Shown here piece after piece: positions 1 through 64,000 of a stretch of 64,000 bases of DNA (position 1 is its first letter; every line of letters starts with the position of its first letter). A program made the position numbers and the translations under genes. The stretch comes from Sphingomonadales bacterium (GTDB lineage: Bacteria; Pseudomonadota; Alphaproteobacteria; Sphingomonadales; Sphingomonadaceae), in assembly GCA_028868535.1 (NCBI GenBank), contig JAGWUH010000005.1:1-64000 (forward strand). The letters are read 5' to 3'. The notes beneath the pieces are model-generated. The model searched no databases. It worked only from the letters and a program-made list of their open reading frames with translations, and had not been told where the DNA came from.

Positions 1-408
1 GCCGGCTTCGGCCGCGTCATCAACGTCTCCAGCGTCGTCGCGGTCCAGCCCAACAACCTCGGCGCCGATTATTCCGCCGCCAAGGCCGCGCTCAACAACA
101 TGACGGTCAGCCTCGCCGGCTCGCTGCGCAGCACCGGCGTCACCGTCAACACCGTCACCCCCGGCATCATCGTCGGCGACGGCCTGATTCGCTCGATGCG
201 CGACCGCTTCGGCGACCAGACGCTGACGGTCGAGCAGATCACCGCGAAGATGGTCGAGCTGAAGATCTTCGAGCTCCCCCCCGCCGGCCGCCTCGGCATC
301 GACGAGGACATCGGCCTGATCGTCTGCACCCTCGCGTCCCCGCGCTCGGGCTTCGTCACCGGCGCCAACTACCGGATTGACGGCGGCCAGGTGAAGGCAG
401 TGCTCTAG
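1..408 (+). CDS. SDR family oxidoreductase, C-terminal part (truncated by window start)
   Basis: Frame 1 open from base 1: GFGRVINVSSVVAVQPNNLGADYSAAKAALNNMTVSLAG... (SDR YxxxK-type motif), stop at 406-408. Confidence 0.85.
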   Translation, partial: AGFGRVINVSSVVAVQPNNLGADYSAAKAALNNMTVSLAGSLRSTGVTVNTVTPGIIVGDGLIRSMRDRFGDQTLTVEQITAKMVELKIFELPPAGRLGIDEDIGLIVCTLASPRSGFVTGANYRIDGGQVKAVL

Positions 409-421
409 GAGAGGAAATCCC

Positions 422-1474
422 ATGTCCGAGAAAACCTACAAGGTCATCCAGTGGTGCACCGGCGTCGTCGGCTCGGCGGCGCTGCGCGGCTTCATCCAGA
501 ACCCCACCATCGAGCTGGTCGGCGTCTACGTCACCAGCGACGAGAAGAACGGCAAGGACGCCGGCGACATCGCGGGCCTGCCGAAGACCGGCGTGCTGTG
601 CACCACCGATGCCGAGGCGCTGATCGCGATGGACGCGGATGCCGTGCTCTACGCCCCGCACGTCGCCGGCATTTCGCCCGATCTCGTCTGCCGCCTGCTC
701 GAATCGGGCAAGAACGTGATTTCGCCGGCCGGTCCGTTCCTGCCCAACAAATGGACCCCCGAACTCGCCGAGCAGATCGACGCCGCCTGCCGCAAGGGCA
801 ATGTCTCGTTCCATCCCTGCGGCATCCATCCCGGCTACTCGGGCGATATCCTCCCGATCACCCTCGCGCGGCTGATGAACCGCATCGACCGCATCGAGGT
901 CACCGAGATCATCGACAAGGTCCGCAACCCGATGATCTACACGGAGATCATGGGCTTCGGCGCCGATTGCGACGAACTGCTCGCCAACCCGCGCCGCTCG
1001 CCCGAAACCTACAAGGTGTTCTACGCCTCGATGGACATGGTCGCGAAGGCCCTCGGCGTGGAGATCGATGAAGTCACCACCAAATTCGAAGTCTCGAAGG
1101 CGCTCAAGGACATCGAGCACAAGTTCGGCATGGTCAAGGCCGGCACCTGCGGCGGCCAGCACTACGAATGGACGGCGATGGTCAAGGGCAAGCCGTTCCT
1201 CGTCTACCACTTCTACTGGCAGCTGGGCGAGGACCTCGACCCGCTGTGGGAACAGGGCGAGGCCCGCTACCGCGTCCGCATCCACGGCGATCCCGGCGTC
1301 GAATGCAACCTGATGGGCCTGCCCGACGCCGACGACCGCCACCCGTTCCTCGGCCTGCCGTGGACCGGCATCGTCGGCGCAACCGCCGTCCCCGCGGTCT
1401 GCGACGCCGCCCCCGGCGTCGTCACCCACATCGACCTCGGCGTTGTCCAGCCGCATGGACTGGTCGCCCGCTGA
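422..1474 (+). CDS. Dihydrodipicolinate-reductase-like / NAD(P)H-dependent amine dehydrogenase family protein
   Basis: 350 aa ORF; N-terminal Rossmann-like VIQWCTGVVGSAALRGFIQNPTIELVGVYV; follows the SDR by 13 bp. Confidence 0.75.
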   Translation: MSEKTYKVIQWCTGVVGSAALRGFIQNPTIELVGVYVTSDEKNGKDAGDIAGLPKTGVLCTTDAEALIAMDADAVLYAPHVAGISPDLVCRLLESGKNVISPAGPFLPNKWTPELAEQIDAACRKGNVSFHPCGIHPGYSGDILPITLARLMNRIDRIEVTEIIDKVRNPMIYTEIMGFGADCDELLANPRRSPETYKVFYASMDMVAKALGVEIDEVTTKFEVSKALKDIEHKFGMVKAGTCGGQHYEWTAMVKGKPFLVYHFYWQLGEDLDPLWEQGEARYRVRIHGDPGVECNLMGLPDADDRHPFLGLPWTGIVGATAVPAVCDAAPGVVTHIDLGVVQPHGLVAR

Positions 1475-1568
1475 ACGCCCGATATTCGATTCAAAACCAT
1501 GAAATACCATAATATTTCTGGACATCACCGCTCCCGCCGCTAGATCTGCCGGCGGGAGGGGTGCGATC

Positions 1569-1955
1569 GTGCCGAACCACAATTCCGATGCCTGGAAAAT
1601 CACCGACCCCAACCGGCAACGGGTCCGGCACGCTACCACCTTGACGACCCATCCCGGCGTGTTCTTCCGCCAGGTCATCATGCCGCAATACGGGCTGAAC
1701 GTGTCGTCGCTCGCGCGCCTGATCGATTTTTCCCGGCCCCACCTGCACAACGTCCTGTCGGGGCGGGGCGATCTCACGCGGGAACTCGCCTATCGGCTCG
1801 GCGCGCTGTTCACCGAACAGGTCGCCGATTTCCTGATCAACTACCAGCACCTCTGGGACCTTCAGCAGGAACAGCCCCGCCGCGCGGCGCTGCGACAGAA
1901 GATCCGCCGCCTCCCCGAACCCGCTCCCGACGATGGCGGAACCCCGCCTCGTTGA
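1569..1955 (+). CDS. HigA-like XRE/HTH antidote-type regulator
   Basis: HPGVFFRQVIMPQYGLNVSSLARLIDFSRPHLHNVLSGRGDLTRELAYRLGALF resembles the HigA family HTH. Confidence 0.65.
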   Translation: MPNHNSDAWKITDPNRQRVRHATTLTTHPGVFFRQVIMPQYGLNVSSLARLIDFSRPHLHNVLSGRGDLTRELAYRLGALFTEQVADFLINYQHLWDLQQEQPRRAALRQKIRRLPEPAPDDGGTPPR

Positions 1956-2111
1956 TCCCCGCGCGATGCCCCCCGCGCGATGCCACTACGGCGCGGGCGC
2001 ATCGCCGCCCCGGACATTCGCAACTCCCCCTTGCCCCGCCGCGCCGAATCGCTAGAGAGGCCCCAACCGCGCCTTCCGGGCGCGAAACGCCACGTTTTCA
2101 GGGAACCCGCG

Positions 2112-2894
2112 ATGGCCACCTTCACTCTCCCCGCCAACAGCAAGATCACGGGCAAGGCCCGCCATCACGCCGCTCCGGGGGCCACGAAGGTCAAGAAATT
2201 CAAGGTCTACCGCTACGATCCCGATTCGGGCGAGAACCCCCGCTACGACACCTTCGACATCGATCTCGACAGCTGCGGCCCGATGGTCCTCGACGCGCTG
2301 ATCAAGATGAAGAACGAGCAGGATTCGACGCTCACCTTCCGCCGCTCCTGCCGCGAGGGCATCTGCGGCTCCTGCGCGATGAACATCAACGGCCGCAACG
2401 GCCTCGCCTGCACCACCGCGATCGAGGATCTCAAGGGCGACATCCGCATCACCCCGCTGCCGCACATGGAAGTGATCAAGGACCTCGTCCCCGATTTCAC
2501 CCATTTCTACGCGCAGTACGCCAGCATCCGTCCCTGGCTGCAGACCGTGTCGACCACGCCCTCGGGCAAGGAACGGCTGCAGTCCCCCGAACAGCGCGAA
2601 AAGCTCGACGGCCTGTACGAGTGCATCCTGTGCGCCTGCTGCTCCACCTCGTGCCCGTCGTACTGGTGGAACTCCGACAAGTTCCTCGGCCCCGCCATCC
2701 TGCTCCAGGCCTACCGCTGGCTTGCCGACAGCCGCGACGAGATGACCGGTGAGCGGCTCGACGAGCTGGAGGACCCCTTCCGCCTCTATCGCTGCCACAC
2801 GATCATGAACTGCGCCAACGTCTGCCCCAAGGGCCTGTCGCCGGCGCGCGCGATCGCCGAAATCAAGAAGATGCAGGCCGAGCGCCAGCTCTGA
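2112..2894 (+). CDS. sdhB: Succinate dehydrogenase iron-sulfur subunit
   Basis: Cys clusters [37 protein letters not shown] and [15 protein letters not shown]; start at internal ATG ([11 protein letters not shown]). Confidence 0.97.
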
Positions 2895-2913
2895 TCCTGG
2901 CCGGGCAACCCGC

Positions 2914-3366
2914 GTGTCCGCCTACTTCCGCTGGGAACCCAGCCCGGACCACCCCGGCTGGATCGCCTATGAACTGTCGGAGCCGGAACGCTACAACCGC
3001 GCCGTGCTCGGCACCCTGCTGGTGCGCGACGAAGGCGAAAAGTGCCGCATCCGGCTGACCCCGCGCGAACTGCACGTCAACTCGGCGGACCGCATCCACG
3101 GCGGCGTGATCCTCGGCCTGATCGATGTCGGCATGTTCGCCGCGATCTACCAGCTGCGCGGCATTCCGGTTTCCGGCTCGATGACCGTCGACATGCAATG
3201 CCAGTTCATCGCCGCCGGTGACGGTTCGCGGCCGCTCGACGCCGTCGTCGAGGTGCTGCGCGAAACCGGCCGCCTGTGCTTCGTCCGCGGCCTCGTCGTG
3301 CAGGACGACGATCTCGTCGCCAGCTTCACCGCCACCGCGCGCAAGCCGGCCAGGGCCGCGACGTGA
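2914..3366 (+). CDS. PaaI-type hotdog thioesterase family protein
   Basis: GTG start; HVNSADRIHGGVILGLIDVGMFAAIYQ hotdog motif. Confidence 0.8.
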   Translation: MSAYFRWEPSPDHPGWIAYELSEPERYNRAVLGTLLVRDEGEKCRIRLTPRELHVNSADRIHGGVILGLIDVGMFAAIYQLRGIPVSGSMTVDMQCQFIAAGDGSRPLDAVVEVLRETGRLCFVRGLVVQDDDLVASFTATARKPARAAT

Positions 3367-4496
3367 CCGGCCTGATCGCCCGCTACGAAGCCCTGCTCGC
3401 CTCGGGAGAGCTGCGCCCCGATGCCGAGCAGGCCGCCGCCGCCGAACGCCTCGCGGCGCTGCAGAAGGAGCTCGAATCCGCCCCCTCCGGCGGGGGCCTG
3501 CTCGGCAAGCTGCTCGGCCGCAAGCCGGCGACGCGCCCGCGCGGCCTCTACATGTGGGGCGGCGTCGGCCGCGGCAAGTCGATGCTGATGGACCTGTTCC
3601 ACGATACCCTCCGCATCACCGAAAAGCGCCGCGTCCACTTTCACGCCTTCATGCTCGAAGTCCACGCCCGCCTGCGCGACGCGCGGCGGTCGGAAACCGG
3701 CGATCCCATCCCGCCGGTCGCCGCGGCCATCGCCCATAACCTGCGCGTGCTCGCCTTCGACGAGATGGTGGTCAACAACTCGGCCGACGCGATGATCATG
3801 TCGCGCCTGTTCACCGCGCTGATCGTCGATCACGGCCTGGTCATCGTCACCACCTCGAACCGCGCCCCCGGCCAGCTCTACAAGGACGGCCTCAACCGCG
3901 AGCATTTCCTGCCGTTCATCGCGCTGATCGAACGCGAACTCGACGTGCTCGCGCTCAACGGCCCGGTCGACTATCGCCTCCAGCGCCTCGCCGGCATGGC
4001 CTCCTGGCACATGCCGCTCGGCGAACCCGCGACCGACCAGGTCCGCGAAGCGTTCTTCCGCCTCACCGACTATGCGCCGGAGGACGCCGTCCACGTCCCC
4101 TCGGCGGAGCTCGACCTCGGCGGCAACCGCAAGCTGTTCGTGCCCAAGAGCCTCAAGGGCGTCGCCGTGTTCAGCTTCAAGCGCCTCTGCGGCGAGGCGC
4201 GCGGCGCCGCCGACTACCTCGCGCTGGCACAGGCCTACCACACGGTTATCCTCGTCGGCATTCCCCGGCTCGGCGCCGAGAACCGCAACGAAACCGCGCG
4301 CTTCGTCACCCTGGTCGACGCGCTTTACGAAATGAAGGTCAAGCTCTTCGTGACGGCCGCCGCCGCGCCCGAGGACCTCTACGACACCGGCACCGCCGGC
4401 AACGAGAGCGGCCGCTTCGAATTCGACCGCACCGTCAGCCGCCTGATCGAGATGCAGAGCGCGGACTACATGGCCCTCGGCCACGGCGAAGCCTGA
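3363..4496 (+). CDS. zapE: Cell division protein ZapE / AFG1-like P-loop ATPase
   Basis: GLYMWGGVGRGKSMLMDLFHD Walker A, VLAFDEMVVNNSADAMIMSRLF; GTG start overlapping the upstream stop. Confidence 0.9.
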   Translation: MTGLIARYEALLASGELRPDAEQAAAAERLAALQKELESAPSGGGLLGKLLGRKPATRPRGLYMWGGVGRGKSMLMDLFHDTLRITEKRRVHFHAFMLEVHARLRDARRSETGDPIPPVAAAIAHNLRVLAFDEMVVNNSADAMIMSRLFTALIVDHGLVIVTTSNRAPGQLYKDGLNREHFLPFIALIERELDVLALNGPVDYRLQRLAGMASWHMPLGEPATDQVREAFFRLTDYAPEDAVHVPSAELDLGGNRKLFVPKSLKGVAVFSFKRLCGEARGAADYLALAQAYHTVILVGIPRLGAENRNETARFVTLVDALYEMKVKLFVTAAAAPEDLYDTGTAGNESGRFEFDRTVSRLIEMQSADYMALGHGEA

Positions 4497-4562
4497 GGGC
4501 GCCGAAATTCAGCCGCTGACGACCTGCGAACGGCAGCCTGGTTCGCCTCGCGATCGACCCAA

Positions 4563-4584
4563 TCCCGACGGTCCTCCCGTCGGG
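4563..4584. terminator. Hairpin between convergent zapE and sterol desaturase genes
   Basis: CCCGACGG-TCCTC-CCGTCGGG, 8-bp perfect stem. Confidence 0.5.
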
Positions 4585-4586
4585 CT

Positions 4587-5369
4587 TCAGGCCTCCGCCG
4601 CCACGGCTTCGCCACCCTGCTTGCGCCGGTCGACGATCGCCTCGAAGTCGCGCTCGAACTTCGGCCGCATCGTCCCGCACAGCCGGTCCCACACCGTGGT
4701 GTAACCGCCGAAATTGCCGGTGAAGTAGCGATGGTGCTGGTCGTGGAAGGTGGCCGAGATGAACCACTTGGTCGCCCACGACTTGTTCCACCAGCGCGGC
4801 AGGAACTCGTAGCCGGAGTGGACATAGAGCCCCATGATGATGTTGGTCGGCAGGATCAGCGCGACCGTCTGCGCGTGACACGTCACCAGCAGCAGGAACA
4901 GGATCACGTAGCCGCCATTGATCACCGATTCCAGCGGGCTGACCGAAAGCGTCGTCATCAGGTTCGGCGCGGTGGAGCGGTGATGCAGCTTGTGCACCCA
5001 GGTATAGACCGGCTCGACGTGCATCCAGCGGTGCAGCCAGTAGAAGTAGGTGTCGAAACCGACGAAGTAGAGCACGTACTCCCCCGCGATCCGCCACCAG
5101 GCGGCCGGTTCGTGCAGCGTCGTGATCCAGCCCATCGCTTCCAGCTTGCCGCGCGCGGTGCCGAGGATGAACCCGGTGATCGTCGCGTTCAGCACGCCGA
5201 ACACGATCTCGTTGCGGAACACCGACCACTTGAACCCGCGCGGCTGGATCTTGCGCGCCTTCAGGAACCCGCTGGTCACCCCCCAGCCGATCCCGACCGC
5301 CAGCGCCAGCGCCCACACCCAGGTCGTCACGTCACCGTGAAGCAACTTCGAAATCATGCTTTCTCCCAT
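4587..5369 (-). CDS. Sterol desaturase / fatty acid hydroxylase family protein
   Basis: Histidine boxes HRWMH, HKLHHRS, HDQHH. Confidence 0.9.
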   Translation of the reverse strand: MGESMISKLLHGDVTTWVWALALAVGIGWGVTSGFLKARKIQPRGFKWSVFRNEIVFGVLNATITGFILGTARGKLEAMGWITTLHEPAAWWRIAGEYVLYFVGFDTYFYWLHRWMHVEPVYTWVHKLHHRSTAPNLMTTLSVSPLESVINGGYVILFLLLVTCHAQTVALILPTNIIMGLYVHSGYEFLPRWWNKSWATKWFISATFHDQHHRYFTGNFGGYTTVWDRLCGTMRPKFERDFEAIVDRRKQGGEAVAAEA

Positions 5370-5377
5370 CCATCCTG

Positions 5378-5878
5378 TCAGACCGACGCGCGCGGAATCC
5401 GCGCCCGCGTCTCGAAACCGCAGGCCGCGTCGCAGATCGCGCGCAGCGCCGCCACCAGATGCGGCCGTTGCTCCGCCGGAAACCCGGCTCCCAGCGCCCC
5501 CTCAAGCCGCGCGAAGCCGGCCTCGACCTGCTCCAGCACCGCCCGTCCCGCAGCGGACACGGTCAGCGCGATCGCGCGCCCCTCGCCGGCGACGCGGTCG
5601 ATCAGCCCCTCGCGCTCGAGCCGCGCGATCAGCGGCACGAGGTTGTTCGGCTTGATGCGATAAGCCCGCGCGATCGCGCTCGAGGTGCAACCCGGGTGCG
5701 CGCCGACGTGCATCAGCAACGTCGCCTCGCTGGGCTTCAGCCCCGCCTGGCCGAACTCTCCGGCCATCGCCGCCATCACCGCCACCGAAGCCCGGCGCAG
5801 CTCATGGCACAGCGAGCCCGAAACCGGGTCGGGCACCGGCCCCGCCATTTCGGCGACCGCGTGACTGTCGAGCAACAT
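5378..5878 (-). CDS. MarR family transcriptional regulator
   Basis: MLLDSHAVAEMAGPVPD...SSAIARAYRIKPNNLVPLIARLEREGLIDRVAGEGRAIALTVSAAG winged HTH. Confidence 0.85.
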   Translation of the reverse strand: MLLDSHAVAEMAGPVPDPVSGSLCHELRRASVAVMAAMAGEFGQAGLKPSEATLLMHVGAHPGCTSSAIARAYRIKPNNLVPLIARLEREGLIDRVAGEGRAIALTVSAAGRAVLEQVEAGFARLEGALGAGFPAEQRPHLVAALRAICDAACGFETRARIPRASV

Positions 5879-5895
5879 GGTATGCTCTATACCAT
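5877..5895. promoter_or_regulatory. Perfect inverted repeat at the MarR start codon (candidate autoregulatory operator)
   Basis: ATGGTAT-GCTCT-ATACCAT; 7-bp arms, 5-bp spacer. Confidence 0.55.
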
Positions 5896-5976
5896 ACAAC
5901 TGCCCCATTCGCAATGCGCGGCGCCGCCACCCGCCGCAGGCGGTCGCGACAGACCGTCGGTAGACCGGGCGACGCG

Positions 5977-6033
5977 CCGGCAAATGCCCTTTCCCCCGGC
6001 AAATCCCCCTTCCGCCGGCAAATCCCCTTTCCC
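5977..6033. repeat. Three tandem 19-bp repeats upstream of amtB
   Basis: CCGGCAAATGCCCTTTCCC / CCGGCAAATCCCCCTTCCG / CCGGCAAATCCCCTTTCCC. Confidence 0.9.
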
Positions 6034-6114
6034 ACTGCCATGGCGCCGCCTAAGGGCGGCAATGGAGGACATAGCGACGGCATCCCGCCGCCGCGTGAGG
6101 AGGGGATTACCCGG

Positions 6115-7416
6115 ATGCGCAAACACCTCGGGACGGTGTTGGCGGCCATTGCCGTTGCCTGTCCACAAATCGCTTTCGCCCAGACATCGCCCGCCGCCGC
6201 CAATGGCGCGGACACCGTCTGGATTCTCGTCTCCTCGGCCTTCGTGCTGCTGATGTGCATGCCGGGGCTGACGCTGTTCTACGGCGGCCTTGTCCGCGCC
6301 AAGAACTTCCTCGCGGTAACCGTCCAGGTCGGCGCGATCACCGCCGCCGCCTCGCTGCTGTGGGTGATGTGCGGCTACACCATCGCGTTCGGCGAAGTCG
6401 GCCGCGGGCTGATCGGCGGCGGGGGCGATGCGCTGCTCGCTCACCTCGCCCCGGTCCGCGCCGGCACCACCATCCCGGAGAACGTCTTCGCGCTCTACCA
6501 GATGTGCTTCGCCGCGATCACCCCGGCGCTGATGGTCGGCGCCTGGGTCGATCGCACCCGCTTCCCGTGGGTGGTGGTGTTCTCCGCGCTGTGGGGCCTC
6601 GTCGTCTACGCACCCGCCGCGCACTGGATCTGGGGCGGCGGCTGGCTGTTCCGCGAATACGGCACGCTCGATTTCGCCGGTGGCATCGTCGTCCACACCA
6701 CGGCCGGAGTCTCGGCGCTGGTCGCGGTGATCCTCGTCGGCCCCCGCCTCGGCTTCAACCGCACGCTGATGCTGCCGCACAGCCCGGCGTTGACGATGGT
6801 TGGCGCCGCGCTGCTGTGGATGGGCTGGTTCGGCTTCAACGGCGGCTCCGCGCTCGCCGGCAACGCCGTCGCCGCGTCCGCGATCATCAACACGCACCTC
6901 GCCGCCTGCGCCGCCGCGCTGGTATGGCTGGCGATCGAGCAGTGGCAGGTCGGCAAGCCGACCTCGGTCGGCTTCGCCACCGGCGCCGTCGCCGGCCTCG
7001 CCACCGTCACCCCGGCGGCGGGCTTCATCGCCCCCGGCGCGGCGATCCTGTTCGGCGTCGCCGCCGCGGCGATCTGCTTCCCGATGATCCAGCTCGTCAA
7101 GGCGCGGCTGAAGGTCGACGATTCGCTCGACGTCTTCGCCGTCCACGGCGTCGGCGGGATGACCGGCTCGATCCTGCTGGCGCTGTTCGCCTCGAAGTCG
7201 CTCGGCGGCGTCGGCTACGCCCCCGGACGCGACCTCGGCTCGCAGCTCGTCGCCCAGTTGCTCGGCGTCGGCGTCGTCGCCGCCTGGTCGGCCATCGCCA
7301 CCTTCGCGCTGGCCAAGGGCACTGCGCTGGTGTTCCCGATGCGCGTCAGCGAGGACGAGGAACGCGAAGGCCTCGACCTCGCCAGCCACGGCGAACGCGC
7401 CTGGGAAATGGACTAG
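6115..7416 (+). CDS. amtB: Ammonium transporter with N-terminal signal peptide
   Basis: MPGLTLFYGGLVRAKN, GWFGFNGGSALA, HGVGGMTGS. Confidence 0.95.
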   Translation: MRKHLGTVLAAIAVACPQIAFAQTSPAAANGADTVWILVSSAFVLLMCMPGLTLFYGGLVRAKNFLAVTVQVGAITAAASLLWVMCGYTIAFGEVGRGLIGGGGDALLAHLAPVRAGTTIPENVFALYQMCFAAITPALMVGAWVDRTRFPWVVVFSALWGLVVYAPAAHWIWGGGWLFREYGTLDFAGGIVVHTTAGVSALVAVILVGPRLGFNRTLMLPHSPALTMVGAALLWMGWFGFNGGSALAGNAVAASAIINTHLAACAAALVWLAIEQWQVGKPTSVGFATGAVAGLATVTPAAGFIAPGAAILFGVAAAAICFPMIQLVKARLKVDDSLDVFAVHGVGGMTGSILLALFASKSLGGVGYAPGRDLGSQLVAQLLGVGVVAAWSAIATFALAKGTALVFPMRVSEDEEREGLDLASHGERAWEMD

Positions 7417-7465
7417 AACTGGGTCATCCGGAGCTCCCGGCTAAATCAGATCTGCGGGGCGCAAG

Positions 7466-7507
7466 AACAAGGGCGCGGAAGCTTCGGCCTCCGCGCCCTT
7501 GTTTCTT
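7466..7507. terminator. Bidirectional Rho-independent terminator between convergent genes
   Basis: AACAAGGGCGCGGA-(10 nt)-TCCGCGCCCTTGTT, 14-bp perfect stem followed by TTCTT. Confidence 0.85.
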
Positions 7508-7522
7508 GGCGTCCGGAAAACG

Positions 7523-8929
7523 TCAGTCGCCGGTGAGGATGCGGTCGACCAGCTGCTTCGTCGTCGGCGTGAAGCCGTTCGAATAGAACGGGTCCTGCTT
7601 GAAGCGATAGGCCGCGTGCCCCGCGAACATCAGGTTCTGATCGACGTCGCCGCCGTGCGCGATCTCCTGCAGCGTCTTCTGGATGCAGAACGAACGCGGA
7701 TCGGCCAGCCGCCCGGTGGTGTAGTCGTCGTGGTCCTTCCACGACGAGAACCCGCAGTGCGACAGGCAGCCCATGCAGTCCGACTGGTCCTGCTTGATCA
7801 CCGCGCGCTCCTCGGGGGAGACGAACACCACGGTATCATCGGGGGTGCGCAGCGCCTCGGCAAAGCCCTGCGCCGCCCAGCCGCGCGCCCGTTCGAGATC
7901 GCGCGGTGCCACCCAGAAGTTCTTGCCCTTGACGCCGACGTCGAGCCGCGCGGTATGTTCGCCCGCCTCGACCCGCGAATACGGGATCTGCCGCAGCGAC
8001 CGCGCCTCCAGCGCGCGCAGGAACGAATTGCGCACCGCGCTCGAATAGAACCCGGTCGGCGAGAACCGGTGCAGCAGCACGTCGCCCGGCTCCAGGTCGC
8101 GCAGAGCGTCCTTCCAGGCCTGCGGGATCGGGCTTTCCTCGGTCAGCAACGGCCGCGTGCCGAACTGGAACGCGATCTGCCCCAGCTCCGGATTGTCGAT
8201 CCAGTGATCCCACTCGCGCAGAAACCACACCCCGCCAGCCATCACGATCGGCACCGAATCGGGCACGCCTTCGGCGCGCATCGTGTCGCGCAGCGCCTTG
8301 ACGCGCGGGTACGGGTCCTCGGGCTTCAGCGGGTCCTCGGCGTTCGACAGGCCGTTGTGCCCGCCCGCCAGCCAGGGGTCCTCGTAGACCACCGCGCCCA
8401 TCAGGTCCGCGACCTTGGAATAGGCCCGCTTCCACAGCGCCCGGAACGCCCGCGCCGAGCTGACGATCGGCAGGTAGTTGACGTTGAAGCGCGCCGCGAT
8501 CTCGGAAAGCTTGTATGGCATGCCGGCGCCGCAGGTCACGCCTGTGACCAGCCCGCGGGTCTTCTCCAGCACCCCTTCGAGCACCTGCTGCGCGCCGCCC
8601 ATCTCCCACAGCACGTTGATGTTGATCGCGCCCTTGCCGCCCGAAAGGTCGAACGCCCGCCGCACCTGCTCGACGGCGCCGTCGATGGCATAGCGGATCA
8701 GTTCCTCGTGCCGCTCGCGCCGGGTCAGTGCTTTGTAGACCTGCGGGACGATCTTGCCCTCGGCATCGTAGGAATCGGCATTCACCGCCGAAACCGTGCC
8801 GATGCCCCCGGCCGCGGCCCAGGCGCCCGAACTCATGTGGTTCGTCGCCGCCACGCCCTTGCCGCCTTCGACCAGCGGCCAGACCTCGCGGCCGCCGTAG
8901 ATGATCGGAGACAAACCCTTGAAACTCAT
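7523..8929 (-). CDS. Nitronate monooxygenase-like FMN-dependent oxidoreductase
   Basis: 468 aa; GVTCGAGMPYKLSEIAARFNVNYLPIVSSARAF, VVYEDPWLAGGHNGLSNAEDP, VPIVMAGGVW. Confidence 0.8.
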   Translation of the reverse strand: MSFKGLSPIIYGGREVWPLVEGGKGVAATNHMSSGAWAAAGGIGTVSAVNADSYDAEGKIVPQVYKALTRRERHEELIRYAIDGAVEQVRRAFDLSGGKGAININVLWEMGGAQQVLEGVLEKTRGLVTGVTCGAGMPYKLSEIAARFNVNYLPIVSSARAFRALWKRAYSKVADLMGAVVYEDPWLAGGHNGLSNAEDPLKPEDPYPRVKALRDTMRAEGVPDSVPIVMAGGVWFLREWDHWIDNPELGQIAFQFGTRPLLTEESPIPQAWKDALRDLEPGDVLLHRFSPTGFYSSAVRNSFLRALEARSLRQIPYSRVEAGEHTARLDVGVKGKNFWVAPRDLERARGWAAQGFAEALRTPDDTVVFVSPEERAVIKQDQSDCMGCLSHCGFSSWKDHDDYTTGRLADPRSFCIQKTLQEIAHGGDVDQNLMFAGHAAYRFKQDPFYSNGFTPTTKQLVDRILTGD

Positions 8930-8959
8930 TGAATCCCGCTTTCCATCTGCCGCACCCGC

Positions 8960-9712
8960 TCAGCCATTGCGCGCGGGCGGCCCTGATTGCACATGCGACG
9001 GGTCACGACACGCGCGGATCGACTCCGGCGCCGGGCGCTCGCCCACCGCCTCGAAACGCGCATAATACCCCGTTACTTCCGGTTTACGAACAAACTCGCT
9101 TAAGCGAAAGCCCACCGCGGCGAATTCGCAGAACAACTGCGCCGGCGGGATGCCGTGGCGGCTGGTGGGCCGGTCGATGTCGACGACGATCACCTGCCCG
9201 CCCGGGCGCAACGCCGGCCGCAAGTGCCACAGGAAGGCATAAGGTTCGCCGACCTCGTGGTACATGTGGACGAGGAACACGCGGTCGAAGCTGTTGCCCG
9301 GCAATCGCGGATCGGCCGCATCGCCCAACTTGATCGAAACATTGTCGAGCCGCTCGCGCGAGACGCGGTCGCCCAGCTTGGCGAGCGCCCCGCGGTCGAT
9401 GTCCTCGGCCAGCACGCGGCCCTTCTTGCCCACCCGCTGCGCGAGCCGGATGGTATAGTAGCCCTCGCCCGCACCGATGTCGGCGACGGTCATCCCCGGC
9501 GCGATCCGCGCCAGGTCCATCACCGTCTGCGCCTCGCCCTGGGCATCGCGCGTCGCCTCGGTCACCCCGCCCTGCTCGGGCGCCAGCACCGCCAGCCGCT
9601 CCGCCCGCGGGAACCCCCGCGCCGAATCCGGCCGCCCGGCATCGGGGTCCTCGCGCCGGCAGCCCCCGGCCGCCAGCGCGAGCGCGATCAGCACGGCGCC
9701 CCCCGCGCGCAT
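8960..9712 (-). CDS. Class I SAM-dependent methyltransferase with lipoprotein-like signal peptide
   Basis: N-terminus MRAGGAVLIALALAAGGCRRED; VADIGAGEGYYTIRLAQRVGKKGRVLAEDID motif I. Confidence 0.8.
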   Translation of the reverse strand: MRAGGAVLIALALAAGGCRREDPDAGRPDSARGFPRAERLAVLAPEQGGVTEATRDAQGEAQTVMDLARIAPGMTVADIGAGEGYYTIRLAQRVGKKGRVLAEDIDRGALAKLGDRVSRERLDNVSIKLGDAADPRLPGNSFDRVFLVHMYHEVGEPYAFLWHLRPALRPGGQVIVVDIDRPTSRHGIPPAQLFCEFAAVGFRLSEFVRKPEVTGYYARFEAVGERPAPESIRACRDPSHVQSGPPARNG

Positions 9713-9713
9713 C

Positions 9714-10841
9714 CTAGTCGACGTCCTCCACGTCGACCTTCTCGCCGCTGACCCGCTGCGCCAGCGCCGCCGCCATGAACGGGTCGAGCGCGCCGTCGAG
9801 CACGTCGGACGGGGTCGGGCTGGTCACGCCGGTGCGCAGGTCCTTCACCATCTGGTACGGCTGCAGCACGTAGCTGCGGATCTGGTGCCCCCAGCCGATG
9901 TCGGTCTTGGCGGCGTGCTCGGCGCTCGCCGCTTCCTCGCGCTTGCGCATCTCCTCCTCGTAAAGCCGCGCCTTCAGCATGTTCATCGCGATCTCGCGGT
10001 TCTTGTGCTGGCTGCGATCGACCTGGCTGGCAACGATGATGCCGCTCGGCACGTGGGTGATGCGCACCGCCGAGTCGGTGGTGTTGACGTGCTGCCCGCC
10101 CGCGCCCGACGCGCGATAGGTATCGATCTTCAGGTCGGCGGGATTGACCTCGATGTTGATGTTGTCGTCGATCACCGGATAGACCCAGACCGAGCTGAAC
10201 GAGGTGTGCCGCCGCGCGCTGCTGTCATAGGGGCTGATCCGCACCAGCCGGTGCACGCCGCTCTCGGTCTTGGCATAGCCATAGGCGTTCTCGCCCTTGA
10301 CCAGGATCGTCGCGCTCTTGATCCCGGCCTGCTCGCCGGCCTGGTACTCGATCACGTCGACCTTGAAGCCGCGCTTCTCCGCCCAGCGCGTGTACATGCG
10401 CAGCAGCATCTCGGCCCAGTCCTGGCTCTCGGTGCCGCCGGCGCCGGCGTGGATCTCGACGTAGGTGTCGAAGCCGTCGGCCTCGCCCGCCAGCAGCGCC
10501 TGGACTTTGTCGGCATCGGCGCGCTCGGCCAGCGCGGCGAGCGAGTCCAGCCCCTCGCGCACGGTCGCCTCGTCGTCCTCCATCTCGCCCAGCTCGATGA
10601 ACTCGACCGCGTCGGCCATCTGCGCGGAAATGTCGCGCACCGCGCCGATCGACGCCTCCAGCCGCCGCCGCTCGCGCATCACCGCCTCGGCTTCCTTGGG
10701 ATTGTCCCACAGCTTCGGGTCCTCGACGCGCGCGTTCAGCTCGTCGAAGCGCCGCAGCGCCCGTTCCCAGTCGAGGAACTTGCGGACCAGCGCCAGCGCC
10801 GCCTCGATCCGGTCGATATGGGCCTGCCCTTCGGCACGCAT
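9714..10841 (-). CDS. prfB: Peptide chain release factor 2
   Basis: [26 protein letters not shown] (GGQ domain), [25 protein letters not shown]; start at [16 protein letters not shown]. Confidence 0.96.
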
Positions 10842-11224
10842 GACACCTGGACTCCTGCTACCCGAACCCGACGCCCCGGCCTTTCCCGGCCGGGTGGGCG
10901 AGCCACCTGGCGGATCGGGAAACATGGTCCCTCGACCATGGCGCCGGACCGGCTTCCATCAAGGCCGGGGCTCTAGCGGCATCGCCGGCAAAGTCAAAGG
11001 CCGCCGCCATCGGCGCGGCGGCAAAGCCCGGAGGGCGGCTGCCCCCCGGGCTCCCGTCACGGCGCCGGCAATGGCCCCGACGCGGCCCAACCGCCGCGCC
11101 TTCCATCTGCCGGTCGCCGCACGATTTCGGGCAACGCCCGTCAGCCCCAAGGCCAACGCGGGGCCGGGGTCAATAGGGAATGTCTCTTTTTTCAGCCACT
11201 TGCCTTGGCGCGGTGCCCGGCGCG

Positions 11225-11803
11225 CTACTTGCCCTGGACGGCCGCGAGCGTCAGCTTGACGTGGTCGCGCCAATCCATGTTGGTATAGGCCAGCTTCACC
11301 GTGCCGTCGCGGCCGATGACATAGGACGTGCGGCTGGTCAGCCCGCCCATCGGAATCCCGGCCATGCTCAGCGAGACGTCGTAGGCCTTGATGATGTCCT
11401 TGCTGGCGATCGCCACCGGGAACTTGCTGCGGCATTCCTCGGTGGAGAACTTCTGCAACGTCGGCAGGTCGTCGGCCGACATGCCGACCACCGTCGCCCC
11501 CGCCTTGCGGAAATCGTCGATCGCCTCGGAGAACGCGTGTGCCTCCAGCGTGCAGCCCTTGGTGAACGCCTTCGGGTAGAAGTACAGGACCACCGGTCCC
11601 TTCTTCAGCGCCGCCTTCAGCGAGAAGTCGAACGGCTTGCCGTCCTCCGCACCCTTGGTGGTGAAGTCGGGCGCGCGGGCGCCCACCGCCAGTGCGGCCC
11701 GCGCCGGCTGGCTGGAGACGAAGGTGGCGGCCGCGACCAGCGCGGCGGGCACGGCGAGCGCGATGCTGAGCCTGCTCAGCGCGCGATGGGGGGTCTGGGT
11801 CAT
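11225..11803 (-). CDS. Peroxiredoxin (AhpC/TSA, BCP-like) with signal peptide
   Basis: PVVLYFYPKAFTKGCTLEAHAFSEAIDDFRKAGATVVGMSAD. Confidence 0.9.
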   Translation of the reverse strand: MTQTPHRALSRLSIALAVPAALVAAATFVSSQPARAALAVGARAPDFTTKGAEDGKPFDFSLKAALKKGPVVLYFYPKAFTKGCTLEAHAFSEAIDDFRKAGATVVGMSADDLPTLQKFSTEECRSKFPVAIASKDIIKAYDVSLSMAGIPMGGLTSRTSYVIGRDGTVKLAYTNMDWRDHVKLTLAAVQGK

Positions 11804-11857
11804 GGCCCGCAGGATGATACGAACCGCGCCCGCTGTCCAGCACCCGCCGCCTGCCCT

Positions 11858-12394
11858 TCAGTGCATGGCGGCGATCGCCGCGCTGCGCTTGGCATCGCGG
11901 TCGTCGTAGATGTTCGCCAGGCGCCGCTCGATCCGCACCGCCGCGTCGTCGCGCACGCCCTCCGGTGCACCTCCGGTCAGCACCGTCGGCAGCGACAGCG
12001 ACCCGCCCGGCCCCAGCTTGGTGGCGAAGTCCTGGCCGGTGGACAGCAGCCGCCGGCACTGCGCGGTCGGGGTCGATGCCTCCGGGCAGGCCCAGGCATC
12101 GGTCCACAGCTCGACCCGCATGATCATGTTCTCGGTCCGGTTCGCCACCGCCAGCGGCAGGTCGAGCCGGAACTGGCCGCCGGCGATTCGCCCCTCGGCG
12201 CCGCCGGTATCGATGACGATGCCGCCCGGCACCTGCTCCACCGCGAACGGATCGAGCGCCGAGCGCACCGCCGGCGTCGCCAGCACCAGCAGCGCGATCA
12301 CCAGCAGCGCCTGGATCGGACGCCAGCCGAACAGGCCGCGCAGCCCGCCGGCCGACTCGCCGCGCCGGAAATCCCTTGTCGGAGGCAATGCCAT
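11858..12394 (-). CDS. Hypothetical single-pass membrane protein
   Basis: 178 aa ORF with one N-terminal TM segment (IQALLVIALLVLATPAV); no recognised family. Confidence 0.6.
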   Translation of the reverse strand: MALPPTRDFRRGESAGGLRGLFGWRPIQALLVIALLVLATPAVRSALDPFAVEQVPGGIVIDTGGAEGRIAGGQFRLDLPLAVANRTENMIMRVELWTDAWACPEASTPTAQCRRLLSTGQDFATKLGPGGSLSLPTVLTGGAPEGVRDDAAVRIERRLANIYDDRDAKRSAAIAAMH

Positions 12395-12528
12395 CTGAGC
12401 CTTTCGCGTGGTCGGCGACCGGTCCGCCCGGCGCCGCCCGGTTTATCGCACCGCCCCCTTGCCAAAGCCGGCGCGCGACGCCGGTAGGAACGCGTACGAA
12501 CGCGGTTAACCGCGCGATTGCAGGCGGA

Positions 12529-15099
12529 TCAGTAGACGCCGCCCTGCTCGGCCGCGAAATCGCCCGGCGCGGTCTCCTCGCCGCTGCCCTGCGCCGCGCT
12601 GCCACCCTCGACGCCACGGCGGATCTGGTCGAGCAGTTCCTCGCGCTTGGCCGCCAGCTGCTCCTGCCGGCTCGGCCGCTGCGGCTCGGTCTCCGGCTTG
12701 AACGCCTCCCAGATCACCCCGGCCTTGGGATCGTCGCTGGGCGCCCCGGTGAACACCCGCTGCCCGCTGACCCGGTCGATCCGCACCAGCCGCACCCCTT
12801 CGGGGGCGATGAACGGGGTATGGTCCCAGCGATCGCGCGATTCGGTGATGAACTGCTTCATGATCGGCGCGGCATACGTGCCGCCCTGGGCATAACCGCC
12901 CAGCGACTTCGGCTGGTCATAGCCGATGTAGACGCCGCCGACGATGTTGGCGCTGCCCCCCATGAACCAGACGTTGGTCGGCCCCGAGGTCGTGCCGGTC
13001 TTGCCGAACAGCGGCAGGTTGAGGTCGCGCAGCACCACCGCGGTGCCGCGCAGCACCACGCCTTCCAGCATGTGGACGACCTGGTAGGCGGTGCGCGGGT
13101 CGAGCACCTGCCGCCCCTTCGGCGCCAGCCGGGGCATCGGCTTGCCATCCCATTCGGCCATGCTGCACGCGTTGCAGCGGCGGTTGTCGGCACGCCAGAT
13201 CACCTTGCCGTTGCGATCCTGGACATAGTCGATCAGCGAAGGCGCGTATTGCACCCCCGAATTGGCCAGCGCTGCATAGGCGTTGACCATCTGCGCCACC
13301 GTCGTTTCGCCGGCACCGAGCGCGAACGACAGGTACGGCGGGTACTTGCCGATGCCGACGCGCTCGAAGGTCTTCGTCACCTTGTCCATGCCGGTGTCGT
13401 TGGCGATGTGCACGGTCATCAGGTTGCGCGACTGCTCCAGCCCCCAGCGCATCGTGTGGATGCCGCCGTTGCCCGAGTTGTCGAAGTTGCGGAAGCACTT
13501 CTGCCCCAGCGCCGCACCCTGGTAGACGCAGAACGCCTGATCCGGCACCATCGTCGCCGGGGTCATGCCGTTGTCGAGCGCGGTGGCATAGACGAACGGC
13601 TTGATCGTCGATCCCGGCTGCCGCATCGCCTGCGTCGCCCGGTTGAACGAATCCAGCCCCGAATCGAACCCGCCCTGCATCGCCAGCACGCGGCCGTTGT
13701 ACGGGCTTTCCACCACCATCCCGCCCGACACAGCCGGGATCGCGCGGACCACCCAGCCGTTCCCCTCGGGCGATGCGGCGACGACGTCGCCGGCGCGGAC
13801 CGGATCGGCCATGCCCGAAAGCGGCGCCGTCGTGCCGTCGGGGAAGCCGATCGTCGCGCTCGGCCCGCTGCGCCGCAGCACGACGCCGACGCGCCAGTCC
13901 TTGTAGGCGATCGACTTGTTCAGCCCGACCAGTTGCCGCTGCCAGTGCTCGGCATCGAGGTCGAGATGCGCGATCGGCCCCGGCCAGCCCTTGCCCGACC
14001 AGTAGCGCAGCAACCCCGCACGCAGCGCCGAAAGGCTGGCGTGCTGCAGCGCCGGGTCCATCGAGGTGCGCACCCACAGACCGCCCGCATAGATCGAATT
14101 CGGCCCGTCCTCGGCGCTCTCGCCATACTTGTCGATCAGCCGCCGCCGGACTTCCTCGACGAAATAGCCGACGGCGGCGTCATAGACCTCGACCCGGCGA
14201 GCGATCACCCCCAGCGGCTGCGCCTTGGCGGCATCGGCATCGGCGCGGCTGGCCCAGCCGTTCTTGACCATCTGGTCGAGCGCCCAGTTGCGCCGTTCCA
14301 GCGCCATCCCCGCGAACTTGGCGCGGCCATAGGTCTCGGGCGCCTTGGGCAGGATCGCCAGGAACGCCGCCTCGTGCAGCGCCAGCTTGTCGACGTCCTT
14401 GCCGAAATAGGCGCGCGCCGCCGCCTGCACGCCGAAGCTCTGCCGCCCCAGCGGGATCTCGTTGAGGTAGAGCTCGAGGATCTGCTGCTTCGACAGCACC
14501 CCCTCGATGCGCCGCGCCAGGATCATCTCCTTGAGCTTGCGGCTGACCGAGTACTCGTTGCCGATCAGGATGTTCTTGGCGACCTGCTGGGTGATCGTCG
14601 AGCCGCCGCGCGCGCGCTGGCCCGATCCGAACTTCAGCCCATAGTCGACCACCGCCTGCGCCAGCCCGATGTAGTCGACGCCGCCGTGGCTGAAGAAATT
14701 CTTGTCCTCGGCCGACAGGAAGGCGTGGATCAGCGGCTGCGGAAAATCGACATAGCGCAGCTGCACCCGCCGTTCCCGCGCATAGGAATAGACGATCGAG
14801 CCGTCGGCGCCGCGCACCATCGTCGGCAGCGGCGGCTGGTAATCGACCAGCGTGTCGGCCGAGGGCAGGTTGCGCAGCACCGCCAGCCACAGCACCGCAT
14901 AACCCAGCACCAGCGCGCCCAGCAGCGAAGCGCCGATGCGGAACAGCCAGCCCGAACGCCAGCGCGCGGCAAACCACGCCGAAACCGGCGCCAGGTGCCC
15001 GCCCAGCGCGCCCGCGCCGTCGCGCAGCCGCGACCACACGCCGCCGACCTCGCGCCGGATGCGGTAATGCCGGTTGTCGTCGGGACCCTCGTCAGCCAT
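12529..15099 (-). CDS. mrcA: Penicillin-binding protein 1A (bifunctional transglycosylase/transpeptidase)
   Basis: FLSAEDKNFFSHGGVD, STITQQVAKNIL, RQPGSTIKPFVYATAL, FGKTGTTSGPTNVWF. Confidence 0.95.
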   Translation of the reverse strand: MADEGPDDNRHYRIRREVGGVWSRLRDGAGALGGHLAPVSAWFAARWRSGWLFRIGASLLGALVLGYAVLWLAVLRNLPSADTLVDYQPPLPTMVRGADGSIVYSYARERRVQLRYVDFPQPLIHAFLSAEDKNFFSHGGVDYIGLAQAVVDYGLKFGSGQRARGGSTITQQVAKNILIGNEYSVSRKLKEMILARRIEGVLSKQQILELYLNEIPLGRQSFGVQAAARAYFGKDVDKLALHEAAFLAILPKAPETYGRAKFAGMALERRNWALDQMVKNGWASRADADAAKAQPLGVIARRVEVYDAAVGYFVEEVRRRLIDKYGESAEDGPNSIYAGGLWVRTSMDPALQHASLSALRAGLLRYWSGKGWPGPIAHLDLDAEHWQRQLVGLNKSIAYKDWRVGVVLRRSGPSATIGFPDGTTAPLSGMADPVRAGDVVAASPEGNGWVVRAIPAVSGGMVVESPYNGRVLAMQGGFDSGLDSFNRATQAMRQPGSTIKPFVYATALDNGMTPATMVPDQAFCVYQGAALGQKCFRNFDNSGNGGIHTMRWGLEQSRNLMTVHIANDTGMDKVTKTFERVGIGKYPPYLSFALGAGETTVAQMVNAYAALANSGVQYAPSLIDYVQDRNGKVIWRADNRRCNACSMAEWDGKPMPRLAPKGRQVLDPRTAYQVVHMLEGVVLRGTAVVLRDLNLPLFGKTGTTSGPTNVWFMGGSANIVGGVYIGYDQPKSLGGYAQGGTYAAPIMKQFITESRDRWDHTPFIAPEGVRLVRIDRVSGQRVFTGAPSDDPKAGVIWEAFKPETEPQRPSRQEQLAAKREELLDQIRRGVEGGSAAQGSGEETAPGDFAAEQGGVY

Positions 15100-15115
15100 C
15101 GCCGGTCGCTCTAGA

Positions 15116-15156
15116 GCATCGCGCGAAAAAATGGGAACGGGTTTTTCGCGTCATGC
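15116..15156. repeat. Imperfect palindromic intergenic element (REP-like)
   Basis: GCATCGCGCGAAAAA - ATGGGAACGGG - TTTTTCGCGTCATGC, arms match 13/15, preceded by CTCTAGA. Confidence 0.65.
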
Positions 15157-15226
15157 GGCGCACCGAAAATCCGGCCGCGCCCGAACGCCCTGCACGCCGA
15201 TCGGCTTTCTCGTCGCCGCGCCACGT

Positions 15227-16159
15227 TCACGGCGCCGCGGCGGACTGCCGCGCCAGCCACACCCGGATCGCCCTCGCGGTCGCGTCGGCGAACGCCTCGC
15301 GCCCTTCGCGCGATGCCAGCCGGGCCGCGTCCTCGGCGTTGGAGATGTAGCCGGCCTCGAACAGCACCGATGGCGTGTCGGGCGATTTCAGCACGACGAA
15401 CGCCGCCGATTGCAGCGGCCGCTCGCGGAACGTGATGCGCCCCTCCCCCTCGCGCAGGATCAGCCGCGCCAACTCGGCGGCGCGCGCCTCGGCCTGGCGC
15501 TGCGACAGGTCGACCAGGATCGCGTCGACGTCGCTGTCGCCCTTGCCCAGCACGACGCCGTTGACGGTGTCGGCCCGGTTCTCGGTCGCCGCCAGCCGCT
15601 CGGCCTCCTGGCTGCTGCCCCTGGCCGACAGGGTATAGACGGTCGCGCCCCGCGCCTCGCTGGCGCCGGCACTGTCGGCGTGGATCGACACGAACAGGTC
15701 CGCCTGCAGCCGCCGCGCGATGCCCGAACGCTCCTCCAGCAGCAGGTAGCGGTCGTCGTCGCGCGTCATCGCCACGCGCACCCCGCCCCCGGCCAGCAAC
15801 CGGTCGCGCAGCGCCCGCGCCAGCGCCAGCGTCAGGTCCTTTTCGTGCAGCCGGCCGGCACCCGCCCCGGGATCGTGTCCGCCGTGGCCCGCGTCGATCA
15901 CCACCAGCGGCCGGCTGGCGTCGAGCGGCCCCTCGATCTTCGGCAGACCCGTCTGCCCGCCCGCCGGCGGCAGTTCCAGCCGCACGACATAGCTGCGGTC
16001 CGGCCCCAGCGCGCCGAAGTGGCGATCGGCCGCGATCATCGCCGCGAACACGCCGATCGGCGCGAGCAGGACGAGCACGAGGGTCAGGCCAAGGCTGGGG
16101 ATGCGCGGCATCGTTTTCCCGCCTAGTCCGCGCGCCGGCGCCGCGCAATGCCCCGGCAA
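15227..16159 (-). CDS. amiC: N-acetylmuramoyl-L-alanine amidase
   Basis: PLVVIDAGHGGHDPGA, LFVSIHADSAGASEARGATVYTLS, VLFEAGYISNAEDA. Confidence 0.93.
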   Translation of the reverse strand: MPGHCAAPARGLGGKTMPRIPSLGLTLVLVLLAPIGVFAAMIAADRHFGALGPDRSYVVRLELPPAGGQTGLPKIEGPLDASRPLVVIDAGHGGHDPGAGAGRLHEKDLTLALARALRDRLLAGGGVRVAMTRDDDRYLLLEERSGIARRLQADLFVSIHADSAGASEARGATVYTLSARGSSQEAERLAATENRADTVNGVVLGKGDSDVDAILVDLSQRQAEARAAELARLILREGEGRITFRERPLQSAAFVVLKSPDTPSVLFEAGYISNAEDAARLASREGREAFADATARAIRVWLARQSAAAP

Positions 16160-16214
16160 TGCCCGTCGGTCGCGCCATCCACAGCCGGCTGCACTCGATT
16201 TCCGGGAGGCCGCG

Positions 16215-16230
16215 TCAACCTTGCGTTAAC
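16215..16230. promoter_or_regulatory. CtrA-box-like sequence TCAA-N7-TTAAC upstream of amiC
   Basis: TCAACCTTGCGTTAAC; one mismatch from the alphaproteobacterial CtrA consensus TTAA-N7-TTAAC. Confidence 0.4.
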
Positions 16231-16779
16231 CATGACCACGCCATGACCGCTGCAACGACCTTGCACCGTGCCGAAGCAGGTGCTAATTCGTCGCAATTGG
16301 GCAATATGCCGCCCCGATCCCTGCACGAACCTGCCGAAAAACAGGCACGTCGCGCAACCTCCCCCGGATCGGCAAAGCGATTTCCCATACCCGTCCGGGC
16401 GTTTTTCCGTCCGGGCAAGTCAGGTTGATGCAGTCCATGATGAGTATTTCGCCGTTCCACGCACCGCAGCCCTCCGGGGCGATGGCGGCGTGGGCCGGCG
16501 TCGCCCGGATTTCCGGGTCGGCGATGACGGCCGGGTCGCACCGCGCCATCGCCCCTCGCGCAGGCAACGCGCGCCTCATCCCGGCTGCAGACGCATCCCC
16601 GTCCGGCGCCCCGCGCGCCGGCATTTCTGTCATCCAACCCCGCGCCCCGCGCGCGGGCCAAACCCATCCCGCCGCGCGCATCCCTGCACGCGGCGTTTCA
16701 CGCAATCGTCGTGCCGCATCGCCGGCCGGCTCCCTCAGGGGAGCAGGCGCCGCACCGCCGCACGCCAGGAGAATACACG

Positions 16780-19548
16780 ATGTCCACGCGCATGCTTATC
16801 GATGCGCGCCACCCGGAAGAAACCCGGGTGGCGGTGCTGAAGGGTAACCGGATCGAAGAATTCGACTTTGACTCTGCCGATCACAAGCAGATCAAGGGCA
16901 ATATCTACCTCGCGAAAGTGACCCGGGTCGAACCGTCGCTGCAGGCGGCGTTCGTCGATTTCGGCGGCAATCGCCACGGCTTCCTCGCCTTCAGCGAAAT
17001 CCACCCCGATTACTACCAGATCCCCAAGGAGGACCGCGAGGCCCTGCTGGCGGAAGAGGCCGCCCACGCCGCCGAGGAAGCCGCGCTGCGCGCCGCCGAG
17101 GAAGCCGAGGAAGACGCCTATGACGCCGGCGACGGCGCCTATGCCGACGACGATCTGGGCGGCGTCACCGAGATCGACACCTCCGAGAAGGACGATGTCG
17201 CGACGATCGAGGGCGGCCATGTCGAGACCCCGTTCTCGGAAGACGAGGAACCGGCCGAGGCCGAGTACGACGCCGGCGAGGAAGGTGCCGAGGACGGTGC
17301 CGAAGACGGAGCCCGTCGCGGCCGCGGTCGTGGCCGTCGCCGCCAGGGTCGCAGCCAGGGCAAGGACACCCGCGACCAGGCCGACGACCTGCGCCAGCGC
17401 CGCATGGCGCTGCGCCGCCGCTACAAGATCCAGGACGTGATCCAGCGCCGCCAGGTGCTGCTCGTCCAGGTCGTCAAGGAAGAGCGCGGCAACAAGGGCG
17501 CCGCGCTCACCACCTACCTCAGCCTCGCCGGCCGCTACTGCGTGCTGATGCCCAACAGCAGCCACGGCGGCGGCATCAGCCGCAAGATCAGCTCGGTTGC
17601 CGACCGCAAGCGCCTGAAGTCGATCATCGCCGAGATGCAGCTTCCCAAGAGCATGGGCTGCATCGTCCGCACCGCCGGCCTCCAGCGCACCAAGCCAGAG
17701 ATCAAGCGCGATTTCGACTATCTCGCGCGCCTCTGGGACGAGATCCGCGAGAACACGCTGAAGTCCAGCGCCCCGGCGCTGATCCACTCGGACAGCGATC
17801 TCATCAAGCGCGCGATCCGCGACATCTACAACCGCGACATCGAGGAAGTCGTCGTCGAGGGCGACGAGGGCTACCGCGCCGCGCGCGATTTCATGAAGCT
17901 GCTGATGCCCAGCCACGCGCGCCGGGTGAAGCAGTATGCCGATCCGGTCCCGCTGTTCCAGCGCTACGGCGCCGAGGACCAGTTGACCGCGATGTACGAT
18001 CCCGTCGTCCAGTTGAAATCGGGCGGCTACATCGTCATCAACCCGACCGAGGCGCTGGTCAGCATCGACATCAACTCGGGCCGCTCCACCAAGGAGCACG
18101 GCATCGAGGCGACCGCGCTCAACACCAACCTCGAGGCCGCGCGCGAGATCGCCCGCCAGCTCCGCCTGCGCGACATGGCCGGCCTCGTCGTCATCGACTT
18201 CATCGACATGGAATACGGATCGAACATCCGCAAGGTCGAGAAGGCGATGAAGGATGCGCTCAAGAACGACCGCGCCCGCATCCAGGTCGGCCGCATCTCC
18301 GGCTTCGGCCTGATGGAGATGAGCCGCCAGCGCCTGCGCACCGGCGTGCTCGAGGCGACCACGCGCGAATGCCCGCACTGCGACGGTTCGGGCCTGGTCC
18401 GCACCGCCGGTTCGGCGGGCCTGGCCGCGCTGCGCCTGATCGAGGACGAGGCCGCCAAGGGCAAGGGCACGGTGATCACGCTGTTCGCCAGCCAGGAAGC
18501 CTCGATCTACGTGCTCAACTCGAAGCGCGCCGATCTCGCCGAGATCGAGCACCGCTACGGCGTCACTGTCGAGGTCCTGCCCGAGGGTGAGAACGAGGGC
18601 GCCAAGATGCGCGTCGCCTCGTCCGGCCCGCGCAACGAGTTCGTGCCCCGCTTTGAACAGATCGCGGTGATCGAGGAAGAAGACGACTACGTCGAGGAAG
18701 ACGAAGCCGACGACGAGATCGTGGAATCGCGCGAATCCTCGCGCGGCCGTGATCGCGACGAAGGCGACGGCGAAGGTCGCCGCAAGCGTCGCAAGCGCCG
18801 CCGCGGGCGCAACCGCGACCGCCAGGACGAAGCCGACGGTGAATCCGCCGAAACCGAGGGCGAGGACGTCGAGTCCGAAGCCGACGAAGCCGGCGAAGGC
18901 AGCGACGCCGAGACCGACGCCAACGGCGAGGATGGCGAAGGCCCGCGCAAGCGTCGCCGCCGTGGCCGTCGCCGGCGCGGCGGTCGCAACCGCGACGAGG
19001 CCGGCAGCGAGGGCGCGCACGAGGGTGAAGGCGAAGGCGAAGGTGAGGCCGATGCCGCCGACGAAGCCGCTGTCGCGGCCGAGCCGGTAGCGGAGGCAAC
19101 CCCCGCCGGGGCCGACGAAGCCCCGGCCAAGCCCAAGCGCAGCCGCCGCAAGAAGGCGGACGCCGAAGCGGAAGCGACCGCCGTCGAAGCACCAGTCGCG
19201 GAGGAAGCCCCGGCGGCAGAGGAAGCCGCAGCCGCCGCGGAACCGGCCGCCAAGCCCAAGCGCACCCGCCGCAAAAAGGCGGATGCCGAAGCGGAAGCCA
19301 CCGCCGTCGAAGCGCCTGTCGCGGAGGAAGCCCCGGCTGTCGAGGCGGCTCCGGCCGCCGAGGAGCCGGCCGCCAAGCCCAAGCGCGCGCGCCGCAAGAA
19401 GGCCGATGCCGAACCGGCGGAGACGGTGACCACCGAAGCGCCCGAAGCCGCCCCGGCCGAGGTCGAGCCGGAAGCCGAAGCTGCCGAGTCTGACGAAGCC
19501 TCCGCCAAGCGTCGCACCGGCTGGTGGCAACGCACCTTCGGCAACTGA
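16780..19548 (+). CDS. rne: Ribonuclease E
   Basis: MSTRMLIDARHPEETRVAVLKGNRIEEFDFDS; catalytic DFID and ECPHCDGSG zinc link; acidic S1 insertion; C-terminal GWWQR. Confidence 0.96.
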   Translation: MSTRMLIDARHPEETRVAVLKGNRIEEFDFDSADHKQIKGNIYLAKVTRVEPSLQAAFVDFGGNRHGFLAFSEIHPDYYQIPKEDREALLAEEAAHAAEEAALRAAEEAEEDAYDAGDGAYADDDLGGVTEIDTSEKDDVATIEGGHVETPFSEDEEPAEAEYDAGEEGAEDGAEDGARRGRGRGRRRQGRSQGKDTRDQADDLRQRRMALRRRYKIQDVIQRRQVLLVQVVKEERGNKGAALTTYLSLAGRYCVLMPNSSHGGGISRKISSVADRKRLKSIIAEMQLPKSMGCIVRTAGLQRTKPEIKRDFDYLARLWDEIRENTLKSSAPALIHSDSDLIKRAIRDIYNRDIEEVVVEGDEGYRAARDFMKLLMPSHARRVKQYADPVPLFQRYGAEDQLTAMYDPVVQLKSGGYIVINPTEALVSIDINSGRSTKEHGIEATALNTNLEAAREIARQLRLRDMAGLVVIDFIDMEYGSNIRKVEKAMKDALKNDRARIQVGRISGFGLMEMSRQRLRTGVLEATTRECPHCDGSGLVRTAGSAGLAALRLIEDEAAKGKGTVITLFASQEASIYVLNSKRADLAEIEHRYGVTVEVLPEGENEGAKMRVASSGPRNEFVPRFEQIAVIEEEDDYVEEDEADDEIVESRESSRGRDRDEGDGEGRRKRRKRRRGRNRDRQDEADGESAETEGEDVESEADEAGEGSDAETDANGEDGEGPRKRRRRGRRRRGGRNRDEAGSEGAHEGEGEGEGEADAADEAAVAAEPVAEATPAGADEAPAKPKRSRRKKADAEAEATAVEAPVAEEAPAAEEAAAAAEPAAKPKRTRRKKADAEAEATAVEAPVAEEAPAVEAAPAAEEPAAKPKRARRKKADAEPAETVTTEAPEAAPAEVEPEAEAAESDEASAKRRTGWWQRTFGN
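19129..19497 (+). repeat. Three intragenic imperfect 123-bp (41 aa) repeats in rne
   Basis: KPKRSRRKKADAE, KPKRTRRKKADAE and KPKRARRKKADAE start at 19129, 19252 and 19375, i.e. exactly 123 bp apart. Confidence 0.9.
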
Positions 19549-19570
19549 CCGCCGGATCAGCGAACCAACG

Positions 19571-19605
19571 AAAAAGCGGGAGGCTCCAACCTCCCGCTTT
19601 TTTCT
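19571..19605 (+). terminator. Rho-independent terminator after rne
   Basis: AAAAAGCGGGAGG-CTCCAA-CCTCCCGCTTTTTTCTT. Confidence 0.9.
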
Positions 19606-19608
19606 TGG

Positions 19609-20547
19609 CTATCGTTCCAGCATCCGCCGCGCGTCGCCGATCAGCGCGCCGAACTCCACCCGCGCCGAGGGAATGCCCGCGCGATAGGTGGCAAAGCCGT
19701 GGATCATGCCTTTCGCCTCGCGATAGAGCACGTCCACCCCCGCGCCGATCGCCTTCGCCGCGAACGCCCGCCCCTCGTCGCGCAGCGGGTCGAACTCCGC
19801 GGTCACCAGCAGCAGCGGCGCCAGGCCCGCCGGATCGCCCTTCAGCGGCGCCCCGCGCCAGTGCGACCGGTCGCTGGCATAGGCCTGCTCGAAATAGCGC
19901 GTATCGGCCCGGTCCAGCCCCAGCCCCTCGCTGAACCGCTCCGACGATGCGTGCCCGCCGCCGCGATCGGCCGCAGGATAGATCGCGAACAGCAGGTCCA
20001 CCGGCACCGCCGCCGGCGCATCGCGCAGCGCCAACCCGGTCACCAGCGTCAGCTCGCCCCCGGCGCTGTCGCCGCAGATCACCAGGCTCGTCGCCTCGCG
20101 TCCCAGCGCCGCGCCGTTTGCGGCGATCCACCGCGCCGCCGCCTCGGCATCGTCGGGCGCTGCCGGCCAGGGGTGCTCGGGCGCCAGCCGATAGTCGACG
20201 AACACCACCGGCAGGTCCAGCCCGCGCGCCAGCGAAGCGGCCATGCTGCCATGCGTGTCGATGCTGCCGACGACGAACCCGCCGCCGTGGTAGAACACCA
20301 CCACCGGCCCGGGCCCGCGCGTCTCCCGCGCGTCATAGAGCCGCAGCGGGATTTCCCCGCCCGGCCCCGGCATCGCCAGGTCGCGCACATGGGCGATCTC
20401 GCCCACCGGCAGGTCGGGCGAAGGCATCGTCCCCGGCGGGATCTGCCGGATCATCGCCACCACCGCGTCGTTCATCGGCGGACGCGGCTGCGCCTTCATC
20501 GCCTCGAGGAACACCCGCACGTCGGGCCGCACCGCAAACTCGCTCAT
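19609..20547 (-). CDS. Alpha/beta hydrolase (HSL-type esterase)
   Basis: VVVFYHGGGFVVGSIDTHG and GDSAGGELT. Confidence 0.92.
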   Translation of the reverse strand: MSEFAVRPDVRVFLEAMKAQPRPPMNDAVVAMIRQIPPGTMPSPDLPVGEIAHVRDLAMPGPGGEIPLRLYDARETRGPGPVVVFYHGGGFVVGSIDTHGSMAASLARGLDLPVVFVDYRLAPEHPWPAAPDDAEAAARWIAANGAALGREATSLVICGDSAGGELTLVTGLALRDAPAAVPVDLLFAIYPAADRGGGHASSERFSEGLGLDRADTRYFEQAYASDRSHWRGAPLKGDPAGLAPLLLVTAEFDPLRDEGRAFAAKAIGAGVDVLYREAKGMIHGFATYRAGIPSARVEFGALIGDARRMLER

Positions 20548-20569
20548 CGTCCTGCTCCCTCGTTCAATC

Positions 20570-21334
20570 TCAGACCCCGGCCGCCATGCCGCCGGTCACC
20601 CGCAGCACCTCGCCGGTGACGAAGCCCGCCTTGCCCGAAGTCAGCCACAACATGGCGTCGACGATGTGCCGCTCCTCGCCGTCGTCAGCGATCAACTGCA
20701 TCGCCTTGACCCGTGCCTTGGTCGCCTCGGGCAATTCCGCGCGGATCGTGTCGGTCAGGATCAAGCCCGGCGAGATCGCGTTGACGCGGATGCCCTGCGC
20801 GCCCAGCTCGCGCGCGAAGGTGATCGTCAGCCCGGCCACCGCCAGCTTGGAATCGCCATAGGCGCTGCCGCCCATGTGCGCGGCGGACGAGGAAATGTTG
20901 ATGATGACGGCGCCGGCGCGCCCGGCCATGTGCGGCACCGCCGCCAGCGTGCAGGTGACGACGCCGATCACGTTGACGTCGAACAGCCGCCGCACCTTGG
21001 CCAGCCCCATCTTCAGGATCGGCTGGCCATATTCGTCGCTGTGCAGCCCGGCGTTGTTGATCAGCACGTCGATGCCGCCGTTGGCCTGCGCCGCCTCGGC
21101 CATCACCGCCGCCATCCGCGCCTCGTCGGTGACGTCGCCGCCCAGCCCCAGCGCCGAGCCGCCCGCCGCGCGAATCTCCGCTGCGGCCGCTTCGGCCTCG
21201 GCCCCGTCGATGTCGACCAGCACGACATGCGCGCCCAGTGCCGCCAGCGCCGCGCCGAAAGCCTTGCCGAAGCCGCGCCCGCCCCCGGTCACCACCGCCG
21301 TCGTCCCGCTCCGCTCGCCCGCCATCGCCATCAC
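20570..21334 (-). CDS. SDR family oxidoreductase
   Basis: AVVTGGGRGFGKAFGAAL, NNAGLHSDEYGQP, AYGDSKLAVAGL. Confidence 0.9.
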   Translation of the reverse strand: MMAMAGERSGTTAVVTGGGRGFGKAFGAALAALGAHVVLVDIDGAEAEAAAAEIRAAGGSALGLGGDVTDEARMAAVMAEAAQANGGIDVLINNAGLHSDEYGQPILKMGLAKVRRLFDVNVIGVVTCTLAAVPHMAGRAGAVIINISSSAAHMGGSAYGDSKLAVAGLTITFARELGAQGIRVNAISPGLILTDTIRAELPEATKARVKAMQLIADDGEERHIVDAMLWLTSGKAGFVTGEVLRVTGGMAAGV

Positions 21335-22299
21335 TCCTCCCCCAACGGCTGCCGTGTCTCGACATCGTGAAAGCGGCGATAGTCGATCGTCCGGGTGCCG
21401 TCTTGATCGGTGGCGACAATGTCGACGAACCGCGCGCCCCAGCGCACGTCGTCGGCGACATAGACCCAGCGCCCGTGGATCGTCTGCCCGCTCGCCTCGT
21501 CGTGCCCGGACACCAGCACCAGCAGTTCCTCGCCGCCCAGCGGCCCGCCGGCCTCCAGCCAGCCGTGCAGCGGGCTGTCGGCATCGATCGGGTGCATGAT
21601 CGTCCAGGTCAGCGTGAAGGTCGGGTTGCTCGATCGCACCAGGCGGAGGTCGGCAAAGCGCCGCATCGGCGTCCCGCCGATCTCGGCATCGATCAGCAGC
21701 GATAGCCGCGCTTCCGCCGCATAGACCATGTTGTGCCGCTGGTTCGCCGCGCGCAGCATCAGCGTCGGCACCCCGTCCACCTCGCGCACCACCGCCACCC
21801 GGCTGAACGCGATCCGCGCCGTCGGCCGCGAGAAGCGCGCAAAGGCGATCCCGGTGGCCAGCGCGAACATCACCAGCCCGAGCGTGATCTCCACCACGAC
21901 GACGATGTTGGCATAGACCGAGACCGGATAGACGTTGCCATAGCCGATCGTCGCCACGGTATGGACGCTGAAGAAGAAATCGCGCCAGAACGGCCAGATG
22001 CCGCCACCCTCGGGCGGGTTGGAAAGCCCCTGCTGGTCGATCCGGTACAGCGCCGCGAACAGCAGGTTGAACGCGAGGAAACCCACGCCGAACAGCGCCC
22101 CCAGCGTGCGCCAGCGCGCCCGCATCGCCCGGTGATAGACGTCCTCCGCCACGCCGCGCGGCAACCCCAGCGGCCGCACGCGGATCTCGCCCTCGCGGAT
22201 CGCCTGCGTCACAGGCGACGGCACCGTCCGGGTCTCCACCCGGGCCTCGCGCCGGTGATGCGCGGCGGTTTCGGGCGCGGTGCTGCGGGGATCGGCCAT
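21331..22299 (-). CDS. KirBac-type inwardly rectifying potassium channel
   Basis: Pore HTVATIGYGNVYPVSVYANIVVVVEITLGLV and C-terminal rectification domain MVYAAEARLSLLIDAE...TLTWTIMHPIDADSPLHG. Confidence 0.9.
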   Translation of the reverse strand: MADPRSTAPETAAHHRREARVETRTVPSPVTQAIREGEIRVRPLGLPRGVAEDVYHRAMRARWRTLGALFGVGFLAFNLLFAALYRIDQQGLSNPPEGGGIWPFWRDFFFSVHTVATIGYGNVYPVSVYANIVVVVEITLGLVMFALATGIAFARFSRPTARIAFSRVAVVREVDGVPTLMLRAANQRHNMVYAAEARLSLLIDAEIGGTPMRRFADLRLVRSSNPTFTLTWTIMHPIDADSPLHGWLEAGGPLGGEELLVLVSGHDEASGQTIHGRWVYVADDVRWGARFVDIVATDQDGTRTIDYRRFHDVETRQPLGEE

Positions 22300-22311
22300 C
22301 AGCGCACGCTA

Positions 22312-22349
22312 ACGCCCCCGGCGCGCGTTCTCAAGCGCGCCGGGGGCGT
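22312..22349. terminator. Strong GC hairpin downstream of the OMP gene
   Basis: ACGCCCCCGGCGCGC-GTTCTCAA-GCGCGCCGGGGGCGT, 15-bp perfect stem. Confidence 0.6.
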
Positions 22350-22366
22350 CCGCCCTGGGCCGGGCG

Positions 22367-23257
22367 TCAGAAGTGATAGGTCAGCGTGCCGCGGATCGTG
22401 TTGTACTGGTAGACCTTCGATGCGCGCATGTTGGTCTGCCCGCCGGCCAGCACGAACGGGCTGGTCGCCCCGGCGCTGCCCTGGGTCACCGCAACGCGAT
22501 AGTCGCTGTCGTGGATGCGGTTGTACAGCCACTCGAGCCCGACGCCGATCCTCGGCGTCACCATGGCCTCGGCGCCGCCGCCGGCCTGCCAGCCCCAGCG
22601 CCAGGTGTCGGGATCGACCTCGGTAAAGGCGTTGGCGGTGTTGGTGGTGCGGAAGATGTGCTTCATCTTCGAATAGCTGACACCGCCGGTGGCATAGAAC
22701 AGGCCGCCGCCATTCGGCGTCCAGCCAACGCGGCCGCGCAGCGCGAAGCCATAGTCGATGCCGCGGGCGATGCGATAGGCATTGCCGCTGCTGTCGAACG
22801 CCGAGGTCGCGTCGCGGGTGTCGTTGGTCGAACCCTCGAACAGGCCGCCGACCACGAAGTTGCCCATGCGCTTGTCCCAGCCGGCCCGCAGCGCCCAGTC
22901 GATCTTGTTGCGATCGGCGCGGCAATCGCCCGGGATCGTGCTCACGTAATAACCGCGACAGCGGCCGACGATGGCGTTGGCGCCGGTCGCGGTGGTGACG
23001 GTGTCGCCATAAGTGCCGTTGTTGTCGCGATCGAAGAACAGGTGGGTGTTGCGGCCATTGGCGCCGTTGGCCCAGCCGATCGCGCCCGAGACATAAGGGC
23101 CGTTGTAGGTGTGCGCCCGCCAGTCCGGGTCATAGTTGGACGATGCCGCGGCGTCGCCGGTGGTCGCGGTCGTCCCGGCGTCCTGCGCATGCGCGGTCGC
23201 CGCCAGCAGCGGCAGCATGGCCGCGCCGAGCAGAGCGGTTGATCGAAGAACGTGCAT
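22367..23257 (-). CDS. Outer-membrane beta-barrel protein (porin-like immunogenic protein family)
   Basis: Signal peptide MHVLRSTALLGAAMLPLLAATAHAQ; YNGPYVSGAIGWANG...NTIRGTLTYHF terminal aromatic. Confidence 0.85.
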   Translation of the reverse strand: MHVLRSTALLGAAMLPLLAATAHAQDAGTTATTGDAAASSNYDPDWRAHTYNGPYVSGAIGWANGANGRNTHLFFDRDNNGTYGDTVTTATGANAIVGRCRGYYVSTIPGDCRADRNKIDWALRAGWDKRMGNFVVGGLFEGSTNDTRDATSAFDSSGNAYRIARGIDYGFALRGRVGWTPNGGGLFYATGGVSYSKMKHIFRTTNTANAFTEVDPDTWRWGWQAGGGAEAMVTPRIGVGLEWLYNRIHDSDYRVAVTQGSAGATSPFVLAGGQTNMRASKVYQYNTIRGTLTYHF

Positions 23258-23585
23258 GTTGGGCTCCCTGGTTCCCCGGCCACCGCGGCCGGGGCGAAAT
23301 CCCCCACCCAACCCGCCGCCCACCCTGCCGGTTCCCGCAATCCCAACATGGGATATCAACAATTTGCGGGAACCACTTCAGGTTTCGCCGATTGTCCGCC
23401 GGTTTTCGCCGGTCGGCGTGCGACGCGCCGTGCCTCCCGCGCGACCGGGCGCCGTTCAGCCGCGAAGCCGTGAAGATGAATGAATGCTGCCAGGACCGCT
23501 CGCGCTGCATTCAGGAAAACAGCGGTAAACATGAACTCAAGACGGCGAATCGGACCTCGCAGCCGATCCGTCCAGGAGAAACACC

Positions 23586-23948
23586 ATGATCACCTCGCTG
23601 AAGAAGACCGCGCTGAAGACCATCGGCGCCACCGCCCTTGCCGCCACCGCGCTGGCCAGCGCCACCCCGGCGATGGCCGATCCCTATCGCCGCCACGGCA
23701 GCGACGTCGCCGGCCCCGCCATTGCCGCGGGCATCTTCGGGCTCGCCATCGGCGCGATCATCGCGTCGAGCTCGCACCACGATCGCGATCGCGAATATCG
23801 CGGCGGCTATTACGACAACCGCTACAACGGCTACGGCGCTTACCCGAACGGCGCCCCGCGCGGCTACGCCTACGATCGCGATGGCTATCGCTACGATGGC
23901 GACGGCCGCCCTTACGGCTACGACCGTCACGAACGTCGCGGCTGGTAA
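23586..23948 (+). CDS. Small exported Gly/Tyr-rich protein
   Basis: Signal peptide ending ATPAMA; GPAIAAGIFGLAIGAIIASSS hydrophobic segment; Tyr/Arg/Gly-rich tail; paralogue at 24130. Confidence 0.75.
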   Translation: MITSLKKTALKTIGATALAATALASATPAMADPYRRHGSDVAGPAIAAGIFGLAIGAIIASSSHHDRDREYRGGYYDNRYNGYGAYPNGAPRGYAYDRDGYRYDGDGRPYGYDRHERRGW

Positions 23949-23970
23949 TCCACCGGTCACCCGCCGCGCC

Positions 23971-24000
23971 AACGCCCCCTTCCCCCCGGAAGGGGGCGTT
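23971..24000 (+). terminator. Hairpin between the paired small exported-protein genes
   Basis: AACGCCCCCTTCC-CCCC-GGAAGGGGGCGTT, 13-bp perfect stem. Confidence 0.7.
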
Positions 24001-24129
24001 CTTCGTCACCATTGCCGGCATCGGCATTTTGTCCCGCACGGGCCACGCCCGGTCCTGTCGCCGGGACCATTCAGGCCCCTGCAATCATCAGGATGAGACA
24101 TCCACGTCATAGCCCACAGGAGAGAACAG

Positions 24130-24528
24130 ATGCTGTCCCTCACCCGCAACCAGCCCTTCGGCAAGGCGGTGGTCGCCGCCACCCTCGCGGCCACCGCGCT
24201 CGGCGGCCTCGCGGCCACCCCGGCCCACGCCCAGTACTATCGCGGCTACCGCCACCACGGCGGCGGTGACGGCGCCGCCGTCGCGGTCGGCGCCGGCCTG
24301 CTCGGCCTCGCCGTCGGCGCGGCGATCGCCTCGTCGGACCGGCCGCACTATTACTATCGCGAGCGTGTCTACGAGCCGGTCTACTATGCCTATCCGCGCT
24401 ACTATGCGCGTCCGTACCCGGTCTATCGCCCGTACTATTATCGCGAGGAATGGCGCGATGATTGGCGCTGGCACCACCGCCCGCACTATTACGGCGGCTA
24501 CGGCTACGGCCACGGCTGGCGCCGCTGA
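24130..24528 (+). CDS. Small exported Gly/Tyr-rich protein (paralogue of 23586 gene)
   Basis: Signal peptide ending TPAHAQ; AVGAGLLGLAVGAAIASSDRPHYYYRERVYEPVYYAYPRYY. Confidence 0.75.
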   Translation: MLSLTRNQPFGKAVVAATLAATALGGLAATPAHAQYYRGYRHHGGGDGAAVAVGAGLLGLAVGAAIASSDRPHYYYRERVYEPVYYAYPRYYARPYPVYRPYYYREEWRDDWRWHHRPHYYGGYGYGHGWRR

Positions 24529-24620
24529 GGCGCCCCGGCCAAACCGCGGCCACGATCGGGGACGGCGCCGCGCCGTCCCCTTTCGCATCTGCCGACTGGC
24601 CTTCCGCCGCACCCGACGCT

Positions 24621-25811
24621 ATGGGCGCGGCGATGGAGGATCCCGCCCGCATCGCGAACAACGCCTCGCTGCGCATCGCGCTGTTCAGCGGCAACTACAA
24701 CCTCACCGTCGATGGCGCCAACCGGGCGCTGAACCGGCTGGTCGGCTACCTGCTCGGCCAGGGTGCGGCCGTCCGCGTCTACTCGCCGACGATCGCCGAG
24801 CCCGCGTTCCCGCCCACCGGCGATCTCGTCGGGGTCCCGTCGATCGCCTTTCCCGGCCGCGCCGAATACCGCGTGCCGTCGATGCTGCCGCCGCGCGTCC
24901 GTCGCGATCTTGCCGCCTTCGCGCCCAATGTCGTCCACGTCGCCTCGCCCGACGTCACCGCGCACCGCGCCGTGACGTGGGCGCGCGCGCGCGGCATCCC
25001 GGTGCTGGCCTCGGTCCACACCCGTTTCGATACCTACCCGCGCTACTACAACATGGCCTGGCTGGAACCGGTGCTCACCGCGATCCTGCGCCGCTTCTAC
25101 CGGCGCTGCGACGCGCTCGTCGCCCCGTCGGAAAGCTTCGCCCAGGTCCTGCGCGACCAGCGCATGAACTATGACATCTCGCTGTGGTCGCGCGGGGTCG
25201 ATCGCGCCATCTTCCATCCCGGCCAGCGCGCGCCCGAGTGGCGCCGGGCGCTGGGCATCGCCGACGACGAGATCGTCGTCGGCTTCCTCGGTCGACTGGT
25301 GATGGAAAAGGGCCTCGACGTCTTTGCCGACACCATCGACGAACTCGCCACGCGGGGCATCCCCCACCGAGTGCTCGTCGTCGGCGAAGGCCCCGCGCGC
25401 GACTGGTTCGAGAGCCGGCTGCCGCAGGCGGTGTTTGCCGGCCTGCAATCGGGCGCCGATCTCGGCCGCGCCGTCGCCAGCATGGACGTGCTGTTCAACC
25501 CCTCGATCACCGAGACATTCGGCAACGTCACGCTCGAGGCGATGGCCTGCGGCCTGCCGGTGGTCGCCGCCGAAGCCACCGGCAGCGAAAGCCTCGTCAC
25601 CGAGGGCGTGTCGGGCCGCCTCGTCCGTCCCGGCGCGATCCACGCCTTCGCCGAGGCGCTGCGCGCCTACGTCGAGGATGCCGGACTGCGCGCCCGTCAC
25701 GGCGCCGCGGGGGAACAGCGCGCTCGCGACTTCTCGTGGGACCGCATCAACCAGGCCGTCGCCGATACCTACCTGCGGCTGATCCGCCAGAAGGCCCGCC
25801 TCGGCCGCTGA
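24621..25811 (+). CDS. Glycosyltransferase family 4 (GT-B)
   Basis: VGFLGRLVMEKGLDVFADTIDEL; NPSITETFGNVTLEAMACGLPVVAAEATGSESLV. Confidence 0.92.
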   Translation: MGAAMEDPARIANNASLRIALFSGNYNLTVDGANRALNRLVGYLLGQGAAVRVYSPTIAEPAFPPTGDLVGVPSIAFPGRAEYRVPSMLPPRVRRDLAAFAPNVVHVASPDVTAHRAVTWARARGIPVLASVHTRFDTYPRYYNMAWLEPVLTAILRRFYRRCDALVAPSESFAQVLRDQRMNYDISLWSRGVDRAIFHPGQRAPEWRRALGIADDEIVVGFLGRLVMEKGLDVFADTIDELATRGIPHRVLVVGEGPARDWFESRLPQAVFAGLQSGADLGRAVASMDVLFNPSITETFGNVTLEAMACGLPVVAAEATGSESLVTEGVSGRLVRPGAIHAFAEALRAYVEDAGLRARHGAAGEQRARDFSWDRINQAVADTYLRLIRQKARLGR

Positions 25812-25814
25812 TCG

Positions 25815-26153
25815 TCAGCCGTCCACCCAGTCCCAGGCCAGCTCGCCCTCGCGGAACGCGAAGCGGTCGACATGCCGCGCCACCGCGCCCTTCAGCCCGT
25901 CGCGCTGGCCCGCCTCGCTCGCCGCGATCGTGCAGTGCAAGGCGTCGGGCTCGGCCACGAACGTGACCACGGCATCGCCGGTCCAGCTTGCCCCGCGCGC
26001 GTCGCGCGGAAACACGATCCGGCCCTGGCCGGCGTCGAACGTCACCGCCAGGTTGTGCGCCCAGTGCTTGCACACCTGTTGCAGGTAGCGGCTGGCGTGC
26101 GGTGTCGGCACGCGCACGGTTGCATCCACGCTCATCGTCGTTCCTCCTGTCAC
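25815..26153 (-). CDS. DUF2218 family protein
   Basis: ATVRVPTPHASRYLQQVCKHWAHNLAVTFDAGQGRIVFP. Confidence 0.8.
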   Translation of the reverse strand: MTGGTTMSVDATVRVPTPHASRYLQQVCKHWAHNLAVTFDAGQGRIVFPRDARGASWTGDAVVTFVAEPDALHCTIAASEAGQRDGLKGAVARHVDRFAFREGELAWDWVDG

Positions 26154-26815
26154 AGCCGCTCGATCCGCCGCGCCGCCTCGTCGAGCACGTCGGCAATCGC
26201 ATGTGCGGTCTCGGTGGCGAAGTCCTCGGCGGCCAGCCGCCCGGCCAGCGCCATCTTCAGGTTGGCCATCGCCCGCCGCACCGGCGGGCTCGCCTCGCGC
26301 GCGCCTTCCTCGGCCAGCGCGCGCAGCCGCGCCCGCAGCCCGGCGATCACCGTCTCCTGTGCGGCGATCTCGGCGCGCCCGGCCTCGGTCGCGGCGAAAG
26401 CCTTGCGCGCGCCGTCGCCGGCGGTCTCGGCGATCAACCCTTCGTCGACCAGCAGGCTCAGCGTCGGATAGACCACGCCCGGGCTCGGCGCATAGCGCCC
26501 CCCGGTCAGGTCGCCGATCGCGCGGATCAGCTCGTAACCATGGCGCTCGGCGTCGCCGATCAGCGCCAGCAGGACCAGCCGCAGCTCACCGCCGGCGAAC
26601 ATGCGCCGCCCCCGGCCACCGCCCTCGAAGCCTCCCCGGCCACCGCCCGGCCCGCGCCCGAAGCCGCGCCCGCGGTGATGGACGTCATCGTCTCCACCGT
26701 GGCCCCGCTGGCCATCGCCCCGGCCGCCATCCCTTCCGCCCTCTCTGCCGGCGCGCATCATCCGCGCGCGGCCATCGTCATCGCGGCGTTCGCGCCGCAT
26801 CCTGTCGAATCGCAT
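26150..26815 (-). CDS. PadR family transcriptional regulator with Gly/Arg-rich N-terminal extension
   Basis: ELRLVLLALIGDAERHGYELIRAIGDLTGGRYAPSPGVVYPTLSLLVDEGLI; stop overlaps DUF2218 start by 4 bp. Confidence 0.9.
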   Translation of the reverse strand: MRFDRMRRERRDDDGRARMMRAGREGGRDGGRGDGQRGHGGDDDVHHRGRGFGRGPGGGRGGFEGGGRGRRMFAGGELRLVLLALIGDAERHGYELIRAIGDLTGGRYAPSPGVVYPTLSLLVDEGLIAETAGDGARKAFAATEAGRAEIAAQETVIAGLRARLRALAEEGAREASPPVRRAMANLKMALAGRLAAEDFATETAHAIADVLDEAARRIERL

Positions 26816-26841
26816 ATATCTCCTTTCAATCCGATGTCTCT

Positions 26842-26853
26842 AAGATATATCTT
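26842..26853. promoter_or_regulatory. AT-rich palindrome upstream of padR (candidate operator)
   Basis: AAGATATATCTT perfect 12-bp palindrome plus a CATATATCTC half site at about 26813. Confidence 0.45.
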
Positions 26854-26911
26854 TATACAGTCTTGGCAAGAGGGAGATGCAAATTTTCCCGCAACCCCTA
26901 CCTTGGCGCCG

Positions 26912-28243
26912 ATGGCCGACCTTTTCGCTCCCGATTCCCCTGGCACCGATTCCCCCGGCGCCGATGCGCCCGCCGCAGACGCGCCGCTGGCCGATCGCCT
27001 GCGCCCGCGCGCGTTGCCCGAAGTCATCGGCCAGGAGCACCTGACCGGCCCCGAAGGCGCGATCGGCCGCATGGTCGCCGCCGGCCGCCTGTCATCGATG
27101 ATCCTGTGGGGCCCGCCCGGCACCGGCAAGACCAGCATCGCCCGTCTCCTCGCCGATGCCACCGGCATGCGCTATGCCCCGATCAGCGCGGTGTTCTCGG
27201 GCGTCGCGGACCTCAAGAAAGCCTTCGCCGAAGCCGAAGCCGCCGCCACCACCGGCCGCAAGACGCTGCTGTTCGTGGACGAGATCCACCGCTTCAACCG
27301 CGCCCAGCAGGACGGCTTCCTGCCGTTCGTGGAAAAGGGCACCGTCACCCTCGTCGGCGCTACCACCGAAAACCCCAGCTTCGCGCTCAACGCCGCGCTG
27401 CTCAGCCGCGCGCAGGTGCTGATCCTCCACCGCCTCGACGCCGCCGCGCTCGACACCCTGCTGTCCCGCGCCGAGGGCATCGAGGGCAAGGCCCTCCCCC
27501 TCACCCCGGATGCCCGCGCCGCGCTCGTCGCCAGCGCCGATGGCGATGGCCGCTTCCTGCTCAACCAGGCCGAGACGCTCTACGCGGCGCAAATCCCCGC
27601 GCCGCTCGATCCCGCCGCGCTGGGCCAGTTCCTCCAGCGCCGCGTCGCCGTCTACGACAAGGACCGCGACGGCCACTACAACCTGATTTCCGCGCTGCAC
27701 AAATCCCTGCGCGGCTCCGATCCGCAGGCCGCGCTCTACTACCTCGCGCGGATGCTCACCGCCGGCGAGGAACCGCTTTACGTGCTGCGCCGCCTGGTCC
27801 GCTTCGCCAGCGAGGACATCGGCCTCGCCGACCCGCAGGCACTGGTCCAGTGCCTCGCCGCGAAGGACGCCTACGATTTCCTCGGCTCGCCCGAGGGCGA
27901 ACTCGCCATCGTCCAGGCCTGCCTCTATTGCGCCACCGCCCCCAAGTCGAACGCCGCCTACACCGCGCAGAAGGCGGCGTGGAAATCAGCGAAGGAGACC
28001 GGCTCGCTCAGCCCCCCGGCCAGCATCCTCAACGCGCCGACGAAGCTGATGAAAGACATCGGCTACGGCACCGGCTACGCCTACGACCACGACGCCGAGG
28101 ACGGCTTCTCGGGCGCCGACTACTGGCCCGAGGGCCTTTCCCCGCAGACCTACTATCGCCCGGTCCCCCGCGGGTTCGAGCGCCAGGTGATCGAACGGCT
28201 CGAGTGGTGGGACAGGAAACGCCGCGAGCGCCGCGCGGAATAG
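26912..28243 (+). CDS. rarA: Replication-associated recombination protein A
   Basis: RPRALPEVIGQEHLTG, WGPPGTGKTSIARLLA, LFVDEIHRFNRAQQDGFLP, GATTENPSFALNAALLSRAQV. Confidence 0.95.
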   Translation: MADLFAPDSPGTDSPGADAPAADAPLADRLRPRALPEVIGQEHLTGPEGAIGRMVAAGRLSSMILWGPPGTGKTSIARLLADATGMRYAPISAVFSGVADLKKAFAEAEAAATTGRKTLLFVDEIHRFNRAQQDGFLPFVEKGTVTLVGATTENPSFALNAALLSRAQVLILHRLDAAALDTLLSRAEGIEGKALPLTPDARAALVASADGDGRFLLNQAETLYAAQIPAPLDPAALGQFLQRRVAVYDKDRDGHYNLISALHKSLRGSDPQAALYYLARMLTAGEEPLYVLRRLVRFASEDIGLADPQALVQCLAAKDAYDFLGSPEGELAIVQACLYCATAPKSNAAYTAQKAAWKSAKETGSLSPPASILNAPTKLMKDIGYGTGYAYDHDAEDGFSGADYWPEGLSPQTYYRPVPRGFERQVIERLEWWDRKRRERRAE

Positions 28244-28326
28244 CCCCCTTGCCGCCGCCGCGGCGCACTGCCTCTCCTCCCCCCGCCCCTCCCGCGCCCA
28301 TCTACCGCGCAAGCTGAAATACCGCG

Positions 28327-28537
28327 CGCAAGCTGCTGGAATACAACGCGCTCCGCTCTGGGCCTGGCTTCCTGCAAGACGTCAAGGCGTGGCTGTTCGC
28401 CGCCATCCAGATGCCCGATCACCGCACCGGCCTGCCGATCGACTGGCCGCCAGTATGACGTGATCGCCGTCGGCGGCCACTTCGCCGTGCCCTGCCCCGG
28501 GGCCGGCGCGGTGATGGCCTCGGCGCTGCCGAAATAG
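28327..28537 (+). pseudogene. Decayed coding remnant; C-terminus resembles a PQQ-dependent dehydrogenase end
   Basis: Two coding-like frames (RKLLEYNALRSG...GLPIDWPPV*, then QYDVIAVGGHFAVPCPGAGAVMASALPK*) with a frame change around 28450. Confidence 0.35.
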
Positions 28538-28557
28538 CCGGCACCCCCAAACGCAAA

Positions 28558-28580
28558 CGGGGCGAGCATCGCTCGCCCCG
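28558..28580. terminator. Hairpin downstream of the PEP-CTERM gene
   Basis: CGGGGCGAGC-ATC-GCTCGCCCCG. Confidence 0.55.
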
Positions 28581-28611
28581 CCTGCGGGTCCCCGGCTGGA
28601 AACCGGCGTTC

Positions 28612-29211
28612 TCAGAACGAGAACGCCACCTTCACCTGCTGGCGGCGACGCATCGCGAAGCCGACCATGCCAAGGCCCAGGATCATCGTCGCCCAGGTCG
28701 CCGGCTCCGGCACGCCGTCGTTGACGCTCGCGGTGCGCACGTAGAGCTGGTCGGCAAAGCTGGCGGCGCCAGCGGTTCCTGCCCACGGACCATAAGTCTG
28801 GCCGTTGCCGTCCTGCCAGTCGCAATGGGTGTAGAACGAAGCGAAGTACGGCGTCGCGCAGGCGCCGGCCGATTGCGCGAAGTTATAGTTGGAGTTGGTC
28901 GCCTGGAAATGGGCGCCCGAAGCCAGGTCGCTGCCGCCGAACGGCACGTTGCCGCCCGCGAACAGGAAGTCGGTCGCCTGCGGCGCGCTCGCCAGTTCGG
29001 CCACGGTCGGCAGGCGCCAGCCCAGCGAGCCCTGGAACGAAAGGTCCGAAGCCGTGCCCGGCAGCGGGTTCGCCCAGGCCCAGTCGAGCCCGTTGAAGGT
29101 GATGTAGGCGTTGGCCGGCACCGGCAGGTTGATCGCGGCCGAAGCCGGCACCGCCGCCAACAGGCTCGCCGCGCCCAGCAGAAGACCGGCGGCACGCTTG
29201 AAAGAACTCAT
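28612..29211 (-). CDS. PEPxxWA-CTERM sorting-domain exported protein
   Basis: Signal peptide and C-terminal VPEPATWATMILGLGMVGFAMRRR. Confidence 0.85.
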   Translation of the reverse strand: MSSFKRAAGLLLGAASLLAAVPASAAINLPVPANAYITFNGLDWAWANPLPGTASDLSFQGSLGWRLPTVAELASAPQATDFLFAGGNVPFGGSDLASGAHFQATNSNYNFAQSAGACATPYFASFYTHCDWQDGNGQTYGPWAGTAGAASFADQLYVRTASVNDGVPEPATWATMILGLGMVGFAMRRRQQVKVAFSF

Positions 29212-29493
29212 CGCAAATTCCCCTTCGCAATTAAATTGCGCCCTGACTCGATAACTTTATTAACTGAAATACGAAGAGTCCAGAATTATGAGCGCAAGCT
29301 TAACGGCCCGGCTCTTGGCGGGCAGCTCTGGCGCCCTGCGGGAATTCCCCTATCGGACAACCGTTTGCACGAAACTCCGGGGATTCCCGGCGTCGGCGGC
29401 AATACGGAGCGCGCCGGAATTTTGTCCTGAAATGGGACGGCAATGCTTTTTGTCCTCTGGCCGCTGCGGCAAGCCTGGGTCTGCTCCGCCCGC

Positions 29494-32400
29494 TCACGCC
29501 GCCCGGCGCAGCGCATATCCGTCCGCCGCCCGCGTCACGTGCCCGAGCCGCTCCAGCGCATCGAGCGTCCGCTGCACCCGCGCCGCCACCTTCATCCCTT
29601 GCGCATGGCTCCGCGCGATCGCCTCGGCGCTCGCCGCCCCGCCGCGCAGCGCCGCGATCACCGCCGCCGTCTGGCCGATCGCATCGCGCGGGAACGCCGG
29701 CTTGCGCGCCGCCGCCGCGGGCAACGCCGCTTCCAGTTGGGCCCCGTCCCCCGCCGGGCGCAGCGCCACCGCCCCCGCCCGCGCGATCTGGTATTCCGGC
29801 CGCAGCCAGCGCACCCGCCCGGCGCGCTCCTCGGCATGGCGCTCGGCATTCAGCGCCACCAGCCGCGCCACGATCGCCTCGTCCGCCAGGTCGCGCGGCC
29901 AGCCGTAGGCGTCCGCCACCCCGGCATCGATGCGGTCGTGCAGCTCGGCGATCAGGTCTACCAGCCCGCGCCGCCGCTGGTCCTGCTCGGCCGCGTCCAG
30001 CGCCTCGCCTTTGCGCAGCTTGTCGCGCAGGTTGTACAGCCCGGTCAGCGTCAGGTCGCCGTGCCGCGCCAGCACGTCCTTGCGCACCGCGTCCAGCTCT
30101 TCCGCCAGCGCCCCGATCGCCCGCCGCTGCTCGGCCGCCGCATCGGGAAACGGGAAGGGGTCGAAAGTCGCCGATTTGACGTATACGGAGTCGTTACCGA
30201 CGCCAAGCCACCCGCCAGCACGACGAGACCAAGCGACGTGCTGTTGCGAACTAAGCACCGCTAAGTGGTAGGCATCTTCGCTTGCCACGATAACGACTTT
30301 GTCGTCGCACAGACAGTCTACTGGTAGAAACTGAAAAACCCGGTGCTTCGAGGTATCCACGGTACAAATGTACCTACGAAGATCCGAAAGAGCCGGACGC
30401 ATTTCATTTCTAGGTTTTCCAAATATCCACCAACTTTTCGCATAAGCCCAGGCATCTTTCGTGCCTGATCTTCTTGCTTGATCCTCTCGGTCTTTCTTCA
30501 CGCTAATGAGCAAGTATTGGTAAACTTCGGGATATTTTCTCCGAACTTCACTCTCTTCCAACCCAAACAGGTCGATCACCAAAAGCCCGCGAGGCGTCTG
30601 TGCGAGATCGCGGCCATTCCGATACGGTCGAATATGGCGTGCCAGACCATCCCGACGATCAAGGCCTAGCACCTCCGCTTCGTCCGCATTTACGATGAAC
30701 CCTGATCCATGAAGCTTGACACCATCATGGCAGATTCCCGCATTGGCCAAGAGTTTGACGCCTCCAGTAACATTCGCCCCCGTGCTCAAGTCGGCGTGAA
30801 CGTGCCCCGCCGCTTCGGTGAACTCGATCTCCGGTGCATCGCCGTCCAGCCCCGCCTCGCGCACCACCTTCAGCACGCGCCCTTCGCGCTTGCCCGGCGC
30901 CGCCACCGTCATCGCGATCCGCACCGCTGCCGTGTCCCGCGTCGCCTTCGTCCACGGATGATCGGGGATCGCCAGCACCAGGCTCAACGGCGCCCGCCCG
31001 TCGAGATGCCGGGCGATCACCCGGCGATTGAATCCTTGCGTGATCGAATTGGTCGTCACGAATCCAAACCGCTGCAGTCGCGATCCCTTGCGCGCCATCT
31101 GCTCCGCCGCCCGGTCCCACCAGTACATGACGAAGTCCGCGCTCTTGTTCACTTTCGGATTAGCCTTCCACAGCGCCACGGCATAAGCTTCCCCCAACCG
31201 GGAACGGATCACGCTCCCGCCAATGAACGGCGGATTCCCCACGATGTAGTCTGCCTCCGGCCACTCCGGCCGGCGCGGGTTCGCCAGTTCGGTGCCGCTG
31301 CGGTCGGCGTTCGGCCGCTCCCCGTCGTGCTTCACCACCGCGTCCATCGCCTGGATGTTGGCCAGCTTCTCCAGCACCGGGTCGCTCACGCTGGTGCCGT
31401 TGCGCATCTGCCATTGCAGGTAGCCCAGCCACAGCACCAGCTCGGCGATCGCCGCCGCGCGCGGGTTCAGTTCCAGCCCCAGGAAGTTGCGCGGATGCAC
31501 CGTCGCCGTTTCCAGCGCCAGCGCCTCCTGCCCGCCCAGTTCCGCCAGCACTTCCAGCACGTCGCCTTCCAGCCGCTTCAGCAGTTCGAGCGCCACGTAG
31601 AGAAAGTTCCCGGTGCCGCACGCCGGGTCCAGCACCCGCGTCGCCGCCAGCTTCTCGTGGAAGTCGTGCACCGCGCGGATCGCCGCCTCGCGGTCGCTGC
31701 CGCGCTCGCGCTCCACGGTGCCCAGCACCACTTCCTGCCACTCGGCCTGCAGCGGATCGATCACCGTCGCGTTGACCAGCCGCTCGACATAGGCGCGCGG
31801 CGTGTAGTGCGCGCCCAGCCGCTTGCGCTCCTCCTTGTCCAGCGCCTGTTCCAGCAGGGTGCCGAAGATCGCCGGCTCCACCTCGGTCCAGTCGTGTCGC
31901 GCCGCCTCGTACAGCTCGCCGATTTCCTCCTTGCGCAGCGCGATCGCCTGCCGCTCCGCGAACAGCCCGCCGTTGAACCGCCGCACGGTCCGGCGCAGCA
32001 GCGGGCTGAATCCGCCCGTGTCCATCGATCGCCACAGGTCTTCCAGCATCGGCGCGAAACTGTCCGGTGCGCTCCGCGCCTCGCCCAGCACTTCGGTGAA
32101 GCTGCCTTTCTCCAGCAATCCGGTGTCCTCGGCAAACATGGTGAACAGGCAGCGCATCAGGAAATGCGCCACCGGCTCGGGCTTGTGGCCGCGGTCTTCC
32201 AGCAGCTTGCTCACGCTGGCCAGCCGCCCGGCAATGTTCCGGGTCACGGCCGCCGCCCGCTTCGCCGGGTCCAGGCTGTGCGGATCGCTCCAGATCGCCC
32301 GCAGCCGCGCCTGCACGCCGGCATCGCGCAGGTCGTCGAGATAGATGCGGAACCCGCCGCGATCGGGAAACTGGCGATAGTTCTTTCCCTGCCCGGAAAA

Positions 32401-32910
32401 GTCCGCGAACACCTCGATCGCATGGCCGACATCGCAGACGAGGATGAACGGCGGCCAGCCGTGGTCCACCGGCAGCGCCCGCGCATACTGCTCCGCCTGC
32501 TCGCGCGCGTTGCGCATCAGCACGTCCCAGCCGCGATGCGCGCTGCGCCGTCCGCGCGCCCCGCCCGCGTCCATTCCCGGCAGCGCCCCCTGCTCGCCCG
32601 GCACCGCCACTTCCTTGGCGCCGCCCCGTTCGCGGCTCTGCTTGGCCTCCAGCACGAAGCATCCGCGCTTGTAGAGGTCGATCCGCCCATGCCCACTGCG
32701 GCCTGCCTCGTCGCGAAAGGTCACCGCCCGCTCGAACACGTAGTCGTTGGCGCGATGCGTCGCCTCTGCCGGACACGGCTGCGGCAGTTCCAGCACTTGC
32801 GCCAGCTCGGTCAGGAACAGCGGAAAGTTCGCCCGTTCCGCGCCCCCTTCGTTGCTGCGCCACCGCTCGATGAACTGCTCGATATCCACGCCGCTCCCCG
32901 CCGGCCTCAC
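29494..32910 (-). CDS. Fused type IIG/IIL-like restriction endonuclease-methyltransferase (class I SAM-dependent DNA methyltransferase)
   Basis: N-terminal PD-(D/E)XK-like GRIDLYKRGCFVLEAKQSR; motif I RVLDPACGTGNFLYVAL; motif IV YIVGNPPFIGG; C-terminal TRD-like region. Confidence 0.8.
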   Translation of the reverse strand: MRPAGSGVDIEQFIERWRSNEGGAERANFPLFLTELAQVLELPQPCPAEATHRANDYVFERAVTFRDEAGRSGHGRIDLYKRGCFVLEAKQSRERGGAKEVAVPGEQGALPGMDAGGARGRRSAHRGWDVLMRNAREQAEQYARALPVDHGWPPFILVCDVGHAIEVFADFSGQGKNYRQFPDRGGFRIYLDDLRDAGVQARLRAIWSDPHSLDPAKRAAAVTRNIAGRLASVSKLLEDRGHKPEPVAHFLMRCLFTMFAEDTGLLEKGSFTEVLGEARSAPDSFAPMLEDLWRSMDTGGFSPLLRRTVRRFNGGLFAERQAIALRKEEIGELYEAARHDWTEVEPAIFGTLLEQALDKEERKRLGAHYTPRAYVERLVNATVIDPLQAEWQEVVLGTVERERGSDREAAIRAVHDFHEKLAATRVLDPACGTGNFLYVALELLKRLEGDVLEVLAELGGQEALALETATVHPRNFLGLELNPRAAAIAELVLWLGYLQWQMRNGTSVSDPVLEKLANIQAMDAVVKHDGERPNADRSGTELANPRRPEWPEADYIVGNPPFIGGSVIRSRLGEAYAVALWKANPKVNKSADFVMYWWDRAAEQMARKGSRLQRFGFVTTNSITQGFNRRVIARHLDGRAPLSLVLAIPDHPWTKATRDTAAVRIAMTVAAPGKREGRVLKVVREAGLDGDAPEIEFTEAAGHVHADLSTGANVTGGVKLLANAGICHDGVKLHGSGFIVNADEAEVLGLDRRDGLARHIRPYRNGRDLAQTPRGLLVIDLFGLEESEVRRKYPEVYQYLLISVKKDREDQARRSGTKDAWAYAKSWWIFGKPRNEMRPALSDLRRYICTVDTSKHRVFQFLPVDCLCDDKVVIVASEDAYHLAVLSSQQHVAWSRRAGGWLGVGNDSVYVKSATFDPFPFPDAAAEQRRAIGALAEELDAVRKDVLARHGDLTLTGLYNLRDKLRKGEALDAAEQDQRRRGLVDLIAELHDRIDAGVADAYGWPRDLADEAIVARLVALNAERHAEERAGRVRWLRPEYQIARAGAVALRPAGDGAQLEAALPAAAARKPAFPRDAIGQTAAVIAALRGGAASAEAIARSHAQGMKVAARVQRTLDALERLGHVTRAADGYALRRAA

Positions 32911-33282
32911 GCGCGCGCGCGATCGATCCCAGCCAAGCGTCGCAGACTCGACATCCGCTTGATTAAAGACGGTTTATCTGCGGAAAGTAAGGCGCTGCAT
33001 CGGGAGCGCTCCGGTCGAATGGCCTGGCCGCGATCAGAAACCGCTGTCCTACATCGCCCGATTCGGTCACAGTCCCCGCGCTGCTTCGCTTCGTCGCGCC
33101 GCCTGTCCTGCGGTCTGAACTTTTTGGTCTTCAGTAAACCTGCCCCATCGGTCCTTGAACCCTGTCAACGCGTGTCAACACCCCCAAGGCGTGCGTCCTG
33201 TCACCACCACGCACACACCGTGTCGCCGCTCGCCGCGGCGACGCTGAATCGACGGAGACTCGACAGTGATCGGCGAGCGATT

Positions 33283-34155
33283 TTGAGGTTCGCACACTTC
33301 GTCGCGATCGACTGGTCCGGCGCTGCCGGCGAACGCCATCCCGGCATCGCCGTCGCCCTTTGCGCACGCGCGCCCGGCAGCGGCACCACCGCCCCCCGCC
33401 TCGTCCGGCCCGGCCACCGCTGGTCCCGCCCCGAAGTCCTCGCCTGGCTCACCACCGATCTCCCGCCCGATACCCTCGTCGGGCTCGATCTCGGCATCAG
33501 CCTCCCTTTCGCCGATCGCGGCGCCTTCTTCCCCGGCTGGCCGCGCTCCCCCGCCACCGCCCGCCAGCTCTGGGCGCTGGTGGAGGAGCTCTCCGCCGCC
33601 GATCCCCACCTCGGCGTCGCCGCCTTCGTCGATCACCCCGAGGCCGCCCGCCACTTCCGCCGCCACGGCGCCCGCCAGGGCGATCGCTTCCCGCCCGGTC
33701 GCGGCCGCTTCCGCGCCACCGAACACGCCCAGCAGCGCATGGGCTGCCGTCCCACCAGCAACTTCAACCTCGTCGGCGCCGCCCAAGTCGGCAAGGCCAG
33801 CCTCTCGGGCATGCGCCTGCTCCACCGCCTTCCGCCGACGCTCCCGGTCTGGCCGGTCGATCCGCTCCCCGCCCACGGCAGCGTCGTGCTCGAAATCTAC
33901 ACCGGCCTTGCCGCGATCGCCGCCGGCCGCCCGCCCGGCCGCACCAAGATGCGCACCATCGCCGAACTGAACGCCGCCCTCGCCCACCTCGCCAGCGATC
34001 CCGTCCCCGGAGCCGGCGGCATCGCCGATCACGCCAGCGACGCGCTCCTCACCGCCGCCTGGCTGCGCCACGCCCACGCCCGCCCGGAACTCTGGCACCC
34101 CCCCGGCCTTGCCGAAGTCGCCCGAACCGAGGGCTGGACCTTCGGCGCCATCTGA
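33283..34155 (+). CDS. DUF429-like predicted RNase H-fold protein (start codon uncertain, TTG proposed)
   Basis: RFAHFVAIDWSGAAGERHPGIAVAL...VGLDLGISLPFAD...VVLEIYTGLAAIAAG...IADHASDALLTAAWL. Confidence 0.6.
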   Translation: MRFAHFVAIDWSGAAGERHPGIAVALCARAPGSGTTAPRLVRPGHRWSRPEVLAWLTTDLPPDTLVGLDLGISLPFADRGAFFPGWPRSPATARQLWALVEELSAADPHLGVAAFVDHPEAARHFRRHGARQGDRFPPGRGRFRATEHAQQRMGCRPTSNFNLVGAAQVGKASLSGMRLLHRLPPTLPVWPVDPLPAHGSVVLEIYTGLAAIAAGRPPGRTKMRTIAELNAALAHLASDPVPGAGGIADHASDALLTAAWLRHAHARPELWHPPGLAEVARTEGWTFGAI

Positions 34156-34188
34156 CGCTAAAGGCGCATCCTTATCGCGCGCGATAAC

Positions 34189-34263
34189 GCCGGCTTAGCA
34201 CAGTGGTAGTGCAGCGGTTTTGTAAACCGAAGGTCGGGGGTTCAAATCCCTCAGCCGGCACCA
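34189..34263 (+). tRNA. tRNA-Thr (anticodon TGT), CCA encoded
   Basis: Acceptor GCCGGCT/AGCCGGC, D-arm GCACAGTGGTAGTGC, anticodon TGT at 34221-34223, T-loop GGTTCAAATCC, CCA end. Confidence 0.95.
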
Positions 34264-34267
34264 GCCT

Positions 34268-34729
34268 TCAGTCCAGCGGCATCCCCGGCGGCGGCCCATG
34301 GTCCTCCCGCGGCAGCATCTCGTCCTGCAGCGACGGCGATCCGCGATAGGCGGCATCCCAGTGCCGCGCCGCGAACCGCCAGCGGCCACCCTCCTCGGCA
34401 TAGCGATCGTGGTACCGGCCGATCGTCCGCATCGATGCACCCCCCGGCCGCCGGATCAGCTCGGTCACCGTGATCCGCCCGACCACCTCCGCCAGCGTCT
34501 CCGAGAGCAGCAGCGCCCCCGGCAGCATCAGCACCGCCTCGCTGGGCGCGATCAGCCGGTCGAACGTCGCGGTCACCGCCTCGCGCCCCCGCGCGTCGAT
34601 CCCCGCGATCCGCCACCGCGCCGCTTCCGTCCAGCACTGCGCGAAAGCCCCGCTGTCCTTGCGCCACACGGCATCGACATAGCGCGCATGAAGCTGGCGG
34701 ATCGCGCAATCGGTAACGGGATCGATCAT
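34268..34729 (-). CDS. NTF2/SnoaL-like domain protein
   Basis: MIDPVTDCAIRQLHARYVDAVWRKDSGAFAQCWTEAARWRIAGIDARGREAV. Confidence 0.8.
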   Translation of the reverse strand: MIDPVTDCAIRQLHARYVDAVWRKDSGAFAQCWTEAARWRIAGIDARGREAVTATFDRLIAPSEAVLMLPGALLLSETLAEVVGRITVTELIRRPGGASMRTIGRYHDRYAEEGGRWRFAARHWDAAYRGSPSLQDEMLPREDHGPPPGMPLD

Positions 34730-34927
34730 CTCGGCGCCTCTCCTGCCGCGCTGCCCGCGCGCGCGTGACCGGCGCGACTTGGCCGATTCCGCCCCCCGCC
34801 GTCAACGGCCGGACCGGCGCACAAGATTCCTCGTGACAGGCGATGCAAACCGGCATATTGCTACGGCTCAGGTGACATTAATTCGGCAACCGGAGCACCG
34901 GACCGATTCGCACTCGAGGAGGATGTC

Positions 34928-35794
34928 TTGGCGCTGGAGACCGTCGACCTTACCCCCGTGATCGGCTCGCAGTTGCTGATCGACAAGGCGGACCTGCTGT
35001 CGGGCCGGTTCCGCGACGAGATCCGCGCGCTGCTGGTGCGGCGCGGCGCGGTGGTGGTGCGCGGCCTCCACCCCAGCGACGAGGAACTGCGCGCCATCGC
35101 CGCCACGCTGGGCGACGTCCGCGTCGGCGGGGCCAAGCGCGGCGCCGACGGCAAGACCCTGAACGAGGGCGACGGCGGCATCCTGAAGGTCAGCCTCGAT
35201 CCCGACGTCAACCCGGATTACGCCCGCTTCCTGCCCGGCAACCACTTGTGGCACATGGACGGCCACTATGAGACGACGCCGCCGTTCGCGACGCTGTTCA
35301 CCCCCTATCGCATGGCCAACCAGGGTGGCGACACGCTGTTCGCCAGCACTTATGCCGCGTTCGAGGACCTGCCGAAGGACGAGCAGGACTATTACTCCAC
35401 CCTGCGCGTCGTCCACACCATGCAGGCGGCGCTGTTTCCGGCGATGCGCACCTGCACGCCCGAGGAATTCGCGGTGTGGTGCAGCTATCCGGTGGTGACG
35501 CACCCGCTGGTCTGGCACCACAAGTCCGGCCGCAAGTCGCTGGTCCTGTCGACCTCGGCCTCGCACATCGAGGGCATGCATTTCGCCGAGAGCCACGACC
35601 TGCTGGAAAGCCTGATGCGCCACGCCACGCAGGACAAGTACGTCTATCGCCACCAGTGGCAGATGGGTGACCTGGCGATGTGGGACAACACCGGCGCGAT
35701 GCACCGCGTCATGCCCTACGACACCGCCAGCCGGCGCGAATACCACCGCTGCACCTTGAACGGGGAAGAACCCATCACCCCCGTCGCGGCCTGA
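34928..35794 (+). CDS. TauD/TfdA family Fe(II)/2-oxoglutarate dioxygenase
   Basis: LWHMDGHYETTPPFATLFTPYRMANQGGDTLFAS and DNTGAMHRVMPYD; TTG start. Confidence 0.9.
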   Translation: MALETVDLTPVIGSQLLIDKADLLSGRFRDEIRALLVRRGAVVVRGLHPSDEELRAIAATLGDVRVGGAKRGADGKTLNEGDGGILKVSLDPDVNPDYARFLPGNHLWHMDGHYETTPPFATLFTPYRMANQGGDTLFASTYAAFEDLPKDEQDYYSTLRVVHTMQAALFPAMRTCTPEEFAVWCSYPVVTHPLVWHHKSGRKSLVLSTSASHIEGMHFAESHDLLESLMRHATQDKYVYRHQWQMGDLAMWDNTGAMHRVMPYDTASRREYHRCTLNGEEPITPVAA

Positions 35795-35852
35795 ACCACG
35801 AAGGACCACACCCCGGACCGCGCCGCGGCCGGCTTTGAGGAGGGACAACACG

Positions 35853-36911
35853 ATGCGCGTAGGCATGCACCTCGGCTACCAGAACCTGGCCGGAATTCCC
35901 GATCGCCAGAAGTTCATGGAAGACACGAAGATGGCGGTCGAGGCCGAAGCCATGGGCTTCGACTACGTCGGCCCGGTCGAACACCACTTCACCGACTATG
36001 CCGCCTGTCCCGATCCGTTCGGCATGCTGAGCTGGGTGGCGGCCAAGACCAGCACGATCGAGCTGATCACCGGGGCGATCATCCTGCCCTGGAACAACCC
36101 GCTGCGCGTGGTCGAGCAGGCGCTCCAGCTCGACATCCTCTCCGACGGCCGCCTGATTCTCGGCATGGGCCGCGGTGCTGCCCGTCGCGAGTTCCGCAGC
36201 TTCGGGGTCGAGCTCGCCGACAGCCGCGAGATGTTCGACCAGGCCGCCGCGATCATCATCGAGGGCTGCGAGACCGGCATCGTCGAGGCCGACACCCAGT
36301 GGTACAAGATCCCGCGCACCGAGATCCGCCCTGGCCCGTTCAAGAGCTTCAAGGACCGCATGGTGCAGGTGACGATGTCGCCGTCGTCGGTCGAGAGTTC
36401 GGCCAAGCTCGGCACGCAGGCCCTGCGCTTCAGCCAGGGCGACTGGCGCAACGCGGTGCCCGAGATCATCTCGTATCGCGAGACGTTCGAGCGGGTCCAG
36501 GGCCGCAAGGCGCCGCCGTTCATCATCTCCGACTTCGTGCTGTGCCACGAGGACCAGGCCGAAGTCGCCCGCCGCACCGACACCTATTTCGCGCGCATGT
36601 TCGAAACCGTGGCCAACCACTACGAGTTCATGTCGCCGCACTTCAAGGACCTTCCGTCCTACTCGACGTATGCCTACATGGGCGACGCGGCGACCGCGGC
36701 CGGCGGCGCGCACAAGGCCTACAAGGACTACATCGGCGGCAACATGATCGGCACGCCCGAGCAGCTGGTCGAGCACCACCAGGAACGCTTCGAGATGGTC
36801 GGCGACTACGAGATGCTGGCGAACTTCTCGTTCGGCGGGCTGTCGTACGAGCAGGTCTATGCCCAGGCGAAGCTGTTTGCCGACAAGGTGATGCCGCACT
36901 TGAAAGGCTAG
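35853..36911 (+). CDS. LLM class flavin-dependent oxidoreductase
   Basis: MRVGMHLGYQN...GFDYVGPVEHHFTDYAACPDPFGMLSWVAAKTSTIELITGAIILPWNNPLRVVEQALQLDILSDGRLILGMGRG. Confidence 0.92.
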   Translation: MRVGMHLGYQNLAGIPDRQKFMEDTKMAVEAEAMGFDYVGPVEHHFTDYAACPDPFGMLSWVAAKTSTIELITGAIILPWNNPLRVVEQALQLDILSDGRLILGMGRGAARREFRSFGVELADSREMFDQAAAIIIEGCETGIVEADTQWYKIPRTEIRPGPFKSFKDRMVQVTMSPSSVESSAKLGTQALRFSQGDWRNAVPEIISYRETFERVQGRKAPPFIISDFVLCHEDQAEVARRTDTYFARMFETVANHYEFMSPHFKDLPSYSTYAYMGDAATAAGGAHKAYKDYIGGNMIGTPEQLVEHHQERFEMVGDYEMLANFSFGGLSYEQVYAQAKLFADKVMPHLKG

Positions 36912-36935
36912 TGATTTACCCCAGGGCGGGCTGCG

Positions 36936-37051
36936 AAGTGGCGCTTTCTGTGCTTCCGGTGCTCATGGCCATCAAGGCCGCTGCGCTCCGGTTCTCGAAA
37001 GCACCACTTCTCGCTCCCCCCTGAGGCAAATTCCGTCGCCTTTCGCCTCAG
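36936..37051. repeat. Two consecutive inverted-repeat elements between LLM and OYE genes
   Basis: GAAGTGGCGCTTTC (36936-36949) / GAAAGCACCACTTC (36997-37010), then CTGAGGC (37021-37027) / GCCTCAG (37045-37051). Confidence 0.8.
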
Positions 37052-37071
37052 CGCTTTGGGAGTAGGCGCCG

Positions 37072-39159
37072 ATGCACCCGAAGTACCCCAGGCTGTTCAG
37101 CCCGCTGCAGCTCGGCCCGGTCACCGTGCCGACGCGGTTCTTCTTTGCGCCGCACGGCAGTTCGCTCACCGTCGGCAGCAAGCCTGCGGACGAGCTCGTC
37201 GCCTACAGCGCCGCGCGGGTGCGCGACGGCGGCTGCGGCATGGTGGTGATCCCGGTGGCGCTGCACGAACGCGCGCGGACCCGGCAGCCGAGCCCGAACC
37301 TGCCGGAAAACGTCGGCGCCTTCCGCGCCTATGCAGACGCGATCCACGCTGCCGGCGGGGTGGCGTTCGCGCAGCCGCTCTACCACTGGCTGGGCAGCGG
37401 CTTCTGGCAGGTGTTCGGCGCGCAGACGCCGTCGCTGGGGCCGTCGGTCCGCCAGTTCGCGATCGCGGAGCGCAGCGGCTCGACCCGGGCCATGGCCGAG
37501 GCCGAGATCCTCGGCATGATCGACTGCATGGAGCGCGGCGCGGCCAACCTGGCCGCGGCCGGGTTCGACGGGATCATGTTGCACGGCAGCCATGCCAGCA
37601 TGGTCGAGCAGTTCCTGTCGCCCTACTACAACCAGCGAACTGACCGCTGGGGCGGCAGCCTCGACAACCGCATGCGCTTCATGGTCGAGATGCTGCGCTC
37701 GGCGCGGCGCGGCAGCGGCGGGCGGATGGCAATCGGCATGCGGCTCAATTGCGACGAGCAGATCGCCGGTGGCTACGACACCCAGAGCGCGCGCGAGGTC
37801 GTCGACCGCCTCTGTGCCGACGGCCTGATCGACTACATCGACCTCGATGTCGGCATGGAGCCGCAGCAGTTCCACCACGGGATGCCGCACAACTTCATCG
37901 CGCACCAGTTCTACCGCCCGGCCGTGGAGGCAGTGCGCAGCGCGGCGAGCGTGCCGGTGCTCTCCGTGCTGGGCAGCATCAACGATCTGGCCGAAGTCGA
38001 GGCCGCGATCGCGGCCGGGGTGATCGACATGGGGGGCGCAGCGCGGCAGCTGATCGCCGAGCCGGAGTTCGTGCAGAACGCGCGGGCCGGGCGTGAGGCA
38101 CGCTCGCGGACCTGCATCCGCTGCAACTGGTGCACCGCGGCGGGCAGCGAGGGCGTGCAGGGCTGCGCGATCAACCCGGCCAGTTATCGCGAGCGCACCT
38201 GGGGCACCGAGACGCTGACGGCGGCGGCGGAGCCGAAGCGCGTCGTGGTGATCGGCGGCGGGCCCGGCGGGATGGAAGCGGCGCGGGTGGCGGCGCTGCG
38301 CGGCCACAAGGTCGTGCTGTTCGAGGCGCGCGAGGAGCTGGGTGGCGCGCTGGCGCTGTGGGCGCGGCTGCCCGGGCGCGAGAATTACGGCACCGCAATC
38401 GGCTGGTGGCAGCGCGAGCTGTCGCAGTTGCACGTCGAGCTGCGGCTGGGCACGAAGGCGACGGCGGCGTCGGTCATGACCTTGCGGCCGGATGCGGTGA
38501 TCGTCGCCAGCGGCGGGCGCTATGTGCCGGGCGGACGCTCGATCACGATGGACGCGGACATTCCCGGCAGCGGCCTCCCCCACGTGTTGCGTCCGGAAGA
38601 CGTGCTTCGGCACGGCGCGCGTCCGGGCGGCCGGGTGCTGCTGCTCGACGGCGAAGGGCTTCACGCCAGCTCCGGCATCGCCGAGCTGCTGGCCGCGAAC
38701 GGCGCGCAAGTCGTCCAGGCCACGGCCGGGTTCAGCCCTGTGTCCGGCCGTCTGGTCGACGCCTTCGAGGCGCGACAGGTGGTGCAGCGGCTGAAACAGG
38801 CCGGCGTGAACTTCGCGCCGGGGACCTGGCTGCGGGCGATCGAGCCCGGCGCGGCGCTGCTGTACGACGTGCACACCGGCGAGGAACGGCGCGAGCCGTT
38901 CGATGCGGTGGTGCTGGTGACGGGGCGCGAGCCGCTCGACGACCTCGCGCGCGAGCTGGAAGGCCAGGTCGCGCAACTGTTCACGGTCGGCGATGCGCTG
39001 GCGGCGCGGACCTTGGCGGCGGCGACATTCGAGGGGCACAAGTTCGCACGTTTGATCGGCGAGGCGGGGGCACCGGCGACTTTCGCGGAGGCGTTCTTCC
39101 GCCCCGACGATCCTTCGACGCTGCCCTTGCCAGCGGACCTGGCGCGACCGACACACTGA
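37072..39159 (+). CDS. OYE-family NADH:flavin oxidoreductase fused to FAD/NAD domain (2,4-dienoyl-CoA reductase-like)
   Basis: N-terminal TIM-barrel FDGIMLHGSHASMVEQFLSPYYNQRTDRWGGSLDNRMRF; CIRCNWC cluster; VVVIGGGPGGMEAARVAALRGHKVVLFEA. Confidence 0.92.
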   Translation: MHPKYPRLFSPLQLGPVTVPTRFFFAPHGSSLTVGSKPADELVAYSAARVRDGGCGMVVIPVALHERARTRQPSPNLPENVGAFRAYADAIHAAGGVAFAQPLYHWLGSGFWQVFGAQTPSLGPSVRQFAIAERSGSTRAMAEAEILGMIDCMERGAANLAAAGFDGIMLHGSHASMVEQFLSPYYNQRTDRWGGSLDNRMRFMVEMLRSARRGSGGRMAIGMRLNCDEQIAGGYDTQSAREVVDRLCADGLIDYIDLDVGMEPQQFHHGMPHNFIAHQFYRPAVEAVRSAASVPVLSVLGSINDLAEVEAAIAAGVIDMGGAARQLIAEPEFVQNARAGREARSRTCIRCNWCTAAGSEGVQGCAINPASYRERTWGTETLTAAAEPKRVVVIGGGPGGMEAARVAALRGHKVVLFEAREELGGALALWARLPGRENYGTAIGWWQRELSQLHVELRLGTKATAASVMTLRPDAVIVASGGRYVPGGRSITMDADIPGSGLPHVLRPEDVLRHGARPGGRVLLLDGEGLHASSGIAELLAANGAQVVQATAGFSPVSGRLVDAFEARQVVQRLKQAGVNFAPGTWLRAIEPGAALLYDVHTGEERREPFDAVVLVTGREPLDDLARELEGQVAQLFTVGDALAARTLAAATFEGHKFARLIGEAGAPATFAEAFFRPDDPSTLPLPADLARPTH

Positions 39160-39185
39160 AGCAACGAAACGGGAGAACGATAGGC

Positions 39186-40079
39186 ATGACCGAGATCAGC
39201 GGCAAGGCGGCGGTCGTCACCGGCGGCGGCAGCGGCATCGGCGCGGGACTGGCGCGGCGGCTGGCAGCCGAGGGCGCGCGCGTGGCGGTTGCGGACATCC
39301 TGCTCGAAAACGCCCGGCGCACCGTCGCGCAGATCGAGGCGGCGGGGGGTGAGGCCGTGGCGGTCCACGTCGACGTCTGCGAACGCGAATCGATCAGGGC
39401 GATGAAGGACGCGGCGACCCGGGCGCTGGGGCCGGTGCAGCTGGTGTTCGCCAACGCCGGGGCGACCAGCTTCACCCCGCTGATCGAGATGAGCGACGAG
39501 GATGTCGAGTGGATCCTCCATGTCAACCTGCTCGGCACGACCTTCACCACCAAGGCGTTCCTGCCCGACATGATCGCCGCGGGTGGTGGCCACATCTGCG
39601 CCACCGCGTCGATGGCGGGGCTGTTGCCGGGCTGGATCCCGGTGCACGCACCCTATTCGGCGGCGAAGGCCGGGATCATCGGCATGATGATGAACCTGGC
39701 GATGGAGCTGAAGCCGCACAATGTCTTCACCACCTCGTACTGCCCGGGCGCCGTCGCCAGCGGGATGAAGGAGAACAACGGCACCTATCGGCCCAGCCGA
39801 TTCGGCGGGCCGGAGGCCAAGGCCGAGGTGACCTTTGCCACCACCGACACCACGCACAGTTCGCTGCGGTTCTACCACCCGGACGACATCGCGCCGATCG
39901 TCCTCAACGCGGTGCGCCACAACCGGCCGTTCGTGTTCGACCACGCCGACCAGCGACGGTTCTTCCGCGAGACCTATTCGTCGGTGGTCGAGGCCTGCTA
40001 CGACGACATCGAGGCCTGGGAAGCCGCGCATGGCCTGCCCGAGGCCAATCCGTACGGGGCGGCGCTGAAGCAGGATTGA
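39186..40079 (+). CDS. SDR family oxidoreductase
   Basis: AAVVTGGGSGIGAGLARRLAAEGARVAVADI; HAPYSAAKAGIIGMM. Confidence 0.92.
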   Translation: MTEISGKAAVVTGGGSGIGAGLARRLAAEGARVAVADILLENARRTVAQIEAAGGEAVAVHVDVCERESIRAMKDAATRALGPVQLVFANAGATSFTPLIEMSDEDVEWILHVNLLGTTFTTKAFLPDMIAAGGGHICATASMAGLLPGWIPVHAPYSAAKAGIIGMMMNLAMELKPHNVFTTSYCPGAVASGMKENNGTYRPSRFGGPEAKAEVTFATTDTTHSSLRFYHPDDIAPIVLNAVRHNRPFVFDHADQRRFFRETYSSVVEACYDDIEAWEAAHGLPEANPYGAALKQD

Positions 40080-41353
40080 TGCCGCCGGGGTTCGTCACCG
40101 GGGATGCCACCGGGCTGGCGATCCCCGCCGATGCCGCGGGCCTGCGCGCCGCCGGTCCGGAATGGCTGACCCGCGCCGGGCGGGCGTTCGGCGCGCTGGC
40201 GCCGGACAACGCGGTCGTCGCGATGCGCGATTTCGCTGCCGTCGCCGAGGGCAACTCAGGGCACAAGGCGCGGTTTGCGGTGGACTATGCCCGCGACGAC
40301 GGCCTGCCTCGCACGCTTTTCGTAAAGTTTTCGCGCGATTTTGGCGATGCTTTCCGCGATCGGCGTCGCTTCGAGCTGGAACCGGAGATCCGGCTGGCCA
40401 CGCTTTCGCGCCACCCGGCCTTTCCGGTGGCGGTGCCACGCGCCTTCTTCGGCGATTTCGCCCGGGCCAGCGGCACCGGCCTGCTGATCACCGAGGCGAT
40501 CGCTTTCGGCCAGGGCGCGATCGAACCGTTGCGCGCCAAATGCATGGACCATGAGCTGGCGGACCCCCTGCCCTATTACCAGGCGCTGCTCGAGGCGCAG
40601 GGGCGGCTGGCGGGGACGTTCCTGTCCGGCCGATTGTCGCCGCAAGCCGAGCGCCTGTTCCCGTTCGACCGCGCGACCGCCGAAGCCGACCTGCCGATCG
40701 CGCAGGACGCCGACGGGGTCCGCGCGGCGGTAGCCCGGCTGCGCGACTTCGCGCGCGAATGCCCGGCGCTGCTCCCGCGCACGGTGGGAAGCGAGGGCTT
40801 CCTGGGGCGGTTCGAGCGCGACGCGCTGGGCTTCGTCGCGCATCAGCGGGAGATCCGCCGCTTCCTCTACGCCGACCGGGAGCTGGTCGGCCTCGCGCAC
40901 TGGAACACGCACATCGACAATGCCTGGTTCTGGCGCGACGTTGGCGGCCTGCGCTGCGGGCTGCTCGACTGGGGCATGGTGCGCCAGATGAACCTGGCCA
41001 TCCCGGTCTGGGGGTGCATCTCCGGCGCGCCGCATGAGTTGCTGCTCAGCCGGCTCGACGCGCTGCTGGCAGGCTATGCCGCCGCCATCGCCGCAGCCGG
41101 CGGGCCAACGATCGCGATGGACAGGCTGGAGACGCACTTGGCCGGCGCGGTGATGCTGATGATGCTGTCGATGATGCTCGACCTTGCCGCGCTGATCCGT
41201 GCACGCGTGCCGGACGTCGCGCTCGCGCGCGGGCCGCTCGACCCGATCCTGCGCCGCGACCCGGTGGCGACGGGGTTCCTCCATGTCGCCACCGGCGCCC
41301 TGCTGCTGTGGGAAGCGCGGGATTTCGGGGCACGCCTGCAACGGCTCGTCTGA
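40079..41353 (+). CDS. APH-like phosphotransferase family protein
   Basis: LAHWNTHIDNAWFWRDVGGLRCGLLDWGMVRQMN resembles APH HxNxxxxN...DWG; TGATG overlap with upstream SDR. Confidence 0.65.
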   Translation: MPPGFVTGDATGLAIPADAAGLRAAGPEWLTRAGRAFGALAPDNAVVAMRDFAAVAEGNSGHKARFAVDYARDDGLPRTLFVKFSRDFGDAFRDRRRFELEPEIRLATLSRHPAFPVAVPRAFFGDFARASGTGLLITEAIAFGQGAIEPLRAKCMDHELADPLPYYQALLEAQGRLAGTFLSGRLSPQAERLFPFDRATAEADLPIAQDADGVRAAVARLRDFARECPALLPRTVGSEGFLGRFERDALGFVAHQREIRRFLYADRELVGLAHWNTHIDNAWFWRDVGGLRCGLLDWGMVRQMNLAIPVWGCISGAPHELLLSRLDALLAGYAAAIAAAGGPTIAMDRLETHLAGAVMLMMLSMMLDLAALIRARVPDVALARGPLDPILRRDPVATGFLHVATGALLLWEARDFGARLQRLV

Positions 41354-41454
41354 TTTCGGCGCAGACAATCGGTTGCGCCATACCCAGGGCTTAACGGCCT
41401 CGAAACCCTGTCGTCCTAGCGCCTCAGGGAGACTGCGCGGCGAGGCGACAGACC

Positions 41455-42756
41455 ATGGACAAGACCGTGATGCACGCGCTGGCGAGCCGGCGGACCCTGC
41501 GGGTCCTCAGCGTGCTGTGGATTTCGCTGGTCGTCACCCTGGCGGCCGCGGCAGGGACGCTAGGGCTGGAAGTGTGGCACGACGCCGGCGGAACGCTGCT
41601 GCTGCGCGTCGCCTTCGCCAGCGTGCTGCTGTCGGTCGTGCTGCAGTGCCTGACGGCGGTCTATGGCGGGCTCGATTCCAACATGCGGGAACGGCTGGTG
41701 CTCGATGCGCGCGACGGCAAGGCGCAGACCGACGAGCTGTTCACGATGACCGACATGCTACAGAGCGCCGACACCTATGACGATGCCACCGCCGTTCTGA
41801 TGGCGACGTCGCAGCGGCTGCTGCCGGGCTGGGGCGTGGCGCTCTACATCTTCAACAACTCGCGCGACCGGCTCGACCTCGCCGGCTCGTGGGACATGCC
41901 GGGCAGCTACGTCCCGGCGGAATCGCTGGCGCCGGCGAACTGCTGGGCGCTGAAGCGGGGGCGGCGGCACGTCAACGATCCGGCGACGGCGACGCTGTGC
42001 TGTTCGCACCATGCCAGTCGCGCCGGCGCGCTGGAAATTCCGATGATGGCACGCGGCACCGTCTATGGCTTGCTGATGCTGGCGACCGAGCGCGCCGATT
42101 CCTACGATGCGCTGCTGGGCATCCGCCGCATCGGCCAGGCGCTGGCAGATTCGATGTCGCTGGCGCTCTCGAACATCGCCCTGCGCGAGAAGCTGCGCAC
42201 GCAATCGCTGCGCGACCCGCTGACCGGGCTGTACAACCGGCGCTACATGGAAGACGCGCTCGAGCGCTACATCAGCCTGGCCGAGCGGAACGGCACGGCC
42301 GTGTCGGTGGTGCTGCTCGATCTCGACAACTTCAAGTCGCTGAACGACGAGCACGGCCACGCCAAGGGCGATGCGGTGCTGCGCGATGTCGCCGGGCAGC
42401 TCGTCGGCGGGCTGCGGCCGTCGGACATCGTCTGCCGCTATGGCGGCGAGGAACTGCTGGTGATCATGCCCGATTGCACGCTGGACGACGCCGCCGCCAA
42501 GGCCGAGCAGTTGCGGATGCGCATCGAGGGGCTGGCCGAGGTCCACCAGGCGGCGATCTCCGCCAGCTTCGGCGTGGCCTCGCTGCCCGAGACGGCGGCA
42601 TCCTGCGCCGAACTGGTGCCGGTGGCCGACGCGGCGCTGTTCCGCGCCAAGCGCGACGGCAAGAACCGGGTGATGCCCGCCGACCGCCGCGCCGGGCGCG
42701 GTGACGAGCTGCGGCTGGCGGTGGCCGGGCGCAAGCCGCGCGCCGCCAACGCCTGA
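41455..42756 (+). CDS. Membrane-anchored GAF-GGDEF diguanylate cyclase
   Basis: DPLTGLYNRRYMEDALE; RPSDIVCRYGGEELLVIMP (I-site RxxD and GGEEL A-site); GAF-like region; 2 TM. Confidence 0.93.
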   Translation: MDKTVMHALASRRTLRVLSVLWISLVVTLAAAAGTLGLEVWHDAGGTLLLRVAFASVLLSVVLQCLTAVYGGLDSNMRERLVLDARDGKAQTDELFTMTDMLQSADTYDDATAVLMATSQRLLPGWGVALYIFNNSRDRLDLAGSWDMPGSYVPAESLAPANCWALKRGRRHVNDPATATLCCSHHASRAGALEIPMMARGTVYGLLMLATERADSYDALLGIRRIGQALADSMSLALSNIALREKLRTQSLRDPLTGLYNRRYMEDALERYISLAERNGTAVSVVLLDLDNFKSLNDEHGHAKGDAVLRDVAGQLVGGLRPSDIVCRYGGEELLVIMPDCTLDDAAAKAEQLRMRIEGLAEVHQAAISASFGVASLPETAASCAELVPVADAALFRAKRDGKNRVMPADRRAGRGDELRLAVAGRKPRAANA

Positions 42757-42886
42757 TCCCGCCGCTGCCGCTCGATTGCGGATTTCAAATGAGGCTGCGG
42801 CGATTGCAATAGCGATCCCCGTCGATCATGCTCTATGCTTGCCCTGCCGGCCCCCACGCGAACAGGCCGGCTAGGAGAAAGCACAG

Positions 42887-43348
42887 ATGAAGCAGCATCA
42901 CGGCATGATGGCGGCGCTGGCGATCGGCGCGCTGGCCTTCGGCGGCGCGGCACTGGCCGCTTCGGCCAGCACCACGATCCAGGCGCGACAGGCCAACTTC
43001 AAGCAGTTGGGCAAGGGCATGAAGGCGGTGATGACCGAGCTGAAGGCCGATGCACCCAACGTCGACGCCATCAAGGCCGGCGCGGCCCTGATCGACGGTG
43101 CCGCGCCGAAGGTCGCCGGGTTCTTTCCCAAGGGCACCGGCCCCGAGGCCGGCGTGAAGACCGAGGCGCTGCCGGTGATCTGGCAGAAGGGCCCGGAGTT
43201 CAAGGCTGCCGCGGAGAAGCTGGTGAACGCGTCGAAGGGGCTGAACGCCGCCGCCGCGACCGGCGACGTCGCCCGAATCAAGGCCGCTGCAGGCGCGCTG
43301 GGCGGGGCTTGCAAGGGCTGCCACGACACCTTCAAGGCCAAGGACTGA
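42887..43348 (+). CDS. Cytochrome c' family protein
   Basis: Signal peptide; C-terminal CKGCHDTFKAKD heme motif. Confidence 0.92.
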   Translation: MKQHHGMMAALAIGALAFGGAALAASASTTIQARQANFKQLGKGMKAVMTELKADAPNVDAIKAGAALIDGAAPKVAGFFPKGTGPEAGVKTEALPVIWQKGPEFKAAAEKLVNASKGLNAAAATGDVARIKAAAGALGGACKGCHDTFKAKD

Positions 43349-43603
43349 CGGCGGGGTTTCCGGTGGCGGGGGCTCGGCCGATCTCCCGCCCCGCCCCTTC
43401 CCCGAGCCCCCGCGCCGGACCGGCGGCGGCGTGACTTTCGCGCAACGGTCCGCCCGGCAATAGCACCGCGTCCTTCTTCGCCGGTTTCCATTGCGTTAAC
43501 CATGAAATAGCTAGTATCGCGGAGAGCGGGGCAGCCGAACCGGCGCGCCCGGCGAGAAGGGAAGCGCAGCGGTGGCGACAGGTGCGGTGGCGGGGGCAAG
43601 CGC

Positions 43604-44680
43604 ATGAGCCCGGTTTGGCGCAGGGTCGGCTGGTCGGCGCTGGGGCTGGCGGTGCTGGCGGCGGCGATCGGCGGCTGGTGGTATTGGCAGGACGGGCGCT
43701 TTCGCCAGGAGACCAATGACGCGACGCTGCAGGCCGACCAGGTCGCGGTTTCGGCAAAGCTGGCCGGCAACGTCACCGCCGTCGCGGTGGACGACAACCA
43801 GCCGGTCACCGGCGGGCAATTGCTCGTCACCATCGACCCGGGCGACGTGCGCATCCGGCTGTCCGCGGCCGAAGCCGGAATTGCGACCGCCCGCGCCGGG
43901 GCCGAAGCTGTCGCCGCCACCCTGTCCGAGGCGAAGGCCAGCGTGCTGGCGGCCGAGGCGGAGCGTGCGGCGGCGCAATCCGCGCTCGACCAGGCCACGC
44001 GCGAAGTCGCGCGTTATCGCCCGCTGGTCAGGAAAGGTGCCGAGGCCGCGCAGAAGCTGGCCCGGCTGACCACCGAACAGGACCAGGCCGAAGCCAACCT
44101 GAAGGCGCGCCAGGCCGCGCTGAACGCCAGCAAGGAACGGGTCGAGAGCCTGGGGGCGCAGGCGGCGGAGGCCGCCGCGCGGGTGCGTTCGGCGGAAATC
44201 CAGCAGCAGTCGGCGGCGCGTGACCTGGCCGATACCCGCGTCGCCGCGCCGGTGGCCGGCCGCGTCGCCAGCCGTGCCGTGCGCGTCGGCCAGTACGTCC
44301 AGCCGGGAACGCGGCTGCTCACCATCGTCCCGTCGACCGACCTCTACGTGATCGCGAATTTCAAGGAGACGCAAGTCGGGCTGATGCGGCCGGGCCAGCC
44401 GGCGGTGGTGCGCGTCGACGCGCTGCCGGGCGTCACCTTCAGCGGCCGGGTGGCGAGCGTGACGCCGGGAACCGGGGCGCAGTTCTCGCTGATCCCCCCG
44501 CAGAACGCGACCGGCAACTTCACCAAGATCGTCCAGCGGGTGCCGGTGAAGATCGCGCTGTCCGCCGGGCCGGCCGCGCGCAAGGTGCTGTCGCCGGGCA
44601 TGTCGGTGACGGTCGAGGTCGACACGCGCGCCGCCAAGGCGGAACTCGACGCGATCCGCGCGGAGCAGAACCAGCAGTGA
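43604..44680 (+). CDS. HlyD/EmrA-family periplasmic adaptor
   Basis: ATLQADQVAVSAKLAGNVTAVAVDDNQPVTGGQLLVTIDPGD; ADTRVAAPVAGRVASRAVRVGQYVQPG. Confidence 0.93.
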   Translation: MSPVWRRVGWSALGLAVLAAAIGGWWYWQDGRFRQETNDATLQADQVAVSAKLAGNVTAVAVDDNQPVTGGQLLVTIDPGDVRIRLSAAEAGIATARAGAEAVAATLSEAKASVLAAEAERAAAQSALDQATREVARYRPLVRKGAEAAQKLARLTTEQDQAEANLKARQAALNASKERVESLGAQAAEAAARVRSAEIQQQSAARDLADTRVAAPVAGRVASRAVRVGQYVQPGTRLLTIVPSTDLYVIANFKETQVGLMRPGQPAVVRVDALPGVTFSGRVASVTPGTGAQFSLIPPQNATGNFTKIVQRVPVKIALSAGPAARKVLSPGMSVTVEVDTRAAKAELDAIRAEQNQQ

Positions 44681-46233
44681 CCGCGGCTGCCCCGCCGCCC
44701 GAGAAGGCGTCGCTCGGCGACTGGCTGGCGGTGGCGGCAGGCACGCTCGGCTGCCTGATGGCGTTGATGGACGTGTCGATCGTCAACGCCTCGCTGCCGG
44801 TCATCCAAGGCGAAATCGGCGCGACGCCCAGCGAAGGCACCTGGGTCGGCACCGCCTACCTCGTCGCCGAGATCGTGGTCATCCCGTTGACCGCCTGGCT
44901 GGAGCGGCTGCTCGGCCTGCGCCGCCTGCTGGTGGGCGGCGCGCTGCTGTTCACGCTGTTTTCGGTGCTGTGCGGCCTCGCCACCAGCCTGACGATGATC
45001 ATCCTCGGGCGCATCGGCCAGGGATTGTGCGGCGCCGTGCTGATTCCCACCGCGATGACGCTGGTGGCAAAGCGGCTGCCGCCGGCGCAGCAGCCGGGCG
45101 GACTGGCGATGGTGGCGGCCTCGGCGTTGATGGGGCCGGCGATCGGGCCGGTCTTCGGCGGCTGGCTGACCGAGAACCTGTCCTGGCACTTCGCCTTCTT
45201 CGTCAACGTGCCGATCTGCGCGGCCCAGGTGGCGATGCTGGTGTTCGCGATGAAGCCCACCTCCGGCGATCTCGGGGAGCTGGCGGGGGCCGACTGGTTC
45301 GGCATCGCCGGCATGATCCTCGGCCTTGGCGGGGCAACGACGCTGCTCGAGGAAGGGCATCGCGAACAGTGGTTCGAATCGGCGCTGATCTGGAAGCTGG
45401 CGGCGGTGACGGTGATCGGCTTCGCGCTGATCGCGATCGGCCAGCTCGGCGCGCGGCGGCCGGTGCTGCGGCTGGCACTGTTGCGCAATCCACGCGTGTC
45501 CAGCCCGATCACGATGATGGTCGCGGTGGGCTTGCTGCTCTACAGCGGCCTTTACGTGATCCCCCAGTTCCTGGCCGCGATAGCCGGCTACAACGCGCTG
45601 CAGGCCGGGCAGATCACGTTCATCGGCGGCTTCGTGGCGATCCCTTCGGCCGGGCTGTTCCCGCTGCTGGTGCACCGGGTCGATACGCGGCTGCTGGTGG
45701 CCTTCGGCATCGTCAGCAGCTTTGCCGGGTGCATGCTCGCCAGTCGCCTGACGGTGCTGTCCGCCGGCGAGGCCTTCGTGCTGCCGCAAGTGCTTTACGG
45801 CATCGGCACGACCTATTGCGCGCTGCCTCTGCAGCAGGTCGTGCTGGCCGCGGTGACCAGCGAGGACACGCCCGATGCCAACGGGCTGATCGCGGTCGCG
45901 CGCAATCTCGGCGGCTCGGTCGGCCTGGCCGCCCTGGCCAGTTTCCAGGACCAGCGGTTCGACGTTCATTCCTGGCAGATCCACGCCGGGATTTCGGCGA
46001 ACGAGCCCGGGGTCCAGGAAGCGCTGATGCAATCGGCGCGTAATTTCGGCGGGGGTGCCGAAGGCTTGATGGCCGCCTATCGCGCCTTCGACGGACAAGT
46101 GGCGATGCAGGCGCTGGTGATGACGTTCAATGACATGTTTCTCGCGCTGGCGATGGTCGCGGTGGTGGTGCTGCCGCTGGTGCTGATGATCCGCCCGCTG
46201 CGGCCGGGCACGCCGATGGCGGCGGTGCACTGA
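44677..46233 (+). CDS. DHA2-family MFS drug transporter (EmrB-like)
   Basis: LMALMDVSIVNASLPVIQGEIGATPSEGTWVGTAYLVAEIVVIPLTAWL. Confidence 0.95.
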   Translation: MTAAAPPPEKASLGDWLAVAAGTLGCLMALMDVSIVNASLPVIQGEIGATPSEGTWVGTAYLVAEIVVIPLTAWLERLLGLRRLLVGGALLFTLFSVLCGLATSLTMIILGRIGQGLCGAVLIPTAMTLVAKRLPPAQQPGGLAMVAASALMGPAIGPVFGGWLTENLSWHFAFFVNVPICAAQVAMLVFAMKPTSGDLGELAGADWFGIAGMILGLGGATTLLEEGHREQWFESALIWKLAAVTVIGFALIAIGQLGARRPVLRLALLRNPRVSSPITMMVAVGLLLYSGLYVIPQFLAAIAGYNALQAGQITFIGGFVAIPSAGLFPLLVHRVDTRLLVAFGIVSSFAGCMLASRLTVLSAGEAFVLPQVLYGIGTTYCALPLQQVVLAAVTSEDTPDANGLIAVARNLGGSVGLAALASFQDQRFDVHSWQIHAGISANEPGVQEALMQSARNFGGGAEGLMAAYRAFDGQVAMQALVMTFNDMFLALAMVAVVVLPLVLMIRPLRPGTPMAAVH

Positions 46234-47621
46234 TGCGCGCGCGCTTGCTGCTGGGTGCGATGCTGGCGCTGGGGGCCTGCGCGCGCGAGCCGGCGCGGAT
46301 CGCCGCGCCGACGGTGCCGCACGGTGCCGGCTTCGTCCGGATCGGCGATCTCGACCGGTCCGTCCCGATCGGTTCGTGGTGGGCCGCGCTGGGCGACGAG
46401 ACGCTGTCGGGGTTGATCGCGCAGGGAATGCGCCAGGCGCCGACGCTGGAGGCGGCGGCGGCGCGGCTGCGCCAGGCGCGTGCCGGCGTGGCGGCGGCGC
46501 AGGCGGGCCTCGCGCCCACGCTGGGCGCCGGGCTGCTCTATGCGCACGCGCGGGTGCCCGATGGCGCGCTCGGCGGCAGCAATGGCTCGCTAGACCTCTA
46601 CGACGCCGGTTTCGATGCGCAGTGGGAAATCGACCTGTGGGGCGGCAAGCGGCGCGAGCGCGATCGCGCGCGGGCCGAGGCACGGGCGGCGGAGGCGCGG
46701 CTGGCGGACGCGCGCGTGGCGCTCGCGGCTGAAATCACCCGCGCCTATGTCGCCTTGCGCGGTCAGGAAGCGCGCGCGGCGCTGGCGGCGCGGCGGGAGG
46801 CGATGGACGCGCAACTGCTCGACATGACGCAGGCCCAGCGCGAAGCCGGGACGGTGACGCAAGCCGCGGTCGAGTCGGCCGAGGCGCGGCTGGGGGCAAC
46901 GCGGGCCGAGCGGGCCCGGATCGCGGCCGAGGCGGCGGTGGCGCGCGACGCGCTGGCGGTCCTGACCGGCGCGGCGCCGGGGGCGCTCGACGGGCTGACG
47001 GCGGGACCGATCCCGCTGCCGCCCCGCACCGTCGCGGTCGGCGATCCGACCGCGCTGCTGGCGCGGCGGCCTGACGTGCGCGCGGCCGAGGCCCGCCTGA
47101 TGGCCGCGCACGCGGGGATCGGCGTCGCCGAGGCGCGGCGGCTGCCGCAGGTGAGCTTCATGGGCATGCTCGGGCTGGGCGGAACCGGCCCGGGCGACGT
47201 GTTCGACGCCGGCCGGCTATCGACGCTGGCGTTGCCGCGGCTGACCTGGAACCTGCTCGACTTCGGGCGCGGCGCCGCCGAAGTGCGCGGCGCCAGGGCC
47301 GGGCGCGATGCGGCGCTGGCCGACTATCGCGGCGCCGTGCTCGGCGCGCTGCAGGACGCGGAGGCGGCGCTGGCGCGCTATGGCGCGGCACGGGTGGAGG
47401 CAGGAAACGCCGCCGACGCGCTGCGCCACGCCCGCACCAGCGCCGATCTGGAGCGGATGCGCGCCGACGGCGGCACGATCGCCCCGGCACAGGCGCTGGA
47501 GGCCGATCGCGCCACGCTCGATGCCGAGGCCGCCGAAATCGCCCGGCGCGAGGCGCTGACCGCGGCTTATGTCACCGTGGGCAAGGCGCTCGGCCGGGGG
47601 TGGGACGTCAAGCCCGACTGA
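46233..47621 (+). CDS. Efflux outer-membrane lipoprotein (NodT family)
   Basis: LLLGAMLALGACAREPARI; DPTALLARRPDVRAAEARLMAAHAGIGVAEARRLPQ. Confidence 0.92.
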   Translation: MRARLLLGAMLALGACAREPARIAAPTVPHGAGFVRIGDLDRSVPIGSWWAALGDETLSGLIAQGMRQAPTLEAAAARLRQARAGVAAAQAGLAPTLGAGLLYAHARVPDGALGGSNGSLDLYDAGFDAQWEIDLWGGKRRERDRARAEARAAEARLADARVALAAEITRAYVALRGQEARAALAARREAMDAQLLDMTQAQREAGTVTQAAVESAEARLGATRAERARIAAEAAVARDALAVLTGAAPGALDGLTAGPIPLPPRTVAVGDPTALLARRPDVRAAEARLMAAHAGIGVAEARRLPQVSFMGMLGLGGTGPGDVFDAGRLSTLALPRLTWNLLDFGRGAAEVRGARAGRDAALADYRGAVLGALQDAEAALARYGAARVEAGNAADALRHARTSADLERMRADGGTIAPAQALEADRATLDAEAAEIARREALTAAYVTVGKALGRGWDVKPD

Positions 47622-49002
47622 GGCCGAGCCAGTTGCGAGCGGCGGGGATGTGGCGCAGCACGGCTGCTTCGAGCAGCATCACCACCAGCAGCGAGGCGGT
47701 GAACAGCGGCAACCAGACCATCAGCGCCAGCAGCGTCAGCCGGAAGCCCCAGCCCTTCGGCCAGGTGCCGGAGCCCGGCGGCGCACCCAACCCGCCAGCC
47801 GGCTTGCGGCGGCGCCAGAGCACGAAACCGGATACCGCCACCAGGACCAGCGCGGCGGCGGTGAACACCCCGATGAGCTGGTTGATCCAGCCGAACAGCT
47901 GCCCTTCGTGCCAGGCGACGCCATAGCCGATCACGCGGTCGATCCAGTGCCGATCCGCGAAGTCCTCGCGCGAGAGGCGGTGCGTGCCGCCGGCGTCATA
48001 GCGGATGGTGACGCGCAGCGGGCGGTTCTGGGCGTCCGACTTGATCACCCAGCCGCTCGCCGGCTTGCCGCTGCCGCCCTCGCCGGAAGGCATTCCCGGC
48101 GGCACGACTTCCGCCGGAAACGCCAGGTTCGCGCGCGCTGCCAGCGCGGCCATGACGTCGAGCGTGGCGGCATCCCGTGCCGGGAACGGCGTCGCCGGCA
48201 TCGCGTGGTCCATTCCCGCCATGCCTGCCGCCATCGCCGCGTGGTTGTGCTCGGCGTGGAGGTCGTCGCCGTCGGCAGGCTTGCCGCCGATCGTCCAGTC
48301 CTGCGGCCCCTGCATCAGGCCCAGCTCGCCGCGGGCAAGCTTGAACGCGCTGCCCCAGCTCTGTGCCCAGGGCAAACCCGTGAACAGCAGCACCAGCGCC
48401 AGCGCCGACACCCAGAAGCCGGTGACCGCGTGGAGATCGCGCCATAAGGGGCGGCCCCGCCTGCCCAGCCGCGGCCAGACCACCCCCGCCGGCCCGCCGC
48501 CGCGCGGCCACCACAGCGCCAGGCCCGACAGGATCAGCACGATCGTCCAGCTCGCCAGCAGCTCGACCAGGATCGAACCGCTGCGGTCGAACAGCAACTG
48601 GCCGTGCAGCCGGCGGTCCCACGCGATGACCCGCGTCTCCGGGTCGAGCGCGCCCAGCACCCTCCCCTGCGGCGAGACGAACACATCGCGCATCCGGTGC
48701 CCCGGCAACGCGAGGTGGACCATCGCCGCATCCCCCGCCCGCTCGGGAAGGCGATAGAATGCCAGCCTCGTCCCGGGATGGGCGGCCAGCGCCGCCGCCA
48801 CCTGTGCCGAAGGCGCCACCGCGCCGGCGGTCGGCAGGTTGTGGAACGCTCGCTCCTCCCACCGCTCCACCTGCGGCTTGAACAGGTAGAGCGCACCGGA
48901 GAGCGACAGCACGATCACGAACGGGATCACCAGCAGCCCGGCATAGAAATGCCAGCGCCACAGCGTGCGCCAGATCGCGGTTGGAGCAGAGGATTCAGCC
49001 AT
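47608..49002 (-). CDS. PepSY-associated TM domain protein with His/Met-rich insert
   Basis: LWRWHFYAGLLVIPFVIVLSLSGALYLFKPQVERWEERAFHNL; LHAEHNHAAMAAGMAGMDHAMPATPF. Confidence 0.9.
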   Translation of the reverse strand: MAESSAPTAIWRTLWRWHFYAGLLVIPFVIVLSLSGALYLFKPQVERWEERAFHNLPTAGAVAPSAQVAAALAAHPGTRLAFYRLPERAGDAAMVHLALPGHRMRDVFVSPQGRVLGALDPETRVIAWDRRLHGQLLFDRSGSILVELLASWTIVLILSGLALWWPRGGGPAGVVWPRLGRRGRPLWRDLHAVTGFWVSALALVLLFTGLPWAQSWGSAFKLARGELGLMQGPQDWTIGGKPADGDDLHAEHNHAAMAAGMAGMDHAMPATPFPARDAATLDVMAALAARANLAFPAEVVPPGMPSGEGGSGKPASGWVIKSDAQNRPLRVTIRYDAGGTHRLSREDFADRHWIDRVIGYGVAWHEGQLFGWINQLIGVFTAAALVLVAVSGFVLWRRRKPAGGLGAPPGSGTWPKGWGFRLTLLALMVWLPLFTASLLVVMLLEAAVLRHIPAARNWLGLSRA

Positions 49003-49014
49003 GGTCGCTCCCGA

Positions 49015-51177
49015 TCAGATATGCGCGCGGATGCCGAAGGTCGCCCAGAACGGCATGCCCCGCGCCGGGACGGTGCTGCCGCTGACGATGCTGCCGTTGG
49101 TGGCGGTGAGCCCGAGCCCCTGGTCCAGGAACCGGTTGTTGCCGACGTTCTGCAGCGACGTATAGAGCGTCAGGCCCGGCCGCACCTCCCACGCCGCGCC
49201 GAGGTCGACGATCGTCGCCCCGTCGTTGCGCTGGACGTGGCTGGTGCTGGCCCAATAGGCCGGGAAGCTCTTCACCGCGACGTTGAACTGCAGCGCATCG
49301 CTCGCCCGCCACGCCGCGCTCGCGGTCAGCGTCCATTCGGGCACCTGGCCGAGCTGCTGGCCGACAGGGTCGGGAATCACGCCGTTCGAGGCGGCCGCAT
49401 AGAGCGAGTGCGTCAGGTGCGCATCGGTATAGGTGAACCCGCCCTGCGCCGAGAGCCGCCCGCGCCGCCATGACCCCAGCACCTCGAAGCCGCGCAGCAC
49501 CGCATCCCCGGCATTCACGTACTGGTTGAGCCGGCCGCCGTTGATCCCGACGATGCCGGTACCGCAATAATTGTTCGCCGCCGCGCAGCCCGATTGCACG
49601 GTGGCGAAATCGATGAAGTTGCGCAGCGTGTTGGCATAGGCGCTGGCCTGCAGCGAGATCTCGCCCAGCGCCCCTTGCGCGTTGAAATCCAGCCCGATCT
49701 CCCCGCCGAGGTTGGTCTGCGGCTTCAGGTCCGGGTTGAACGTCGTGTAGCTGGTCCCGCCGATGAACGAGCGGACCATCTGGTTCATCCCGGGCGCGGC
49801 GAAGTTGGAATAGGCCGCACCGCGCAGCGACAGCCCACGGCCGAGCGCCAGTTTCATGCCGATACGCGGGTCGAAGCGGCTGATGGACTGGTCGGCGATG
49901 GCACTGGCAAGGACGGTGCCGCGATAGTTGCCCGACAGGCTGCCGTCGGCGGTCTGCCAGAAGTCCCCGCGCAGGCCGATCGTCACCTCGAGGGGGAAGG
50001 CCCCGGGTGCGAGCGTCGCCTGCGCGAAGACACCTTCAAAGTGATGCTTCGCCTTTGCCAGCAGGTTGCCGGTGGCGCCGGTGGTGGCGAACAGGTTCAG
50101 CGGATCGCTGGCCGAAAGGCTGCGCCCGTCGACGCCGAGCTTGATGTCCTTGAGCACGCCGAGGCTCGCCTGCCAGACCAGGCTGCCGCCCAGGCTGTGG
50201 TACGTGGCGTTCTCGGTCTGCGAGACATAGGGCACGCCAACCGCCGGATTGAAGATCGAGAAACCCGGCGTCTGGCTGACGTTGGTGGTGTTCATCAGCC
50301 CGCCGCCGACCCAGCCGGTGAGCGCGAGCCGGCCGCCACCGACGCGCTTCTCCCCGCCGAACGCGACGCGCCAGGTCTGCCAGCGGTTCTGGGTCAGCGT
50401 CCAGACCAGGTTGTTCTCCTGCAACCGGTGCCAGGACGCGGTGAGGAAGAGGCTGCTGTCGGCGCCCGTCGCGGCGCGGACGGAGCCCTGGATGTTGAGG
50501 TTGTTCGACGACGTCGCCGCCATCGCCGGGTTGCGATATGCTTCGGGCGTCTTGTTGTAGCCGGCCGAAGTCGTGTCCGAGACGGTCAGTCCCGCGACCA
50601 CGTCGCCCCCCAGCGCCAGGCCGGCGGTGGCAGTCCCCGAAAGCGTGCGGAAGCTGCCGACGCTGGCGTCGAAATCCATGTGCTCGGCCTCGGGCGCGCG
50701 GGTCAGGATGTTGACGATGCCGCCCATCGCCATGTTGCCCCACAGGCTGGTGGCGCCACCGCCGCGGATCACCTCGATCGAGCCGATCTGGCTCTTGGCA
50801 ACCTGGTTCCAGTCGACCACGCGGAAAAACGCGTCGTTGGCGGGAATGCCGTCGACCATGACCAGCGTGTTGACGTTGGTGGTGGTGCCGAAGCCGCGGA
50901 TCGAGAACGTGTCGCCGGTGGGGTGGAGCACGGCAGCCGGCTGGTTCAGCGTGAACACGCCGGGGATGCGGTTGACGAGCTGGTCGGTGGCGGTCGCCGG
51001 CGACATCTCGACTTCGCGCGCGGTGATGACGGTGGCGCTGACGTCCATGTCCTTGAGCGCGGTGCCCCGCGCGGCGGTGACGACGATGGTGCCGTCGGGC
51101 GCTTCCTCGGCGAAAGCGGGCGTGGCAAGGCAGGTGGTGGCGAACAGCGCGAGCAGCGCCGGACGGATGTTGATCAT
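49015..51177 (-). CDS. TonB-dependent receptor
   Basis: Signal peptide; plug IEVIRGGGATSLWGNMAMGGIVNILT; C-terminal RGMPFWATFGIRAHI. Confidence 0.93.
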   Translation of the reverse strand: MINIRPALLALFATTCLATPAFAEEAPDGTIVVTAARGTALKDMDVSATVITAREVEMSPATATDQLVNRIPGVFTLNQPAAVLHPTGDTFSIRGFGTTTNVNTLVMVDGIPANDAFFRVVDWNQVAKSQIGSIEVIRGGGATSLWGNMAMGGIVNILTRAPEAEHMDFDASVGSFRTLSGTATAGLALGGDVVAGLTVSDTTSAGYNKTPEAYRNPAMAATSSNNLNIQGSVRAATGADSSLFLTASWHRLQENNLVWTLTQNRWQTWRVAFGGEKRVGGGRLALTGWVGGGLMNTTNVSQTPGFSIFNPAVGVPYVSQTENATYHSLGGSLVWQASLGVLKDIKLGVDGRSLSASDPLNLFATTGATGNLLAKAKHHFEGVFAQATLAPGAFPLEVTIGLRGDFWQTADGSLSGNYRGTVLASAIADQSISRFDPRIGMKLALGRGLSLRGAAYSNFAAPGMNQMVRSFIGGTSYTTFNPDLKPQTNLGGEIGLDFNAQGALGEISLQASAYANTLRNFIDFATVQSGCAAANNYCGTGIVGINGGRLNQYVNAGDAVLRGFEVLGSWRRGRLSAQGGFTYTDAHLTHSLYAAASNGVIPDPVGQQLGQVPEWTLTASAAWRASDALQFNVAVKSFPAYWASTSHVQRNDGATIVDLGAAWEVRPGLTLYTSLQNVGNNRFLDQGLGLTATNGSIVSGSTVPARGMPFWATFGIRAHI

Positions 51178-51246
51178 GATGTCGCTCTGAAGTTGGCGCG
51201 GCAACGCCGCACGCGGTCAATCGGCCCGGAATGGGCGGCTGGGGCT

Positions 51247-51654
51247 TCAGGCGTGGAGTGGCGGCGCGCGCAGTGGCGGACGCAGCCGCCGGATCGGGCC
51301 GGCGCGCGCCGGCTGGACCGCCGCGAGGCCGAGCACCATGAGCAGCGCCAGCGCGGCGGCGAGCAGGACCGGATCGGCACCGCCGAGCGCGGCCATCGCC
51401 AGCGCGCCATAGCCGCACTGGGTTCCTTCGACCTTGCCGTCATGCGCCTTTTCAGGCGCCGGCTTGCCGGGAACGACGATCTGCTGCGCTTTGGGCAGGC
51501 CGCTGGCATCGGCGCAGATGGCGATGGTGATGGACTTGCCCGCGGGCGCCAGCATCATGCCCGCCGGGACCAGCACGCGCACGACGAGCGCCAGCAGCGC
51601 GCAGAGCAGCGCAAGCTGGCGATGATCGCGCAAGGTCCGGCGCAAGCCCCCCAT
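51247..51654 (-). CDS. DUF2946-like small membrane protein
   Basis: ALLCALLALVVRVLVPAGMMLAP...ICADASG; placement upstream of a TonB receptor. Confidence 0.65.
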   Translation of the reverse strand: MGGLRRTLRDHRQLALLCALLALVVRVLVPAGMMLAPAGKSITIAICADASGLPKAQQIVVPGKPAPEKAHDGKVEGTQCGYGALAMAALGGADPVLLAAALALLMVLGLAAVQPARAGPIRRLRPPLRAPPLHA

Positions 51655-51694
51655 GACGGCGCGAGCCTTAGGCGCGCCGAAATCGAATGTCGAC

Positions 51695-52717
51695 TCAGAT
51701 CGCCAGCGTCACCTTGCCGATGTGGCGGCCGGACTCGAGATGGCGGAAGGCATCGGCAATCTCCGCCAGCGCGAATTCGCGATCGAGCACCGGCTTCAGG
51801 CCATGCGCCTCGATCGCACGCACCATCGCCAGTTGATCGGCGCGGCTGCCGACGGTCACCGCCTGGAGCCGCAACCGCTTGGCCTGGACGATCGCGAACG
51901 GCATCGTGTCGATGTCGAAGCCGCCCGCCGCGCCGATCACGGCGATGTGCCCGGCGGTGCGCGCGGCAGCGAAGGATTGGCCGATGGTGTGCGGGCCGCC
52001 CACCTCGATCACGTGATCGACGCCGACGCCGCCGGCGATGTCGCGCACGGCATCCGCCCACTGCGGCGTTTCGCGGTAGTTGATGACGTGGTCGGCGCCA
52101 AGCCGCCGCAGCCGGTCGCACTTGTCCGCGCTCGACGACGTGGCGATGACGGTGGCGCCGGCCAGCTTCGCGAACTGCAGCGCGAACAGCGACACGCCGC
52201 CGGTGCCGAGCACGAGCACCGTCGCCCCGGGCCGGACCGCGCCGTCGGTGATGACGGCGCGCCAGGCGGTGACGCCGGCGCAGGTCAGCGTCGCCGCTTC
52301 CGCATGGCTGAGATTGGCCGGGGCGCGGGTAAAGCTGGCGGCGGGGCGCGTGACGATCTCCGCCGCGAAACCGTCCGCCGGGCCGCCGGGCGCATTGTCC
52401 AGTTCGCCTCGCTCGACATGGCCGTCCCGCCACTTGGGGTGAAATGTGCTGACAACCGCATCGCCGACGGCGAGTCCCCCCTCACCCTCGGGTACGCCCT
52501 CACCCACCGCGACCACCTCGCCAGCGCCGTCGGACAGCGGGATGATCCCGTCGAACGTCGGGAAAAAGCCCTTCGCGACCAGCATGTCGCGGAAGTTCAG
52601 GCTGGCGGCGCGGACCCGCACCTGAACCTCGCCCGGCCCCGGTTCGACCGGGTCGATGGCTTCCAGCCGCAGGTTGTCATAGCCGGCGGGGTGGCGGAGG
52701 CGGATCGCTTTCATCAC
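51695..52717 (-). CDS. MDR family NAD(P)-dependent alcohol dehydrogenase/quinone oxidoreductase
   Basis: VRVRAASLNFRDMLVAKGFFP; TVLVLGTGGVSLFALQFAKLAGATVIATSSS. Confidence 0.93.
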   Translation of the reverse strand: MMKAIRLRHPAGYDNLRLEAIDPVEPGPGEVQVRVRAASLNFRDMLVAKGFFPTFDGIIPLSDGAGEVVAVGEGVPEGEGGLAVGDAVVSTFHPKWRDGHVERGELDNAPGGPADGFAAEIVTRPAASFTRAPANLSHAEAATLTCAGVTAWRAVITDGAVRPGATVLVLGTGGVSLFALQFAKLAGATVIATSSSADKCDRLRRLGADHVINYRETPQWADAVRDIAGGVGVDHVIEVGGPHTIGQSFAAARTAGHIAVIGAAGGFDIDTMPFAIVQAKRLRLQAVTVGSRADQLAMVRAIEAHGLKPVLDREFALAEIADAFRHLESGRHIGKVTLAI

Positions 52718-52724
52718 GGTTTCC

Positions 52725-53129
52725 TCAGGCGTTACGGGTCAGCAAGGGCATCATCGTCGCCTCGACGACCAGCGCGTTGTAATGCTCGGCGATCGAGACG
52801 ATGCGGTCATCGCGAAAGCGGAAGGCGAACACGTACGTCTGGCGATAGTCGGTGCCGTCGATCAGCGTGCCGACCGAGCGCGCCTCGGCGACGGCGCGAT
52901 CGTCCTCGACGGTGATCGCATCGATGGTGAAGGCCAGCGGCACCTTGCAGATCGAGGCGAGGACCGGGATCAGCGCGCAATAGTCGGCGCCCGGCATCGC
53001 GCCGCGGTGCGTGGTCCAGCCGACGAGGTCGGGATGGAGGATGTCCGCGGGCAGCTTGCCGGCGGTGACTCCCGCGAAATAGCCGCGCACGAGTTCGCGG
53101 GCGCGCTCCTTGTCGATCGGCTGGGTCAT
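52725..53129 (-). CDS. NTF2/SnoaL-like protein
   Basis: MTQPIDKERARELVRGYFAGVTAGKLPADILHPDLVGWTTHRGAMPG. Confidence 0.8.
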   Translation of the reverse strand: MTQPIDKERARELVRGYFAGVTAGKLPADILHPDLVGWTTHRGAMPGADYCALIPVLASICKVPLAFTIDAITVEDDRAVAEARSVGTLIDGTDYRQTYVFAFRFRDDRIVSIAEHYNALVVEATMMPLLTRNA

Positions 53130-53179
53130 GCGCTCTCCCGGTCTGGCTTCGATTACGCTAGCATGGCGCGGCGCGCGCG

Positions 53180-53228
53180 GCTTGACCGATCGCGCCATGA
53201 TGGTCGCGGCTGTCGGGATCGGTCAAGC
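53180..53228. promoter_or_regulatory. Site A: inverted repeat in divergent promoter (17-bp element x2)
   Basis: GCTTGACCGATC (53180-53191) ... GATCGGTCAAGC (53217-53228), perfect 12-bp arms; right half TGTCGGGATCGGTCAAG, left half (rc) TGGCGCGATCGGTCAAG. Confidence 0.8.
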
Positions 53229-53271
53229 GGCGGCGGGTCGGCGGGGCTAGGCTGCCGCCGAGGGAGAGACG

Positions 53272-53811
53272 ATGATGGACACCGATGCCGCGCTTGCCGA
53301 TCTGCTCGATCGCGATGCCATCCGCCGTTGCGTGGTGCGGCTGGCCCGGGGCGAGGATCGGCGCAACCCGGATCTGATCCGCGGTTGCTGGTGGCCCGAA
53401 GCGAAATTCGACTATGGCGTCTACAACGGCGATTTCGACGCCTACCTAGCGTGGGTCGTGCCCGGCGCCGACGCGATCAAGGACACGCAGCACCTGCTTG
53501 GCCAGACCCACATCGAGCTGGAGGGCGCCCTTGCCCGCGCCGAGACGCACGTGTTCTCGTACCACCGCGTCGATGCCGGCCACGGCGATCGCGACACCTG
53601 CATCGGCGGGCGCTACCTCGACACGATGGCGAAGCGCGACGGCGAATGGCGGATCATCGATCGCGTCATGCTCTATGACTGGGAGCAGGACTGGGGCGCG
53701 GCGGCCGACTGGTCGCAGGGGGTGATGGGCTATCCGTTCACCGCCGAACACTTCCCCGGGCGCGCGAAGGGCGATTTTTCCGAAGGCTTCTTCAAGGGCG
53801 AAGCGCGGTGA
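53272..53811 (+). CDS. NTF2/SnoaL-like protein
   Basis: DRDAIRRCVVRLARGEDRRNPDLIRGCWWPEAKFDYGVYNGDFDAYLAW...GRYLDTMAKRDGEWRIIDRVMLYDW. Confidence 0.88.
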   Translation: MMDTDAALADLLDRDAIRRCVVRLARGEDRRNPDLIRGCWWPEAKFDYGVYNGDFDAYLAWVVPGADAIKDTQHLLGQTHIELEGALARAETHVFSYHRVDAGHGDRDTCIGGRYLDTMAKRDGEWRIIDRVMLYDWEQDWGAAADWSQGVMGYPFTAEHFPGRAKGDFSEGFFKGEAR

Positions 53812-54716
53812 GCGGCCCTGTCGCAGGCCCGCTGGCCGGCCAGGTCGCGGTCGTCACCGGCGCCAGCCGCGGCATCGGCAAGGGCATCGCGCTGGTGCTC
53901 GCCGAACAGGGGATGACGGTCTACGTCACCGGGCGCACGGTCAATCCAGGTGATTACTACCTGCCCGGCACGGTCGGCCAGACCGCTGCCGAGTGCGACG
54001 AGCGCGGCAAGGCCAGTGGCGGCAAGGGCATCGCCGTCGCCTGCGACCATGCCGACGACGCGGCGGTGGCGGCGCTGTTCGCACGGGTCAGGGAGGAGCA
54101 GGGCCGGCTCGACATCCTCGTCAACAACGCCTTCCAGCTTTCGGAAGACCTGCTCGAGCCCAAGGGCTTCTGGGAAAAGCCGCTGTCGAACCTCGAGATG
54201 TGGGACGTCGGGGTCAGGTCTAACTATGTCGCGGCCTGGCACGCGGCGCAGATCATGGTGCCCCGGAAGTCCGGGCTGATCGTCGCGATCTCCGGCTTTG
54301 CCGCCGTCACCTACACCTACGGAGTGGTGTTCGGCACCTCGAAGTCGGCGGTCGACCGGATGGCGCGCGATATGGCGATCGAGCTCGAACCGCACAACGT
54401 CGCCTCGCTGGTGATGTGGCAAGGCCTGACGCTGACCGAGAAGGCGCGCGACAACCTCGCCAGGATGGGCGACAAGATGACCGCATCGATCACGCAGATG
54501 CACGGCAGCAGCGTCGAGCATCCGGGACGGGTGATCGCGGCGTTGGCCAGCGATCCGCAGGTGATGAAGCGCTCGGGCGGGGAGTTCATCACCACCGAGC
54601 TGGCGATGGAATACGGCGTCACCGACATCGACGGCAGCACCATCGGCTCCGCCCGGGCAACGCGCGGCTCGCCGATCTGGGCGCCGATCTCGGAGGTTGA
54701 CAATCGTGGCAAGTGA
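53808..54716 (+). CDS. SDR family oxidoreductase (DHRS1-like)
   Basis: VAVVTGASRGIGKGIALVLAEQGMTVYVTGR; FGTSKSAVDRMARDMAIEL; GTG start overlapping upstream stop. Confidence 0.92.
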   Translation: MSGPVAGPLAGQVAVVTGASRGIGKGIALVLAEQGMTVYVTGRTVNPGDYYLPGTVGQTAAECDERGKASGGKGIAVACDHADDAAVAALFARVREEQGRLDILVNNAFQLSEDLLEPKGFWEKPLSNLEMWDVGVRSNYVAAWHAAQIMVPRKSGLIVAISGFAAVTYTYGVVFGTSKSAVDRMARDMAIELEPHNVASLVMWQGLTLTEKARDNLARMGDKMTASITQMHGSSVEHPGRVIAALASDPQVMKRSGGEFITTELAMEYGVTDIDGSTIGSARATRGSPIWAPISEVDNRGK

Positions 54717-55269
54717 CCGGGAAAAGCGCCTAGATGCGCTGCTCGACAAGGAGGATATCCGCGATTGCCTGCGCCGGTTCTCGCGCGGGATGGACCGGTT
54801 CGATCGCGACGAATACCTGTCGGCGTTCTGGCCGGACGCGGAAATGGCCGCAGGGCCATACGTCGGCGACGTTCCCGGTTGCTGGGACTGGGCGATGCCG
54901 ATGCATCGCGACTGGCAGGTGCTGACGCAGCACAGCCTGCTCAACACCACGATCGACATCGACGGGGATGCCGCGCACACCGAGACCTATTACCTCTTCG
55001 TCGCGCGCAACAAGCCCTTCCCGGGCGCCGATGCCGAGACGCTGACGCTGGCGGGCGGCCGCTACGTCGATCGTTTCCAGCGGCGCCACGGGGAATGGCG
55101 CATCGCGCTGCGCACCAACGTCATCGAATGGGCGAGCGATGCCCCGCCTGCGGCTGTCCCGTTCGGCGACGTGCCCGACATCGCCGCCAACGGCGTCTCC
55201 GCGCGCGATCGCAGCGATCCGTCCTATGCGAGGCCGCTGGTGAACAAGCGGGCGCGCAACCAGCCCTGA
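54706..55269 (+). CDS. NTF2/SnoaL-like protein
   Basis: LDKEDIRDCLRRFSRGMDRFDRDEYLSAFWPDAEMAAGPYVGDV...GGRYVDRFQRRHGEWRIALRTNVIEW; GTG start inferred. Confidence 0.85.
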   Translation: MASDREKRLDALLDKEDIRDCLRRFSRGMDRFDRDEYLSAFWPDAEMAAGPYVGDVPGCWDWAMPMHRDWQVLTQHSLLNTTIDIDGDAAHTETYYLFVARNKPFPGADAETLTLAGGRYVDRFQRRHGEWRIALRTNVIEWASDAPPAAVPFGDVPDIAANGVSARDRSDPSYARPLVNKRARNQP

Positions 55270-55305
55270 AACCTCGGGCGCCCGGCTATCGTGCGATCTA
55301 TCGCG

Positions 55306-55971
55306 CTAGATCGGAGCCCCCTTGCTGACCCACCAGGCCAGCGCGGCGGCGGCGATCGCCGCGATCGCGAACCGGACGATCCCGGCCGGCGCCAGCGGCT
55401 CTACCGCAGGGTCCACGGCGGGATCGGCGCCGGTCAGCATCGGCAGGATCAGGTTGCGACCGCGCAGGCGGTAGAAGGCGATCGCGGCGACGTGGATGGC
55501 CACCGTCAGCAGCAGCAGCTTGAAGATCAGGTGGTGGAAGTGGGCCAGCCGGTCGGCGGTGTCGTAATCGACCAGGGAATTGAGCGGGCCGGGATAGAGC
55601 GCGTCGGTATCCTGCGCGAACAGCCCGGTGCCGACCTGGGCCAGCAGCAGCAGCAGCAGCACGACGACACTCCACCCGCCCAGCGGATTGTGCCCCGCGG
55701 TCGCCGGCCCGGTGCCGCGCAAGTATGCGATCACCGCGCGCGGGCCGCGCACGAAGCGGGCAAAGCGCGCGGTGCTGCCGCCGACGAAGCCCCAGATCAG
55801 GCGGAAGGCAAGCAGGCCGAAGGCCGCGATGCCGGAAAGCTGGTGGCGTTCGAGATCGCCGGTCTCGCCGCTGTACCACGAATAGGCGAACAGGCCGACG
55901 AGCAGCCAGTGGAACAGGCGGGTGGGCACGTCCCACACGCGAACCGGTGTGGTGGCGGAACTGGTGGCCAA
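55306..55971 (-). CDS. Cytochrome b561-type membrane cytochrome b
   Basis: VRVWDVPTRLFHWLLVGLFAYSWYSGETGDLERHQLSGIAAFGLLAFRLIWGFVG. Confidence 0.9.
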   Translation of the reverse strand: MATSSATTPVRVWDVPTRLFHWLLVGLFAYSWYSGETGDLERHQLSGIAAFGLLAFRLIWGFVGGSTARFARFVRGPRAVIAYLRGTGPATAGHNPLGGWSVVVLLLLLLAQVGTGLFAQDTDALYPGPLNSLVDYDTADRLAHFHHLIFKLLLLTVAIHVAAIAFYRLRGRNLILPMLTGADPAVDPAVEPLAPAGIVRFAIAAIAAAALAWWVSKGAPI

Positions 55972-56055
55972 GGTCGCTTCTCCCCGATCAGGACCGGCGT
56001 CCTATAGCGTGGCGGCCGCCGATTGCGCCATCAAATCGGCGCCGCGCCCATTCGA

Positions 56056-56970
56056 TCAGGCTTGTCCCGACGCCATCGCGAAGCTGCGGCCAAGATGCTC
56101 GCCGAAACCGTTCTCGGCCGGGTGGAACGTCCACTGGCGGCGCGCGTCGCGGATCTCGGGCAGGCGTTCGGCGACGTCGTCGATCGTCCACGCCGGCAGG
56201 TAGACGCCTTCGGTCTCGGTTACGAAGGCGCGGGCAATGCGCCCCGCGACCGAGGCATAGAGTTCCGCCGTCACCGCGCAGCTCTCGTGGCACAGGTAGG
56301 CGACCAGCGGCGCCACCAGTTCGGGCCGCATGTCGGGATAGGCCGACGTGTCGAGCCCCTCGGCCATCCGCGTCAGCGCGCCCGGAAGGATGACGTTGGA
56401 CTTCACCCCGTGCTCCGCCCCCTCGATGGCGATGGCGTTGTTCAACCCGATCATCGCCGACTTCGCCATCGCGTAGTTGACCGTCTGCGGCATCGTGTAG
56501 AGTCCACCGATCGATCCCGTCAGCACGACGCGGCCATAGCCGGCCCCGCACATCCGCTCGAACGCCGGCCGCACGACGTGGAACGCGCCGAGCAGGTGGA
56601 CGTCGATCACCGCGCGGAAATCCTCGTAGGACGTGGACGCCAGCGGAGCGAAGCGGTTGTTGCCGGCGTTGTGGACCAGCACGTCGATCCGGCCGAAGCG
56701 GTCGAGCGCGGCCTGGACGATCGCCGCCCCGCCCGCCGGCGTGGCGACCGTGTCGGTGCTGGCCACGGCCTCGCCCCCCATGGCGGCAATCTCGTCGACG
56801 AGCTGCTGCGCCACCGAGCTGTCGCCACCGTCGCCGGAAATGGCGCTGCCGTTGTCGTTGACGACCACTTTGGCGCCGAGACGGGCCAGCAACAGCGCAT
56901 ATTCGCGGCCCAGGCCCCTGCCCCCGCCGGTAATCACGGCCACCCGGCCATCGAAACGACGCGCTGTCAT
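56056..56970 (-). CDS. SDR family oxidoreductase
   Basis: VAVITGGGRGLGREYALLLARLGAKVVVNDNG; VNYAMAKSAMIGLNNAIA. Confidence 0.92.
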   Translation of the reverse strand: MTARRFDGRVAVITGGGRGLGREYALLLARLGAKVVVNDNGSAISGDGGDSSVAQQLVDEIAAMGGEAVASTDTVATPAGGAAIVQAALDRFGRIDVLVHNAGNNRFAPLASTSYEDFRAVIDVHLLGAFHVVRPAFERMCGAGYGRVVLTGSIGGLYTMPQTVNYAMAKSAMIGLNNAIAIEGAEHGVKSNVILPGALTRMAEGLDTSAYPDMRPELVAPLVAYLCHESCAVTAELYASVAGRIARAFVTETEGVYLPAWTIDDVAERLPEIRDARRQWTFHPAENGFGEHLGRSFAMASGQA

Positions 56971-56985
56971 GCCCTGAACCCCCTG

Positions 56986-57861
56986 CTACTGGCTGCCAAT
57001 CGGTCCGAACACCGGCGTGCCGCGCTGCTCGCGCAGGCTCGGGATCATGCGGCCGTCGATATCGGTCACGCCATATTCGGCCGCCAGCTCGGCATTGATC
57101 CAGCTCCCGCCGGACTTGGCCATCAACCCGGGATCCTTCAGCAGCGCCGCGATCACCCGCCCGGGAAACTCGGGGCTGGACCCCGCCATGCTGTTCAACT
57201 GCGCCGCCATTCCCGGCACCGAGCTGAGATTCTCGATCGCCCGCTCGGTAAAGGTGAAGCCCTGCCACAGCGAAACGGAAGCAACCCCGTGCGGCTGCAA
57301 TTCCACCGCCATGTCCCGCGCCATCCGGTCCGTCGCGGACTTGGTGGTGCCGAACAGCGTGTCGTAGGTGTACGTGCGGCCGACGTAGCCGGACATCGCC
57401 ACGATCAGGCCGGACTGCTGCGGCACCATGATCCGCGCGGCATGCCACGCGGCGATGTACGCGGCGCGGACGCCGGTGTCGAAGATTTGCCAGTTCGACA
57501 GCGGTTTTTCCCAGAAGCCCACGCGCTGGGTCATTTCCGGGGGAATGGCCATGGCGTTGTTGACCAGGCAATCGAGCCGGCCCTGCTCGGCGCGGACGGC
57601 TTTGAACAGCGCGGCGATGGCGTCGTCGTCCTGGAGGTCGAGGGCGAAGGGAATGGCTTTGCCGCCGTTATGGGCACCTTTTGCCGCACATTCGGCGACG
57701 GTTTCCTCGAGGCTACCGGGCAGCGGGCTGGCGCCCGGATGCAGCGTGCGGCCGGTGACGTAGACCGTCATGCCCTCGCCCGCCAGGGTCAGCGCGGTGC
57801 CCTTGCCGATGCCGCGGCTGGCGCCGGTGACGACCGCGACCTTGCCCGCCAGTTTGCCCAT
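56986..57861 (-). CDS. SDR family oxidoreductase (DHRS1-like paralogue of 53808)
   Basis: VAVVTGASRGIGKGTALTLAGEGMTVYVTGRTLHPG; FGTTKSATDRMARDMAVEL. Confidence 0.92.
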   Translation of the reverse strand: MGKLAGKVAVVTGASRGIGKGTALTLAGEGMTVYVTGRTLHPGASPLPGSLEETVAECAAKGAHNGGKAIPFALDLQDDDAIAALFKAVRAEQGRLDCLVNNAMAIPPEMTQRVGFWEKPLSNWQIFDTGVRAAYIAAWHAARIMVPQQSGLIVAMSGYVGRTYTYDTLFGTTKSATDRMARDMAVELQPHGVASVSLWQGFTFTERAIENLSSVPGMAAQLNSMAGSSPEFPGRVIAALLKDPGLMAKSGGSWINAELAAEYGVTDIDGRMIPSLREQRGTPVFGPIGSQ

Positions 57862-57906
57862 CGCTCTCCCTTTCGCGGCCAGCCTAGGCGGACGATCCCG
57901 GCATCG

Positions 57907-57950
57907 CTTGACCGATCCCGACAGTCGGACCGTTGTCGGCATCGGTCAAG
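57907..57950. promoter_or_regulatory. Site B: inverted repeat in divergent promoter (17-bp element x2)
   Basis: CTTGACCGATCCCGACA (57907-57923) - 10 nt - TGTCGGCATCGGTCAAG (57934-57950), arms match 16/17. Confidence 0.85.
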
Positions 57951-57998
57951 GCGGATAGGCCTGTTCGTGGCCATGATCGGCCCGAAGGGAGAGGCAGG

Positions 57999-58991
57999 AT
58001 GGCGCAAGTGCAGACCGTGCGGGGGCCGATCGACGCGGGCGCGCTCGGCAAGGTCCTGATCCACGAGCATATCTTCCTGATGGATGCCGAGTATGTCCTG
58101 AACTACCGGCCCGATTTCTTCTCCGACAAGACCATCGACGACGCCGTGGAGCGACTCAACGCGCTCAAGGCCAGCGGCATCGACACCATCGTCGACCTGA
58201 CCGTGCTGGGGCTCGGCCGCTACATTCCGGCGGTGGCGAAGGTGGCAGAGCGGACAGACCTGAACATCATCGTCTCCACCGGGGTCTACACCTTCAACGA
58301 CGTGCCACAGCCGTTCCAGTTCACCGGGCCGGGGCTGCTGTGCGACGTGCCCGAACCGATGCTCGACCTGTTCCTCAGGGATATCAACGAGGGCATCGCC
58401 GGGACTGGGATCAAGGCCGGCGAGCTGAAGTGCGCGATCGACATGCCGGGGATGACCAAGGGCGTCGAGCGGGTGATGCGCGCGATCGCGCGGGCCAACG
58501 TGCTGACCGGCACGCCGATCACCGTGCACACCGCGCCGCAGAACCGGTCCGGGCTGCTGGTGCAGGACCTGCTGGAGTCCGAAGGCGTCGACCTGCGCGA
58601 CGCGGTGATCGGCCATTGCGGCGACAGCACCGACATCGACTACCTGATGGCGGTGGCGGATCGCGGATCGCTGCTGGGGATGGACCGGTTCGGCATCAAT
58701 TTCACCATCACCGCCGAGGAGCGCGTGGCGACGATCGCGGAGCTGTGCCGGCGCGGCTATGCCGGGTCCATGGCGCTGGGGCACGATTGCTGCGCCTGGT
58801 CGGACTTTTTCCCCTCCGTCTCCGACTACCACCGGGTGATGCCGCAGCACCACTACCTGCACATCCACGACGACGTGATTCCGGCATTGCGGGCGGCGGG
58901 GGTGAGCGAGGGCGACCTGGAGCTGATGTTCGTGGCGAACCCGCGCCGGCATTACGAAGGGCCGGCGGAGCGTTTTGCCGCGAAGGATTAA
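57999..58991 (+). CDS. Phosphotriesterase-family amidohydrolase (PTE/lactonase-like)
   Basis: LGKVLIHEHIFLMDAEYVLNYRPD; GLGRYIPAVAKVAERTDLNIIVSTGVYTF; VIGHCGDSTDIDYLMAVADRGSLLGMDRFG. Confidence 0.9.
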   Translation: MAQVQTVRGPIDAGALGKVLIHEHIFLMDAEYVLNYRPDFFSDKTIDDAVERLNALKASGIDTIVDLTVLGLGRYIPAVAKVAERTDLNIIVSTGVYTFNDVPQPFQFTGPGLLCDVPEPMLDLFLRDINEGIAGTGIKAGELKCAIDMPGMTKGVERVMRAIARANVLTGTPITVHTAPQNRSGLLVQDLLESEGVDLRDAVIGHCGDSTDIDYLMAVADRGSLLGMDRFGINFTITAEERVATIAELCRRGYAGSMALGHDCCAWSDFFPSVSDYHRVMPQHHYLHIHDDVIPALRAAGVSEGDLELMFVANPRRHYEGPAERFAAKD

Positions 58992-59766
58992 CCGAACAGC
59001 GCCACCGACTGCAGCCCGGCCATGATCGGCGCGCCATCGGCGTTCCAGATCGCCATGCGCTGGCTGGAGCGGCCTTCCTCGGCATAATCGCCGACCGAGC
59101 GCAGCAGGTACCAGCCGTCGCGCGTCTGCGGCGCCGGGGTGAGCAGGTTCACCTGCCAGTGCATCGTGCTGACCGGCACGCCGGGGTTCATCAGCGGCAG
59201 GACGCCGGGCGGCAGCGCATCGCCGAGCAGCACCAGTTCGAGCATCGCATCGAGCCCGGCGCGTTCGTTCAGGCGGACCCAGCGGCACAGCTCGGGCTGC
59301 GGTTCGGGCGAAGGCGGCAGCGCGTGGCGGCTGGCGAAGTGGTTCTGCAGGAAAGCCGGCGTGAAGCTGGTGTAGGTCACTGGGCGCGCTTGTTCGAGCG
59401 CCACGAGCGTTGCGGGCACCGGGCGATCGTTGCGGTGCAGACTGCTGGCCACCGGCCCCATGAACACCAGGCTGGCGGTAAAGACGAGGTTGCCGCCGCT
59501 GGTGATGCGCGCCTCGGCCCAGGTGGCGTTCCGGCCCTTTCGGACGATCGCGGCGCGGACCTCCACCGTGCCGTTGACCGGCGCGATCATGCTGAAGCTG
59601 GCCGAGCGCAGCGGCGGCAGACCATCGCCCGCGCGCGTGGCGGCGGCAAGGCACAGCGCGGCGGAGAAGCCGCCATAGGCGGTGCGGCCCTGGTGCCAGG
59701 ATTGCGGGACGGCGAGCGCGAAGCCGGTTTCCCGGGCTTCGGCGCTCGCCAGCAGGTCCGCGAATG

Positions 59767-59770
<4 letters not shown>
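58988..59770 (-). CDS. Acyl-CoA thioesterase family protein
   Basis: FALAVPQSWHQGRTAYGGFSAALCLAAATRAGDGLPPLRSASFSMIAPVNG. Confidence 0.85.
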
Positions 59771-61788
<2,018 letters not shown>

Positions 61789-61848
61789 CCTCGATACTCC
61801 AACAAATCTCGCCGGCCCGGAAGGCCGGCTGGAATTCGGTTCAGGGCC

Positions 61849-62910
61849 TTACTGGAAGGCCTCCAGCTTCACGCAGCCCTTCGGCATGGCCTGTGCGGCC
61901 AGTTCCGCCTCGGTCTGCGTGACCGCCATCGCGCGCAGGCCCAGCCTGGCGAACATGGCGGCATCGTTGTCATCCCCGGCGTTGGGGGCGGTGAGGAGTT
62001 TGTCGCCGGTGAAGATCGAGTTGGCGCCGGCGAGGAAGCACATCGCCTGGGTCATCTCGGACATGCTCTCGCGGCCGGCGCTGAGGCGGACCATCGACTG
62101 CGGCATGGTGATGCGGGCGACGGCGACGGTGCGGACGAATTCGACGTCGTCAATCTTTGCCAGCGGCGTATCTGCCAGCATGTCGCCGAGGACGGTGCCC
62201 TTGACCGGGACCAGCGCGTTGACCGGCACGCTCTGCGGGTGGCTGGGGAGCGTTGCCAGCGTGTGGATGAAGCCGACGCGGTCAGCCCGCGTCTCGCCCA
62301 TGCCGACGATGCCGCCCGAGCACACGTTGATGCCGGCGCGGCGAACTTCACCAAGGGTGTCGAGCCGGTCTTCCATCGTGCGGGTGGTGATGACCTCGCC
62401 ATAGCGTTCGGGCGAGGTGTCGATGTTGTGGTTGTAGTAGTCTAGCCCGGCGGCGGCGAGCTGGTCGGCCTGTTCGGGTTCGAGCATGCCCAGCGTCATG
62501 CAGGTTTCGAGGCCCATCGCGCGGACGCCCTTCACCATCTCGATGATCGCGGGCATGTCGCGCGCCTTGGGGTTGCGCCAGGCGGCGCCCATGCAGAAGC
62601 GGGTCGAGCCGTGGTCCTTGGCGCGCGCGGCGGATTGCAGGACTTCCTGCACGCCCATCAGCTTGGTGGCTTTCACCCCGCTGTCGGCACTCTGGCTCTG
62701 GCTGCAGTAGCCGCAATCCTCGGCGCAGCCGCCGGTCTTGATCGACAGCAGCGTGGAGAGCTGGACTTCGGCCGGGTCGAAGCTCTGGCGATGCACTTCG
62801 GCGGCGCGGTAGACCAGCTCGGTGAACGGCAGGTCGAACAGCGCGGCGATTTCGTCGCGGGTCCAGTCGGTGCGCAGTTCAGGCTTCTGGGGGGTCATAA
62901 GGTCTTTCAT
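61849..62910 (-). CDS. bioB: Biotin synthase
   Basis: [17 protein letters not shown] radical SAM motif; [14 protein letters not shown]. Confidence 0.97.
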
Positions 62911-63713
62911 GCGGCCACCTTAGTGCCAAGGCGGCGTTCGATATAGCCCGCAACGGCCGGCGCGTAATGCGGGACGCCCCGGCGTTCGGCTTCGCCGGGG
63001 AGGAAGCCGGTGAGCGATTCCGCCACGCGGGCGAGGTTCTCGTCCGACAGGCTGCCGAGCGGGGCGCGGTAGATGCCGATGCCGAAGGCGATGGCGCGGG
63101 TGTGGAACAGGCGGCGCAGCGTCTCGCGCTCGCAGCGGACGAACAGGGTTTCGCCGGCGTTTTCGGGGGTGACGTGGGCGAAGCGTTCGGCCATCGGCGC
63201 GGGGGGCATGAAACGGTGTTCGCCGCTGGCCAGCACGAACATGTTGGTGCGGCCGAACAGGTTGCGCGCCTGAAGCCCGTCCATGAATTTCGCGACCGGA
63301 TCGGCGAGCGCTTCGGCAAAGCCGTGGGTGGGCTTGTGCACTTCGTGGACCGGCTTGCCCATCTTGTCTTGGATACGCCAATCGGTGGGATAGGCGACGG
63401 CGCCGGCAACGACGGTGAACGGAGCGCCGGGTTCGCTCTGGGTGAGCAGGCACCAGTCCTCGTGCGTGGCGCTGGCGATGGTCTTCAGGTCGCCCGCAAC
63501 CCCGACCAGCTCGCCCAGTTCGGCGATCGCCGCCGCGCTGCCCGGCAGCACCTGCACGGCATCGGGATGCGCGGCGAAGGTGGCGGCGCGGGCGGCGGTA
63601 TCGGGGTTCGGATCGCGCCATTCGGCTTCCGTGATGCGCACCACGCCCATCCGCAGCGGGCCGGAGCCCCGCGCGGTGGGAAGCAGCGCCTCGACGGAGA
63701 AGCCGAATGCCAT
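62907..63713 (-). CDS. DUF3445 / heme-dependent oxidative N-demethylase-like protein
   Basis: LPTDW-type [54 protein letters not shown]. Confidence 0.75.
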
Positions 63714-64000
63714 CAGTTGGTCGCTTCGAGTTCCGAGCCCACAGGCGGCATGTTGTGGCCGAGCAGGCGCAGCATGTCCGCTGCGCATTCGACGACGTTG
63801 CTGCCCGGGCCATAGATGCCCTGGACGCCGGCCTCGCGCAGGAAGTCGTAGTCCTGCGGCGGGATGACGCCGCCGGCGACGACCTTGATGTCGGGGCGCC
63901 CGGCATCCTTGAGCAGGCCGATCAGCGCCGGGATCAGCGTCTTGTGGCCGGCGGCGAGCGACGAGGCCCCGACGGCATCGACGCCGGCCTCGAGCGCGAG
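63713..64000 (-). CDS. scpA: Methylmalonyl-CoA mutase, C-terminal B12-binding part (truncated by window end)
   Basis: LEAGVDAVGASSLAAGHKTLIPALIGLLKDAGRPDIKVVAGGVIPPQDYDFLREAGVQGIYGPGSNV. Confidence 0.92.
   Translation of the reverse strand, partial: LALEAGVDAVGASSLAAGHKTLIPALIGLLKDAGRPDIKVVAGGVIPPQDYDFLREAGVQGIYGPGSNVVECAADMLRLLGHNMPPVGSELEATN

Follow-up and report, generated by a model that had tools for sequence, protein, structure and literature searches.

The window analyzed here, a stretch of 64,000 nucleotides from a Sphingomonadales bacterium, contains four putative catabolic operons arranged as two divergent pairs, and the same 17-bp element lies in front of each of them. This raises the question of whether the element joins these operons into one regulon and, if so, what kind of protein would act at it.

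Four boxes at two divergent promoter regions

In the first divergent pair, the minus strand carries the genes for NTF2a, an SnoaL_2 protein (52725..53129, PF12680), and an MDR zinc-type dehydrogenase/reductase (51695..52717, PF00107/PF08240), and the plus strand carries those for NTF2b, an SnoaL_4 protein (53272..53811, PF13577), SDR1 (53808..54716, PF00106), and NTF2c, a further SnoaL_4 protein that is a paralog of NTF2b (54697..55269, PF13577). The second pair consists of SDR3 (56986..57861), a paralog of SDR1, and SDR2 (56056..56970), whose closest solved relative is the (3R)-hydroxyacyl-CoA dehydrogenase 2et6, both on the minus strand, and of a phosphotriesterase (PTE)-like hydrolase on the plus strand (57999..58991; PF02126, 270.7 bits). 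A cytochrome b561-type gene recognized by Pfam (55306-55971, minus strand) lies between two operons and has no box of its own. Beyond the hydrolase gene follow the genes for an acyl-CoA thioesterase and a propionyl-CoA-carboxylase-type protein, and a BioB-like protein was recognized by eye in the window. On the other side, genes for a PepSY_TM protein, a TonB receptor, and a DUF2946 protein stand in a row at 47608-51654 and look like a separate metal-uptake set outside the regulon; the TonB receptor gene (49015-51204), which has no box near its start, was rejected as a regulon member.

The four 17-mers (two exact copies, one with one mismatch, and one with two mismatches) form two head-to-head pairs, each between divergent genes. 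Site A, flanked by NTF2a-MDR and NTF2b-SDR1-NTF2c, contains box A-left, TGGCGCGATCGGTCAAG (53181..53197, minus strand; profile score 21.0 bits), in the promoter of the former operon, and box A-right, TGTCGGGATCGGTCAAG (53211..53227, plus strand; 27.2 bits), in that of the latter. Site B, flanked by SDR3-SDR2 and the PTE-like hydrolase gene, likewise contains box B-left, TGTCGGGATCGGTCAAG (57907..57923, minus strand; 27.2 bits), in the promoter of SDR3-SDR2, and box B-right, TGTCGGCATCGGTCAAG (57934..57950, plus strand; 25.3 bits), in the promoter of the hydrolase gene. Each box is followed by a -10-like hexamer. TAGCGT (53155..53160, minus strand) lies 20 nt after box A-left, and the same TAGCGT is found 20 nt after the box in another genome of the family (G216). 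TAGGCT lies 20 nt after both box A-right (53248..53253, plus strand) and box B-left (57881..57886, minus strand), and CATGAT (57972..57977, plus strand), the weakest of the four, lies 21 nt after box B-right. The hexamers end 18, 25, 19, and 21 nt before the start codons, from which short leaders of about 11-18 nt would be expected, a plausible promoter layout.

A preliminary description of this DNA had reported four 17-mers as two inverted pairs, both between divergent genes, with spacers of 19 nt to CTAGGCT (53247-53253, plus strand), CTAGCGT (53161-53155, minus strand), and CTAGGCT (57887-57881, minus strand), and of 20 nt to CCATGAT (57971-57977, plus strand). The 17-mers and the spacers were found as reported, and the gene map bears out the position of both sites.

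Rarity of the box and its recurrence in other sphingomonads

Matches with up to three mismatches are expected 0.19 times in the window, and four of them were reached in 1 of 100 shuffles. The genome of origin (3.39 Mb in 77 contigs, 82.8% complete) was examined by pattern searches rather than by a profile scan, and the 17-mer proved to be neither common nor randomly placed in it, the only exact matches being those at 53211 and 57907. Two mismatches were found at six places, box A-left among them, and three at 42 (reversed control, 8 altogether); the loose matches are therefore partly the background of a GC-rich genome. The core TGTC-N3-AT-N2-GTCAA (TGTCNNNATNNGTCAA) has three matches in the 3.39 Mb, all in the window, where composition predicts 0.2 and the reversed control gave 0. 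For the inverted pair TTGACCGAT-N14-34-ATCGGTCAA, this genome has two matches, both in the window, and only 1 of the 398 other genomes of the family has any. An inverted pair in genome G231 lies beside an SDR gene, but its outer halves misfit the box and it is probably due to chance. A further pattern, TGTCNNNANNNGTCAA, has six matches in the genome of origin against 1.3 expected; those outside the window and contig 55 (contig 21 at 42112 and contig 32 at 2936) may be chance matches.

The four boxes in the window are not a product of chance. The paralogy of SDR1 and SDR3 makes a duplication of the promoter region conceivable, in which case site B would be a functionless copy of site A, but sites A and B are unlike in the DNA that separates and flanks their boxes, and in other genera, too, boxes precede the orthologous genes, so that chance or mere duplication is hardly credible as an explanation.

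In the orthologous NTF2/SDR clusters of other sphingomonads, the box reads about TGTCCGAATYGGTCAAG. Over 18 sites the consensus is TGTC-C/G-G-R-A-T-Y-G-GTCAAG, with TG.C and GTCAA present in every site, and all 18 have the same orientation, the GTCAAG end pointing towards the gene. When named genomes were searched with the PTE protein, nine loci emerged, three of which (L034, L038, and L042) keep most of the cluster in a shuffled order. Of the 398 other genomes in the family, 12 have an NTF2b ortholog, and four megaplasmids, from Novosphingobium and Sphingobium, carry SDR1 orthologs. Twenty NTF2b loci were compared; at 9 of them, counting the window (8 of the 19 others), a TGTC-N7-GTCAA box stands no more than about 150 bp ahead of NTF2b, and the element is in this sense conserved in related sphingomonads; in about half of the loci compared, it is absent from this position. 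At L042, the SDR3 ortholog of Novosphingobium sp. ST904 (12560-13412) is split between two frames, by either a frameshift or a sequencing error.

The box also precedes genes of other kinds. A TonB receptor gene follows it at L041, L042, and L078. The last of these, on a megaplasmid of Novosphingobium sp. RL4, has two boxes on the same strand (8735 and 8843) 108 bp apart; in the first (CGTCGGGATCGGTCAAG), one base is changed. At L036, boxes lie on both sides of an araC gene, and at L071 a second box precedes an acyl-CoA ligase gene. In G216 and G027, a box with TA at exactly 20 nt precedes a gene for an FAS1_DH/MaoC-like dehydratase, and such a gene also adjoins NTF2b at L071 and in Sphingobium sp. 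RAC03. No good box was found in front of the MaoC orthologs of the genome of origin; an 18.5-bit match near the MaoC gene of contig 76 points away from it and lacks a -10. The TonB receptor gene on contig 57, the closest in this genome to that of L041, was likewise set aside, no box being present at its locus (L096). A family-wide search with the pattern TGTCNNRATYGGTCAAG gave 13 places in 11 of 399 genomes (2 in the reversed control). It led to NTF2b/araC loci and to the dehydratase genes of G216 and G027, and the matches in five genomes (G284, G135, G354, G126, and G392), in or near unrelated genes, were taken as chance. The sequence TGTCGAAATCGGTCAAG was observed in G247 and G282, both from one other genus, and in one of them beside an acyl-CoA dehydrogenase gene; neither araC nor NTF2b is present near these two sites.

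Promoter geometry and the candidate regulator

Of 16 sites outside the window, 12 have TA at a distance of 20-22 nt after the box, and circular shifts of the same sequences gave a mean of 1.3 and a maximum of 7 in 20,000 trials. The conserved -10 spacing claimed from the window is thus reproduced at the boxes of other genomes. With TA 20-22 nt after the box and a spacer of about 17 bp, the -35 would therefore be located at the downstream end of the box, which is a class II layout, and we conclude that the box is a predicted class II activator site of the AraC family that abuts the -35. The fixed distance to the -10-like hexamer would also be expected if the element were the extended -35 of an alternative sigma factor. 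However, the conserved 17 bp are longer than a sigma -35 element, and araC genes accompany the box, which is confined to one gene set; we consider a sigma factor very improbable here.

In the preliminary description, the four copies were presented as two inverted pairs. A head-to-head pair could be a single palindromic operator of a dimeric repressor, such as a TetR or MarR protein, blocking both promoters until the substrate is present: divergent promoters that share one repressor site are common, and in both window sites the outer halves TTGACCGAT...ATCGGTCAA form a perfect inverted repeat. This seems unlikely to us, as the distance between the boxes, centre to centre, is 30 bp in site A but 27 bp in site B, which leaves the half-sites without a constant face, single boxes are found in relatives, and the regulators linked to the box in seven relatives are of the AraC type. 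Because the spacing differs and the relatives have single boxes, a single shared operator was rejected and each pair is taken as two independent promoters placed back to back. The unit is best read as one asymmetric 17-bp box per promoter. In the NTF2b loci compared, only one clear box per promoter was seen, in a comparison that would miss a degenerate second box.

A gene of the AraC family lies directly beside the box at seven loci (L034, L036, L041, L066, L070, L071, and L074) and is mostly divergent from the target gene. The seven proteins are 44-65% identical and have the HTH region in common; PF12625 and PF12833 are present in all four that were scanned (L034, L041, L066, and L074), as well as in a protein encoded on contig 55 of the genome of origin. 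Because araC genes are linked to the box in orthologous clusters, the AraC family is most likely the class of the regulator. The earlier proposal that a single regulator would serve the four promoters is supported, and the stretch from 47.6 to 62.9 kb of the window showed no regulator gene, in agreement with its reported absence from the cluster. No PF12625 gene was found on the contig of the window, which continues to 115 kb, and the five PF12625 genes of this genome are all on other contigs.

Among these five, the araC gene of contig 55 (33011-34084) is the closest to the linked ones, with 42-51% identity. One of the six TGTCNNNANNNGTCAA matches is located directly upstream of it and oriented away from it, as in the linked cases; this box is degenerate (16 bits). 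The box TGTCCGAAAAGATCAAG of G216 (L118:7614) has the same placement. The AraC protein tree does not resolve the orthology of the contig-55 protein to the linked ones. The contig-55 AraC protein, although unlinked, is the strongest candidate that this genome offers for the regulator, rather than a demonstrated partner of the boxes. We give some weight, tentatively, to the possibility that the boxes are of the AraC type but that another AraC protein acts at them, its gene lying in the missing 17% of the assembly. The completeness of 82.8% would allow this, araC genes are linked to the box in relatives, including a genome of the same genus (G289), and the contig-55 protein shares only 42-51% identity with the linked AraC proteins. 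On the other hand, it is the closest of the five PF12625 proteins and its gene has a box-like sequence in the promoter, and the window's own contig, as far as 115 kb, is without a PF12625 gene.

Taken as a whole, we think it quite likely that the boxes are bound by an AraC-type activator with PF12625 and PF12833, which switches on the four catabolic operons together. Such an activator would bind each asymmetric 17-bp box, the downstream end of which would abut or overlap the -35, with the -10 hexamer 20-21 nt further, as in class II activation. When bound by an inducer derived from the substrate, it would recruit RNA polymerase and jointly switch on NTF2a-MDR, NTF2b-SDR1-NTF2c, SDR3-SDR2, and the PTE-like hydrolase gene, and the four operons would serve the catabolism of a probably alicyclic or steroid-like compound. 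Alternatively, an AraC protein might act as a repressor at the same boxes.

The gene set and its relation to known systems

The catabolic nature of the gene set, as proposed earlier, is supported. The NTF2-fold and MaoC-like dehydratases, the SDRs including an MFE2-like one, the PTE-like hydrolase, the CoA ligase, the TonB receptors, and a ketosteroid-dehydrogenase-like flavoprotein encoded near the L071 cluster suggest an alicyclic or steroid-like substrate. The PTE-like protein of the window has the PTE family domain with the metal-binding residues. It is similar over its full length (360 bits) to its closest solved relative, M. tuberculosis PHP (PDB 4if2), with which the HxH, Lys, His, His, and Asp positions align, and it may be a lactonase; a lactone-containing substrate would be a guess made from this one hydrolase. 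A further idea, that the NTF2 proteins resemble LdpA of lignin degradation, was abandoned, as the profile gave only weak PDB relatives, which were uncharacterised or a putative scytalone dehydratase.

The chances seem to us about even that these genes belong to a sphingomonad catabolic regulon spread over several genera and megaplasmids, with AraC-type activators that need a single box, a cyclic substrate, and a regulator gene that can part from its target cluster. If so, the paired NTF2-fold dehydratases, three SDRs, and a PTE-like lactonase would handle a cyclic compound, and some genomes would add a MaoC-like dehydratase, a CoA ligase, and a TonB receptor. NTF2/SDR/PTE genes that lie scattered in sphingomonads would then form a single regulated pathway, with a box that can be defined and a group of regulators. 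The box is also a search pattern for more pathway genes, and has already led to the MaoC-like dehydratase, the CoA ligase, and the TonB receptors. Our literature searches found no description of the regulon or the box; the mechanism would be an ordinary one, namely class II activation of the AraC type, and the regulon is apparently undescribed.

The bile-salt cluster bsd II of Caenibius tardaugens and cluster 1 of Sphingobium sp. Chol11 have SDR and dehydratase genes beside an AraC-family gene, with putative operators near the -35/-10 (PMC12882949). By their description, these sphingomonad clusters resemble the gene sets that carry the box; the passages on bsd II give no box (PMC12882949). The nearest named NCBIfam family of the regulators is QhpR, to which the L034 and contig-55 proteins score 169.3 and 166.6 bits; both are below the curated cut-off of 250, and an identity with the QhpR equivalog was rejected. 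The target genes also differ, those of QhpR being for amine dehydrogenase, unlike the genes that follow the box here.

Class II activation in the AraC/XylS family is known from AraC at araI and XylS at Pm. Two direct-repeat boxes are usual in the classical AraC/XylS promoters, although they are not universal in the family, whereas here one box per promoter is recognizable and the regulator is unlinked in the genome of origin. In other respects the likeness is close: the sites of this family are asymmetric and 17 bp long, and the downstream one abuts the -35, as predicted in the window; moreover, the AraC-type domain with two HTH motifs and the fixed distance to the -10 are also found in the linked regulators and at the boxes described here.
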